47,739 bases of DNA. It comes from a virus. The notes under the pieces were generated by a model that worked only from the letters and a program-made list of their open reading frames with translations, had not been told where the DNA came from and made no database searches. The position numbers and the translations under genes were made by a program. Positions 1 to 47,739 of this stretch are shown here, piece after piece. The DNA is taken from positions 1 to 47,739 of IMG/VR virus record IMGVR_UViG_3300031539_000059; one strand, written 5' to 3'. Numbering within the stretch: the first letter of the stretch is position 1; each line of letters begins with the position of its first letter.

Positions 1-25
1 ATCGTCATAACCAACGGAAAAGCAT

Positions 26-889
26 TTAGAAAGTCTTTTTCACGTCGATGCTATCTAAATCCCCAACCATGATCTTCTCTCTTGGGATTTTTACTTCTAC
101 AATGTTTTGTCTAATTGCAACCTCTGGTTGCTTTCTATTCGCACCCTCGCCGATTAGTTTCCCCAATACTTCAACCTGAACCTTCGTTATGAATTGTCGT
201 TGTTGGTTATCTAAATTGGCTCCATTGTTCTCGTGTTCATAACTAGGCTTAAAGAACGCCTCATAGTGCCAACCATCCCTTTTTATAGTGAATCTATTGA
301 TTCCTCCGGAGATTGTCATAAGCGGCTGCATCAACTCGTTCATCTGCTGCGCGAATTCTGTCTTGATCTCGACCTCGTAAGACAAGATTACGTAAATTGG
401 AAGTGGAATCGTAACGATTTCGTAAACAACCTTCTTGTTCTTGTTCAGCGACCATTCTCTGCCTCTTAATTTTGCATCGGCAAGTGCAAATTGAGATGTT
501 TTTTCCTGATTGACTACTCTAGCGATTTCATATGATCCACCTTGTGCATCGTCTGTCGGCACGACATTTGACCATACAACACCCTTTCTAGACATATCCT
601 TATCGATATTCGTTCTCTCTAGCGTCATTACGGGAAGAATGAATCTACCGGTTCTATCTCGCAGATCCCTATTTTCTTTTACTGCAAATGCACGTTCGTG
701 TCCAACCCAAATAACAGGAGTTTTTTTCCAGCCCTTGTTTGTGGTGCAATACAGATCCATTTCTTTATCTAGCCAGTCATACATAGCCAAGTCGATTGTC
801 TCGATCGACGATGGGCTAAGAGGGATAGAGCGTCTTCCTGACTCTCCTCCGCTCATATAGCCTTCTAGCAACTCTTTATTTTCAGACAT
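26..889 (-). CDS. 15: Tail sheath stabiliser / tail terminator (T4 gp15-like)
   Basis: Probably the protein that caps the proximal end of the contractile tail and docks it to the neck. Shared with T4 gp15 by eye: an N-terminal part that sets up a strand with RFILPVMTLERTNI, a central YEIVTIPLPIYVILSYEVEIKT stretch followed by a helix ending in MNELMQPLM, and a late KVQVEVLGKLIGEG strand comparable to WSLTFEVNGWMYPP of gp15. Length 287 residues against about 270 for gp15. It follows the gp13- and gp14-like genes, the T4 order. I place the start at the ATG at 889, which overlaps the upstream stop as TGATG and has a GAGGTG Shine-Dalgarno; an upstream in-frame TTG at 892 is less likely. The similarity is weak and judged by pattern plus position. 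Confidence 0.6.
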   Translation of the reverse strand: MSENKELLEGYMSGGESGRRSIPLSPSSIETIDLAMYDWLDKEMDLYCTTNKGWKKTPVIWVGHERAFAVKENRDLRDRTGRFILPVMTLERTNIDKDMSRKGVVWSNVVPTDDAQGGSYEIARVVNQEKTSQFALADAKLRGREWSLNKNKKVVYEIVTIPLPIYVILSYEVEIKTEFAQQMNELMQPLMTISGGINRFTIKRDGWHYEAFFKPSYEHENNGANLDNQQRQFITKVQVEVLGKLIGEGANRKQPEVAIRQNIVEVKIPREKIMVGDLDSIDVKKTF

Positions 890-1104
890 CAAAGCACCTC
901 AAAAGGACTTACAAACCACGCCCCATTCTCGTTGAAATAGAACTTTTTTGTTTGATCAAAAGGGGGGTACAGGGTCGCCCCGACTTCTCTTATGTAAACG
1001 ATCTCTCCCTTATATCCGTTTGGATTATTGATCCGTGCTTGCAACTCTACAAATTCAGGAGAGGCATCATTAGCCGACAGAATTTTGATATTCAATTGAG
1101 ACAT
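889..1104 (-). CDS. Small stand-alone 'YFNE-G-WF' domain protein
   Basis: A 71-residue protein of unknown function made of a single small domain ending KFYFNENGAWFVSPFEVL. The same domain forms the C-terminus of the neck protein just upstream (KLYFNEGGVWFVSPF) and of the fibre protein at 7142-8515 (KWYFNEGGVWFKSFF). It probably folds as a small beta-domain in the virion. It sits between the gp14- and gp15-like genes and its stop overlaps the gp15-like start, so the two are likely translationally coupled. Duplication from the neck protein C-terminus is the simplest origin. Function is inferred only from context; that it is a real gene is supported by the paralogy. Confidence 0.75.
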   Translation of the reverse strand: MSQLNIKILSANDASPEFVELQARINNPNGYKGEIVYIREVGATLYPPFDQTKKFYFNENGAWFVSPFEVL

Positions 1105-1118
1105 ACCGAACTCCTATA

Positions 1119-1907
1119 TCAAATCAAGATAAACGGGCTTACAAACCAAACGCCACCTTCGTTAAAATACAACTTATTTGCAGCCAAAAATGGTCCGTAC
1201 AATGTGTTTCCAACTTCAGTAATGTAAACAATACATCCCTCAAAGTTAGAAGGGTTCAATGCCATATTTTGGACAGTGGGGAAATCTGCTGAAGTGTTTC
1301 TAGCGGACAAGACGCTGATCTTTCCACTACATCCAATCGTGATTTGTGCAGGAACGTCTTCAGGTCCAGTAGGAGGATTGATGCGAAATAGTTCTCTCGT
1401 TTGTGTTATGGAGTCTGGTTCATCGAATTGACCCCCACGAACACTAAAACAATCTGCTACAATTTCAAATCTCTGATCTGCTTGTCCAAAAAGCTCTCTT
1501 GGTTCGCCGATCTTCTGAATCTCATAGAATTGGTTTCCGTAGAACACTATGTCGCCCTGTCTCACATAGAGATCTTGGTCTTCAGTGATTCTTCTTGTTT
1601 GGAATTTAACAAGGATTCTCGATTCACTATCAATATTGTGTTTCTCTGTGGTCGTGACACGCCCCTCTTCCCAATACACGCGAGTAGCGACACGCACAGG
1701 CGGAAGATAGGTTTTTTCAATTGCCTCGCCATAAAGCTCATGGAAGTTAGAATGCTTTACACTAACTGGATAATAGAGAATGACTTGAGGCATAATGTGC
1801 TCAGTCAGTTCATCACCAATCTGCTTAACGTAATTTCTCTCCTTTTCTCCAAAGAACATTGGAGGAGGAGGATTTGTAGGTCTAGACCATGTAATATTTT
1901 CAGCCAT
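1119..1907 (-). CDS. 14: Neck protein (T4 gp14-like) with extra C-terminal domain
   Basis: Likely head-completion/neck protein that joins the portal vertex to the tail. Residues about 25-180 resemble T4 gp14: a helix leading into VILYYPVSVKHSNFHELYG, then a beta-rich part with YVRQGDIVFYGNQFYEIQKI (gp14: EGDLIYFPMDNSLFEINWV) and an IVADCFSVRGGQFDEPD end (gp14: ITAGKFIYSGEEINPVL). The last 75 residues, after a Pro-rich linker, are a separate domain ending KLYFNEGGVWFVSPF that recurs as a free protein at 889-1104 and on a fibre. T4 gp14 has no such addition that I know of. It lies directly downstream of the gp13-like gene with a 6-base gap. Assignment rests on motif pattern and gene order. Confidence 0.6.
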   Translation of the reverse strand: MAENITWSRPTNPPPPMFFGEKERNYVKQIGDELTEHIMPQVILYYPVSVKHSNFHELYGEAIEKTYLPPVRVATRVYWEEGRVTTTEKHNIDSESRILVKFQTRRITEDQDLYVRQGDIVFYGNQFYEIQKIGEPRELFGQADQRFEIVADCFSVRGGQFDEPDSITQTRELFRINPPTGPEDVPAQITIGCSGKISVLSARNTSADFPTVQNMALNPSNFEGCIVYITEVGNTLYGPFLAANKLYFNEGGVWFVSPFILI

Positions 1908-1913
1908 CTATTA

Positions 1914-3203
1914 TTACCCTACGAAAATTGCCATCGGAACCTTCTGGTTCACCCTCTCTGAATTCTCTACTAGCTCTGCTCTTTGTTCTGCCAAAATCGT
2001 ATATGTAACTTTGTCAAGATACTCTGCCAGTTCCGTTCTAAGCCTCTCTTGTTCCGCGATAGACTCCTGCACCAGCTGAGGACCGTTAAGCGTCACAGAC
2101 TCACCTGGGATGGGTATGGTGGCTATCTTAGAGCGCACCTGACCGAGTGTCTCCTTGGCGATTGCCAAAGCATACTTTCGGATCCATTGTTTTCCCATTG
2201 AGTTGATGTTGCAGTAAGGAATGTTAGCAAAAGGAATCGTATTTACGTTATTAACACCCTTGATTCTTTTATTGTTGGCGTTCGTGGGATCGTTGAGTCC
2301 ATATACATCGCCACCACCTATCGTAAATTCAAACCACATCTTCTGGATCTCGCTAGATTCAGGCATCGGATAAACACGAAGTCTGTTGTTACGGATCTCA
2401 TATGAATAGTGAGAAATTCTTGTCCAAAGGTTGTCCTCGTATGCCATAGCTTGTAGTTTATTTTGCCAAGCAGGAATTACTTCAAAAGTAGAGTCGTCTG
2501 AGTATTGCCCATATGTTGAAAGGTTTCCAACAGAGTTCAATCCACCATAATAGCCGTAGAACCTCCACATAGCTCTTGGGGTTTTGTACCAAATTCTTCT
2601 AATGGTGATCCTGTTACCATTGAGAGCATTCGAGTAGAGTTCACCGCCTGCTCCCGCTGCTGCTTCTACTATAGCCTGAAGGTCGTAATCCTGCTTTGAT
2701 GCAGCCACAGCAAAAGAAGCTGAATAAACTGTGTTCATCCCTCCGACGTTCGCTTCTTGGGAGATTGCTCTAGAAACATCAAAAACCGACCTCAAGTCAA
2801 AGTTCGGATACATTAGAGATAAGCTTCCTCCGCTGAGACTTGAGCTTAACTCTGTTCCTGCTTTAAGTTCTCCGTCTTGATCAAAAGTGCCTGTAGCAAG
2901 CCCCAATACGTCCGCAAGCACATTTCTTGCTTGGTGGTTGTTAATCATCGAAGAGTATTCTAAAACTGCCTCTTCATATGCCGCATAAACGCTTCCTGTC
3001 GTGATCTCTAGATCGAGTACGTCTCCACCAAGTCTTTTATATGTGTACGCAACCTGATCTGCTGCACCAGAAAGAAACGAAATATCATTTACGTATTGCG
3101 GAACACCAATGGGAAGTTGTGCTGCAACAGCAAAAATACTTCCGGTTGGCGGCAACACAATTCTGCTTGTTTGCGATGTTGGCGTCAGCTGAAGGATGGA
3201 CAT
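1914..3203 (-). CDS. Head completion / neck adaptor protein (gp13-like position)
   Basis: A 429-residue structural protein first in the small neck operon after the capsid-gene terminator, the slot held by gp13 in T4-type genomes. The N-terminal half has an acidic helical segment typical of portal-ring adaptors (YAAYEEAVLEYSSMINNHQA, residues about 73-92), and the C-terminus has a PIPGESVTLNGPQL loop followed by a long helix (EQERLRTELAEYLDKVTY) seen in adaptor-like proteins of marine myoviruses. It would close the packaged head and bind the gp14-like protein. It is longer than T4 gp13 (about 310). Sequence identity with T4 gp13 is not evident, so gp13 is inferred from position. Confidence 0.55.
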   Translation of the reverse strand: MSILQLTPTSQTSRIVLPPTGSIFAVAAQLPIGVPQYVNDISFLSGAADQVAYTYKRLGGDVLDLEITTGSVYAAYEEAVLEYSSMINNHQARNVLADVLGLATGTFDQDGELKAGTELSSSLSGGSLSLMYPNFDLRSVFDVSRAISQEANVGGMNTVYSASFAVAASKQDYDLQAIVEAAAGAGGELYSNALNGNRITIRRIWYKTPRAMWRFYGYYGGLNSVGNLSTYGQYSDDSTFEVIPAWQNKLQAMAYEDNLWTRISHYSYEIRNNRLRVYPMPESSEIQKMWFEFTIGGGDVYGLNDPTNANNKRIKGVNNVNTIPFANIPYCNINSMGKQWIRKYALAIAKETLGQVRSKIATIPIPGESVTLNGPQLVQESIAEQERLRTELAEYLDKVTYTILAEQRAELVENSERVNQKVPMAIFVG

Positions 3204-3240
3204 TTGGCATTTTCTCCGCGCAAAGAGTACACAATAAATA

Positions 3241-3273
3241 GTCGAGCGGTGTCTTAACGTCGGAGACCTCGAC
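3241..3273 (-). repeat. Imperfect inverted repeat in the leader of the neck operon
   Basis: GTCGAG at 3241-3246 pairs with CTCGAC at 3268-3273, and GTCT/AGAC inside extends the stem with a four-base bulge. It lies between the capsid-gene terminator and the start of the gp13-like gene, so the neck-operon transcript would carry it if transcription starts or reads through upstream. No T-run follows, so it is not a terminator. It may be a leader structure or chance. Confidence 0.3.
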
Positions 3274-3280
3274 TCATCAA

Positions 3281-3314
3281 CGTCAATAAAAGAAAGAGCC
3301 CCTTTCGGGGCTCT
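3281..3314 (-). terminator. Rho-independent terminator after the major capsid gene
   Basis: On the minus strand an 8-bp stem AGAGCCCC/GGGGCTCT closed by a GAAA tetraloop (3295-3314) is followed by a T-rich tail (TTCTTTTATT, down to about 3285). It lies 28 bases beyond the capsid protein stop. It is the only clear intrinsic terminator in the window and separates abundant capsid mRNA from the neck genes. Confidence 0.9.
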
Positions 3315-3341
3315 ATTCCTTTTTGTTTATTTACTCAGTTA

Positions 3342-5045
3342 TTAGCCGAGAAGGTTCTGGACAATCACGAGACCGTACATGTCTGGACGTACCATCTTCT
3401 TAGCGTAGCGAGTCATAACTCCCTTACGTGGTACGAAATCCTCAGTACCAAAGATGGTTGGCGTCACCTGTAGAGGCACATAAGGTGAGTAGACGTATCC
3501 ACTTTCGAGGAACGAACCACCCTTACGTCCAATCAAGACCACGTTGCGTGGGAAGTAGGGGTCTACAAAGACATCCCACTTCTTGCTCAACTGACCGGTC
3601 TTGACAGCACCGACCGAGCCCTTACCGTCATCGTGAGTGATGTTGGCACGGAATCCCGAGGTGAACTCAAGGATGTTGGCAACTTCTGGTCCGCAGACAA
3701 GGAAGTTGGCACCACCACGAAGAGTCTTACGGTGAATCTGTGCAGAAACATCATTCAACGTTTCAACAAGAGTCTCATACCACTCAGACACGGTACCGGT
3801 GAAGTCTGCTCCAAGAACTGACTCATTAGCACTCGTAGTAATCGGAAGACCAGTCGAACGCGACAAGAATCTACCGGGACGACGCGACCAGTGATATGTG
3901 GCTGCCGTAGCACCCTTAATCAAGTCTTCAAGGATTTCCTGATCGATTTCCAAACCAATCTGCTCAGAAAGAATGCTCGTAAGCTCTACTTCTGCGTCAA
4001 GGTTGTGATAAGCGTTCAAGTCCTGACCAAGCTCTGGGGTCCACTTTGCCTTAAGCTTCTTGGTCTTCGCGGTCACAGCTACCGAATCAACCTTAATGTC
4101 GATTTCAGGAATCTGTGTCTCATTTTCCAAGCCCCACTGAGTCGTACCACGGACGGAACCGAGTGCGCCACCAGAAGTGAAGCTATCGTCCATTGCGAAG
4201 CTGACAGTCTGCGAACCAGTTACACCAGCTGATGCAGTAAGAGCAGCAACAGAAAGCGAATCAGACGTAAGGACAAGCAACACGTTCGTATAAGTTACGC
4301 CACCAACAGTACCTGACTGCTGTGACAAACGACGTGCCTGGACAACGTTTGCACCAAGGCTAGCAACAGTAAGCGAAACAAGATCATTTCGATTAAAGGG
4401 CTGACCACCTGCCTCAAGAGCAGCAACAGAAGCCGTAACGATGGCGACCGATGTAGTTCCCGAAACAAGGTCTGGATCATGACGAAGAAGCTTGTCAAGC
4501 TCCGAACCAGCGACACCATACGTGCCTGCCAGATGAAGCGTCAAATTGACGGTCGATGAACCGGTAGGTGAGCTATAACCGTTATTTAGGTTATAGAACG
4601 AATCTTCTGCCGAATCACCAGAAAGGCTTACACCTCCAGTAATCTGACTTGCTAGACGACCACCACCGTAGATTGACTCGTCAGCTTCCCATCCAAGACG
4701 GGTACGATCCGTAGTGAAATCAAGGAAGAAGATAAGACCCGAGGGAAGGCTCATTGGCTGCACTGAGACGATCTCATTTGCAATCAACGCACCGAACACT
4801 CGACGAACGATAGGAAATGCAACTGCTGCGAATCCTTCGACATCACCACCAGCCATTGAGCTAGCTTCACGAAGAAGCTCCTTTGCCTGGTTCTCAAGAA
4901 GACGAGACATACTCGCCTTTTCACGCTCATCACCGATACCTTCAAGAAGACCGGTTTGTTCCCACTTCGACATAAGTGCGGCGCCTTCCTTCTGGAGATC
5001 ACGCGACACGATACCTTCTGTAAGAGTTTTTAACACTGACGACAT
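3342..5045 (-). CDS. 23: Major capsid protein (T4 gp23-like)
   Basis: Forms the hexamers of the head shell. Recognised by IVRRVFGALIANEIVSVQPM at about residues 78-97, the counterpart of T4 gp23 MVRRAIPNLIAFDICGVQPM, followed by PSGLIFFLDF. As in gp23 an N-terminal pro-region (residues 1 to about 60) precedes it; the T4 gp21 rule (I/L-x-E) predicts cleavage in LRE|ASSMAGG after Glu60. Late residues contain ANFLVCGPEVANILE and the C-terminal MVRPDMYGLVIVQNLLG typical of the family. Length 567 against 521 in T4. It is transcribed after the scaffold with a 22-base gap containing AGGAG, and ends at a strong terminator. High confidence. Confidence 0.95.
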   Translation of the reverse strand: MSSVLKTLTEGIVSRDLQKEGAALMSKWEQTGLLEGIGDEREKASMSRLLENQAKELLREASSMAGGDVEGFAAVAFPIVRRVFGALIANEIVSVQPMSLPSGLIFFLDFTTDRTRLGWEADESIYGGGRLASQITGGVSLSGDSAEDSFYNLNNGYSSPTGSSTVNLTLHLAGTYGVAGSELDKLLRHDPDLVSGTTSVAIVTASVAALEAGGQPFNRNDLVSLTVASLGANVVQARRLSQQSGTVGGVTYTNVLLVLTSDSLSVAALTASAGVTGSQTVSFAMDDSFTSGGALGSVRGTTQWGLENETQIPEIDIKVDSVAVTAKTKKLKAKWTPELGQDLNAYHNLDAEVELTSILSEQIGLEIDQEILEDLIKGATAATYHWSRRPGRFLSRSTGLPITTSANESVLGADFTGTVSEWYETLVETLNDVSAQIHRKTLRGGANFLVCGPEVANILEFTSGFRANITHDDGKGSVGAVKTGQLSKKWDVFVDPYFPRNVVLIGRKGGSFLESGYVYSPYVPLQVTPTIFGTEDFVPRKGVMTRYAKKMVRPDMYGLVIVQNLLG

Positions 5046-5067
5046 TTTTTATTCTCCTAAAATGGGA

Positions 5068-6513
5068 TTATTTTATCCCGGCTAGTTTCTGCATTCTTTC
5101 CCGTTCTGGGCTAGATGCTTCTGGTTTGCGTCTTGGGAACAATGGCGTACTTGGGCGCTCTATGGCTTCTCTCAGCGATTGTGGCTCTCTCTTGCTTTCA
5201 TTAAGAGTGCCCACTGTAGAAATCAACGTCTCGTAAGTAACCTTTGCCTCCTCAACAGAACCAGTTCTTGAAACAGCTTCGACAATCTTTCTTTTTTGTC
5301 GCTCATTCAGGGAGTCGCTTTCCAAAATCTGATTTGAGTAAAGTAGTCTAGCATTATCCAAGTTTGCACTCTTTAATGATTCTGACAACCTTTTCACATA
5401 TGAGTTGAGTTTTTTACTCTCTGCTCTTAATTCCTCTTGATCTTTAAATAGATTCGCAGTCACCGAACGGACTGCTTCTGTGATCTTTTTTTCCATCATC
5501 CAATCTTGTGGCTTCGGCTTGTCCGCATCTGCGTTTTGTCGCTGGCGGTTAGCTTTCGCTTTTGCTGCCGATGCTGCTGCTGCGCGGGCGGAAGCTGCTG
5601 GATCGGCTGCACGAGCAGAATCGTCGGCTGCATGCTGCGCCATCATTTTATCAGTTGCTGGTGTCCTACCGACCTCTTCAAGCTCTTCTTGTCCCTCCCA
5701 GACCGCATTTCCCTCACCAGTGCTCCAAGAATCAGCATCCCTGAGTTCGTCTTCCCCGTCTTCGTATCCCTCATCATAAAGATTTGTTAAAATAACACCC
5801 ATTTTCTCTGCTACCAACTCAAGACGAGGAGTCTGCCCAACTTTAGATCTAGATCTCGCATCCTTAAGACCCTCTTCATAAGCTAATTTCCAAGCTTCGT
5901 CCAGTACAGCGTTCATGCTGTGGAAGGCAACATCAATTTTTGCTTTTCTAGAGTCTACAGTTTCTGAAACGACACCAGCAGACTGGTCCAGCATTTCGCC
6001 AGGCGTCTCTTCAAGCAGGGCAGCGATAATCGATTCATCTAATTCAAATTCTTCTTCTAGAGCAAAATCGTTATCATCGCCCATTGGGACGCCAAGGTCA
6101 TCGCCAGGACCGCTGAGGTTGAGTCCAGCTGCCAAGTCATCTTGTCCCATGCTTGCAGTTTCCTCATCAGCCATCATCTGTTGTTCAAGCTGTCCAAAAT
6201 CAATTTCAATTTCTTCTTCGTCTTCTGGGCAGGGGCACATCTTTTCGCCGTTCTGAACTCCCATTGGTAGGGTTGCAGCCATTTCACCAGGGGCGCCTGC
6301 GCCCAATTCTGGTCCTGGCATACCCATACCGGCGTCCATGCCGTCGAGCCCTTCTAGGTCGCCTAAGTCTTCTTCCTCTTGTTCCAAAAGGGCAGCAACA
6401 GCTTCCCTGATTCTAGGGGCAGCTTCTTCTAAGACTTTCGCTTCGGCGCTCTTAAGTGCAGCCGAGCGAAGCGCTTCTGCGTCAACCAAGGCTTGTTCCA
6501 ACATGCTAGGCAT
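5068..6513 (-). CDS. 22: Prohead scaffold / core protein (gp22-like)
   Basis: Internal scaffold around which the capsid protein assembles and which gp21 later degrades. Evidence is position directly before gp23, a very acidic low-complexity composition (residues 45-185), Ala/Glu helices at the N-terminus (DAEALRSAALKSAEAKVLEE), an Ala-rich hinge near 290-320, a coiled-coil-like helix of about 325-430, and the end RMQKLAGIK common to scaffold proteins of T4-type marine phages. Many I/L-x-E sites are present, as expected for a gp21 substrate. At 481 residues it is much longer than T4 gp22 (269). An odd CPCPEDEEE patch lies near residue 92. The T4 partner gp21 is not adjacent here but about 11 kb upstream. 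Confidence 0.75.
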   Translation of the reverse strand: MPSMLEQALVDAEALRSAALKSAEAKVLEEAAPRIREAVAALLEQEEEDLGDLEGLDGMDAGMGMPGPELGAGAPGEMAATLPMGVQNGEKMCPCPEDEEEIEIDFGQLEQQMMADEETASMGQDDLAAGLNLSGPGDDLGVPMGDDNDFALEEEFELDESIIAALLEETPGEMLDQSAGVVSETVDSRKAKIDVAFHSMNAVLDEAWKLAYEEGLKDARSRSKVGQTPRLELVAEKMGVILTNLYDEGYEDGEDELRDADSWSTGEGNAVWEGQEELEEVGRTPATDKMMAQHAADDSARAADPAASARAAAASAAKAKANRQRQNADADKPKPQDWMMEKKITEAVRSVTANLFKDQEELRAESKKLNSYVKRLSESLKSANLDNARLLYSNQILESDSLNERQKRKIVEAVSRTGSVEEAKVTYETLISTVGTLNESKREPQSLREAIERPSTPLFPRRKPEASSPERERMQKLAGIK

Positions 6514-6550
6514 TTATGCTCTCCTATTTGGCAAGTATCATCACTTAACT

Positions 6551-6558
6551 AGTTTATA
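6551..6558 (-). promoter_or_regulatory. Possible T4-late-type promoter box before scaffold-capsid genes
   Basis: The 63-base gap upstream of the scaffold gene contains TATAAACT on the minus strand, 6 of 8 matches to the T4 late box TATAAATA, about 40 bases before the ATG. A single degenerate hit in an AT-rich gap is weak evidence; this gap is nevertheless where a strong capsid promoter would be expected. Confidence 0.25.
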
Positions 6559-6576
6559 GTTTCATCAAAGAGAAGC

Positions 6577-7131
6577 TTAAGCTTTATGAATCATGCACTT
6601 AATCAGTGCATCGCCACCGGGACTTTTTTCAAGTGCTTGCGCTATCACTTTTCCAGTTAAATCGTTTTTAAAGAAAAACCATCTTCTTTTTCTAGCTGTT
6701 TTAGCTCTTCCTGGCTTGTTGCTCGTTACAAGCAAATCGCCTTCTTTTATTTTTCCTGTGACCAAAACAGGTTCAGCACCCAGGATAATTGGCTGGTCTT
6801 TACCGTGTTTTGCCACCCCCAAAACAAGCGTATCATCCTCTTCGAAACACGGCATCAATCCACCATTGTGCCAAACCAAAACGGTGCCTGTAGGGTATTT
6901 TCCGATACCCTCTGTGGTCAAACCAGTTTCAAATATAGCGCCAACCGTAGTCTGAACGGCGTGAACATCATTCCAGCGCAGATCAGTACGCCCGAAGTCG
7001 ACCAAGCCGTCTACATTAGGAATGATACTTCCAGTAATCTCGACAGAGCCGCTAAAACTAGCGCGTCCGCTTTCTAGAAGTTCGTGGACAACCGTGTTTG
7101 AGCCGCTAATAACAGCAAATCCTTTCGCCAT
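6577..7131 (-). CDS. Fibre-associated virion protein with MAKG N-terminus
   Basis: A 184-residue probable virion protein. The first 15 residues (MAKGFAVISGSNTVV) match the start of the next gene upstream (MAKGLAVITGSSTVV), suggesting a common attachment module. Residues about 30-60 resemble a fibre motif (IIPNVDGLVDFGRTDLRWN) and the rest is a domain with GTVLVWHNGGLMPCF, PIILGAEPVLVTGKIKEGD and LTGKVIAQALE, a pattern seen at the C-termini of many phage fibre proteins. It is the last gene of the 10-kb fibre block, before the scaffold. It could be a fibre tip, an assembly factor or a decoration protein. Confidence 0.6.
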   Translation of the reverse strand: MAKGFAVISGSNTVVHELLESGRASFSGSVEITGSIIPNVDGLVDFGRTDLRWNDVHAVQTTVGAIFETGLTTEGIGKYPTGTVLVWHNGGLMPCFEEDDTLVLGVAKHGKDQPIILGAEPVLVTGKIKEGDLLVTSNKPGRAKTARKRRWFFFKNDLTGKVIAQALEKSPGGDALIKCMIHKA

Positions 7132-7141
7132 TAAAAACCCC

Positions 7142-8515
7142 TTATGTTACTTTAAAGAAGCTCTTGAACCAAACGCCGCCTTCGTTAAAGTACCACTTAT
7201 CAGCTGTCTGGAAATCACCAGAACCACTTCCGCTGCCAGACAAATAGAACATGTGTCCGTCATAGCTTGTAGGATCGGTAACATAAACAGTCGGAACGCT
7301 AGCTGTAGTAAATACAGGAATTCTAAACTTGCCGTTCGCTAGAACCAGATCGGCGCCATCCGTACCAAGTGTTACGTTTCCTGACAAATCAGTATTGCCT
7401 GCAACGTCCAAATCATTTGTAATTCGAACATCGTTCGGAAGACCAATCGTAATAGCAGTAGGATTACCGAGATTTACTGGCGAACCTATAACTTCTATTT
7501 CGTTTGTTGTTCCGTTGATTGTAAGTTGCGTGTTACCAGAAACGGCTTGTCCGGCGCCAGAGCCGAAGTTAACAGACAAGCTGAGACCAGAACCAAGAAT
7601 GCCGGTACCGCCGCCAGTAAGACCAGTGCTGGCTGTAATTTCAAAGGTGCTGTTTACAAGATTTGCATTGGTAATCGAAGCAACAGGTAGGAGAACAGAG
7701 CCAGTGACTCTGAGACCACCAGCTGATATCAGAATCCCGTTGGATGCGGTAACTTGATCATCCGCAATTAGTCTTCCAACGTGCAAGTCTAGATAATCAG
7801 AAATCGTAACGTTGCCAGCGGTTTGTCCGTTTTCTGACGTTGCAATAACGGCAAATTCGTCAAGAGATTCATCGTAGATAAAGCCTACGTTATCTCCGCT
7901 TCTCGACATGATAAGACCCATATCAAGCGAACTACCAGCATTTCCAGAGCCAAGAAGAATCAAAGGATCTTCTACAACAAGGTTGTTTACGTTAAGAATA
8001 GACGAAGTGCCATTAACGATCAAATCGTTTTGAACGGTAAGGTTTCCGGCGATTACAACGTTGTCTGGAAGTCCAACAGCAAATGTATTGGTGGCGACAG
8101 AATAAGAAACCTCGACCTCGCTGGTTGTACCAGAAATGGTCATTGTCTCTATGCCATCTGTCTGAATGGTTTCAGTCGATGTTCCGTCGCTTACGCTCAG
8201 CGAACCAGAACCAGCAGCAGCAACAGCTGCAATATCATTCGATAATTCCTCGATAGCACTCTGCACATTACTTGAAGTAACTTGCGCAACAGGAGTGACA
8301 GTAATTTCAGATGCAGGAACGCTTGTCCAAGAGCCCGTTCCTGAAGCGTCTGAACGAAGGTATTTACCTGCTCCTTGATTTCCTTCAACAAGGGTAAAAG
8401 AACCGGAAATCTTGACAGCAGCTGCTACGTCTTGTCCGAAAACAACATTGCCGTCTTCAAGCATCTGGAGAACGACAGTGCTACTGCCAGTGATTACTGC
8501 TAAACCTTTTGCCAT
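7142..8515 (-). CDS. Fibre protein with C-terminal neck-type domain
   Basis: A 457-residue beta-rich fibre protein. N-terminus MAKGLAVITGSSTVV is shared with the downstream gene. Middle residues show fibre-shaft features (GNLTVQNDLIVNGTSSI, LILLGSGNAGSSLDMG, GSGLSLSVNFGSGAG) like the trimeric fibres of T4-type and other phages. The last 70 residues form the small domain ending KWYFNEGGVWFKSFFKVT that is also on the gp14-like neck protein, hinting at a location near the neck or a common interaction partner. It lies in the fibre block between gp21 and the scaffold. T4 fibritin (wac) is a functional analogue worth comparing, but no sequence similarity was seen. Confidence 0.65.
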   Translation of the reverse strand: MAKGLAVITGSSTVVLQMLEDGNVVFGQDVAAAVKISGSFTLVEGNQGAGKYLRSDASGTGSWTSVPASEITVTPVAQVTSSNVQSAIEELSNDIAAVAAAGSGSLSVSDGTSTETIQTDGIETMTISGTTSEVEVSYSVATNTFAVGLPDNVVIAGNLTVQNDLIVNGTSSILNVNNLVVEDPLILLGSGNAGSSLDMGLIMSRSGDNVGFIYDESLDEFAVIATSENGQTAGNVTISDYLDLHVGRLIADDQVTASNGILISAGGLRVTGSVLLPVASITNANLVNSTFEITASTGLTGGGTGILGSGLSLSVNFGSGAGQAVSGNTQLTINGTTNEIEVIGSPVNLGNPTAITIGLPNDVRITNDLDVAGNTDLSGNVTLGTDGADLVLANGKFRIPVFTTASVPTVYVTDPTSYDGHMFYLSGSGSGSGDFQTADKWYFNEGGVWFKSFFKVT

Positions 8516-8579
8516 TGTTTATTTCTCCAGAAAAAGTTGTTCAACCATAAATAGTTGTTGTTTTTGTGTATCTCTACGT

Positions 8580-9092
8580 TTAGGAAATAATGAAATATCT
8601 TGCCGCTGCGGCGACCGTGTAGTCGACGTTCCACTCAATCGCGCCGAAGTCGACGGCGTTACGCACGCTGGGTGCGCCAGCGGACTTGGTGCCTACCAGC
8701 TTGCACTCGACGAGAGACCCGTCGGCTGTTCCCAACTCCGAGGCGTTCCACGTAAACGCGAGGATCTGACCAGCACCGGTTACGTTGGTGTCGGTGCCTG
8801 CGCGGACGAGCGCGCCGTTCTCCCAAAGTTCGACGCGGCACGTCGGCGTCCCCGTCTGCCCCGTGTCGAACTGGCGAACGTAGGTGCGAAACTCTTGGAG
8901 CCCTGCACCTACGGTCGGGCTGCCAGTGGGCGTCGGGAACGTGACGCGGATGTCGTCGTTCGTGTTGTTGCTGTTGGCGACGATCCAGTTGCCATCCGGC
9001 GCATCTGGGTCGTCCGTTATATGCGTCAGCGTGTTCGGAGAACACCCTGTTAGCGCCGCAATGGCGTCAGGGGATTGCCGTTCTGTAGCCAT
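8580..9092 (-). CDS. Small high-GC beta-sandwich protein, probable virion component
   Basis: A 170-residue protein with no charged helices and many beta-type segments (FRTYVRQFDTGQ, CRVELWENGALVRAG, FGAIEWNVDY); it probably forms a carbohydrate-binding-like or jelly-roll sandwich on a fibre. The DNA is distinctly GC-rich compared with both neighbours, which suggests recent acquisition. The start at 9092 has a strong GGGGGAGG Shine-Dalgarno at good spacing. It lies directly after a 32-codon ORF and the 1991-residue fibre. The function is not known from the sequence. Confidence 0.6.
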   Translation of the reverse strand: MATERQSPDAIAALTGCSPNTLTHITDDPDAPDGNWIVANSNNTNDDIRVTFPTPTGSPTVGAGLQEFRTYVRQFDTGQTGTPTCRVELWENGALVRAGTDTNVTGAGQILAFTWNASELGTADGSLVECKLVGTKSAGAPSVRNAVDFGAIEWNVDYTVAAAARYFIIS

Positions 9093-9095
9093 ACG

Positions 9096-9194
9096 TTACC
9101 TCCCCCGATGTACTAGCTGTTCTTGGCGTTGGCGCAGCGTGGGTCCGCTGTAATAATTCTCATCTACCGCATCTGGATTAAAGTTGTTTTTCAT
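9096..9194 (-). CDS. Short ORF, 32 residues
   Basis: Fills the gap between the giant fibre and the 170-residue gene. It starts at an ATG three bases after the fibre stop, preceded by AAGGA at six bases, and its stop lies three bases before the next gene's ATG, with that gene's GGGGGAGG inside its last codons. Starts MKNNFNPDAVDENYY and ends HRGR; hydrophilic, no membrane segment. The tight fit between two genes and the Shine-Dalgarno support translation; function unknown, and it may only couple translation to the next gene. Confidence 0.45.
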   Translation of the reverse strand: MKNNFNPDAVDENYYSGPTLRQRQEQLVHRGR

Positions 9195-9196
9195 TA

Positions 9197-12100
9197 TTAA
9201 TCCTTCACATATCGAATAGATAAGTGGAATTCGGTCACGGTGCCGCTGCCAGCTGTGATTCTCAACGTTACCCAGGAATCTGCTGGCACAGTGGGATCGC
9301 CAGATGTGAATGTGTTTACTTTATTTCCCGTAGTGGTAGAAGTTGTAGTCACTGAAGCTGACATAACAAGATTTCCCGCCGTGGCTCTACTTGTGTTATG
9401 AGCGACATTCCATGTGCGGCTTGGCGCACTGCCACTCACAACAGCAGCCAAGTAATTAATCGTGATCGGGTCCACAGTGTAGAACATTGCCACGTTTTCG
9501 GTGGTTCCAGGGTTTGTGATCGTAATAGACTTTGTTTGCTCTTTATTCTTGGAAGAACCAGTGATCGATCCAATAAGAACTCTCTTTTTTACGTTAGCTG
9601 CTGCACTGTCTTCAATAAGCAAGAAGTCACCGGCAATAGGAGTTGCTTTGGCTGTTATAACGCTGATTTCAGAAGCAATATTATCGTGAATAGCTGTATC
9701 GTCTGTTCTAAAAGCCGTGTTCGTATCTAGCGTCGCATCAGAGATCAGAGCATTAAGCTCCGCTAGTGTGCTTGCGGAATGCCTAGCAACACTACCAAGA
9801 CCATGAATAACAGGATTTCTATCATCAGATAGTCTAGAATCCGCTGTATCGATCAACGTGGCGTCTGAAACAAGGGCATTAACTTCTGCCAGTGTGCTTG
9901 CCGTATGTCTAGAAGCGCCAGCAAAACCATGAGGATTGGCATTTCTGTCATCCGACAACCTTGAGTCTGCTGTATCAATTAAAGTGGCGTCAGAAATCTT
10001 TGTATTCAATTCTGCAAGTGTTGAAGCTGTATGATACAGCGCATCAGCAAGACCATGTGGAGACATAGCGCCACCAGAGCCAGTGATTGTGCCCCAGAGA
10101 ACTGACTTTTTAACATTGCCTGCCGCACTGTCTTCGATCAACAAGAAATCGCCAGCAACAGGAGTTCCCTTGGCTGCTATAACACTGATTTCTGATGCCA
10201 CGTTATCGTGTATAGCAACATCATCTGTTCTAAACGCGGTGTTGGTATCTAATGTCGCATCAGAGATCAAAGCGTTAACTTCCGCAAGCGTACTTGCAGA
10301 ATGTCTTGAAGCACCCGCGAACCCGTGTGGATTGGCGTTTCGATCGTCAGACAGCCTAGAATCTGCTGTATCGATTAGAGTGGCATCAGAAATCAACGCA
10401 TTAACCTCTGACAAAACACTCGCTGAATGTCTAACTACGTCTGCAAACCCGTGAGGAGACGCGGGTCTGGCAGCAGTATTCGTATCAAGTGTAGCGTCAG
10501 ATACCAGAGTATTCAATTCTGCCAAAGTTGAAGCGCTATGTCGAGCAGCGCTACCAAGACCATGAATAACAGGATTTCTATCATCAGATAGTCTAGAATC
10601 ACCAGTGTCAATCAAAGTAGCGTCAGAAACTTTTGTATTGAGTTCCGCGAGAGTTGAGGCTGTGTGGTATTGAGCATCAGCAAGTCCATGAGCAGACATA
10701 GCGCCACCAGAACCAGTGATCGTACCCCAGAGAACTGACTTCTTGACATTACCTGCTGCGCTGTCTTCGATAAGTAAGAAATCGCCAGCAACGGGAGTTC
10801 CTTTGACAGTAACTGCACTGAGTTCAGAAGCTATGTTGTCGTGGATAGCTGTATCGTCTGTTCTAAAAGCTGTATTCGTATCCAGTGTTGCGTCAGAGAT
10901 TAGGGCGTTAAGCTCAGCTAACGTTGACGCACTGTGTCTAGATACGCTTCCTAGACCATGAATAACTGGGTTTCTATCATCAGATAGTCTAGAATCTGCT
11001 GTGTCGATCAGTGTAGCATCAGAGATTAGTGAATTGACCTCTGACAAAACACTCGCGGTGTGTCTAACAACATCAGCAAAACCATGAGCAGCAGCTGGTC
11101 TTTCGGCTGTATTTGTATCTAGCGTAGCGTCAGAAATCTTTGTATTAAGTTCAGCCAATGTTGACGCCGTGTGGTATTGAGCGTCGGCGAGACCGTGAGC
11201 AGACATGCTTCCCGTGCCGCTACTTCCTGAAGGACCCGTGTCTCCTTTCTCTCCTGTAAGACGGATTACGCTAAAGGTGGCGTCTTCCACATAGAAGCCA
11301 TCCGTTCCGCCAACAAGGGCGCTCTGAATCTGTAAAGTTACGAAGCTTCCAGAGGTTAAATTCGCTAGGAACCCTTTACCGATAGTATTGGTTACATTTT
11401 CGCCGACGAGGCTCGCGTCCTTAAGGACCGTGCTTTGTGCGTCAGAACCAGTTAGAAAATCTGCGTCGTCAATGCGGACGCGAGCCTGTCCCTCGATTAC
11501 AGTATCTCCGTTATCTGGGAAATGCATATTAGCGTGATAACTAATCCAACAAGGACCAGTAGAACTAATCAGAATATTGTCAGGATTGCCGCCAACATCA
11601 TGTTTTAATGAGCTAGAATCGTTTTGAACGTCTGTAGCGTCGAAGTTTACATCTGCCCAAGAAGAGGACACGGCATAAGATGTTGTTCTTCTCGCCTGAA
11701 CAACTGGCATATCTCCAGCGACACTAGTTCCGCCAGAACCAGTGATTGTACCCCAGAGAACTTTCTTCTTGACATTAGCTGCCGCACTGTCTTCGATCAA
11801 CAAGAAATCGCCAGCAACAGGAACGCCCTTTGTAGTGACTACGCTGATTTCTGAAGCTACGTTATCATGAATAGCGTTGTTGTCTGTAGCTCCATCGGTT
11901 AGGTTTGTCTCTGTACCGATCTGATCTCTATACCATAAATCCCCATCGGAACTTTTAACGAAAAGTTTGCCGTACCCTGCAACATCAGTTGGAGAAGAGC
12001 CAGTAAACCGGAAAGCCACAAAACTGCTCGTTACATCTTTGATGAGAGCACTTCTAAACCCGAAACCTGCTTGCCCTAAAAACACAGTATCATCACTTGA

Positions 12101-15100
12101 AGGATAAATAGAGGTTTCTAGTTGTATTGCCTCTGCGGCTGTCGAACTGGAAATTCTCTGAACATGTATTCTCGCAAGACCCTTGGATGGAGAACCAATC
12201 GTCTGTACGCTGTCGTTTTGAGGTACCAGATCGGTAGCAAGAATCATCGAGCCGCCCGTGTCTTCAAGGGTACCAATATAGGCAGTTCCATAATGGTTTG
12301 CCGGACCACCAAGATTGGTCACTCGATTGCCAAACGGGATAATTCCAGAAGAACCAGAATGACGGATAGTTCCTGTCACCACAAGACCATCCGGTCCTAT
12401 TGACACGATATTCGAGCCAGTTAAGACAGAAGTAGATTCCCAATATGTGACTTGACCAGCGGATCCAGTACCGCTTACACTACTAGAACCAGTAAGGTTT
12501 CCTAGTTGTATGTATCTCTTCGCATAAGAGTTCTCGCTGGATTCAATGACAAAGATGTCTTGAGCCACCATAGCCGTCTTTTCAGTCAAACTAGAAATCT
12601 CACCAGCACCGAGTGTATGAATCGCGTCATTGTCATATCTGTTATCAGTTAGTCTGGGGTCGTTGTCATCAATCAGCGTTGCATCAGAAATTAGCGCGTT
12701 GACCTGTGCTAAAGTCGATGCGCTATGCCTTGATGCACCTGCGAAACCATGTTTGGCTGCTGGTCGCTCTGCGGTATTAGTGTCGAGCGTAGCGTCAGAC
12801 ACCAAAATATTCAACTCGGCTAACGTACTTGCGCTGTGCCTAGAGGCATTTCCCAAACCATGAATGTTCGGGTCTCTATCGTTTGACAACCTCGAATCAG
12901 CTGTGTCGATCAGTGTCGCATCAGAGATCAGGGTGTTGACTTGCGCCAATGTTGAAGCGCTGTGACGAGTTACATCTGCGAAGCCATGAGGGGACGCGGG
13001 TCTGGCAGCAGTATTTGTATCCAGCGTTGCATCAGAGACCAGAGCGTTAAGCTCTGCCAGAGTTGAGGCGCTGTGTCTGGCAACACTTCCCAAGCCGTGA
13101 ATAACAGGGTTTCTATCATCAGACAATCTAGAGTCGTTAGTGTCAATCAAAGTAGCATCAGAAATCAATGCGTTTACTTCTGCCAAAACACTCGCTGAGT
13201 GTCTGACTACATCTGCAAAACCATGAGGAGACGCCGGTCGGGCAGCAGTATTTGTATCCAACGTCGCGTCTGAGATCAGGGTGTTAACTTCTGCCAACGT
13301 ACTTGCCGAATGTCTTGATGCGCCTGCGAAACCATGAGGGTTGGCATTTCGATCATCAGACAGTCTAGAGTCCGCTGTGTCAATAAGGGTTGCATCAGAG
13401 ATTAACGTATTGACTTGCGCTAGCGTTGATGCGCTATGGCGAGTTACATCCGCAAAGCCGTGAGCGGCTGCTGGTCGTTCTGCGGTATTTGTATCAAGAG
13501 TTGCATCAGAAATCTTTGTATTGAGTTCTGCTAACGTTGACGCTGTATGATAAGTGGCATCGGCAAGACCGTGTGCAACAAGAGCACCACCAGAGCCAGT
13601 AATCTTACCCCAAAGAACGTGCTTTTTGACATTACCTGCTGCGCTATCCTCGATGATTAGGTAATCATTTGCTACAGGAGCAGCTTTAGCCGTAATAGCA
13701 GAGATCTCACTAGATACATTGTCGTGGATGGCTGTGTCATCGATACCAGAACGTGCTGTTGCTGTAGGAGTGCTACCAGAATTTCCAAGCCAAACATTGT
13801 CTGTTGCTAATGTTGGCAAATCATTCGCGCGCCCAGAACCAATAATGTCGATGACACCATTGTTGGCACTCGTACGAACGACAAGTGCAACCTTTTGCAC
13901 CGCATTAGAACCAGAAGGTTTCAGGCTGGTAAGAGCGCCAGCAGTATCTCCCGACACATACAAAGCTTGTCCAACAGAATATCCAGAAGTATTTAATCCA
14001 GACAAACGCCCAAATGCTACTACTTTCCCTATAGTATTGTTGGTGATAGTGTCTCTTGCGACACCAACAGCAGGCATCGTTCCTGCTGCATTAGCTTGAG
14101 CCAACTCTACTTCTTCTATTGCCAACCCGTTATTCCAGCCAGCAACGTAAACCACTTGCCCCGGATTGATGGTGCCCGGACTTGCCTTTCTAGCGTCATC
14201 AACCAATTCAGAAGCATCACCAGCTTGGGCACCCAAATCAGCATTCACTTGGACAAAGATACTGCCAGTAGTTGCGCTAGAATGAATAACATATCCAACC
14301 AGAACATTATACGAACCAGTAATAGGATTCGTGTTGATGAGTCCTCCGGGTGTACTATCGGAAAGACGCAAAGTGTCGCCATCAGCAAACGCAGACGTGT
14401 CCAAATCATTCACTTTGCCCCAAATCGTCACATACCCATATGAATTATTCTCAATATCGTGAGTAGCAAGACCAATCACTTCCGAAGTTACCGCATCGTT
14501 CGACAAAGCCAGGGCAATCGATGGTCGCAACTCTCCACCACCAGAGCCGGAAATGTAAACAACCGAACCATTAGTGATGGTTCCGCCACTTTCGTTTCTT
14601 ACACGCACAAACCCTTCTTGACCAAGCTGATGGCGAACGTCTACCTCATCGTTCATTACAGTTAATGCGTGTTCGTTCAGATCATAATACATCGTTCCTT
14701 CTGAATGTCCAACAGAAGAAGTTTGCTTAAGCTCAATCAGAGACGCGGAAACAAATGATGCAGTTAAATGAGTGACTTGCATCCTGCTTCCGCTAAAGGG
14801 TCCACTGAAAGCTCCTGAACTTAGGACCGCGTCTCCATTCGCATTTATTGTTAGAGTTGAGCCAGTAAGAGTACCGGTAGACCCGTCATAAACCATCACT
14901 CTACCAATATCAGCAGAGCCGACCCCAAAGACAACTGACGACAACATTCTCAGCGATTCTGCTTGAGTGAGGGTTGTTTCTCCATCGTTTAACAAGACCG
15001 TGCCACCCTGGACATAGCCAAGAAGCTGTGGGTCACTCTGGATTTCAGAAATCGTGTTAAAGTCAGTGAGCGTAGCTATAGAACCTGTCGCTGGTATCAC

Positions 15101-15172
15101 ACCATCAGGTACACTTAACTGACTTAACGATACCGGAGAGCCGGTTTGATTAATCGCTACTATTGTTGTCAT
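9197..15172 (-). CDS. Giant repetitive fibre protein, 1991 residues
   Basis: Probably a long fibre or whisker. N-terminus (MTTIVAINQTGSPVSLSQLS, then SDPQLLGYVQGGTVLLND) is a typical phage-fibre head. Residues about 170-470 are beta-rich with NESGGTITNGSVVYISG and IGLATHDI motifs. Residues about 476-1870 are dominated by 18 copies of a 37-42 residue unit, core [ST]AS[TV]L[AS][EQ][VL]N-x-x-[IV]SDATL, alternating DTNTAxRPxxxHGFADVxRH and IDTADSRLSDDRNxxxHGxxxxxRH ends, plus six copies of an AIHDNxASE...DFLLIEDSAAxNVKK module. The C-terminus is a different beta-domain. Gly/Ser-rich GTITGSGG linkers separate blocks. It is the first-longest gene here and ends two bases before a small ORF. Whether it is a tail or head fibre is not visible. 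Confidence 0.85.
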   Translation of the reverse strand: MTTIVAINQTGSPVSLSQLSVPDGVIPATGSIATLTDFNTISEIQSDPQLLGYVQGGTVLLNDGETTLTQAESLRMLSSVVFGVGSADIGRVMVYDGSTGTLTGSTLTINANGDAVLSSGAFSGPFSGSRMQVTHLTASFVSASLIELKQTSSVGHSEGTMYYDLNEHALTVMNDEVDVRHQLGQEGFVRVRNESGGTITNGSVVYISGSGGGELRPSIALALSNDAVTSEVIGLATHDIENNSYGYVTIWGKVNDLDTSAFADGDTLRLSDSTPGGLINTNPITGSYNVLVGYVIHSSATTGSIFVQVNADLGAQAGDASELVDDARKASPGTINPGQVVYVAGWNNGLAIEEVELAQANAAGTMPAVGVARDTITNNTIGKVVAFGRLSGLNTSGYSVGQALYVSGDTAGALTSLKPSGSNAVQKVALVVRTSANNGVIDIIGSGRANDLPTLATDNVWLGNSGSTPTATARSGIDDTAIHDNVSSEISAITAKAAPVANDYLIIEDSAAGNVKKHVLWGKITGSGGALVAHGLADATYHTASTLAELNTKISDATLDTNTAERPAAAHGFADVTRHSASTLAQVNTLISDATLIDTADSRLSDDRNANPHGFAGASRHSASTLAEVNTLISDATLDTNTAARPASPHGFADVVRHSASVLAEVNALISDATLIDTNDSRLSDDRNPVIHGLGSVARHSASTLAELNALVSDATLDTNTAARPASPHGFADVTRHSASTLAQVNTLISDATLIDTADSRLSNDRDPNIHGLGNASRHSASTLAELNILVSDATLDTNTAERPAAKHGFAGASRHSASTLAQVNALISDATLIDDNDPRLTDNRYDNDAIHTLGAGEISSLTEKTAMVAQDIFVIESSENSYAKRYIQLGNLTGSSSVSGTGSAGQVTYWESTSVLTGSNIVSIGPDGLVVTGTIRHSGSSGIIPFGNRVTNLGGPANHYGTAYIGTLEDTGGSMILATDLVPQNDSVQTIGSPSKGLARIHVQRISSSTAAEAIQLETSIYPSSDDTVFLGQAGFGFRSALIKDVTSSFVAFRFTGSSPTDVAGYGKLFVKSSDGDLWYRDQIGTETNLTDGATDNNAIHDNVASEISVVTTKGVPVAGDFLLIEDSAAANVKKKVLWGTITGSGGTSVAGDMPVVQARRTTSYAVSSSWADVNFDATDVQNDSSSLKHDVGGNPDNILISSTGPCWISYHANMHFPDNGDTVIEGQARVRIDDADFLTGSDAQSTVLKDASLVGENVTNTIGKGFLANLTSGSFVTLQIQSALVGGTDGFYVEDATFSVIRLTGEKGDTGPSGSSGTGSMSAHGLADAQYHTASTLAELNTKISDATLDTNTAERPAAAHGFADVVRHTASVLSEVNSLISDATLIDTADSRLSDDRNPVIHGLGSVSRHSASTLAELNALISDATLDTNTAFRTDDTAIHDNIASELSAVTVKGTPVAGDFLLIEDSAAGNVKKSVLWGTITGSGGAMSAHGLADAQYHTASTLAELNTKVSDATLIDTGDSRLSDDRNPVIHGLGSAARHSASTLAELNTLVSDATLDTNTAARPASPHGFADVVRHSASVLSEVNALISDATLIDTADSRLSDDRNANPHGFAGASRHSASTLAEVNALISDATLDTNTAFRTDDVAIHDNVASEISVIAAKGTPVAGDFLLIEDSAAGNVKKSVLWGTITGSGGAMSPHGLADALYHTASTLAELNTKISDATLIDTADSRLSDDRNANPHGFAGASRHTASTLAEVNALVSDATLIDTADSRLSDDRNPVIHGLGSVARHSASTLAELNALISDATLDTNTAFRTDDTAIHDNIASEISVITAKATPIAGDFLLIEDSAAANVKKRVLIGSITGSSKNKEQTKSITITNPGTTENVAMFYTVDPITINYLAAVVSGSAPSRTWNVAHNTSRATAGNLVMSASVTTTSTTTGNKVNTFTSGDPTVPADSWVTLRITAGSGTVTEFHLSIRYVKD
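9560..13745 (-). repeat. Coding repeat array inside the giant fibre gene
   Basis: Eighteen roughly 111-126 base units (core encoding SDATL) in two blocks, about 12600-13600 and 9700-11200, with six roughly 150-base AIHDN/IEDSAA modules near 13745-13590, 12620-12490, 11880-11740, 10850-10710, 10215-10080 and 9700-9560. Copies are similar but diverged in synonymous positions, so most are old; the 10-kb to 11-kb copies are the most alike. Such arrays can change length by recombination. Confidence 0.85.
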
Positions 15173-16096
15173 TTAGATTCTCCACTTAACTCTAACCCAT
15201 CCTTGCCCGTTTGTTACCGTGTTGCCACCCGATTTGTTCAAGACACCCAAGACGACATTTGGTGAGAAGTCTCCGTTCAGGGCGCTACTTTCACCAGAAA
15301 CGGCGCTAGAAGAAAGAAAAGCAACTTCACTTCCATTAGCAGTAACTTGAAAAACTGTCGCATCGGTATCGTCTCTTGAATATCCTAAACTTAGAACTGT
15401 TCCGCTATGAAATGTTGGAAATCCGTTTGTGGCACTAAACGAGATACCGTCAAGCGAGCGATAATAAGAACCGCCAGCATTGTTGGCAGTTTTTCCAAAT
15501 CCAAAAATAGATGTTTCTATCGACAGCCATTTAGATCTAGAACCATCATATCTCATTTCCATTTCTAACACTGTGTTGTAATATTTATCTCCCTCTGTTG
15601 GACTTGGTGATACGGGGTCGATAGATGCTGTGCCGTAATCATATCTGCCACCTAAAGAAGCAGAGATTTCAAGTGTTTCGTTGGCGCCATCGTTACGCTC
15701 GTTGAATGTAATGTTGGTGCCAGCAACCAGCTTACCATTTAAGTAGCCTGCCGTAGTGTCATTTGAAGACACTTTTGCCAGAACATCAGCACCAGAACCA
15801 GAAGACCCGGAGAGCGATAGATCGAAGACACTACCATCTGGTATCTTTATGTAAAGATGGTCAGTGCTGCTAGAAGCATACACGACAATGCGATCCGCGC
15901 CTGGAGTAGTAGGTGGTACATCGAATCTGGATAAATATAGGGCACCACTTACGTCAAGCGCACCACTCGGTTCCGTAACATTTCCGATTCCAACTCTACC
16001 AGAACCAGAAACATAAATTGAAGTAGCAGCACCAATCTTTATGTCGATTGGTACTGAACTTGATATGATTCCGTTCTGTGTTAGAATCTTGCCCAT
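15173..16096 (-). CDS. Fibre protein, 307 residues
   Basis: Probable fibre or fibre-connecting protein. Its N-terminus has the phage-fibre shaft pattern IYVSGSGRVGIGNVTEPSGA-LDVSGALY, in which short Gly-spaced beta-strands suggest a trimeric beta-helix; the middle has HLYIKIPDGSVFDLSL and SPSPTEGDKYYNTVLEMEMR, a motif seen in tail fibres and short tail fibre-like proteins. It stops one base before the giant fibre's start, so the two are co-transcribed and may be proximal and distal parts of one appendage. No catalytic residues recognised. Confidence 0.65.
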   Translation of the reverse strand: MGKILTQNGIISSSVPIDIKIGAATSIYVSGSGRVGIGNVTEPSGALDVSGALYLSRFDVPPTTPGADRIVVYASSSTDHLYIKIPDGSVFDLSLSGSSGSGADVLAKVSSNDTTAGYLNGKLVAGTNITFNERNDGANETLEISASLGGRYDYGTASIDPVSPSPTEGDKYYNTVLEMEMRYDGSRSKWLSIETSIFGFGKTANNAGGSYYRSLDGISFSATNGFPTFHSGTVLSLGYSRDDTDATVFQVTANGSEVAFLSSSAVSGESSALNGDFSPNVVLGVLNKSGGNTVTNGQGWVRVKWRI

Positions 16097-16107
16097 GTTT
16101 TGTTCCT

Positions 16108-16129
16108 CTGACTATAGATATTTAGTCAG
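16108..16129 (-). repeat. Inverted repeat at a gene junction in the fibre block
   Basis: CTGACTA (16108-16114) and TAGTCAG (16123-16129) form a 7-bp stem with an 8-base loop that spans the end of the 134-residue gene and reaches the region upstream of the next start. No T-run follows on the minus strand, so it is unlikely to be a terminator; it may influence translation of the 307-residue fibre or be chance. Confidence 0.3.
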
Positions 16130-16526
16130 TAAGACCAGAACCAGTAAGAACAAACATGTCGCCTGTTGCGATGTTGGTTAACTCTGCGAAAACACGAAAC
16201 TCTACAGTCCCCCCGTGATCGTGTGTAATATACAGCTCTTTGCACTTAACGTCAGCTTCAAATGGCTGATCGTCGGCAACGTGCCACCAATGGTTGCCAC
16301 TCACTACGTTGGTTCCGGTAATGGAGTTAAAGTGTACGCGGATATGTCCGCCGCCGCCAGCGCCAACAGTTTGGACTTTGACGTGACTTGCCACGGTTGG
16401 GAATCTTGCAACGAACTCAGTGCTACCCGTGATTGCGCTTCCAGTGATATATGGGTACCCAGAAACTTGATAAGAGCCAACATTGCCCAGCCCTGGTCTC
16501 ATAGGGTATAATACGCCTTCTGTCAT
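16122..16526 (-). CDS. Small beta-rich virion protein, 134 residues
   Basis: Unknown function. The sequence is rich in Gly, Ser, Thr and short beta-strands (SGYPYITGSAITGSTEFVAR, GGGGHIRVHFNSITGTN, YITHDHGGTVEFRVF) and resembles small decoration or fibre-binding proteins. It lies between bS21 and the 307-residue fibre and is the first gene of the fibre block in transcription order. Translation start is supported by the short gap and a GGGGAAGAAAAG-type purine-rich stretch upstream. Could be a head decoration protein; that is only context. Confidence 0.5.
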   Translation of the reverse strand: MTEGVLYPMRPGLGNVGSYQVSGYPYITGSAITGSTEFVARFPTVASHVKVQTVGAGGGGHIRVHFNSITGTNVVSGNHWWHVADDQPFEADVKCKELYITHDHGGTVEFRVFAELTNIATGDMFVLTGSGLTD

Positions 16527-16538
16527 CTTTTCTTCCCC

Positions 16539-16745
16539 TTATTCTGTCTCGTGTTGCTGTTCTTGTTTTAAACCCTTCATAACTCGGGCACGCTGTTGTT
16601 TCTTCTCTCGCTTCTTTACAGAAGGCTTCTTAAAATACTGTCTCTCTCGTAGAATATCAAAAAGCTCTGACTTCTTTTGCTTCTTGATGAATCTACTCAC
16701 CAAACTACTCGCTGACTCGTCTTTATCTGCCTTAACCGAAAACAT
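16539..16745 (-). CDS. rpsU: Phage-encoded ribosomal protein bS21 homolog
   Basis: 68 residues with the bS21 layout: a short N-terminal strand (MFSVKADKDESASSLVSRF, compare bacterial VIKVRENEPFDVALRRFKR), a basic helix, the signature LRERQYFKKPSVKKREKKQQ (bacterial VRRREFYEKPTTERKRAK) and a basic Lys/Arg/Gln C-terminal helix. bS21 binds the small subunit near the Shine-Dalgarno/anti-Shine-Dalgarno helix and helps initiation. Virus-encoded bS21 is known in aquatic phages, including a pelagiphage, and has been proposed to replace the host protein to favour phage mRNAs. It lies inside the late head-gene cluster, directly after a prohead-region gene, so it is probably expressed late. Confidence 0.85.
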   Translation of the reverse strand: MFSVKADKDESASSLVSRFIKKQKKSELFDILRERQYFKKPSVKKREKKQQRARVMKGLKQEQQHETE

Positions 16746-16747
16746 GG

Positions 16748-17248
16748 TTACTCCTTGCCTATGTGTCTTTTGAAATTAAGGGTTGTTAACCCTGGAATTT
16801 TACTAATATCAATACCGGGATCTTGAGGAGCAATGCCAGCCATTGGGTCTGCTTGTGAGGACCCTTGTCGCTCAGCCAAAACTGGTTCAACATTCTCCAG
16901 TATATTCATGCCATACGCTTTGCTCATTTGTTCTTCTAATGCTATCTGGCGAGATCTTGCTGCACTGTTTCCCTCTAGCTTCATCTGTTCTGCAATCTGG
17001 CGAGGAGAGGTGTTTTGCACCACTGCTCCCATGTTGTTATTTGGCAAAGAAACTGGTGCAGGAGCAGAATTTAAGATTCTTCCTCTGGGAGCCAGAGCTT
17101 CGACCAGAGAAGGAACGTCGATCCCCTTCAGAACCTCCGACACGACGCCTGAGATGACCCCAGATTCAAAGAGAACCTCGTTGATACACTCCTCGATGCA
17201 CTCTTTCACCAGGGGCTTCAAAACAGCTTTAAGCTCGGACTTTTTCAT
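16748..17248 (-). CDS. Prohead-region protein with targeting-like N-terminus, 166 residues
   Basis: Unknown function. N-terminus MKKSELKAVLKPLVKECIEE is an amphipathic helix resembling those of three neighbouring proteins and of the T4 capsid-targeting sequence; IEE and INE follow, fitting the gp21 I/L-x-E cleavage rule. The middle (residues about 70-110) is Asn/Gln/Met-rich and hydrophilic, and the C-terminus contains MAGIAPQDPGIDISKIPGL. It lies between the 132-residue gene and bS21, within the protease neighbourhood. It is a candidate internal capsid protein or core component. Confidence 0.6.
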   Translation of the reverse strand: MKKSELKAVLKPLVKECIEECINEVLFESGVISGVVSEVLKGIDVPSLVEALAPRGRILNSAPAPVSLPNNNMGAVVQNTSPRQIAEQMKLEGNSAARSRQIALEEQMSKAYGMNILENVEPVLAERQGSSQADPMAGIAPQDPGIDISKIPGLTTLNFKRHIGKE

Positions 17249-17254
17249 TACTGA

Positions 17255-17653
17255 TTACCTTTTACCTTTTACTTTTCCAGCACCAAGACCCATTTCTTCA
17301 AGAGCCTCAGCAATAGCAGAATCCAGTTCAAGCTCGCTTACGAGGTCTGTCTCATTAACGGAAGGATGCGAGGTTGGAGGTGTCATTTCTGCCCCTGACA
17401 TAGCATCCACAAGTTTCTCTTCTAGTTCGAATTCCAAACCACGAAGCACTTCTGGTCTAATTCCAGCAGTACGAAGCGTGCTCATGACAGTATCCATCAC
17501 CAGCGTCTGAATCTCGTCTTTCATTCTTTCCATCGGAGAAACATCTGGGTCCCATCTTCGATCTTCATTTTCTGTCAAGATCTTTCTATCGTAAAGAGCA
17601 TACTCCTCATCGATGATTTCTTGAAGCCTTTTTTTGGTAATCTTCATTTTCAT
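17255..17653 (-). CDS. Prohead-region protein with capsid-targeting-like N-terminus, 132 residues
   Basis: Unknown protein directly after the prohead protease, with its start codon overlapping the protease stop. The N-terminus MKMKITKKRLQEIIDEEY matches the pattern of the T4 capsid-targeting peptide (TYQEFIAEA aligned with RLQEIIDEE), and IDE and LTE are potential gp21 cut sites. Middle residues form a helix with MERMKDEIQTLVMDTVMSTL; the C-terminal 35 residues are acidic and end in a basic GKVKGKR tail. It may be an internal/core protein analogous to T4 gp67, gp68 or internal proteins, but no direct similarity was recognised. Confidence 0.6.
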   Translation of the reverse strand: MKMKITKKRLQEIIDEEYALYDRKILTENEDRRWDPDVSPMERMKDEIQTLVMDTVMSTLRTAGIRPEVLRGLEFELEEKLVDAMSGAEMTPPTSHPSVNETDLVSELELDSAIAEALEEMGLGAGKVKGKR

Positions 17654-18255
17654 TAGACACTCCCTACAATTTCGGTCAAAAGACGATTAATTCTGTCAGC
17701 CTTTGTGAAGATGTTCGGCTGGTTTTTTGATTCTCTGAGACTCATGAATGCGTTTTGTGTAGAAGGCTCAGAGACCATATCAAAACACAGCAATTGGAAG
17801 TCGTCCTCTACGATCGTGTTCCCCATGCTCTCATGGACCGAACCAAGTCCTCTTGATGAGATACCCAGCTGAACTCCGTCTTTGGCAAGTCCCTCTAGAA
17901 TCTGTCCGTTGGGAGTGTGGCGAAGGACTCGAATCTTACCCATTACATTCTTGCCTTCCCACCAGATATCTGTGACGATATGCGAAGCGTTCTTCAGCGC
18001 AACAACAGAGTCTTCTGGATGATCAAGCTCTCCCAACGCCCTGTTCTCACTGATCAGCTTCTTGTAGTTCTCTACTTCTCTTTCGAGGATGCGGAACGGA
18101 TAGATTCGTCCATTCCCGTTCTTTTCGTCTGCTCTTTGCATAACACCTGTTAAGTATACGCTGCCATTACGAACTTCAGCCTTCTCGGATTCCGTCAAAA
18201 AGTCTTGACAGACGCCCCCTTCACACATCGAGTAGTATTCCCTTAAAAGCTTCAT
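17653..18255 (-). CDS. 21: Prohead core protease (T4 gp21-like)
   Basis: Serine protease that matures the prohead by cleaving scaffold, capsid and internal proteins after I/L-x-E, then itself. Diagnostic motifs: GRIYPFRILEREV (T4 NRLYPKRILEKAV), RALGELDHPEDS with His79 (T4 ALGELNHP), WWEGKNVMGKIRV, GISSRGLGSV with Ser133/134 (T4 GVSSRGLGSL) and CFDMVSEPS with Asp159, consistent with the family's His-Ser-Asp triad. 200 residues against 212 in T4. The start has an AGAGAG purine stretch upstream and follows a hairpin-containing gap. High confidence. Confidence 0.95.
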   Translation of the reverse strand: MKLLREYYSMCEGGVCQDFLTESEKAEVRNGSVYLTGVMQRADEKNGNGRIYPFRILEREVENYKKLISENRALGELDHPEDSVVALKNASHIVTDIWWEGKNVMGKIRVLRHTPNGQILEGLAKDGVQLGISSRGLGSVHESMGNTIVEDDFQLLCFDMVSEPSTQNAFMSLRESKNQPNIFTKADRINRLLTEIVGSV

Positions 18256-18281
18256 TTTCTCTCTCTTGAAATAGTTTTAAA

Positions 18282-18296
18282 GCCGGCGTAACCGGC
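18282..18296 (-). repeat. GC-rich hairpin in the gap before gp21
   Basis: GCCGG/CCGGC (18282-18286 and 18292-18296) with a five-base loop; on the minus strand it is followed by TTTAAAAC, 26 bases before the gp21 ATG. It could be a weak terminator or attenuator, or a structure controlling gp21 translation. The stem is short and the T-run imperfect. Confidence 0.35.
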
Positions 18297-18301
18297 GCGA
18301 G

Positions 18302-18367
18302 TTAGCTACCCTTGCAGCAGCGTCGCACTGGTTGAAGCATCCACTTCTTTGTCCATGTGTTTGTCAT
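18302..18367 (-). CDS. Short ORF, 21 residues
   Basis: ATG overlaps the preceding gene's stop (ATGA) and has a GGAGGAGAGG Shine-Dalgarno a few bases upstream, though those bases are also coding for a Gly/Glu end. It encodes MTNTWTKKWMLQ... with a basic, Cys-containing end (RRCCKGS). The gap otherwise holds no gene. Probably translated by coupling; a function cannot be given. Confidence 0.35.
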   Translation of the reverse strand: MTNTWTKKWMLQPVRRCCKGS

Positions 18368-18855
18368 CCCTCTCCTCCCAATATGTTGTATTGATTCATC
18401 GCTGACGCCTTGGCTTCTTCTCTAGAAGCAAAGGGTCCAAGAAGAATATGGTTGCCGCCATAAAAACCTGGCGTAATAACATAAAATCCAGATTTAGCAG
18501 TTACAGGTCCCTTTGCCATGTTAACAGTAATGGGCTGTCTCAAAATTGCTACGTAATAGTTAGCCGGTTCAGTGCTATTGTGGTTATCTTGTTCGTAATC
18601 ATAGTCAAGCTGTTCCTGATCGTCGCCGTCCCACCCAATATAGTCTGGACTTCCCTCTCGTTCGTAATTATCGTCCCACTCTTTATAGCGAAGTTTGCCA
18701 TAAACGGAATTTTTCAATTTATTGGGCCAAAGCTTAGGATCGGAGCTATCGTAGTCGCCACCACGCGAGGAAGAAGAAGATCCACCAGCTTCCTGCACAG
18801 CAAGCTCTAGTTCTACAATCTTTTTTATTTCATTCATTGTGATCAGCTTTTTCAA
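18364..18855 (-). CDS. Hypothetical protein with targeting-like N-terminus, 163 residues
   Basis: Unknown. N-terminal helix MKKLITMNEIKKIVELELA resembles those of the nearby 132-, 166- and 305-residue proteins. A Ser-run and a very acidic, Tyr/Asp-rich middle (residues 25-95) follow; the C-terminal 60 residues have a folded pattern YYVAILRQPI...GFYVITPGFYGGNHILLGPFASREEAKASA (two strands, a helix) resembling SPOR-like or small alpha/beta folds. It overlaps the membrane protein gene upstream by 26 bases. Possibly an internal capsid protein. Confidence 0.6.
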   Translation of the reverse strand: MKKLITMNEIKKIVELELAVQEAGGSSSSSRGGDYDSSDPKLWPNKLKNSVYGKLRYKEWDDNYEREGSPDYIGWDGDDQEQLDYDYEQDNHNSTEPANYYVAILRQPITVNMAKGPVTAKSGFYVITPGFYGGNHILLGPFASREEAKASAMNQYNILGGEG

Positions 18856-19147
18856 ATTGTATCCCCTTATCCCCGAAAATGCTGCTTAAAACGTATGAAG
18901 TTCCAGCACTCAAGCAACCTAGCAAAAATCCGTTTGCCAAAATAAGCTCGTAACTAAATAGTGAAGTGTATGGGCTAATGGTCCAGAGAAACACACCCAC
19001 CCAGAAACCGATGCAGAGAGGACAGTTGAACAACTCCCCAATCTTTCCGGACTCTTTGTTCGGTCTAATTTTGTTGAAAATTGAGCCGTAGACAATTATG
19101 AATGTCATTCCGTAAGAAGCTAGGATAAAATATAGTAGTTCAAGCAT
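18830..19147 (-). CDS. Small membrane protein with CPLCIGFWVG motif (DUF1360-like)
   Basis: 105 residues with three hydrophobic segments: MLELLYFILASYGMTFIIVY at the start, a central FWVGVFLWTISPY after the NCPLCIGFWVG motif, and YELILANGFLLGCLSAGTSYVL. The C-x-x-C-x-G-x-W-V-G pattern is characteristic of the DUF1360 family of membrane proteins found in Bacillus and many phages; function unknown. It is embedded among head genes, which is odd for a membrane protein, and may be expressed late. An involvement in prohead assembly at the membrane is speculation. Confidence 0.65.
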   Translation of the reverse strand: MLELLYFILASYGMTFIIVYGSIFNKIRPNKESGKIGELFNCPLCIGFWVGVFLWTISPYTSLFSYELILANGFLLGCLSAGTSYVLSSIFGDKGIQFEKADHNE

Positions 19148-19161
19148 CAGTCTTCCGAGTT

Positions 19162-19725
19162 TTAGTATCCCGCGATGTACTGTCGCGTCCGGTGCGGGAT
19201 TATGCTACCTTTCTCTGCTTCTTGCGGAATTTCCCCTAGTTCTGTTGAGTCTTCAACATCGGGCTCGGTTAATCTCTCTTCCTCTTTCTTCTCTACTGCC
19301 TTTTCATACGTAAACGAAGGTCGTTCTTCTTCTAGGAATTTACCTATAGCGAACACAGCCACTTCGTCAATATTAATTAACTTTGTGGGAGAACCAATGA
19401 CTCCCTCCAGGGCGCCATATACATTCCCGCCTCTCACTGAATCTCTGGTGATTACTCCATTCTTCATAAGATAATCGAACAGTCTGCTCTGTGTCGCGTA
19501 AACATCGTCGCTCATCAGGGTCTTGGGGAAAGCAACAATTTTCATTTCTTCTGGCTGCACAACGATATCAACATCCGGGTGATCAGCGATCACAAGATGT
19601 CCGTTTAGCGTGCGCCGAATTTTCAAAGACATTTTCAGAGAAGATGGCTTTTCCGGCTCTTCAATTTGTATTTGAAGGCTTTCTGGCTCTTGTTTCTGAT
19701 CTTTTATTTGAATTTCGATTGCCAT
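19162..19725 (-). CDS. Hypothetical prohead-region protein, 187 residues
   Basis: Unknown. Hydrophilic N-terminus with acidic/basic repeats (IQIKDQKQEPESLQIQIEEP), then a folded part with LKIRRTLNGHLVIADHPDVD and FPKTLMSDDVYATQSRLFDYLMKNG, and a charged C-terminal tail. It lies between the 280-residue gene and the membrane protein, within the portal-to-protease interval where T4 has gp67/gp68. It is not obviously homologous to those. Start directly follows the upstream gene's stop (adjacent bases), so it is probably translated from the same mRNA. Confidence 0.6.
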   Translation of the reverse strand: MAIEIQIKDQKQEPESLQIQIEEPEKPSSLKMSLKIRRTLNGHLVIADHPDVDIVVQPEEMKIVAFPKTLMSDDVYATQSRLFDYLMKNGVITRDSVRGGNVYGALEGVIGSPTKLINIDEVAVFAIGKFLEEERPSFTYEKAVEKKEEERLTEPDVEDSTELGEIPQEAEKGSIIPHRTRQYIAGY

Positions 19726-20568
19726 TTATGATTGCACTTCCTTCACGAGCATTTGGATCTTCATTACTTCCCCAACAAGAACCTTGTCAACCGGCATCGT
19801 CTTGTAACTATCAATCTTTTCAAGAACAGCTTTGGTCTTGCTAACCATCCTCGTGTCGGCAGCGATCTCCTCAAGCGTAAGCGATTCTTCGATTACCTTG
19901 CGCAGTCTTCCGATCTCTTCATTCAGAAAGATCTTCAAGCCGGTGCCGTTATCTGAGAAAGACATAACAAACTGCGTAACTAATTCTTTTTGCTCTGGCA
20001 GTAATGATTTTCCATAAACGCTGTTAAAATTGTTGACAAACGTCTTATAGGTAAGATTATCAATAGCTACCATCTCTGGTTCTTTTTTTATACTTGCATC
20101 GATGATCATTTTTTCGATGAGCGCCTGCTCAAGTAGAACCTTGCTTTTGGGAGGTGTTCCCTTAGAAAAAATCTGTGCAATGCTTGCCAGACTCTTATAT
20201 TCTGGAACGAAGTTGGTAAACACTGTCTTCGGAAGACGTTTATTCATATCGTCCAACAGGGAGGACTGTTCACCAAAGATCTTTTGTGGATCAAGCTGCG
20301 CGTGAGCCTCAACAATCCTATCAAGAAGTCGTCTTGCTGTATCGGAATTCAACCCTTTCGTTTCGTCCAAAGCATTAAACAGATCGAGTTCCTTGCGGAG
20401 CATGGTTCCCTTTTTGAAGTGCTCTTTACATAATGATAAAACGGTATTCTTGCCAGCAACGTTGTTGTCCACAACATTCTTCGTTAGCTCTCTAATCAAG
20501 AACTCATACAAAATAGCAGTATTGCGCTTTTTGTTGTGTTTTGACAATTTATTCTCCGACTTCGTCAT
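19726..20568 (-). CDS. Hypothetical conserved helical protein after portal, 280 residues
   Basis: Unknown function. All-helical composition throughout, with basic N-terminus (KLSKHNKKRNTAILYEFLIR) and repeated Leu/Ile heptads (FVMSFSDNGTGLKIFLNEE, LRKVIEESLTLEEIAAD), and a C-terminal helix. Its start overlaps the portal stop by 20 bases, implying coupled translation, and its place is that of a portal-assembly or core protein. No catalytic motifs. Similar genes occur beside portal in other T4-type marine phages to my recollection, so it is likely conserved, but I cannot name a family. Confidence 0.6.
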   Translation of the reverse strand: MTKSENKLSKHNKKRNTAILYEFLIRELTKNVVDNNVAGKNTVLSLCKEHFKKGTMLRKELDLFNALDETKGLNSDTARRLLDRIVEAHAQLDPQKIFGEQSSLLDDMNKRLPKTVFTNFVPEYKSLASIAQIFSKGTPPKSKVLLEQALIEKMIIDASIKKEPEMVAIDNLTYKTFVNNFNSVYGKSLLPEQKELVTQFVMSFSDNGTGLKIFLNEEIGRLRKVIEESLTLEEIAADTRMVSKTKAVLEKIDSYKTMPVDKVLVGEVMKIQMLVKEVQS

Positions 20569-22582
20569 CTGTTGTGCTCTCCACTACCAATTTCTTTCTC
20601 TTGGCAAACGTCTCACTAGAAATAGATGTTTCCAAATCACTCATGAGATCTTTAAGTTCGCTTTCTCTTCTGAAAAGTCGAGATTCTTCCAATTTATACC
20701 TATCTTTCCCAATTTTCACTTCTTCGTCTACGCGATCGGATTCATCATAGTAACTATCCTCATAGCTCTCAAAGATTCCATCGGCGATCGAAAACAAATC
20801 AGACGATCCCGCGAAGACGCTTCTTCTGCCGGCTCCTCGTGCTTCGTTACCAGATTTACTTAAATTGCTCCTTCTACGGGCACCCGCCTTTCTCCTGTCG
20901 CCACCCTTGTGTTTGCGAGGGGTGTACATTTTTCCCTTAGAAAGCGCAGTAGTTGTGGCGTGTCTATCTTCTCTCTTGCCTGGGGCGGCTAAAAGAGTCT
21001 CATCTTCGGCAGCATCCTCTGGGGCTGCTTCATCGCCTCCAAGATCTCCCTCTCCTCCCAGATCTTCGCCGCCGAGGTCGCCACCTTCGTCACCAAAGTC
21101 ACCAAGTCCGCCACCACCTGCCCCCTCAAGAGCAGCAGTTTCAGATACCATGTCAAGCTCGGCTTCAAACTTTCTATCGTAGAACATTTCTCGCTGATTA
21201 CGCAAGAATTCTTCATCCGTCAAGCCAAAGATATTAGCTGCAACCCATCGCTTGCTGAAGAATCCGTCCGTAGCAGCAGAGGCAACATCGAACTTCGTTC
21301 TCCAGTGCTCCAATTCCTGCAATTCAGCAATCTTCGATGGATTGTTTAGAGAAAGAGTGTGTGAGATTAGATCATCGCCTCTGAACCCGAGAGTGTAGAG
21401 ATGAATAATGCCAATCTTCTCAAGCTCTGCGATCACTGAACGTTGCAGTCGCTGAATGGTTCTAGCAAATCGAATATCTTTCTGAGCTAGTGTTGCTTTG
21501 TCTTCGTCTGCGCCTTCACCACGCGACAAATAGGACTGCGGGACCTTCAAAGCAGAAAAGAGTTTATCACGAAGATATTTAACGTCATCGATATCTCCGG
21601 TGTACGTTCCGCCGGGAAGGGATTCTACCTTCGTTGATGTGTTGGGACCATGAGTCGGCAGGAAGTAATCTTCCTCGATGCTAAGCGGATTATACCGCAA
21701 GTCGACTCGTCCCGTACGATCATCGATAACCTGATTTCGCTTCATGGTCGTAATGACCTTCTGCATAAACTGTTCTACGTCTTCAGGAGCGATATTGCCA
21801 ATGTCGATATAGAACACGCGACGTTCGGGAGAACGCACGATACGATATGCCATCATTGCGTCTTCTAGAAGAGTAAGTTGTCGCCAGATGCGACGGGCGG
21901 GTTCTAGAACGCTTGTTCCGTATGGAGCGTATTTATCGTTTCCAAGAATACGAAAATGACCAACCTGCCAGTTCTCGAAAGTCATCCCACCACTATTCCA
22001 CTGAAACTGGACATAGTTTGGGTTTGTAACATCCTCACCCTCTAGGCGCTCGACTTCTTGTGCGGGAAGACCAATGACGTTCGTGATTCCGTCTTTGTCA
22101 TCAATGTCCAAATATAGAAAGAAATCTCCGTACTTGCACATCGTTCTGCACCATCCGAACAGATTGAACTCAACGTTCATAACGTTGAAATACAAATTCT
22201 TCAGAACAGCCTTGATCTCCTCATTCGGACAATCGATCTTGAGCATTTCCTCAAGAGAGGTTGAGGTTGTCATTTCGTCGGCATAGATATCCATGCTAGA
22301 AGCAATCTCTGGTGAGTACTCCATTTGGTCAAAATCTATGTATCTCTCATTTCGATTTTGATTCGCCATCGCTTGAGATTGAAGTTGCTCAAACGGACTA
22401 TATGTTGCTTTCTTGAACCCCTTGCCACTAGCAGACGTAAAATTCCATTTGTCAAGCCGACGACGCTTCTCTTGTCGATAAAGCTGCGTTCTACGTTGGA
22501 CAATAGGACCAGAGAACAAGCGAGTCAGGTGCTTGAACAGATTATTCTCTTCGTTTCTGGGATTACGTTGTTTGCTAGCCAT
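20549..22582 (-). CDS. 20: Portal vertex protein (T4 gp20-like)
   Basis: Forms the dodecameric portal through which DNA is packaged. Motifs shared with T4 gp20: YSPEIASSMDIYADEM (about residues 88-103), YRIVRSPERRVFYIDIGN (T4 YRIVRAPERRVWYVDTGN), LPGGTYTGDIDDVKYL and KLFSALKVPQSYLSRG (T4 KLYKALRVPTSRL). 677 residues, about 150 longer than T4; the surplus is a C-terminal tail with a Gly/Asp/Glu run (LGGEDLGGEGDLGGDEAAPE) followed by a very basic Lys/Arg stretch and a final acidic coiled-coil region. It starts 6 bases after gp17's stop. High confidence. Confidence 0.95.
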   Translation of the reverse strand: MASKQRNPRNEENNLFKHLTRLFSGPIVQRRTQLYRQEKRRRLDKWNFTSASGKGFKKATYSPFEQLQSQAMANQNRNERYIDFDQMEYSPEIASSMDIYADEMTTSTSLEEMLKIDCPNEEIKAVLKNLYFNVMNVEFNLFGWCRTMCKYGDFFLYLDIDDKDGITNVIGLPAQEVERLEGEDVTNPNYVQFQWNSGGMTFENWQVGHFRILGNDKYAPYGTSVLEPARRIWRQLTLLEDAMMAYRIVRSPERRVFYIDIGNIAPEDVEQFMQKVITTMKRNQVIDDRTGRVDLRYNPLSIEEDYFLPTHGPNTSTKVESLPGGTYTGDIDDVKYLRDKLFSALKVPQSYLSRGEGADEDKATLAQKDIRFARTIQRLQRSVIAELEKIGIIHLYTLGFRGDDLISHTLSLNNPSKIAELQELEHWRTKFDVASAATDGFFSKRWVAANIFGLTDEEFLRNQREMFYDRKFEAELDMVSETAALEGAGGGGLGDFGDEGGDLGGEDLGGEGDLGGDEAAPEDAAEDETLLAAPGKREDRHATTTALSKGKMYTPRKHKGGDRRKAGARRRSNLSKSGNEARGAGRRSVFAGSSDLFSIADGIFESYEDSYYDESDRVDEEVKIGKDRYKLEESRLFRRESELKDLMSDLETSISSETFAKRKKLVVESTTDDEVGE

Positions 22583-22588
22583 TTTTTA

Positions 22589-24184
22589 TTAACCTTTATA
22601 GAGCCAAGAATACATCTTGTGTTCTTCTTTGATCTCTTTCATGTGATTATTGTCGAAATCTAATTTCTTGTTGTAGCCGATCATACCCGGTATAGCAGTG
22701 GAGATCCTAGTGTTAGATTGAACTATCGCGTTCAACATTGCCTTGCTATAGGCAACGTCTCTAGCTGATTTATGCAAAGCCGTATCTCGTACCCAGCATG
22801 CAATAGCGAGAGAAATCGTTAAATCGTCATTTCCCCCTCTTTGGGCTTCTGGTCTTCCATTGTTCCAGATAAATCGCTGCATTTCGTGAATCAATCTCGT
22901 TGAATTGACCTTAATAATATCGTTACGTAAGAACTCATCAAGCTTTGCGATGATAATCGGACGAGTCTTCAAAGAGGTTGTAAACCCAGGAACAACTCCA
23001 GACATATATTCTGCTTGCAATTGATCAACGTATTCGTGTGTAGACTTCACTGACCAGTATAGGTTAGGATACTCCGATTCTTTAAGCTTAGATAACACAG
23101 TGTGTCCCATAGTGGCGTTTTCAACGACCAAAAGAGCGTCACCGTATTCTCCACCAGTAGAACTCAGCATTCCAGCAAACATTTCTGGGGCGAGCTTGCC
23201 TTGATATTCTGCTACTTGTGTTAAGCGTTCTCCTAACTTCAAAACGTGAAAAGCACTATAATCTTCTCCGTCGCCACGGGCTACGTCAGCAGTTATCAAA
23301 TAGTTAGCGCCGGGAATGTATGGTTCCCAAATCCAGTAGTTTCTATCCCACCCCGTTCTAAACAATGGTTCAGAACATCCTTTTTCCAATTTCTGAATGA
23401 CTTTGGGATCGATGACGGTGTCACCGGACATATTAAAACTACATTCGAATTCTTGCGCTAGTTCACGCGGAGAATACTTTAGTTTTTGCTTGTCATACCA
23501 CTCTTGATCCTGCTCTGGGTGAACAGACCAGTGAAGTCTAATCGGATGGAAGTCATTTTGCATATCAACAGCTTGAGTATACATTTTGTGGAACCAATTA
23601 CCAACGCCATTTGGCGTGCTCAATGCGATGCAGCGACCACCACGAGCAAGCGTAGGACCGATGGCTTTCCACATATCATCGAGCCCATCAACGAAGGCAG
23701 CCTCATCGATAACCAAAAGAGACAAAGCCTCAGAACGACCAGAATCGGAAGACGTACTTGACGCCATGATCTGCGAACCATTCGAGAGAGTGAACTCTGT
23801 TTCGTTGTCCTTTACAATGTCAGCAATCTTCATCCAGGGAGGGACGTACTTGAACATTTTCTTGACTTTCTTAACCAGATTGGCAGCTGTCTTAAACTTG
23901 GTCGCTACAACCATGACCGTCTTCTCTCGACGGAAAAGCATCAACCATACAATGTAGGCAGCTGTGACTGTGGAGAGTCCAAGCTGTCTGGCTTTCAAAA
24001 CAATATTTTGCTTGTAATCAACGAAATCCTGTAGAACTTCATCCTGAAAGGGGTACGTGTGAAAAGGGATTAATCCCCTTTGTGGATGTTGAATTCTACA
24101 GTAGTTCTTGATAAAATGAATAGGATCGCGACCACACTTTTGGATCTCGTCTTTCATCTGCTTTTTTGTGAGTTGATAAGCCAT
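22589..24184 (-). CDS. 17: Terminase large subunit (T4 gp17-like)
   Basis: Packaging motor ATPase and headful nuclease. ATPase part: LKARQLGLSTVTAAYI (Walker A region, residues 63-78, lacking the Gly-Lys-Thr of T4), LLVIDEAAFVDG (Walker B with catalytic Glu) and IALSTPNGVGN (motif C). Nuclease part: ITADVARGDGEDYSAF with the first catalytic Asp, ALLVVENATMGHT, and GGNDDLTISLAIA with a final Asp, as in RNase H-like terminase nucleases. 531 residues. It is followed directly by the portal. No small terminase gp16 was recognised; the downstream-encoded candidates do not look like it. Confidence 0.95.
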   Translation of the reverse strand: MAYQLTKKQMKDEIQKCGRDPIHFIKNYCRIQHPQRGLIPFHTYPFQDEVLQDFVDYKQNIVLKARQLGLSTVTAAYIVWLMLFRREKTVMVVATKFKTAANLVKKVKKMFKYVPPWMKIADIVKDNETEFTLSNGSQIMASSTSSDSGRSEALSLLVIDEAAFVDGLDDMWKAIGPTLARGGRCIALSTPNGVGNWFHKMYTQAVDMQNDFHPIRLHWSVHPEQDQEWYDKQKLKYSPRELAQEFECSFNMSGDTVIDPKVIQKLEKGCSEPLFRTGWDRNYWIWEPYIPGANYLITADVARGDGEDYSAFHVLKLGERLTQVAEYQGKLAPEMFAGMLSSTGGEYGDALLVVENATMGHTVLSKLKESEYPNLYWSVKSTHEYVDQLQAEYMSGVVPGFTTSLKTRPIIIAKLDEFLRNDIIKVNSTRLIHEMQRFIWNNGRPEAQRGGNDDLTISLAIACWVRDTALHKSARDVAYSKAMLNAIVQSNTRISTAIPGMIGYNKKLDFDNNHMKEIKEEHKMYSWLYKG

Positions 24185-24204
24185 TCAGTTATTTTTGTCT
24201 TCGC

Positions 24205-25122
24205 TTATTGTTGTGAATTAATGTCTTTCTTGGCTGACTGGCGACGCTTCTTTGCAGTTGTCTTTTTAGCATCTGCTTTGCCCTTTCTTGTGCTTGGGGC
24301 ATCCCACTTGTCGCTTGTCTTTTCACCCCAAGGAATACCCTTGTTGCTTAGAGAGCCTTTGCCACCCTCTTCAAGCTCAAGCTCCTTCATTAAAGCAGAC
24401 TTAATTTGTTCTTCAAGATCAGCACTCGATTCTAAATCATCAAGAGCGTCAGAGAGCGTCATGGCGTAAGGCACAAGGTTTCTAGTATCGGGATTTGAGT
24501 AATATGCTGTTCCGTAATCAGCAAGTTTTTCGTCCCATCTGGTGTTGCCTTGCTGTGCAAGCCTAGCCTTAATGTCTTCAGACTGGGCGACAAGCTCTTC
24601 CATGCGTCCACGAGCACTATCTTGCATTCCCTTAACTCCAGATGACTTCTTCCCGAAAAGAGAGATCTCGTTAACGCCTTCTTCCATGTAGCCATACTCT
24701 TCGCAGGGCGCAAGTTCTCTTTTTAACGTCTCAATCGAGGTAATTTCTTCTTCGTCGAATACGTACGCTATAGCCTCAAGTAACTTCTTGGCTTCTGGGT
24801 CTTCCACCAGGGGGATAGCTGCACGTAGCGCGTCTACTAACGAATTTGGTTCGGCGGGAGTCTGCGTCCATTGTCCAAACCCACCTTCTTCAAGCTCTTC
24901 AAAATCACCTTCTTCGGAATTAAGAATTTCTTCTAGAGTAGATATGCTGTCTCTCAATTCATAGGTACATTCGTAGTCCATATTTTTGAAGCGTTGGACT
25001 ATCTCTTGCAGCAGCCAACGAACAACTGGTACTTTTTCGAATTGGGGATCTGAAGTGGGTGCGCCGATCTCTTCAAGAGATTCCTTAACGAGTCTTATCA
25101 GCTCACTTTTTGTAACTTTCAT
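24205..25122 (-). CDS. Hypothetical protein with targeting-like N-terminus, 305 residues
   Basis: Unknown. Starts MKVTKSELIRLVKESLEEIG, an amphipathic helix of the same type as in three proteins near gp21, with LEE as a possible gp21 cut site. Remaining residues are acidic and helical (EEILNSEEGDFEELEEGGFG), with a basic Lys/Ala/Arg tail at the very C-terminus (AKKTTAKKRRQSAKKD) that could bind DNA. It lies just upstream of the terminase gene. Candidate internal/core protein, although a packaging-related role is equally possible. No similarity to small terminase was visible. Confidence 0.6.
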   Translation of the reverse strand: MKVTKSELIRLVKESLEEIGAPTSDPQFEKVPVVRWLLQEIVQRFKNMDYECTYELRDSISTLEEILNSEEGDFEELEEGGFGQWTQTPAEPNSLVDALRAAIPLVEDPEAKKLLEAIAYVFDEEEITSIETLKRELAPCEEYGYMEEGVNEISLFGKKSSGVKGMQDSARGRMEELVAQSEDIKARLAQQGNTRWDEKLADYGTAYYSNPDTRNLVPYAMTLSDALDDLESSADLEEQIKSALMKELELEEGGKGSLSNKGIPWGEKTSDKWDAPSTRKGKADAKKTTAKKRRQSAKKDINSQQ

Positions 25123-25156
25123 CTTTGTTCTCCTGAATGGCGATTCTGTGTACCGA

Positions 25157-25660
25157 TTAGTATCCCTTGTCGTTTTTGCCTTGAGAAATCCAGTCCTTCA
25201 TCGCCTTGTCGACAGTTCTCTTCTCGTTACCGTCATCATCCAAGCCGCCAACTTCATAGGTGCATTGGGCACGAACCCACATACGAATCTTTGAGGTGCT
25301 TTCAGACTGCATGTCCATATCGCCCTTCTTCGTGAGCTTTACCGCATCGCCAGTTACTTTCTTGTATTCTTTCTTGAGCCACTTCACCACCTCGGCAACA
25401 GTGTCCTCGACCTTAGACTTGAGCTTGGGATCGTGAGCCTCTTTGGTAGAAATCTCAGAATGGTATGTTAGAATCATCAAGTTTCCCTGAATCTTGACGT
25501 TAACTCCGTCCATAAGACGATGACCGTCTAAAAAGTCGCCCTCTTCACGTCGAAGTCCGACCTTCTCTGGGTCGCCGTCCTCGTCACGGGCACCGTCATA
25601 CGCATTAGCAGCTGCCTGCTGCAAGCCTTGAACAATCTTTACCACATCTTTGTCAGCCAT
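25157..25660 (-). CDS. Hypothetical protein, 167 residues
   Basis: Unknown function. Residues 1-30 are helical, followed by GLRREEGDFLDGHRLMDGVN, beta-strands VKIQGNLMILTYHSEIS and a C-terminal helix-strand segment ending KAMKDWISQGKNDKGY. Start ATG has a GGGAGAAAGACG Shine-Dalgarno region inside the end of the previous gene. Its spacing and layout (alpha/beta, no membrane segment) resemble small cytosolic proteins conserved next to terminase in marine T4-like phages. Nothing indicates an enzyme. Confidence 0.55.
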   Translation of the reverse strand: MADKDVVKIVQGLQQAAANAYDGARDEDGDPEKVGLRREEGDFLDGHRLMDGVNVKIQGNLMILTYHSEISTKEAHDPKLKSKVEDTVAEVVKWLKKEYKKVTGDAVKLTKKGDMDMQSESTSKIRMWVRAQCTYEVGGLDDDGNEKRTVDKAMKDWISQGKNDKGY

Positions 25661-25844
25661 CGTCTTTCTCCCTGCGAACGTTAAGCACTGTTTGCCGCAA
25701 TTCGTTTAATTCGTTTCTTATTGCCAGTACGTCTTTGCGGACACGGACTCCCGCTGACAAATTTCCTCTATCTGCTTTCTCGGCGTCTCGTCGAATAAAC
25801 TCAAGATTCTTTATTATGCTCTCTAGCTTGTCCAGAACTGTCAT
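25653..25844 (-). CDS. Histone H1/Hc1-like small basic protein
   Basis: 63 residues starting MTVLDKLESII. The central GNLSAGVRVRKDVLAIRN resembles the GNKAAGTRVRKAMQELK pattern of small histone H1-like (Hc1 family) proteins of Chlamydia and many phages; those proteins bind DNA or have unassigned roles. Two helices with a basic hinge. I choose the ATG at 25844 because GGAGA lies about ten bases upstream; an ATG at 25865 adds seven residues without a good Shine-Dalgarno. Overlaps both neighbours. Similarity is short, so the family is probable rather than certain. Confidence 0.5.
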   Translation of the reverse strand: MTVLDKLESIIKNLEFIRRDAEKADRGNLSAGVRVRKDVLAIRNELNELRQTVLNVRREKDDG

Positions 25845-26211
25845 CGGTGTTTGGTCTCCATCCATTCATCCAGCGGGCTTCTCTGCCCTCAACGTGCCGT
25901 ACAAAACATTTGTAACAGCAGCTAAACTTATTCACGTATACATCGTCTTTTATAGAGAATGAGTACGTCAAGCAAACAGGACAATTACGATCAGCCCCGG
26001 TATTAAGTAGTTTCTTCCTAACAAGAAAACCACCAGCGTCAGCTTTCTCTTTATTTTTTGAAGTCTTGGCTTCGCGGCGCTCTTGTACTTGTTTAGAGAA
26101 TTCCTTCTCTTTCTCGTCGGACCAGCTGGAACGAGGATCGGTTACGGCTTTTTTGCCATATTTTCGTTGGATTGCCTTCTCTACGCCCTCAATATAATTA
26201 AGATCACTCAT
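25801..26211 (-). CDS. Cys-rich (zinc-ribbon-like) conserved hypothetical protein
   Basis: 136 residues. The N-terminal half is basic and helical (residues 1-65) with a DEKEKEFSKQVQERRE coiled stretch; the C-terminal half has NCPVCLTYSF, then FSCCYKCFVRHVEGREARW and GWRP. The spacing C-x2-C ... C-C-x2-C is that of a four-cysteine zinc site. The pattern around 'EGREARW..GWRP' recurs in uncharacterised proteins of marine myoviruses as I recall. Function unknown; DNA or RNA binding possible. It overlaps the H1-like gene by 44 bases and the upstream gene by four. Confidence 0.6.
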   Translation of the reverse strand: MSDLNYIEGVEKAIQRKYGKKAVTDPRSSWSDEKEKEFSKQVQERREAKTSKNKEKADAGGFLVRKKLLNTGADRNCPVCLTYSFSIKDDVYVNKFSCCYKCFVRHVEGREARWMNGWRPNTDDSSGQAREHNKES

Positions 26212-26660
26212 TTGAGTATGGATTCTCCTTTAGCGGTCTGTACTGCCGCAAAGAAGATGAGCGTAGTTACAATTGCAGTAACGACAACGCCGAGAGTCAC
26301 ACCACCTGCTAGGAAATAACCGTCTTTATTACCACCCTGTTTCTCGATTTGGACATAGAGCCTATCGAGTTCCTTGTCTTTTAAGCTTATGATGGCAGAA
26401 CTTTTTTCTTTCTCTGCCTTTAGGTCAGTTTGGAGGTTTTTCTTCTGTAAATCACACTTCGTTTCCTGAGTATCCGCTATGAAAGTCTTTTCTAATTCAC
26501 ACTGCGCTTTCGCAGCTTCTTTCTTAGCAATAATCTGTGCTGCCTCGTCATTTGTTAAAAAAACACCGTCCGCAGGGACGGTATCGCCAGCAGCAACATT
26601 TGTTTGTGCAATGGACGCAACAGAAAAAAGCGCGATCATTACGGCAGCAAGTATTCTCAC
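26208..26660 (-). CDS. Exported coiled-coil protein with C-terminal membrane segment
   Basis: 150 residues: a signal-peptide-like start MRILAAVMIALFSVASIAQ, an Ala/Glu/Lys coiled coil (about 35-100) with two cysteines, and a C-terminal membrane helix GGVTLGVVVTAIVTTLIFFA with a short tail. Topology would put the coiled coil in the periplasm, as in spanin-like proteins; no lipobox Cys is seen, so it is not a classical o-spanin. Start is GTG at 26660 with GAGGAG eight bases upstream and a GTGA overlap with the preceding gene's stop. Probably co-translated with the TM/coiled-coil gene before it. Confidence 0.6.
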   Translation of the reverse strand: MRILAAVMIALFSVASIAQTNVAAGDTVPADGVFLTNDEAAQIIAKKEAAKAQCELEKTFIADTQETKCDLQKKNLQTDLKAEKEKSSAIISLKDKELDRLYVQIEKQGGNKDGYFLAGGVTLGVVVTAIVTTLIFFAAVQTAKGESILK

Positions 26661-27031
26661 AAATCGAACTCCTCTTTTAGCTTTTCAGCCAAGTTTTCTT
26701 TTTTTAGCTCTTCAACACGAGCTTTGGTACCCTGTGCTAGCTTTAGCAGTTCTTCTTCATGCTTCTGAGAAATAAGCTTTAGCTTTTCATCACGTTCTTC
26801 TAGATGTTTATCTCTCTCGGCAACTTGCTGTTCGCGGATTTCATCTACCTTACGAACCTGCTCTTTGTAGCCCTCTCTGTTTTTCATTAAAGCTTCAATC
26901 ATGGCAGTCGTTTTGCCTTTAAACAGCACATACGATACCACAATAGCTAACAAGCTTAAAGGGATATACCAGTGATGTTTAAGCCATAGCCAGGATTTGC
27001 TTAGCCCACTCTTTAGTAACAACAGATTCAT
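26657..27031 (-). CDS. Membrane-anchored coiled-coil protein (i-spanin-like topology)
   Basis: 124 residues when started at the ATG at 27031, which overlaps the previous stop as TAATG; a longer frame beginning upstream has no supporting signal. One N-terminal membrane helix (about residues 18-38, HHWYIPLSLLAIVVSYVLF) then a long charged coiled coil (EQQVAERDKHLEERDEKLKL) to the end. This topology equals an inner-membrane spanin subunit, and the next gene encodes an exported coiled-coil partner. The lysis role is inference from topology and adjacency to a small two-helix protein. Confidence 0.55.
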   Translation of the reverse strand: MNLLLLKSGLSKSWLWLKHHWYIPLSLLAIVVSYVLFKGKTTAMIEALMKNREGYKEQVRKVDEIREQQVAERDKHLEERDEKLKLISQKHEEELLKLAQGTKARVEELKKENLAEKLKEEFDL

Positions 27032-27258
27032 TATTCTTTCCCTGCTTTCTTCCACGCTACAGCTAAATCGACTGCACCTTGTGAGCCAATATATGCCAAA
27101 GCGACCGCTATCCACTGATCTGCTGGAATTACTTCCATAAACAGACCAATAGTTGCAGTCGCCCAGACCATTAACTTACGAGACACCACCTTAGAAAGTA
27201 GTGCGTCTAATACACCTAATTCAGATTTTTCCTCTTTCTTTTCTAGTTCTGTTGACAT
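27031..27258 (-). CDS. Small two-helix membrane protein, possible holin
   Basis: 75 residues: a charged N-terminus (STELEKKEEKSELG), membrane helix VVSRKLMVWATATIGLFMEV and a second helix near WIAVALAYIGSQGAVDLAV, ending in a basic tail. Size and topology fit a class II holin or a phage membrane protein. It lies upstream of two coiled-coil membrane genes. No endolysin gene was recognised in the window, so a lysis role is unproven; a general phage membrane protein is the alternative. Confidence 0.45.
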   Translation of the reverse strand: MSTELEKKEEKSELGVLDALLSKVVSRKLMVWATATIGLFMEVIPADQWIAVALAYIGSQGAVDLAVAWKKAGKE

Positions 27259-27271
27259 TCATCGATGCCTC

Positions 27272-27502
27272 CTACCAAATAACGACGACCTCTTCGTCAG
27301 TTTCTTTTGTCTGCGATGGATAAACTGGCTGATATTGCATCCAATCTCCCATTTCGTCTTCCTGAAATGCTCTGACGTGTCTTGTAAGCGGATCGCCCTT
27401 CAAGTCCTCAAAGTTTTGCCTGTACACAGAAGATGTAACCACCTTCATGTCCTCTGGAAAGTTCTCCAAAAGACGTTTCAGTTGTCCAACCGTAAGCATC
27501 AA
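27272..27502 (-). CDS. Hypothetical protein, 76 residues
   Basis: Unknown. Starts MLTVGQLKRLLENFPEDMKV, a helix followed by a beta-strand, a pattern of small phage proteins with a 'sequence-start LKxLLxxFPxDMxV' signature that are common and uncharacterised. Rest is polar and ends DEEVVVIW, a hydrophobic final strand. It lies between two membrane-protein genes. The first residue may be the second Met. Likely cytosolic. Confidence 0.55.
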   Translation of the reverse strand: MMLTVGQLKRLLENFPEDMKVVTSSVYRQNFEDLKGDPLTRHVRAFQEDEMGDWMQYQPVYPSQTKETDEEVVVIW

Positions 27503-27892
27503 TCACTCCTTCTTTGGCTCAAGCGGTATCACTTCACCAGTCTGTAAATCAAGTAAGAATCCTTCAAATTCAGTTTTGTTCGTGTTTCCACCTCCGATAG
27601 CAATTAAAATTGCTCTGAGATTATCACGGAGCACCTTGTTCCAGATTTCAAGCTCTTTGACACGAATTTCTAGTTTTTCAACATCAGCAGAACTTGACGC
27701 AACAAAAACTTGTACCGCGTCTTCTTCTGCGCCAAAAAAGCTTACGTAACTAACCCCGCAGAGACTCAAGATCATCCCAACAGCTACTAGGGCACGAGGG
27801 AGATTAGTTAAAGCTTCAACGATTTTGTATAAAAATCCAGTGAACCTGTTAGCTAACGATTCCTTTTCTTCCCCTTCGTTCTCTTCTTCCAT
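27503..27892 (-). CDS. Single-pass membrane protein with coiled coil
   Basis: 129 residues starting MEEENEGEEKES. The ATG at 27892 is preceded by AGGGGGA at about eight bases; an upstream frame start at 27934 lies inside the previous gene and lacks support. A membrane helix (ALVAVGMILSLCGVSYVSFF) is followed by an acidic coiled-coil-like helix (VEKLEIRVKELEIWNKVLRD) and a short C-terminal domain ending in Lys/Glu. A pattern of N-in membrane anchor plus external helix. It follows the SbcDC fusion by 13 bases. Function unknown. Confidence 0.55.
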   Translation of the reverse strand: MEEENEGEEKESLANRFTGFLYKIVEALTNLPRALVAVGMILSLCGVSYVSFFGAEEDAVQVFVASSSADVEKLEIRVKELEIWNKVLRDNLRAILIAIGGGNTNKTEFEGFLLDLQTGEVIPLEPKKE

Positions 27893-27905
27893 TTCATGAA
27901 TCCCC

Positions 27906-30900
27906 CTAAACTTGAATATGTGCGTAGCCGTCACTTTTGTCTATAACTAGCTGAGTATCTACAATGTCCTTGAGAGCATCTAAGTGAGAAATCAAAATGA
28001 TGGTTTTAAACTGCGTTTTTAGCATTTCCAGCATTCTAATGAACCCTTCCATGTTCTCTTCGTCCAGGGCTGTAGCCGGTTCGTCCAAGATAAATAGGTC
28101 CCCCACAGGCAGGCTGCTTATACGGATTAACGCAACTCTGATAGCAACCGCTGCGAGAGTACGCTCTGCTCCAGAACAGCCGTCCAAGGATCTGGCTGGA
28201 TACTTGGGGTGCCTAATCATAATAGGAAGTTCTTTCCCGTCCTCCTCAAGATAAACCTCAAACTCAACGATATTCGCTAAGATCTTGGAGATTTCTTGAT
28301 TTATGACCGGAAGCTTCTTCTTGATAATGTCGTAAGCGATACCATTACTGTGCATGCACTTCATGTAAAGATCATACGCAGCATACTGCTCACGAAGCTC
28401 TTCTTTTTCAAGCTTTGAGTTCTCTAGATTATCCCATTTCTGTTCAAGAGAACCATGCTCCTTCCAAAGTTCCATCAACTCATTCTGACATTGATCCAAT
28501 TCAGCACCAATATCTCCAAAACTCTTGCTCAGTTTCTTCTTCTCGCTGTGGAGTCTCTTGAGAGTTTTAACCGTCTCTTTGTTCCTGAAATACTCTTCAA
28601 GGTTTCTATTGAACTCTTCAAGCGTGCTCTTCGTATTTACAACAGCGGTGTTGTTTCTTTCTATTTCAAGGTGTAAAGAAGCTATCTTTATGTTCTTGCC
28701 GTTTCTCTCACCGATAAGCCATTCATATTTCTTAATGACCCTCTGAACTTCTGCTGGATTCAGTTCCTTGATCTCGTCGAGAATGTTTTTCTTGTTTGCC
28801 TTTGTGAGATTAATCAAGCCTTCTATTTCTGGAATCTCTTTTCGAGACAGATGAGCATCTAAGAGAAACTGACAATCAGGAAAGAGTTCGCCGCACGGAA
28901 CCTCGCTCAGTAGAGAAGCCTTCTTTTCTTGTCTTGTCTTCTTGCTTAATTCAGAGTTCAATTCAGATGTGATCTTGTCTAGCTTCCTTTGGCTCTCAAT
29001 AGCCAGTCTGTTTTTCTTGCGAAGCTCTTCTATATCAAAATCAGAAAAAAACTGTTCAATTTTCTCTAGATCGTTTTCTGCTTTGCGTACTTCCTCTCCA
29101 TGCTCTTCCTGTAGCGCGAGGCGCTTTGTCAACGACTGTTCGTGAGCACGAATCTTCTCGCGAATCTCTTCCTCGTCAAGAGTATCAATCTCAGGAGACT
29201 TGGCTATTTCAATATCGAGGTCTGACATGTTTTTCGTCAAACCCGATAAGTCTTCTTTCAGTTCTTCAATCTTGCTTTTGTATCCCTGAATGGTTCTTTC
29301 ATTCTCTGCGGCTGCAATCTGAATCGCAGTCAATTCTTCGTCGAAGTCTCTTCCCTCCAGCTTCTTCAAGGCTGCCTTTAGTTCAGAAGCATCTTCATTA
29401 GCTAATCCGTGCTTCTTATCGAAAATCTCAAGATCTAGAAACTTCGCAAGGACTTGTTTGCGCTCTGTAGACCGCGCATCGACAAACGCTAATGAATTTG
29501 TCTGTGATGACATAGAAGTAAGCAAAAAATCGTCCAGAGAACCGAAGAGTCGTTTGATCTCCTTATCGGTTTCTGGGCGGCTTTCACCGTTCAGGTTTCT
29601 CTTCACGTCATCCGGTATTTTATCATGCAGACCATGCGCAAAAAACCCGAAATCTACAGTAGTTTCGGCGCTAGATACGTTACCAGCAGCCTTGGTCGTC
29701 TTTGTGGTTTTGTTCGCGTTCCGATCGATTACGAACGTTCTTTGTCCGATTTCAATTTCGACAGTCCCACGACCATACGCTCTGTTCTGGTTTACAATAT
29801 CAACGTTCTTGCGGATGTTTTTTGAAGTGCTGTTGAAGACCGTCCATAAGAAACTGTCCACAATACTCGACTTACCAGTGAAATTCTTACCAAACACACC
29901 CACAACACCGCTAAGCTTTTCAAAGTCTATGAAATTGTCTTTTCCATAGCTGAATAGATTGTCCCACGACATTCTCTTCATGCTCCAGCGAACGTTTCTT
30001 ACCACTTCATCTTGCTGTTCGGCGAGAGTGTGATATTTCTTGTTTAGTTGTATAACCTTCTCAAGAATATCTGGTTGTACTTCGTATCCAGACAGAAAGT
30101 CTTTTATGATCTTTTCTTGAACCTGCAAATCTCGCAAGTCGTCGTCATTTTGGAGTACCGATGGCTTACCATCGCGAATATCATTTACTTCTGCCTTGTT
30201 GAAGATCGTAACCGTCTGAGGACTAAATCTTGTTTTTGCCGTGTCCATCGCTTGACGAAGTACGTTAAGCGGAACATGGTTTGGTACCGACAAGCGAAGT
30301 CGAGCGTTCTCTGGTACCTGTGCGTCACTAGGAATAAGTCCCTTTTCTGACAGATGCAGAGTGTGGAATGGACTTGGATTAGGAATAGAGATGTGTCTGG
30401 TACGGAAATCGTCCTTGTTTTCTATTTCCCAAATAAGAAATCCCTTGTCGTTCGTCTCGCCATGATTTTGTTGAACTGTAGACCCTGGATAAACGGCTCT
30501 CCCGTCTGGATCGATAGCTTGATTGGTCTTGTGAATATCTCCGAGAAAGACATAATCATATCCCTCAAAAATCTCAAGATCATGTTCTCCGTGCAACAAT
30601 ACAAATCCAGCATCAGTCTCAACACCACTAACAGTCCCGTGATACAACGCAATGTTTATTTTGCTCGGATCAGAGATCTTTTCCCAGTTTTCTTGATCAA
30701 AAACAGACAAAACATTGAACGTCAGTTCGTCTGAGACCGGCACTTCACCAGCAGCCTTAAGCAGATGCAGGTTGGGTAGTCGAAGGGCTGAAACAATCGG
30801 TGAGAGCGCGTCAAGGCGTGTGTGGTTCTTGAGGTTGCCATCGTGGTTTCCGAGGATTATGTATGTTGGAGCAATGGACTCCAATTCGCGGAAGAACCAA

Positions 30901-31085
30901 GAGCACATTTCTATAAACTCTGGTGAAATCTGAGTCTTCGTGTGAGCAATGTCGCCGCAGTGAACAATATAGTCCACCTTCTCGTCACGCAAAATATCAA
31001 ACATCTTTTGAAATACTATACGATATTCATCATGGTATTTCAAATTCCTGATGTGGGTATCAGATATGTGTCCAATCTTAATCAT
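27906..31085 (-). CDS. sbcDC: Fused SbcD-SbcC (gp47-gp46, Mre11-Rad50-type) nuclease-ATPase
   Basis: One 1059-residue chain combining two proteins that are normally separate. Residues 1 to about 340 are an Mre11/SbcD metallophosphatase: SDTHI (Asp9, His11), HCGDIAH (Asp45), LGNHDGN (Asn80, His81), YHGTVS (His149) and LGDIHKT (Asp183, His185). Residues about 372 to 1059 are an SbcC/Rad50 ATPase: Walker A GKNFTGKS (399-406), long coiled-coil arms, an apex with Cys731 and Cys738 (CGELFPDC), then CSGAER signature near 970, LFILDEPATALDEEN Walker B near 993-1008 and an ISHLD H-loop. It would process DNA ends in recombination-dependent replication. A possible internal start at Met372 exists. Primase and resolvase genes are upstream. 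Confidence 0.9.
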   Translation of the reverse strand: MIKIGHISDTHIRNLKYHDEYRIVFQKMFDILRDEKVDYIVHCGDIAHTKTQISPEFIEMCSWFFRELESIAPTYIILGNHDGNLKNHTRLDALSPIVSALRLPNLHLLKAAGEVPVSDELTFNVLSVFDQENWEKISDPSKINIALYHGTVSGVETDAGFVLLHGEHDLEIFEGYDYVFLGDIHKTNQAIDPDGRAVYPGSTVQQNHGETNDKGFLIWEIENKDDFRTRHISIPNPSPFHTLHLSEKGLIPSDAQVPENARLRLSVPNHVPLNVLRQAMDTAKTRFSPQTVTIFNKAEVNDIRDGKPSVLQNDDDLRDLQVQEKIIKDFLSGYEVQPDILEKVIQLNKKYHTLAEQQDEVVRNVRWSMKRMSWDNLFSYGKDNFIDFEKLSGVVGVFGKNFTGKSSIVDSFLWTVFNSTSKNIRKNVDIVNQNRAYGRGTVEIEIGQRTFVIDRNANKTTKTTKAAGNVSSAETTVDFGFFAHGLHDKIPDDVKRNLNGESRPETDKEIKRLFGSLDDFLLTSMSSQTNSLAFVDARSTERKQVLAKFLDLEIFDKKHGLANEDASELKAALKKLEGRDFDEELTAIQIAAAENERTIQGYKSKIEELKEDLSGLTKNMSDLDIEIAKSPEIDTLDEEEIREKIRAHEQSLTKRLALQEEHGEEVRKAENDLEKIEQFFSDFDIEELRKKNRLAIESQRKLDKITSELNSELSKKTRQEKKASLLSEVPCGELFPDCQFLLDAHLSRKEIPEIEGLINLTKANKKNILDEIKELNPAEVQRVIKKYEWLIGERNGKNIKIASLHLEIERNNTAVVNTKSTLEEFNRNLEEYFRNKETVKTLKRLHSEKKKLSKSFGDIGAELDQCQNELMELWKEHGSLEQKWDNLENSKLEKEELREQYAAYDLYMKCMHSNGIAYDIIKKKLPVINQEISKILANIVEFEVYLEEDGKELPIMIRHPKYPARSLDGCSGAERTLAAVAIRVALIRISSLPVGDLFILDEPATALDEENMEGFIRMLEMLKTQFKTIILISHLDALKDIVDTQLVIDKSDGYAHIQV

Positions 31086-31087
31086 TA

Positions 31088-32026
31088 TTAAATTCCTATA
31101 GCTAGCTTCTGCAAATATGTTCTTGAGTCCACTAGCTCTGCTAGCTGAACTCTTCTTGCGTAGCGTTTCTTTCCTAGCTCGCTTACGTCTTCGTCACTGT
31201 CAATGGTTACTTTCCTGCATTCTACGTCATATGACAGTAGGCTTTTTATCAGGCTCATCGCTGATTTTTCTGCATCGGGATCAAGAGCGACATAAACTGG
31301 TACGTCGTGTTTTACAATCTCCTGAAACAGTTTTGAGTCTTCTCTTAGTGAGCTTTGGAGTAGCGGGATCGCGTTTCCAGCAACGATAGCGTCGAAAGCA
31401 CCCTCGACAAGATGAACCGGCTTGTCCCAATCAATGTATAACTGGTTGAAGATGATGTCTTTTGTTGCATTCTCTGGGTTCTTGTATTTATAGCCTCTCG
31501 CATATGTTCTAGCAATGAAGTAGTCCACTTTGCCGTCTAGGTTAAATGACGGAATGATGATTCGCTTCTCATATTCGCCAGACGCGCAATATCCGATTTT
31601 CCATCGTACAATGTCTTCTCTCGTGACGTTTCGCTCTCTTAAGTAGTTTCTAGCAAGAATGGACGAAATATCGTTGTTCTTGTTGGCTAGTGAACGAAAT
31701 TCTTTCGGAAGGCTGATGACTTGAGGCTCCTCGACTGCGGTATCACCAAACATTTCGTCGTACAAGGAAACACTAAGGTCGATAGTGTCTTCAAACTCTT
31801 CCCAAGCTTGTCTTTGAAGGAAATTACCGAATCTCTTAACCAAGCGAGTAACGGAATTGCCCCGCATAGAACACGTCCAGCACTTGAACGCATTCTTGTC
31901 GAGGTTGACACTCAGCTTTGGTTTATGGTGCTTGCAGCTTGGGCAATAAAAAAGCCACTCGCCGCCAGAACGGTAGCAATATCCGAAGATATCTTTTAGG
32001 ACTTTGAGCTTGCTTTCTGCTTCCAT
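31088..32026 (-). CDS. DNA primase (DnaG-type zinc and TOPRIM domains)
   Basis: Makes RNA primers for DNA replication. Residues 28-52 form a CHC2-type zinc site without the usual histidine: Cys28, Cys31, Cys49, Cys52 (YCPSC and CWTC). The TOPRIM domain has HLVEGAFDAIVAG with the conserved Glu, and VYVALDPDAE with the DxD metal motif. 312 residues, smaller than bacterial DnaG, of phage-like size. It starts inside the end of the resolvase gene and ends three bases before the SbcDC fusion, so the three form one unit. It probably works with a DnaB-type helicase encoded elsewhere. Confidence 0.85.
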   Translation of the reverse strand: MEAESKLKVLKDIFGYCYRSGGEWLFYCPSCKHHKPKLSVNLDKNAFKCWTCSMRGNSVTRLVKRFGNFLQRQAWEEFEDTIDLSVSLYDEMFGDTAVEEPQVISLPKEFRSLANKNNDISSILARNYLRERNVTREDIVRWKIGYCASGEYEKRIIIPSFNLDGKVDYFIARTYARGYKYKNPENATKDIIFNQLYIDWDKPVHLVEGAFDAIVAGNAIPLLQSSLREDSKLFQEIVKHDVPVYVALDPDAEKSAMSLIKSLLSYDVECRKVTIDSDEDVSELGKKRYARRVQLAELVDSRTYLQKLAIGI

Positions 32027-32547
32027 AAGGAAAACCCTGCACGGGCGATAATAATGCTGTCAGCCATATCATAGTATTGAGGCTGGGGGTTTCCGTGCTT
32101 CGTCAGTTCTACCACAAAGCCAGGCTCCGTGTCAACAACAAACTGCAACACTACGGGCTTTGCTTTTGTTCCCTTGGGAACTTTTATGCCACAGAACTTT
32201 CTTGCCGTCGTTGCGCCGATGTATTCAGGCTCAACTCCGGTCATTTCATAAATGAGCCAAGAGACTGTCTTGTTCATTCCTGCGAGTGTTAGGAGAGTCT
32301 TCGCGGATGACAAACCCGGACGGAACGCTTGAAGACTCTGTTCGATATAGATCCTTTCAAGAGGTTCATTATCACTTCCACAAAAATTGACAACAACATC
32401 AAGTAACTCATTTTTCAACTTCTCTACTTTCTCAAAAAAGTTCTCGCATTTTCTAGTATCACAATATCCAGTATACACTCTCTTGCCCGAGTTGTCAAGA
32501 ACGGTTATTCCCGTGATGCTCGTACTCACATCTAGACCCATTATCAT
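31996..32547 (-). CDS. ruvC: RuvC-like Holliday-junction resolvase
   Basis: Cuts four-way junctions. Motifs: MGLDVSTSITGITV with the first catalytic Asp, ERIYIEQSLQAF with Glu, and YYDMADSIIIARAG with the final Asp, as in the RuvC/RNase H fold. 183 residues against about 170 for bacterial RuvC. I use the ATG at 32547 (AGGAG five bases upstream); an in-frame GTG two codons earlier is possible. Overlaps the primase gene. In a phage with T4-type packaging it could resolve branched concatemers, a role T4 fills with gp49 (endonuclease VII, unrelated fold). Confidence 0.85.
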   Translation of the reverse strand: MIMGLDVSTSITGITVLDNSGKRVYTGYCDTRKCENFFEKVEKLKNELLDVVVNFCGSDNEPLERIYIEQSLQAFRPGLSSAKTLLTLAGMNKTVSWLIYEMTGVEPEYIGATTARKFCGIKVPKGTKAKPVVLQFVVDTEPGFVVELTKHGNPQPQYYDMADSIIIARAGFSLWKQKASSKS

Positions 32548-32582
32548 ACACACTCCTAAATATGTTCAACGCGATGTTGTCT

Positions 32583-32648
32583 TTATCTAAAAAAGTTTCT
32601 CAAACGTCCTTCAACTTGAATGTGTAAGAGTCCATCTCGGAAGCTCAT
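32583..32648 (-). CDS. Short ORF, 21 residues, overlapping the adhesin stop
   Basis: Begins with an ATG overlapping the adhesin stop (ATGA) and ends at a TAA; encodes MSFRDGLLHIQVEGRL with a basic end. Its DNA largely coincides with the gene relic in the other frame, so it may be a by-product of that. No independent Shine-Dalgarno evidence was found. Confidence 0.2.
   Translation of the reverse strand: MSFRDGLLHIQVEGRLRNFFR
32600..32641 (-). pseudogene. Relic 3' end of a paralogous structural gene
   Basis: Fourteen codons that, read in the adhesin's own frame just after its TGA, give SEMDSYTFKLKDV and then TGA. The 327-residue protein at 38153-39136 ends EIDSYTFKLKVDV. The DNA agrees as well: about 20 of 23 bases around the codons for DSYTFKLK. 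It is likely the left-over end of an older gene from this family, truncated when the adhesin was swapped in. Short length limits certainty, but the frame agreement and DNA match support it. Confidence 0.65.
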
Positions 32649-35446
32649 GTCAAGTCCGGGAACACCGTCCGCGCCCACGTCTCAAGCTGCGCGGCGCTAT
32701 GGTTCTGCGTGATGATGAACTCGGCGTAGTCGCCGTCATAGCAGCGCGCGTTGGCTGAGCCTCCCGCCAGGTCGCCAAGCCGAAGCGTGTCCCATGTGTT
32801 GCTGCCGGGGTTCCCCGACACCGTGATGCCGTTGCTCGACTTGATCGACGACGACGCACCGTTGACGTCGATGATTGCCCACGACCAAACGCCGACGGCG
32901 GCGGCGCCGGCTGCCGTCGTGATCGACGTTCCACCACAGTTGAGGCTTAGCTGCCCCGTCGGGGTGATCGATAGCTGCCAGTAGTTTGCATTCCTCGTCG
33001 GCTGATCAAAGAGGACATCGCCGACGCTACCGCCGAGACCGAGCGACGTCGGGCGGAAGCAGACGAACACGCGCGTGTTTTGCGCGAGCGGCGTCGGCGT
33101 TCCACCGACGTCAAACGCAACGTAATCGCCAACGCTCGTTACCGCCCTGGTCTTCCGCACAAACCCGGCACCACCGAGATACGCCGTCGTCGGTCCGCCC
33201 GTATGATGTGCGGTCCACACGCCGCCGGTGTAAGCCGGGTTGTGGACACCGTAGGGACGGAGCCACTGGACACCACGCCTCATCCCGTGACTCGCGAACC
33301 AGTCGACGGCGGCGGACCCGATGGATGCTCCGTCGGCAGCGTCGACAGCACAGGACTGTCCGGTGAGGTGCATATAGGTACCGGTGAGAACCTGATCAGC
33401 CGCCGACACGCCAGCGGCGACCCCGGTGGTACGGAACGGACCTCGTGCCCCAAGCGCGACCGCGCCGGTGTGCGAGTAAACGTCGGTGAGCGGCACGTCG
33501 CCCATCAGGACGCCTTCGCTTTTCGCGATCTTGAGCACCCTGGTTTCCACCTGATTCGCGGCGGTGCCAGGGAAAACTTTGTTCGCGCGGTAGCCGGTGA
33601 GGTGGCTGTTGAACACCTGTACGTTCTTCCTATTCGCGCTGGCGTTGGCGCCGTGGTTCATCGTGATCCCCGCGTACAGGTAGTCGTCACCGAGGAACAA
33701 CGACGACATGAACACGGAGACAGCGGAACCGAGGAATGGCGCACCGTAGTGAATCGGCATCCACCAGAGAGTGTTACCCGTCGACCATGAGCAACACGCG
33801 ACGAATGCGGATGTTCTGTCCTGATCCGTGAACATAGCGTGCGTTCCGAGAACCGACCCATTCCAGAACGGATCGGGTCCGGCGTTCGCCAAGTACTGAC
33901 TGGAGATGGTGCCACACACGAAGAACCTGTCGTTGTCCTCGTCGATCACAACGTCCCTGACGTTCGTGTCGTTAGGATTTTGCCCGCAGAGAATGTTTCT
34001 TCCCCAGTACTGCGTGAGCCCGTCCGGCGAGAACTTCGCCAGCACCATCAGACTAAGTCCAGCAAAGTTTGGTGCAGTCTCCTTGAACCGCACCTGCTCA
34101 GGAAGCGGGTTGCCGCTCGCGTCCCAGAAACGGTTGCTGTCACCGCTGCATTGCTGCATGGCATTGACGACGAGGAACTTGCCCGTGGAGTCGACACGCG
34201 AGAACCCACCGCCGATCGTCTGCTCGTTTGCCAGAGTCAGCAGCGTCGGGTTTCCATAGGTGGCGTTACCCTGAGCGATGTCGAGCGAGCTGGCAGGCGT
34301 CGCCTTGTCGCGCACGTAGAAGTGCGGAAGGCTGTCGTTGCCGAGCGCCAGCCCGTGGGTCAAGCCGGCATCCCAATAGGTCGTCGCCTCGACGCCGGTG
34401 TACGTGTAGAACGTCTGATCGATCTCGACGGGTGACTGCGGATGCAGACCGACAAGGTCCGACCACGGTCCGCCGCGAAGAAAACCGCCACGATGAAAGT
34501 AGGGCGTGGCGCCGGTACAGTACATGCGACCCCAGCCAGGGGACGAGACGTTGCCGGTCGCCGGGTCCAGACGGTGGAGGTGCGCCATGCCGAAGGTGTT
34601 GGCGATCCTCTGCTCTGCCACCGACAACCCCATGCCTGTCACTCGGTGCTTGCGGTTGAACGTGCCCGCACCGTCGTACGGGAAGAAGTCGACGCTCACC
34701 GCCCAGTTTGCCTCGCTCAGTTGTGCGCTGTCGTGGAAATCGAACGCGACCACAAGCTCGTCCGTGACGTCGTCATATTGCAATGCCGACACCCCGTACG
34801 AGGAGATCTGGGCGTTCGACGGCGGACCGTTGATCGTCATCAGGCGATGAGCCCATTGCAGGACGCCGGAAGCGTTGAACTTCAGTAGCCACGGCTGGTC
34901 AAGCCTGGCACCGGAAGACTGGGCGAACCCCGTGATCGTGGCGACGAGCGCATCGTTGTCGTCGTAGACTTCAAGGCTTTTTGCCCCTGCCGCGCTGGTA
35001 CATCCGAAGTACCCTGCGAAGTAGCAATCGCCGTTGTTTCCGTTCACGGCGCACTGAGTGCCGATCACGGTTTCACCGGTGGTGCTTCTCACCTTGGCAA
35101 GCCATGCCGGCGAGCCAGTGTCGAGGTTCCATCGCCCGACTACAGCCACGTAGTTTGGCGACGTTCCGCCGGTGACAGACACGCCGCCGATCGTCTGCGT
35201 GCCGACGACGTTCAGGTTAAACAAGGCAAGTTCATAGAGGGCAAAAACAATCGGAATAGCAGGACTAACCTGTTCAACCCCAGAAAATGTTGACCCCGGT
35301 GTGCCTCTTCCGCGCAAGAACCCTGGTGGTGGGTTGTTTAGTGACATAGGTACTTGATCGGTACCAACAACAATATGTTGTCGCGTGAGATTTCCTAAAT
35401 TTTTGATAAGGAAACTGTTTCCTATGTTATGTTTCTTTTCAGCCAT
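32645..35446 (-). CDS. High-GC adhesin: anchor + beta-propeller + LamG-like domain
   Basis: Likely a receptor-binding tip protein, 933 residues. Residues 1 to about 60 match the anchor protein encoded nearby (shared VPMSLNNPPPG and LRGRxTPGSxFSGVE) in DNA of normal GC. From about residue 68 the DNA is high-GC. Residues about 80-640 have several SBBP/beta-propeller-like repeats (WLLKFNASGVLQWAHRL, LMVLAKFSPDGLTQYWGR, FVACCSWSTGNTLWWM). Residues about 780-930 have a concanavalin/LamG pattern (RVFVCFRPTSLGLGGSVGD, WSWAIIDVNGASSS, YAEFIITQNHS). Start ATG follows AAGG; it lies after a high-GC jelly-roll gene. Domain names are by pattern, not search. Confidence 0.65.
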   Translation of the reverse strand: MAEKKHNIGNSFLIKNLGNLTRQHIVVGTDQVPMSLNNPPPGFLRGRGTPGSTFSGVEQVSPAIPIVFALYELALFNLNVVGTQTIGGVSVTGGTSPNYVAVVGRWNLDTGSPAWLAKVRSTTGETVIGTQCAVNGNNGDCYFAGYFGCTSAAGAKSLEVYDDNDALVATITGFAQSSGARLDQPWLLKFNASGVLQWAHRLMTINGPPSNAQISSYGVSALQYDDVTDELVVAFDFHDSAQLSEANWAVSVDFFPYDGAGTFNRKHRVTGMGLSVAEQRIANTFGMAHLHRLDPATGNVSSPGWGRMYCTGATPYFHRGGFLRGGPWSDLVGLHPQSPVEIDQTFYTYTGVEATTYWDAGLTHGLALGNDSLPHFYVRDKATPASSLDIAQGNATYGNPTLLTLANEQTIGGGFSRVDSTGKFLVVNAMQQCSGDSNRFWDASGNPLPEQVRFKETAPNFAGLSLMVLAKFSPDGLTQYWGRNILCGQNPNDTNVRDVVIDEDNDRFFVCGTISSQYLANAGPDPFWNGSVLGTHAMFTDQDRTSAFVACCSWSTGNTLWWMPIHYGAPFLGSAVSVFMSSLFLGDDYLYAGITMNHGANASANRKNVQVFNSHLTGYRANKVFPGTAANQVETRVLKIAKSEGVLMGDVPLTDVYSHTGAVALGARGPFRTTGVAAGVSAADQVLTGTYMHLTGQSCAVDAADGASIGSAAVDWFASHGMRRGVQWLRPYGVHNPAYTGGVWTAHHTGGPTTAYLGGAGFVRKTRAVTSVGDYVAFDVGGTPTPLAQNTRVFVCFRPTSLGLGGSVGDVLFDQPTRNANYWQLSITPTGQLSLNCGGTSITTAAGAAAVGVWSWAIIDVNGASSSIKSSNGITVSGNPGSNTWDTLRLGDLAGGSANARCYDGDYAEFIITQNHSAAQLETWARTVFPDLT

Positions 35447-35460
35447 TTTTTATATCTCTG

Positions 35461-36207
35461 TTACCTTAATTTCAGTTTAGCTTCGAAGCTGTCGATGTAG
35501 ACGCGCGGGCTACCGACGCCACCGCGAGTACACCGCGCGAACCATCCGACGCGGTTATTCGTGCCGTGGTTCCAGGGGATCCATGCCGGATCTGTGCTGA
35601 GCACTGTCTCCTCGCGCATCAGTGTCCACACCGGGGTCGCCTCGGTGCCGTCGTTGACGTAGGCGCGGACGACGTCGCGGTCGACGGTGGCGCCGTTAAG
35701 CACTGGGGACACCTCCATTCGTATCTGATACCAAACACTCTGCGCCCCGCCCGGTCGAATGTCAGAGTAAAGCTCTGACGTCGAGAACGACGAGTTGGTG
35801 AACGCAAGATTGATCTTGTCCGGGGCGCCAAAGTTGCCGCTATCGCCGCCCAGAATGAGGAAGTATCCGGGAGGTGGCGAGTTGCTGCCGGGCGTCCACG
35901 ACCCGCACTTACACCCTATCCCGACGTTGGCGACGCCACCGCCAGGCTGTTCCCTTCGCACCCACGCCGTCACCTGTATCGCCTTGGTGTCCGGCACGTT
36001 GGAAAACTCTGGGTACATCGCAGAGTCAGGACAGAATACCGTGCCGCGCGCGCTGCTTGCTCCCAGAAACAGGAAGTCCCTTGCGTCGAGTCCCTGCAAC
36101 GTAAGCGGACTGGACAGTGTGGAGTGAACCGCCTGTTGCCCACTGTCACCGTTGACCCAGTTGCCCGTTGTCTCGCCGAATATCAAGTCCCAGTCTGTGA
36201 AGCTCAT
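35461..36207 (-). CDS. Jelly-roll/LamG-like fibre protein, high-GC paralog
   Basis: 248 residues, first of three paralogs in the 3'-most place. Shared with the others: a DW near the start (SFTDWDL), a ...STLSSPLTLQG motif, DTKAIQVTAWVRRE, WYQIRMEVSP (others WYQVRMDVIP, WAQIRMDVIP), DRDVVRAYVNDGTEATPVWTL, IPWNHG and the end IDSFEAKLK. The DNA is about 63% GC on a hand-counted line, against about 45% for the third paralog. Start ATG at 36207 overlaps the previous stop as ATGA; the TTG-started longer form adds five residues. It probably forms a carbohydrate-binding part of a fibre. Confidence 0.7.
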   Translation of the reverse strand: MSFTDWDLIFGETTGNWVNGDSGQQAVHSTLSSPLTLQGLDARDFLFLGASSARGTVFCPDSAMYPEFSNVPDTKAIQVTAWVRREQPGGGVANVGIGCKCGSWTPGSNSPPPGYFLILGGDSGNFGAPDKINLAFTNSSFSTSELYSDIRPGGAQSVWYQIRMEVSPVLNGATVDRDVVRAYVNDGTEATPVWTLMREETVLSTDPAWIPWNHGTNNRVGWFARCTRGGVGSPRVYIDSFEAKLKLR

Positions 36208-36554
36208 ATCGCCACCGTCCAATCGTCGTTAAAGGTTTCTGTTAATGAGGAATCAGGTGCAGAGAAGTCAATCGGCTCCTCGATGATCTCGATGCTGAAC
36301 CAAGATGTGTTGTTATTCGCCTCAAAGTCCTCGAAAAAGGAACCTTCTGAGCCGTATCCGGTAAACGGAGGAACATCAACCAGTTCAACCCCAGAAAACA
36401 CTGATCCTGGCGTGTCACGACCGCGCAAGAGCCCTGGTGGCGGGTTGTTTAATGACATTGGAACTTGTTCAACGGTACCGCTGTACTGACTTGAAAGAAC
36501 TTCAAGATTTCTGATCGTGTAATCACTACCAAAATTAGTTTTCTTTTCAGCCAT
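36204..36554 (-). CDS. Fibre anchor protein, 116 residues
   Basis: Starts MAEKKTNFGSDYTIRNLEVL, with VPMSLNNPPPGLLRGRDTPG and VFSGVELV, the same N-terminal module that opens the 933-residue adhesin; probably the region that attaches to the baseplate or fibre shaft. The C-terminal half has GSFFEDFEANNNTSW and DFSAPDSSLTETFNDDW, also present in the 133-residue protein at 39152-39553. The ATG at 36554 has GGAG ten bases upstream; a TTG three residues earlier is less likely. Lies between paralogs two and one. Confidence 0.7.
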   Translation of the reverse strand: MAEKKTNFGSDYTIRNLEVLSSQYSGTVEQVPMSLNNPPPGLLRGRDTPGSVFSGVELVDVPPFTGYGSEGSFFEDFEANNNTSWFSIEIIEEPIDFSAPDSSLTETFNDDWTVAI

Positions 36555-36569
36555 TGACAACTAACTCCA

Positions 36570-37331
36570 TCATTTATCTTTTACGTAAGCTTTAAAACCG
36601 TCAATATAAGCATATGCCGTTACTGAACCATAAGTAGCGGAACCACTCTTAACATAGAAACCAAAGCCTACGCCACCAGCATCTGCGTCGCCCCACGGGA
36701 TCCACTTGGTTGATTCACTGTCGAGAACAACCGTAGAGTATTCAAGGGTCCAGACGGGAGACGCCTCGGTTCCCGTGTTTATGTAACACCTAATTGTATC
36801 ACGGTCGACTGTTGCACCGTTCAAGGTTGGTATAACATCCATTCTAACTTGGTACCAAGTGTCACGATATGCTGGCGTTCCCGTAAACAATGAAACTGAA
36901 TTTCCTACCTTGTCGCCAGCACGGAACTGGAAGTCGGCGGCGAGTCCGCCGTGGCTGGGGCTCGAACTATAAATGCCGAAGCCATAACCTTGACTCCGCT
37001 GAAGACTGGCGGCGCCGCCAGCAAGACCTATTTTGGTTCGTACGGAAATTTCTTCTTCTGCTGCTGGTGCCCCCGGAGAATAGCCGCCGCATTTAATCCA
37101 AGCCTCAACACGAACTGCCCTCGTATCTGGGATTGCATCAAAGACCGGATGCAATGTTGAGTCGAGGAAAAAAATTGTTAGGTTCGATAAATCCGGTCCG
37201 GCAACGTTGACAAATCCGCGAGCAGCGCTGCCCTGCAATGCTAGAGGACTATTTGCGGCAGTTGATCCAGTAACTCCTCCGACCAATCCGCCATTCGTAG
37301 GATTTAACACTTCCCAATCTGCAACGGTCAT
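36570..37331 (-). CDS. Jelly-roll/LamG-like fibre protein, paralog 2
   Basis: 253 residues. Motifs shared with its neighbours: TVADWEVLNP, SPLALQGSAARGFVN, DTRAVRVEAWIKCGG, TWYQVRMDVIPTLNGATVDRD, RCYINTGTEASPVWTLEY, WIPWGDADAGGVGFG and a C-terminal IDGFKAYVKDK strand. Beta-sandwich composition, no signal peptide. It probably forms a receptor-binding or decorating part of a fibre. GC is like the rest of the genome. The gap upstream resembles the gap upstream of paralog 3, consistent with duplication. Confidence 0.65.
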   Translation of the reverse strand: MTVADWEVLNPTNGGLVGGVTGSTAANSPLALQGSAARGFVNVAGPDLSNLTIFFLDSTLHPVFDAIPDTRAVRVEAWIKCGGYSPGAPAAEEEISVRTKIGLAGGAASLQRSQGYGFGIYSSSPSHGGLAADFQFRAGDKVGNSVSLFTGTPAYRDTWYQVRMDVIPTLNGATVDRDTIRCYINTGTEASPVWTLEYSTVVLDSESTKWIPWGDADAGGVGFGFYVKSGSATYGSVTAYAYIDGFKAYVKDK

Positions 37332-37347
37332 TTCAACCCCTCTTTCA

Positions 37348-37371
37348 CGAGACTTACCATTTTATACGTCC
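37348..37371. repeat. Intergenic sequence resembling 38138-38161
   Basis: Acgag-cttaccattttatacgtcc at this junction matches acgagtcttgccactttatacatcc at 38138-38161 in about 20 of 24 positions. Both lie at the ends of fibre-module genes. They may be traces of duplication or recombination joints. Confidence 0.5.
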
Positions 37372-38099
37372 TTCAACCTAGCATCGAAACTGTCTATATG
37401 AACAAGTGCATTCTGACCTACGGGACCATTATAACACCGGACGCCGAAGCCGACGTTTCCATAATCGGCGTCGCCCCAAGGGATCCAAACGTTCGTCTCG
37501 CTTGCTAATTGTATTCGTTCATATTCCAACGTCCAAACAGGGGAAGCTTCGGTACCAGTGTTAATGTAACAACGGATTGTATCAGAAACAGACGGTGACG
37601 TAGGGATCACATCCATTCTAATTTGTGCCCAAGTACCAAACGCCAGTGTCGAGCCAGTGTTGACAATGGCGTTGGCTCCTGTTTTATTCCCACCCTGCCA
37701 ATAGAACGGAGCCGGATTGAGTCCACACCCGCCGTTTATGCCAAAGCTGTACCCATGACGTTCGCCTTGGCTCGTATTAGTTGATAGTCCCAGTTTTGCA
37801 CGAAGACAAATTTGGTTTTCGGCATAGAGACATGCTGTGGTACCGTCCCAACGTACCCACGCGCGAAGTGAGATCGCTTTTGTATCAGGAATGGCAGTAA
37901 GTGTGGGATGAGCAGTTGGATCGAGCTTAAAGAAACTATAGGCAGCCTGCGCGCTGTCGTTGTGGAATTTTCTACAATCTGCGCCACTTAACGTAAGCGG
38001 TCCGCTTAACGTCGAATTTACGACTTGTTGTCCGTCTAGACCACCTTGAAAAGCTCCAGGGCTAGAATAATGCACTCCCAACCAATCAGCATATGCCAT
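37362..38099 (-). CDS. Jelly-roll/LamG-like fibre protein, paralog 3
   Basis: 245 residues. Motifs: AYADWLGVHY, STLSGPLTLSGADCRKF, DTKAISLRAWVRWDG, WAQIRMDVIPTSPSVSD, RCYINTGTEASPVWTLEY, WIPWGDADYGNVGFG and the ending HIDSFDARLKDV. Compared with paralog 2 it keeps an identical RCYINTGTEASPVWTLEY stretch, so the pair is the closest of the three. GC is normal. SD GGAGG lies near the ATG. It probably forms a trimeric or monomeric beta-sandwich exposed on a fibre. Confidence 0.65.
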   Translation of the reverse strand: MAYADWLGVHYSSPGAFQGGLDGQQVVNSTLSGPLTLSGADCRKFHNDSAQAAYSFFKLDPTAHPTLTAIPDTKAISLRAWVRWDGTTACLYAENQICLRAKLGLSTNTSQGERHGYSFGINGGCGLNPAPFYWQGGNKTGANAIVNTGSTLAFGTWAQIRMDVIPTSPSVSDTIRCYINTGTEASPVWTLEYERIQLASETNVWIPWGDADYGNVGFGVRCYNGPVGQNALVHIDSFDARLKDV

Positions 38100-38137
38100 C
38101 GCCTACCTCCTCAGACTTTATCATCAAGTCCTTACCA

Positions 38138-38161
38138 ACGAGTCTTGCCACTTTATACATC
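38138..38161. repeat. Intergenic sequence resembling 37348-37371
   Basis: See the partner entry; about 20 of 24 bases agree. It spans the last bases of the 327-residue gene and its 3' gap. Confidence 0.5.
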
Positions 38162-39136
38162 CACTTTGAGCTTGAATGTATAAGAGTCAATTTCCTTCTT
38201 TCTCACTGGTGTTGCTAGCTTGGCAAACCCGATTAAATTGTTTTCCTCATCAAAAATTCCAATCTTTGAAATATAAGTAACTTTTTCAAACTTGGGATCT
38301 TCTTCCACATATGTCGTCTTAACTAGATTCTTAATTGACAGATCATCACGTTCGCGATATGCGATAGAGCTTGAATATGGTAAAGAACTTGTTTGTCCGT
38401 ATTCAATATATGTTGGGTTGTTGGAATGGTTGAGTTCTCCCTTTCCAGCGTGACACAACATCGTCAGCGTCGGAATGTACTGTGTACCTTCAAAATCGAA
38501 CCCAAAGCTTGAAGAAGGTACCGCGCAACAAGTAATAACGTCGTTTACCACAGACCCAGTGGTAAAAAAGTCTCTCCATATAGGAGCGCTAGATGTGCCT
38601 GGTTCATAAACGTTGAAGTTGTCAGTATAGGAATCACTCAAAGACCACGAGCCAGTAAGAATTACGAATCCCTCTTTGTAGAGCACAACGCCAGCGACGC
38701 TGCCTGAACCATTGCTACCAGATGGTCCTATTTGTATGAGTTCCCCATTCTCGTATGGATCCCCCAACTCTGCAAGCAAAGTTCCGGTCACATAGAACCG
38801 ACAACTCATGGATCCTTTGCGAATGGAAGACCCGTAGAAAATAGATGGAATGCTGATAAGACGAAGTGCTTGTGTCTCTTTGTCTCCAAGAGAAGACGAA
38901 TAAGCAACATGTGGACTATATCTGTGCTTGTAGTAATTTAGGGTGTTCTTTAGTGCCTCAATTCTTGGTCTGTCTTGTCCGTTTACGAAAGGATCGGAAG
39001 ATAAAGACGCGAAAAGAGGATACGAACCAGTAATTATGTCTCCATAATTAAAAGACATAAAATCGCTAGACGAAACTGTTTTGAACGCATTGAGCGTCCC
39101 GTCTTTGGTTATAAATGGATAAATGTTTGATGACAT
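38153..39136 (-). CDS. Virion structural protein A, paralog of structural protein B
   Basis: 327 residues. Shares a C-terminal module with the 345-residue protein: LNHSNNPTYIEYGQ, then KVTYISKIGIFDEENNLIGFAKLATPVRKKE and DSYTFKLKVDV (partner: FNYSANPTYLSGSK, TTVGMYSADNELLAVAKISEPLKKT, LNLRVRLDY). Rich in Ser/Tyr with many beta strands; the N-terminus is a separate fibre-like part (GDIITGSYPLFASLSSDPF). It is likely a baseplate- or fibre-attached protein, since it lies among fibre genes. Function unknown. Confidence 0.6.
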   Translation of the reverse strand: MSSNIYPFITKDGTLNAFKTVSSSDFMSFNYGDIITGSYPLFASLSSDPFVNGQDRPRIEALKNTLNYYKHRYSPHVAYSSSLGDKETQALRLISIPSIFYGSSIRKGSMSCRFYVTGTLLAELGDPYENGELIQIGPSGSNGSGSVAGVVLYKEGFVILTGSWSLSDSYTDNFNVYEPGTSSAPIWRDFFTTGSVVNDVITCCAVPSSSFGFDFEGTQYIPTLTMLCHAGKGELNHSNNPTYIEYGQTSSLPYSSSIAYRERDDLSIKNLVKTTYVEEDPKFEKVTYISKIGIFDEENNLIGFAKLATPVRKKEIDSYTFKLKVDV

Positions 39137-39151
39137 ATTTTCTGTTGTGCC

Positions 39152-39553
39152 TTATAACCAATCGCTTTCGAACTGTTCTTCGAATGATCCAGTTGGAGAG
39201 CTAAAGTCATACGGCTCTGCAAAAAGTTCCACGCCATCCCACTCGACGTTGTCACCAACAAACGCTTCTGCGAAAGAACCACTTGGCGAATCAAACGGAT
39301 CGTAGATGACATCTTCTGATACGACAGGAAGAGCCCCGAACATTCCAACGCTGCCATTTGGAATAGATGAGGCAACCCCGTAAATGGTTTGAACCTCAAA
39401 CCCGCTGGGAGTGATAGAAGCAAGTGTTTGATATTTTCTATTGTGAGTATACAGGGAATTAGCAACACTTCCACTGCTGAGCATAAACTCAACCTTGGGG
39501 TGGGCTTTAATTCTGTTTACGTACAGGTCTCCATCTTTGAATTTCTTGAACAT
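39152..39553 (-). CDS. Small structural protein with FSSP-GSF repeats
   Basis: 133 residues. The N-terminus is basic and distinct (MFKKFKDGDLYVNRIKAHP); the C-terminal half has two repeats, YDPFDSPSGSFAEAF and YDFSSPTGSFEEQFESDW, with the same pattern as the end of the anchor protein (DFSAPDSSLTETFNDDW). The repeats look like short peptide tails or contacts in a fibre assembly. It lies between the two paralogous structural proteins. Function unknown. Confidence 0.55.
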   Translation of the reverse strand: MFKKFKDGDLYVNRIKAHPKVEFMLSSGSVANSLYTHNRKYQTLASITPSGFEVQTIYGVASSIPNGSVGMFGALPVVSEDVIYDPFDSPSGSFAEAFVGDNVEWDGVELFAEPYDFSSPTGSFEEQFESDWL

Positions 39554-39622
39554 TAGATTTTTACCTTTAGTTCAAAAACGTCTTTCGATGTTCCCCGTTC
39601 TTGCCTCAGACACCAAGTCTCT

Positions 39623-40660
39623 TTAGTAATCGAGACGAACACGCAAGTTCAACTCGTTTTGTGGTGTCTTCTTGAGCGGCTCGCTAATCTTCGCTACAGC
39701 CAGAAGCTCGTTATCTGCTGAATACATTCCAACTGTGGTTGCGTAAGTAACGGGTTCATCGACAGTGTTGTTCTTGACCCTAATCTTGCTTCCTGACAAA
39801 TATGTCGGGTTGGCGCTGTAATTGAACTCATTGTGGTTCATCCGAACGAAATAAATCGTAGAGTTCAATTCTGTTGTGTTGTTGAAATCGACATCAGAAA
39901 GTCTGTGACGGAACGCATCTGCAATCTCTACAATTGTACTCGCCGTCAAAGCAGCATTAATGTTGGAGTTGATTCCTGCGGGAGCCGAAGCACTAAACTG
40001 TGGAACACTAGCAAACACCGATGCACTAATAACAGCGATACCTGCCTGATAGAAGACTAGACCGAGACCAGTGTCTTGAGTGATCCCTACAGAGCTAGTG
40101 TAAAGAACACCATACTCACCAGCAGGAGAATTTGTTCTAAAATCGTTCTGCGCACCCGCATCTTGAAGGAGAAGACCGGAGGCATGGGGGGCAGCGTAAC
40201 TGCTTGTTCCCAGCTGCATGTAGAATGAGGACTTCTTGATTTCATCCTTGCTGAGCAAACGAGCAAAGTTAACGAAAATGACTTCCTTCAGTTTGTTTCC
40301 ACCTGCGAGCAAATCGCCATCAGCGTCAAACTGTAGAATTCCACCCGTTAAGTCGTGCCCTACTAGAATCTGAGCCATTTGATTATAGATATTGATCTTC
40401 TTCTTGTTTTCGATAGAAGTAGAAGAGGACAGAGAAGAATTAGCCGAATATCCAACCGTGATATCAAAAAGATGATTCGCAGAACTGCTCAAGTACGGAT
40501 AGTCGTAAACCGACTGAAACTGTCCGTGTGAATAATCCTTAATGTTTGCGTCAGCATATGTGCCAGACACAATCGAGCCAGTAATAGGAATGGCTTCGTG
40601 TAGAAGACTCCTAGTGGACGTAATGTCGTTATTCAGGAAAGTTTTATACACCGTTGACAT
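39623..40660 (-). CDS. Virion structural protein B
   Basis: 345 residues, upstream paralog of structural protein A, with the matching C-terminal YATTVGMYSADNELLAVAKI and SEPLKKTPQNELNLRVRLDY. The N-terminus (STVYKTFLNNDITSTRSLLHE) and a central part with LLQDAGAQNDFRTNSPAGEYG differ. Such proteins are conserved beside baseplate genes in T4-type marine phages as I recall, but I cannot name a T4 equivalent. It follows the 303-residue gene with an 11-base gap. Confidence 0.6.
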   Translation of the reverse strand: MSTVYKTFLNNDITSTRSLLHEAIPITGSIVSGTYADANIKDYSHGQFQSVYDYPYLSSSANHLFDITVGYSANSSLSSSTSIENKKKINIYNQMAQILVGHDLTGGILQFDADGDLLAGGNKLKEVIFVNFARLLSKDEIKKSSFYMQLGTSSYAAPHASGLLLQDAGAQNDFRTNSPAGEYGVLYTSSVGITQDTGLGLVFYQAGIAVISASVFASVPQFSASAPAGINSNINAALTASTIVEIADAFRHRLSDVDFNNTTELNSTIYFVRMNHNEFNYSANPTYLSGSKIRVKNNTVDEPVTYATTVGMYSADNELLAVAKISEPLKKTPQNELNLRVRLDY

Positions 40661-40671
40661 TAATTAACCCC

Positions 40672-41583
40672 TTATACCAGCTTGACAAATCGAATAGGAA
40701 GATCGATGCGAGCGCCAGTTGTAGCACCTGTCACCCGTACGATTGTATCGATTGTTTGAATTGCTGTTGCGTTTGGCGCAATTGTTGTCTGACTTCCAAT
40801 CTGACCGAACAAGAAATCACTTGTATTTAATTCCAGAGAAGACTGAATCGTAAACTCTACGTAAGTTCCTCTTGGTCCAGCGATCACTTCTGTGTTGACT
40901 CGCTCTCTTTCTGGGTTCTCGGAAACATACTCCAGATCTGTGCCCAACGACAAGAAATAGCTGGCGATGTTGTCGTCATCAATATACGATACCTTTGCAG
41001 CTACTCCACTTTGGCGACTTGCAATCTTACCTAGTCTATTGTCCATTTCGATAATAAACTGAGTTTCGACAAGATCGGAATCAATAGTAACCGAAGGCGT
41101 AATCTCGGTCGTATCTAGACCCTGATCGATGCGAATGTAGGTTCCACCTCGGAGAGTCTCGCCAAGAATGATTCCGGCAACCAACTGGTTGTTTACAACG
41201 CTAATTCCATCCTGTGTTTCCTTGTCGACTGCCACCATGAAGGCGCCACTGGCATGCAATGCGGTAGAAGTCTGAAAGCGGTCGTTCAGCTTCAACACAG
41301 GGAGATACAACAGGTTTGTACGGGGAATAGAGATCAGCTTAGACTTCATGGAAGCAGCGTTGTCGGTGAATGCCTCTAAGAGCGGTGTTTGCAGAATGTC
41401 AAGATCAAAGAACGCCGATCCACTGGCGTGATTCTTGTCATATTTTGCGTAATCGATTTCGTCGTCTCCAATAGCATATTTTGCTATCTTAAACGAACCG
41501 TCACCCTTCGCGAGACGAAAGCGTCCTGCGTCAGTTAAGACAGCATCTAAAATCAAATCGCCGCTGTTATCTAAAAATGCCAT
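40672..41583 (-). CDS. Conserved virion structural protein with GDLILDAVLTDAGR motif
   Basis: 303 residues. The N-terminal signature GDLILDAVLTDAGRFRLAKG, then DGSFKIAKYAIGDDEIDY, is found in structural proteins of T4-like phages from the sea, whose role I do not know; the C-terminus is beta-rich, ending in ARIDLPIRFVKLV. Residues about 85-270 are beta-strands with LSLGTDLEYVSENPERE. It is co-transcribed with the two large proteins upstream. Likely a baseplate or fibre-proximal protein. Confidence 0.6.
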   Translation of the reverse strand: MAFLDNSGDLILDAVLTDAGRFRLAKGDGSFKIAKYAIGDDEIDYAKYDKNHASGSAFFDLDILQTPLLEAFTDNAASMKSKLISIPRTNLLYLPVLKLNDRFQTSTALHASGAFMVAVDKETQDGISVVNNQLVAGIILGETLRGGTYIRIDQGLDTTEITPSVTIDSDLVETQFIIEMDNRLGKIASRQSGVAAKVSYIDDDNIASYFLSLGTDLEYVSENPERERVNTEVIAGPRGTYVEFTIQSSLELNTSDFLFGQIGSQTTIAPNATAIQTIDTIVRVTGATTGARIDLPIRFVKLV

Positions 41584-41639
41584 GTTTGTTTGCTCCTACG
41601 CTTTCTTAAGTAGTATTCTACAAGTTTTCCTGTCTCTTT

Positions 41640-44408
41640 TTAAGCCTTCTCGGAGTCTCGATGCTCAAAAGTAAAATATACTTCAACTTTCTTTCCGGTA
41701 GCTTTTGAAATTAAACGCATCTTGAACCTTTTACCCCAAAGCGCGTCAGAGACAACGCCAAGGTGGATAGACCTTCTCACATCTTCCGCAGTATTAGCTA
41801 GATCATAACCAGATTTTTCTTCATTTATTAATGTTTGCAGTACGTTTGGTACCAGTTGAACAAACCTACGAGCAGGCTTCATTTGCTCTCTTACCTCTTT
41901 CCTAAACTCTACACACCTAACCAGCGGAAAGATTAAGCCGTTTTCATTAATCATTTCCAACTCAAATACAGCTGTTGGGTTCGAAATCTGTCCGTGTACA
42001 TCAATCGAGCGGAACGTGTAATAGTATTTGATATTAGGTAGGATACCGTCAACATAAGCCACTGATGTGGCTCCCTGCAAAGACTTTAGATCAACATCTG
42101 TGTCTACTCTAGCTCGCAATGAGCCAGCAAAATCTGCATAACTTGCAGGATGCTGTTCAATTCTAAAGATCTCGAATATACTTGGATGATCGTCAGATGC
42201 AAAAGCCAATTTCTCATCTACGTCTCTTTTTTGAGCTTCACGAGAAAAACTAAAAGCTGCCTGATCAGATGGCTCAATGAACACTGGATAATCCTCGTAA
42301 GATCCCACGTTACCCTTGAGATACAGCTCCATTTTGTTATCATATCCCTTGAAAGGGATAAAATCTACGTCTGGCTGTACAGGTGGCTTGTCGACAACAC
42401 GAACTTCCTGCTCTAGAAACAGAGTCTCTACCAGGCGCAAATCAGGCTCTTGATGGACCATCACTGATGCATGATGATCGTAGCTATCCACCTCTAGAGT
42501 AGAATATTCGTACTTGGTACCAATAACGAGTTGATATGCCCAAACCTTATAGACGTACTTCTTGTTGTACTTCACCTGTGTATCGATAAAACGAAACACA
42601 TCAATCTCATTTGAATTTGGCAACCAGAAGTTCTGGATTGGCTCGCCATCTCCATTAAACTCATGTTTTGCTACTCGATACAACACGGTTTCTGAATATG
42701 CTTTCTTTCCATCCATCATTTGTTTGAATGTTCTCATCTTCTGCGAGATAAGCGTCTGCAACTTGCTCATAAAGATGACAAACATCAAACTGTTGAAGAA
42801 TTTGTACTGTGGTCCAGAGCTAGCAGCCACTTCGTTTTCGTGCTCACCAAGGAAGAGTGCTTTCTCGCGGATAAGCTCAGTCTCACTACGCCTCAAATCT
42901 TCAAGCAGAACTGCAACATTCCACGATCGATGTTGCCCAGACTTCAAGGAGGCATTTTTGCTCTTGTTATCTTGTCCTCCTTTTTGCACGATGGTTTCGG
43001 TGGCTGTCTCAACGTTCAGAGTCTCAGAATTTCCATCGATTACTCTATTCATCACCTTCGTCATGAACGTTTCAGACAGATTTGTGTCTTTTAGCATCTC
43101 AGCAAAGGTGGTTGTTCTGTCTGTCGAAATCTTCATATCGACAACTAAAGGAAACATTTCCTTCTTATCGTTGAAGTTCTGGAAGATCTTGAATTCTGAC
43201 AGCGGTACCGCGACATTAGAGTATTTTGCCTTAAGTCGTTCGACTGCCCCATTATCAATCGCTTTCTGATACTGACGAGAGTAAAGATCGTAGTATTGTC
43301 CAACCGGATGGGTCTTAATGTCGAACTTGGTCCTGCCAGTTTTGTTGTTCAGAACGGCAGCTTCTGATTCCAACGTACCGTCAAGAGTAATCAGGTTGTT
43401 TAGCTCTGGATTCGGATGTTCGCTGCTAAGTACACTCAAAAAGGTATACATATTTGGCAAAGTATTCTCAGGTACATCAGTTCTCGCAAGAAGGTTTTCG
43501 TACCCTTTAATATAGAAGTTGTATTCTGGAAGGATATCGGCAGTTAAAGCATTGACAGGAACCTGCATATCCTCAAGCTCTTCCGAGGTAAACGGAAATG
43601 GCATTTCGTAGGTATGATCAAAGAATGTAGAACTAGTGTCGATGGTAGCATCGAAAACTTTGGCTGTGTTACCTGTTTTTCCAGTAGAACCATTGTACTC
43701 GCCGCCGCGTACAAAAGTGCTCCAGTAATTTCTAGAAAATTGTTCTACAGCGTTGCTGAACCTTTTCTTGTTTGCCTTGAGATCAACCCACTGCACTGTG
43801 CGCCCAAAATCAGAGTTTACCTGCTCATTAAACGGCTCGTGATATGTAAACTTGTATGGAGCGTCTATACGGGCGCGTGAATCGATATCAAGATAGACCA
43901 TGTTCCTGTTGTCTTTATCTAGGGTCCAATATTTTCCTACTCTACCTCTCAATGGATCTTTAACGAATCTTTTATTAGATTCGATATCGGTATTCTTGAA
44001 GTCTTCTAGTTTATCGCCGAACGTCTCGCTGTTAACAGATAGGTAGTTCCTGCCTGCTGCGATAATTTCAGTAGATCTAACAGAAACCTCTTCTTTAACC
44101 TCAGATAGAGGAGCAAAGTCTTCGCTTCTAGCTTCGCGAGACTGAATCCTCTCTATTAGTTGCTCAGAGGTGTACATCGACAATCGATCACTTGTAGGAA
44201 GGACGGACTTGATGCCGGGGAGGTCGATGATGGCGTTAGAGCGCATGCGGCGAGCGTCAGGAGCACTAACGGGAGTGGTGATAAGGCTGCTTATTTTTTG
44301 TGCTACATCAGCACCGAGAACCTCTTGTTCAACAGCACTGGGTTGCTCGTTTCGCTGAGGAGACAAGCTGCTATTCATTGCAGAGATTATTGTATTCCTA
44401 GAAGCCAT
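41640..44408 (-). CDS. Large structural protein with fibronectin-III-like parts
   Basis: 922 residues, unknown function. N-terminal 100 residues are disordered-looking with EEVSVRSTEIIAAG. Residues about 600-850 include fibronectin type III-like strands (KYVYKVWAYQLVIGTKYEY; IKYYYTFRSIDVHGQISNP), consistent with a baseplate or fibre-base protein. Long helices of residues about 200-330 and 430-600 resemble a baseplate wedge component. Overlaps the upstream gene by one base (TAATG). No enzyme motif visible. Confidence 0.55.
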   Translation of the reverse strand: MASRNTIISAMNSSLSPQRNEQPSAVEQEVLGADVAQKISSLITTPVSAPDARRMRSNAIIDLPGIKSVLPTSDRLSMYTSEQLIERIQSREARSEDFAPLSEVKEEVSVRSTEIIAAGRNYLSVNSETFGDKLEDFKNTDIESNKRFVKDPLRGRVGKYWTLDKDNRNMVYLDIDSRARIDAPYKFTYHEPFNEQVNSDFGRTVQWVDLKANKKRFSNAVEQFSRNYWSTFVRGGEYNGSTGKTGNTAKVFDATIDTSSTFFDHTYEMPFPFTSEELEDMQVPVNALTADILPEYNFYIKGYENLLARTDVPENTLPNMYTFLSVLSSEHPNPELNNLITLDGTLESEAAVLNNKTGRTKFDIKTHPVGQYYDLYSRQYQKAIDNGAVERLKAKYSNVAVPLSEFKIFQNFNDKKEMFPLVVDMKISTDRTTTFAEMLKDTNLSETFMTKVMNRVIDGNSETLNVETATETIVQKGGQDNKSKNASLKSGQHRSWNVAVLLEDLRRSETELIREKALFLGEHENEVAASSGPQYKFFNSLMFVIFMSKLQTLISQKMRTFKQMMDGKKAYSETVLYRVAKHEFNGDGEPIQNFWLPNSNEIDVFRFIDTQVKYNKKYVYKVWAYQLVIGTKYEYSTLEVDSYDHHASVMVHQEPDLRLVETLFLEQEVRVVDKPPVQPDVDFIPFKGYDNKMELYLKGNVGSYEDYPVFIEPSDQAAFSFSREAQKRDVDEKLAFASDDHPSIFEIFRIEQHPASYADFAGSLRARVDTDVDLKSLQGATSVAYVDGILPNIKYYYTFRSIDVHGQISNPTAVFELEMINENGLIFPLVRCVEFRKEVREQMKPARRFVQLVPNVLQTLINEEKSGYDLANTAEDVRRSIHLGVVSDALWGKRFKMRLISKATGKKVEVYFTFEHRDSEKA

Positions 44409-47400
44409 TATCCTTTTCCACCTGCTGTTCTTTTAGCGCTGCTGGGACGAGAGCGTGAAGTTGGTCCAGAAGCCACTACGCCCATTCTGTTGCTATACTG
44501 TTGTCCGTTATCGTCTAGACCGCTATTAACCGTCTGCCTTTCCGCAAGAGGTTCATCCGCAACAGAAGATTGTCCGCCAGCCATTAGCCCAACTCTTTGT
44601 AGCTCTGCAATAACGATAGCAAGAACCTCTAGATTAGTGGCATTGTCCGGGAGCAACAGCACGATACTTCTTGCTTGCGCTTGAGTGAGTGCTGGCAACG
44701 AAAATCCTTCGAAGTGTCCAATCCGTTTAGTCAGCTCTGCAACGAAATCGACGCATTGATCATCGCTGATGTTCGCGTCAGCTGCTTGCGAATTCGCCAA
44801 GGCTTGTCCCTGGTCAGCCATAGAAAGATTTGGTGGCGTCGCAGTCGCAATCACCGTGGATGGCACTTCGTTCGTCTGACAGTCCAGGGCGAGCATCTCG
44901 CCAATTGTCACCGGTTCTGCGCGTACAATTAAGTTTGATGGTCCGACCTGAACTCCTGCTACTAAACCTGGGCTCCCCAGAGAACGGGATGGAGCACTCG
45001 CTTCGTCAGATAGAGCGAGGGTGGTTGTTCTTTTCTCGCCGAAACGGTCTATCTCTACAATGCTAATGCTTACTGGATGTACTGTTACTCCAGATGTGCC
45101 GCCATTGGTTTCTACGTTTGTCAACGGCAAATTCTTTTTTGCGTTGTTGGGGCTTGGCAAAGGAGTGGGCTCGCGGACCACCGTCACATCAACGCCCGGT
45201 ATGTTCAGCTTGATCTGATCTGCGATCTTAACAACCACATCGTTTGTTCCCAAAGGAAGCGGAACTGCACGGATAGGCGCTCTCTTGAACTTCGGACTTA
45301 GTATAAAGTATTCGTCGTAAGTGGTCGTTTGGACACCCAAGGCTCTCCGGAGCCCCAAAGCTTCATTCTCATACGGAGTCATGCGACATAGGACATCTTT
45401 TCCTACAAATTGATTGTTTTTTTCGTCCGTGAGCATCTTCCAGATTGGCTGTCGCATCAAAACAGTATTACGTGCGTTAACTTCAAATCCAGCCAGATAT
45501 TCAATCTTCATCAGCATTTCGAAGTCCAGTCTCAAAGAAGATGCCTGACGTTGTTTGATCGTAGCGTCACCAGAACCAATTCCAGCAAATTTTGACTGTC
45601 TCGTGACGTTTTGTGATGCGCTTTGCAAGAACACAGCCTTCAATTGATTAGGCAACGCCTTTATATCGTTATCGGTAATAACGCGGTTGAGTCCATGAAT
45701 CGTTCTAGTCGCGCCGGGACGCCCAGCAACAGATTTTGATTTCAAACCTAGCATGCTCACTTCATTAATCAAAGAACCTCTGTTTTTGGTTGCTGTCATG
45801 ATCGACCCAGGCTTATTTCTAGTAGATCTCTTGTTCTTTTCAGACGAGTCTCCAGTCTGTACTGCCGAAGCCAAGAGAGCGAGCATAAATGTGTTCTTTG
45901 CCTGAGTTTCTTCTGTACTCATCCCTGCATCTTCGCCCTGTTGACTAGAAATACGCTTTGAAACATCGGTTTCCACGTTTGGAGCCTTAGTGATGAACCC
46001 AGCACCTGCGCGGCTGCGAGGAGTAGCCCTGAGTAGCGTTGCTCCAGTAGCATCATCTTTCTTTGCGTTGACAACGATAGGTGTGATTACAACGCTTGCT
46101 TGTTCTGCCAAAAGCGAACTCAAGGCATTAGAAATAGTTTCCTGGGTGATTTTAGCAGGATCATTCCGCATTTTACCCTTGTTTTTCTTGCTAGTTAAAC
46201 CACCAGAAATACTTCTCGCAACGGTTGCACCGACAGGTGCTCTAGTAGAGTTTTGATATAGAGTAAGCGCTTGAATCTCTGTCGCCGCATCGTCTCTTGA
46301 GGTTGTACCGTTGTCGATATGGACCAACATCCTTCTCTTTTTTGTTTTAGTGTCTGGTGGATTGCTGATATCCACCCCTTCCGCAAGAACAATAGACTTG
46401 TGGAACAAATCAATCCTTGAGGGTGACAGATAAGAGAAATTGGTGTTTCTGATGTTGTCATCTGACGTAAATGTTTCACTACCAAGAGACAGGTTGATAT
46501 CAGGGTTCGTGTCTTTGTAGTATTTTAGGGTCTCCGAATTGATACGATCAACATAGCTGTTATTTTTGAACGTTCTCAAACCATCAGCATTCGCAGTATT
46601 GTCAGGTCCGTCAGAAAGATAATCAGCACCAACCCCTTTAACTATGTCACTATCGAACGTCTGATCGAAGAACTTGACAATCTTATAGGTTCTCTTTGCG
46701 CTCTTTCCCTGGTTGTAGATCGCCGGCTGACGTGTAGAAGAGGTAGAGCCGTCAAACTTCCTTGGAGAAACGTTCAGAGTCGTTCCGGAGATAAGCGCTA
46801 ACTTTGTCGCCAACTCATCGATCAGTTTGATAACAGTGGAAATGCCAGATGGATTTCCTGTTATGGGCGAGGTATAAGAGTGCAAGGACTTAAGGAGTCT
46901 AGAACGTACATCACGAGAACGAAAAGCACCGGTAAACAAGTCAAGAGTATCTGCGTACACGGTCACAGCAGCAATCCAGGGCGCACGAATCTGCATATTT
47001 CCACTATACTTTTTACGTTGCTTCGTCGCAAAATCTTGGGTAAAACGATTGGAAGCGACATCAAACGCCCCGGCAATCACCCCTTTGGTACCTGCGGATT
47101 CAGAAGGATGGTCTATATGCGGATCCCTGTTCTCAGCCAAGTACCTAGACATAGACGGCACAGATGCTTCAGCCAAATAATACTCTAAATCGACTCTTGC
47201 GTTGATGAGCATGTTGACGCGCTCTCTCATTAACTCAATGGTAGAATCATCGACTTCCAATTCAACACCGTATTGGTAAAGTCCATCGGTTACATCGGAC
47301 ATAGTATAGTCCATGCCTGTGAAGTGACGAACTGATGGCTGCTCCTTCTCAAGAATAACCTCGACTTCTTTTAGCGAGCCTCTAGAAGAACGAACAGCGC

Positions 47401-47739
47401 TGAAATTCTTCCAATCTTTCTCTCCAGAGGAGATAATGTACTCATCTGGCTCTTGTCTATCGAATTGTGTTATGCCTACAGGGGACCCAAGCTGGTTAAG
47501 GCTTCCGTTTTCCTTAACTCGACGACGGAACACCCTCATTGCACGAATTTTTGTCTTTTGGACCATGCTTTGACGTAAGCGTGGGGCGGCGTTCGTGATC
47601 AAGCGTCCAAAGACGGTGTTTTCTTCAGTCAGCTTGTCAAAATCAACAGAGAAAAAGAATTTCGAGTCTCCGTCTTTGTCTCTGGACAACAACATGTTCG
47701 AAAAATAGATCGGCTTACGTTCAGAGTCGATTCTATCGG
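44408..47739 (-). CDS. Very large structural protein, N-terminus beyond window edge
   Basis: At least 1109 codons are open; the frame continues from the visible ATG at 47695 to the window end without a stop (upstream codons give IYFSN before the Met), and no Shine-Dalgarno precedes that ATG, so the true start is probably outside. Middle residues carry basic/Gly-rich stretches (GGTSGVTVHPVSISIVEID, TTRKNRGS-type) and the C-terminus is disordered. No recognisable motif; it may be a baseplate or tape-like component. Marked partial. Confidence 0.6.
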   Translation of the reverse strand, partial: DRIDSERKPIYFSNMLLSRDKDGDSKFFFSVDFDKLTEENTVFGRLITNAAPRLRQSMVQKTKIRAMRVFRRRVKENGSLNQLGSPVGITQFDRQEPDEYIISSGEKDWKNFSAVRSSRGSLKEVEVILEKEQPSVRHFTGMDYTMSDVTDGLYQYGVELEVDDSTIELMRERVNMLINARVDLEYYLAEASVPSMSRYLAENRDPHIDHPSESAGTKGVIAGAFDVASNRFTQDFATKQRKKYSGNMQIRAPWIAAVTVYADTLDLFTGAFRSRDVRSRLLKSLHSYTSPITGNPSGISTVIKLIDELATKLALISGTTLNVSPRKFDGSTSSTRQPAIYNQGKSAKRTYKIVKFFDQTFDSDIVKGVGADYLSDGPDNTANADGLRTFKNNSYVDRINSETLKYYKDTNPDINLSLGSETFTSDDNIRNTNFSYLSPSRIDLFHKSIVLAEGVDISNPPDTKTKKRRMLVHIDNGTTSRDDAATEIQALTLYQNSTRAPVGATVARSISGGLTSKKNKGKMRNDPAKITQETISNALSSLLAEQASVVITPIVVNAKKDDATGATLLRATPRSRAGAGFITKAPNVETDVSKRISSQQGEDAGMSTEETQAKNTFMLALLASAVQTGDSSEKNKRSTRNKPGSIMTATKNRGSLINEVSMLGLKSKSVAGRPGATRTIHGLNRVITDNDIKALPNQLKAVFLQSASQNVTRQSKFAGIGSGDATIKQRQASSLRLDFEMLMKIEYLAGFEVNARNTVLMRQPIWKMLTDEKNNQFVGKDVLCRMTPYENEALGLRRALGVQTTTYDEYFILSPKFKRAPIRAVPLPLGTNDVVVKIADQIKLNIPGVDVTVVREPTPLPSPNNAKKNLPLTNVETNGGTSGVTVHPVSISIVEIDRFGEKRTTTLALSDEASAPSRSLGSPGLVAGVQVGPSNLIVRAEPVTIGEMLALDCQTNEVPSTVIATATPPNLSMADQGQALANSQAADANISDDQCVDFVAELTKRIGHFEGFSLPALTQAQARSIVLLLPDNATNLEVLAIVIAELQRVGLMAGGQSSVADEPLAERQTVNSGLDDNGQQYSNRMGVVASGPTSRSRPSSAKRTAGGKG

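Follow-up and report, generated by a model that had tools for sequence, protein, structure and literature searches.

A fused Mre11-Rad50 (SbcDC) gene in a contig of a tailed phage

The window, meaning the whole stretch of DNA that was analysed, is a viral contig of 47,739 bases. It carries genes for a major head protein, a portal, a head maturation protease and a terminase, and thus belongs to a tailed phage. Positions 27906-31085 on the minus strand form one open reading frame, from ATG to stop, that encodes 1059 amino acids. Pfam matches in this frame are Metallophos at residues 2-186 (E = 3.8e-13), AAA_23 at 375-613 (7.2e-8) and SMC_N at 785-1036 (6e-11). PHROGs assigns residues 1-280 to the SbcD-like phrog_100 (2.5e-39) and residues 368-1053 to the SbcC-like phrog_77 (2.7e-57). 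These results confirm the observation in an earlier note that Mre11-type and Rad50-type motifs share an uninterrupted 1059-codon frame, with the nuclease half N-terminal and the ATPase half C-terminal, and together with the motif sets they support its identification of the protein as an SbcD-SbcC (Mre11-Rad50) fusion. The NCBIfam models for Rad50, SbcC and SbcD match only far under their cut-offs, as is expected of a divergent viral form. The features of the gene and of its upstream neighbors are as follows.

27906..31085, minus strand: Mre11-Rad50 (SbcD-SbcC) fusion gene, 1059 amino acids (open reading frame, Pfam, PHROGs, relatives)
30381..31085, minus strand: Mre11/SbcD phosphoesterase (nuclease) domain, residues 1-235 (Pfam Metallophos, invariant residues; end estimated from the model)
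within 30381..31085, minus strand: phosphoesterase motifs GHISDTHI, GDIAH, GNHD, YHGT and GDIH
30192..30380, minus strand: putative Mre11 capping-type domain, residues ~236-298 (AlphaFold2 secondary structure; by analogy with T. maritima Mre11)
30012..30128, minus strand: helix-loop-helix, residues 320-358, the Rad50-binding element in canonical Mre11 (model helices 320-334 and 338-358)
29991..30011, minus strand: junction linker, residues 359-365 (AlphaFold2 model and relatives)
29436..29990, minus strand: Rad50/SbcC N-terminal ATPase lobe, residues 366-550 (Pfam, conserved residues, model)
29865-29891, minus strand: Walker A GKNFTGKSS, in the N-terminal ATPase lobe, whose Q-loop is Q528
28353..29429, minus strand: antiparallel coiled coil, residues 553-911 (model helices)
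28872..28895, minus strand: hook at the coil apex, C731-x6-C738 (PCGELFPDC), putatively zinc-binding (translation of the frame, alignment)
27909..28352, minus strand: Rad50/SbcC C-terminal ATPase lobe, residues 912-1059 (Pfam, conserved residues, model)
28062-28103, minus strand: Walker B LFILDEP with the D-loop; the same lobe holds the signature CSGAER and the His switch ISHLD
31088..32026, minus strand: DNA primase, 2 bp upstream of the fusion gene (Pfam and PHROGs)
31996..32553, minus strand: RuvC-like Holliday junction resolvase (PHROGs phrog_159, 5.6e-6)

A primase adjoins the fusion gene on the same strand in 156 of the 168 relatives that have enough flanking sequence, and a RuvC-like resolvase lies near it in 63 of 145. 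This neighborhood fits a replication/recombination operon. The window also holds three large open reading frames, at 32645-35446 (933 amino acids), 41640-44408 (922) and 44408-47695 (1095), that gave no match in Pfam and PHROGs scans.

The Rad50/SbcC set of Walker A, Q-loop, signature, Walker B, His switch and coiled coil is complete in the window protein. At least 598 IMG/VR stretches were confirmed as relatives of the fusion, and 184 fetched loci with both domains in one open frame yielded 159 distinct complete proteins; because the relatives were collected with fused queries, keeping the best 80 per scan, these counts give no fraction of phages in which the genes are fused. The metal-site residues D9, D45, H48, N80, H81, H149, D183 and H185 are identical in all 159 proteins, and H11 is kept in 149. 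Equally invariant (159/159) are N401, G404 and K405 of Walker A, Q528, S971, G972 and E974 of the signature, D1001 and E1002 of Walker B, and the switch residue H1034. Motif V reads GDIH in the window protein, as opposed to the canonical Mre11 GHxH, and judging from these residues the metal geometry may differ from that of canonical Mre11.

Errors are possible in metagenomic contigs, and an assembly or sequencing artefact could in principle join two genes. However, the same open frame recurs in 184 loci from many samples, and fused frames are also present in the complete genomes of the isolated phages Mel-JY01 and XacN1, so that an artefact is hardly conceivable. Relatives at about 43-50% identity keep the full-length frame with no stop at the junction, and contigs with relatives at 43-49% identity reach 160-200 kb. 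Given its length and this retention in independent contigs, the frame reflects neither chance nor a sequencing error or frameshift. The stop or frameshift between the halves that the earlier note named as grounds for rejecting a fusion was not found, and independent relatives are open across the junction.

L108 was considered as a split member inside the clade and rejected; it is a truncated frame in a contig of a metagenome-assembled genome whose other open reading frames look bacterial, and is probably a chimera. L098 (7962-10055) carries a truncated fusion of 698 amino acids, 50% identical to the window protein, in a contig labelled as chromosome of candidate division WOR-3, which is either a provirus or a chimeric assembly. 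In Stenotrophomonas phage RAS14 (L126, 2001-5310), an XacN1-type fusion was matched in two pieces and the annotated coding sequence starts late; its Mre11 half likely carries a frameshift or sequencing error.

An AlphaFold2 model of the protein, built with 43 sequences, has a mean pLDDT of 82.3 and a pTM of 0.48; at these values, the individual domains can be used, and how they are placed relative to each other is unsure. The model starts with a phosphoesterase and continues with a cap-like domain to ~298, a disordered segment at 299-313 (pLDDT <50) and the helix-loop-helix at 320-358; ~7 linker residues then lead to Rad50, whose first strand spans 366-375. The division into halves 1-340 and 372-1059 proposed in the earlier note is thus close; a better boundary falls between 358, where the helix ends, and 366, where the strand starts. 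From the end of the helix-loop-helix to Rad50 residue W367, the distance is 6-8 residues in 159/159 proteins. In T. maritima, the helix-loop-helix binds Rad50 at the root of its coil, and ~28 Å separate the C-terminus of Mre11 from the N-terminus of Rad50, a gap of 9-12 residues, the linker estimate given in 2011 (PMC3175470). By this geometry, the fusion point is where a tether costs least.

A fused frame might still yield separate halves as the working enzyme, if translation started internally near M369/M372 or if the chain were cut by proteolysis within the segment 299-313. In the window, two in-frame ATGs stand where the Rad50 half begins, the second preceded by GGAG at ~10 nt, and residues 299-313 are the segment modelled as disordered. 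However, M369 is present only in the window protein, the other 158 proteins having L, P, I, V, A or F at this position, and M372 is kept in 5 of 159. When an internal start was searched for across the 159 proteins, an ATG or GTG with a Shine-Dalgarno-like motif was found at the junction in 4/159, against 2-4/159 in control stretches, and hence without enrichment. These sequence comparisons do not support a separate Rad50 made by internal initiation, and we consider it improbable that the halves work as separate chains.

Fusions of this kind have been described before. Yoshida, Claverie and Ogata reported thirteen Mre11/Rad50 fusions in 2011, including Mimivirus R555 and one from Bacillus phage 0305phi8-36, as well as fusions on plasmids, and found R555 homologs to be abundant in aquatic viral metagenomes, partly as probable phage-derived sequences (PMC3175470). 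The suspicion voiced in the earlier note that the fusion is less rare than it seems is borne out by that study and by the IMG/VR relatives, which show the fusion to be common in uncultivated viruses. A literature query on fused Mre11/Rad50 as one polypeptide in phages returned no result. The window protein belongs to this known kind and is probably among the phage homologs that were anticipated in 2011. Like the window protein, R555 has an N-terminal Mre11 and a C-terminal Rad50 in one frame, with a short linker between helix-loop-helix and Rad50, and the marine metagenome scaffolds of R555 type are likewise aquatic viral sequences with the gene beside phage primases (PMC3175470). R555 departs twice from the canonical motifs, with His in GDxxH and with Asp in place of His206 of P. 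furiosus Mre11 (PMC3175470); taking R555 as described there, both departures (GDIAH and GDIH) recur in the window protein and in 159/159 relatives. R555 is longer, at 1351 amino acids versus the 1059 of the window protein, which is from a tailed phage, and the two are likened through the published residues and the fold search.

The fold search against solved structures returned Mre11-Rad50 complexes and other SMC-type ATPases as best matches, with C. thermophilum Mre11-Rad50-Nbs1 first. Among viral proteins, fused phage proteins and DNA repair proteins of giant viruses matched best. Giant-virus proteins of similar or greater length made up most of the top structural matches, and a recombination exonuclease of Listeria phage LMTA-57 (1009 amino acids) and Tenacibaculum phage proteins (1310-1318 amino acids) were also listed.

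Among named phages, the fusion of Microcystis phage Mel-JY01 (1066 amino acids, with a primase upstream) and that of the uncultured phage LR756508 are each collinear with the window protein over its full length at ~30% identity. The LR756501 protein is longer (1202 amino acids) and very divergent. Separate trees were built for the Mre11 half and for the Rad50 ATPase lobes (32 sequences), and both place these three fusions on the window-type branch. In both trees, 23 window-type fusions form one branch, with support of 99/98 for the Mre11 half and 99/94 for the Rad50 half, and the split forms of T4 and other phages branch elsewhere. The agreement of the half-trees indicates that the window-type fusions are one old clade.

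The isolated jumbo phage XacN1 has the same architecture in a protein of 1099 amino acids, annotated as a recombination endonuclease subunit. It differs from the window protein in its canonical GHFH and CxxC hook and in its independent origin, as it pairs in both trees with the split form of phage 121Q (98/91 and 100/98). Thus, the simplest reading of the trees is that fusion arose twice among the phages included; the long branches of E. coli, Moonbeam and L015 leave the deep order unsure. The split sbcD and sbcC genes of 121Q share a strand with 8 bp between them, and this arrangement beside the fused sister XacN1 shows how a fusion can form. In the window lineage, fusion would have followed once adjacent sbcD and sbcC genes lost the boundary that separated them. 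Fused SbcDC is an old, stable condition that is abundant among aquatic phages, and according to these trees it arose separately at least twice in tailed phages.

The CxxC zinc hook, which is common although not universal in Rad50/SbcC, is absent from the window protein, where the two cysteines are separated by six residues. Hook cysteines 6-7 residues apart (PCGxxFxxC) were seen in the window protein and in up to 79 of 159 relatives; across the alignment, the spacing is 2 in 66 sequences, 6 in 60 and 7 in 9. The window subclade has C-x6-C or C-x7-C, in contrast to the CxxC hook of the Mel-JY01 type, T4, Moonbeam and XacN1. A literature search on zinc binding by such C-x6-C/C-x7-C hooks found nothing relevant. 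Tentatively, and with doubt, we suggest that a conserved C-x6/7-C loop (PCGxxFxxC[KQ]F) replaced CxxC in the hook of the fusion clade and that, together with the covalent Mre11-Rad50 tether, this loop may dimerise or tether DNA in another way than the standard zinc hook does.

Overall, we are highly confident that the product of the gene is an Mre11-Rad50 (SbcDC) enzyme in a single chain, which processes DNA ends for a large tailed phage, with the origin proposed above and the mechanism that follows. T4 gp47/gp46 and E. coli SbcD/SbcC have the same domain families and presumably catalyse the same reaction. As the earlier note stated, these are two genes in T4 and in bacteria: gp47 and gp46 are separate with two small open reading frames between them, and E. 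coli sbcD and sbcC are also separate. The T4 motifs are GDIFD and GHFH, versus GDIAH and GDIH in the window protein. Most likely, the fused enzyme works as an ordinary M2R2 complex of two identical chains. The chains would be held together by the ATPase heads of Rad50, the dimer interface of Mre11 and the hooked coil. Driven by ATP, the heads would open and close and so gate the nuclease, which would trim or nick blocked DNA ends or hairpins. The processed ends would then feed phage recombination and recombination-dependent replication, as with T4 gp46/gp47.

Mre11-Rad50 forms a 1:1 M2R2 complex even when unfused. Consequently, the proposal that fusion forces 1:1 stoichiometry adds little. The effect of fusion would mainly be guaranteed co-synthesis and tethering. 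Ideas of the enzyme's mechanism are left unchanged. A natural single-chain Mre11-Rad50, whose subunits cannot come apart, should be useful for structural work.

A role in defence or inter-phage exclusion, resembling that of a Lamassu-like SMC protein, instead of phage recombination is suggested by a PADLOC match of LmuB to residues 376-1043 (2.2e-25) and by Lamassu and JetABC among the fold matches. Pfam and PHROGs scans of the neighbors recognised no lmuA. LmuB is itself Rad50-like, however, and with an ATPase in common such a match is to be expected. The full Mre11 nuclease, the adjoining primase and resolvase, and the wide distribution of the gene in its lineage also argue against such a role. 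We thus regard a defence role as very improbable and favor the recombination enzyme.

The fusion gene itself appears to be a target of homing endonucleases. In L016 (4164-5077) and L034 (6959-7905), a GIY-YIG/NUMOD3 homing endonuclease gene lies directly behind a complete fusion gene, and after it comes a second copy of the 3' end. This copy comprises the final ~63 codons, from Walker B onward, and shares 80% (L016) or 77% (L034) nucleotide identity with the first. The endonuclease looks to have been inserted together with a replacement 3' end. In the 484-kb phage LR756508 (L014, 7944-12169), the fusion gene is broken just after GDIHK by ~1 kb that contains a 305-amino-acid open reading frame with a TnsA-like endonuclease domain. 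An Rfam search of this locus found no intron, including group I, and the interruption is either an intron or a gene split. In L071 (9156-9368), a duplicated 3' end with 65% nucleotide identity directly follows the fusion gene with no endonuclease between them, and is possibly a remnant left after endonuclease loss.
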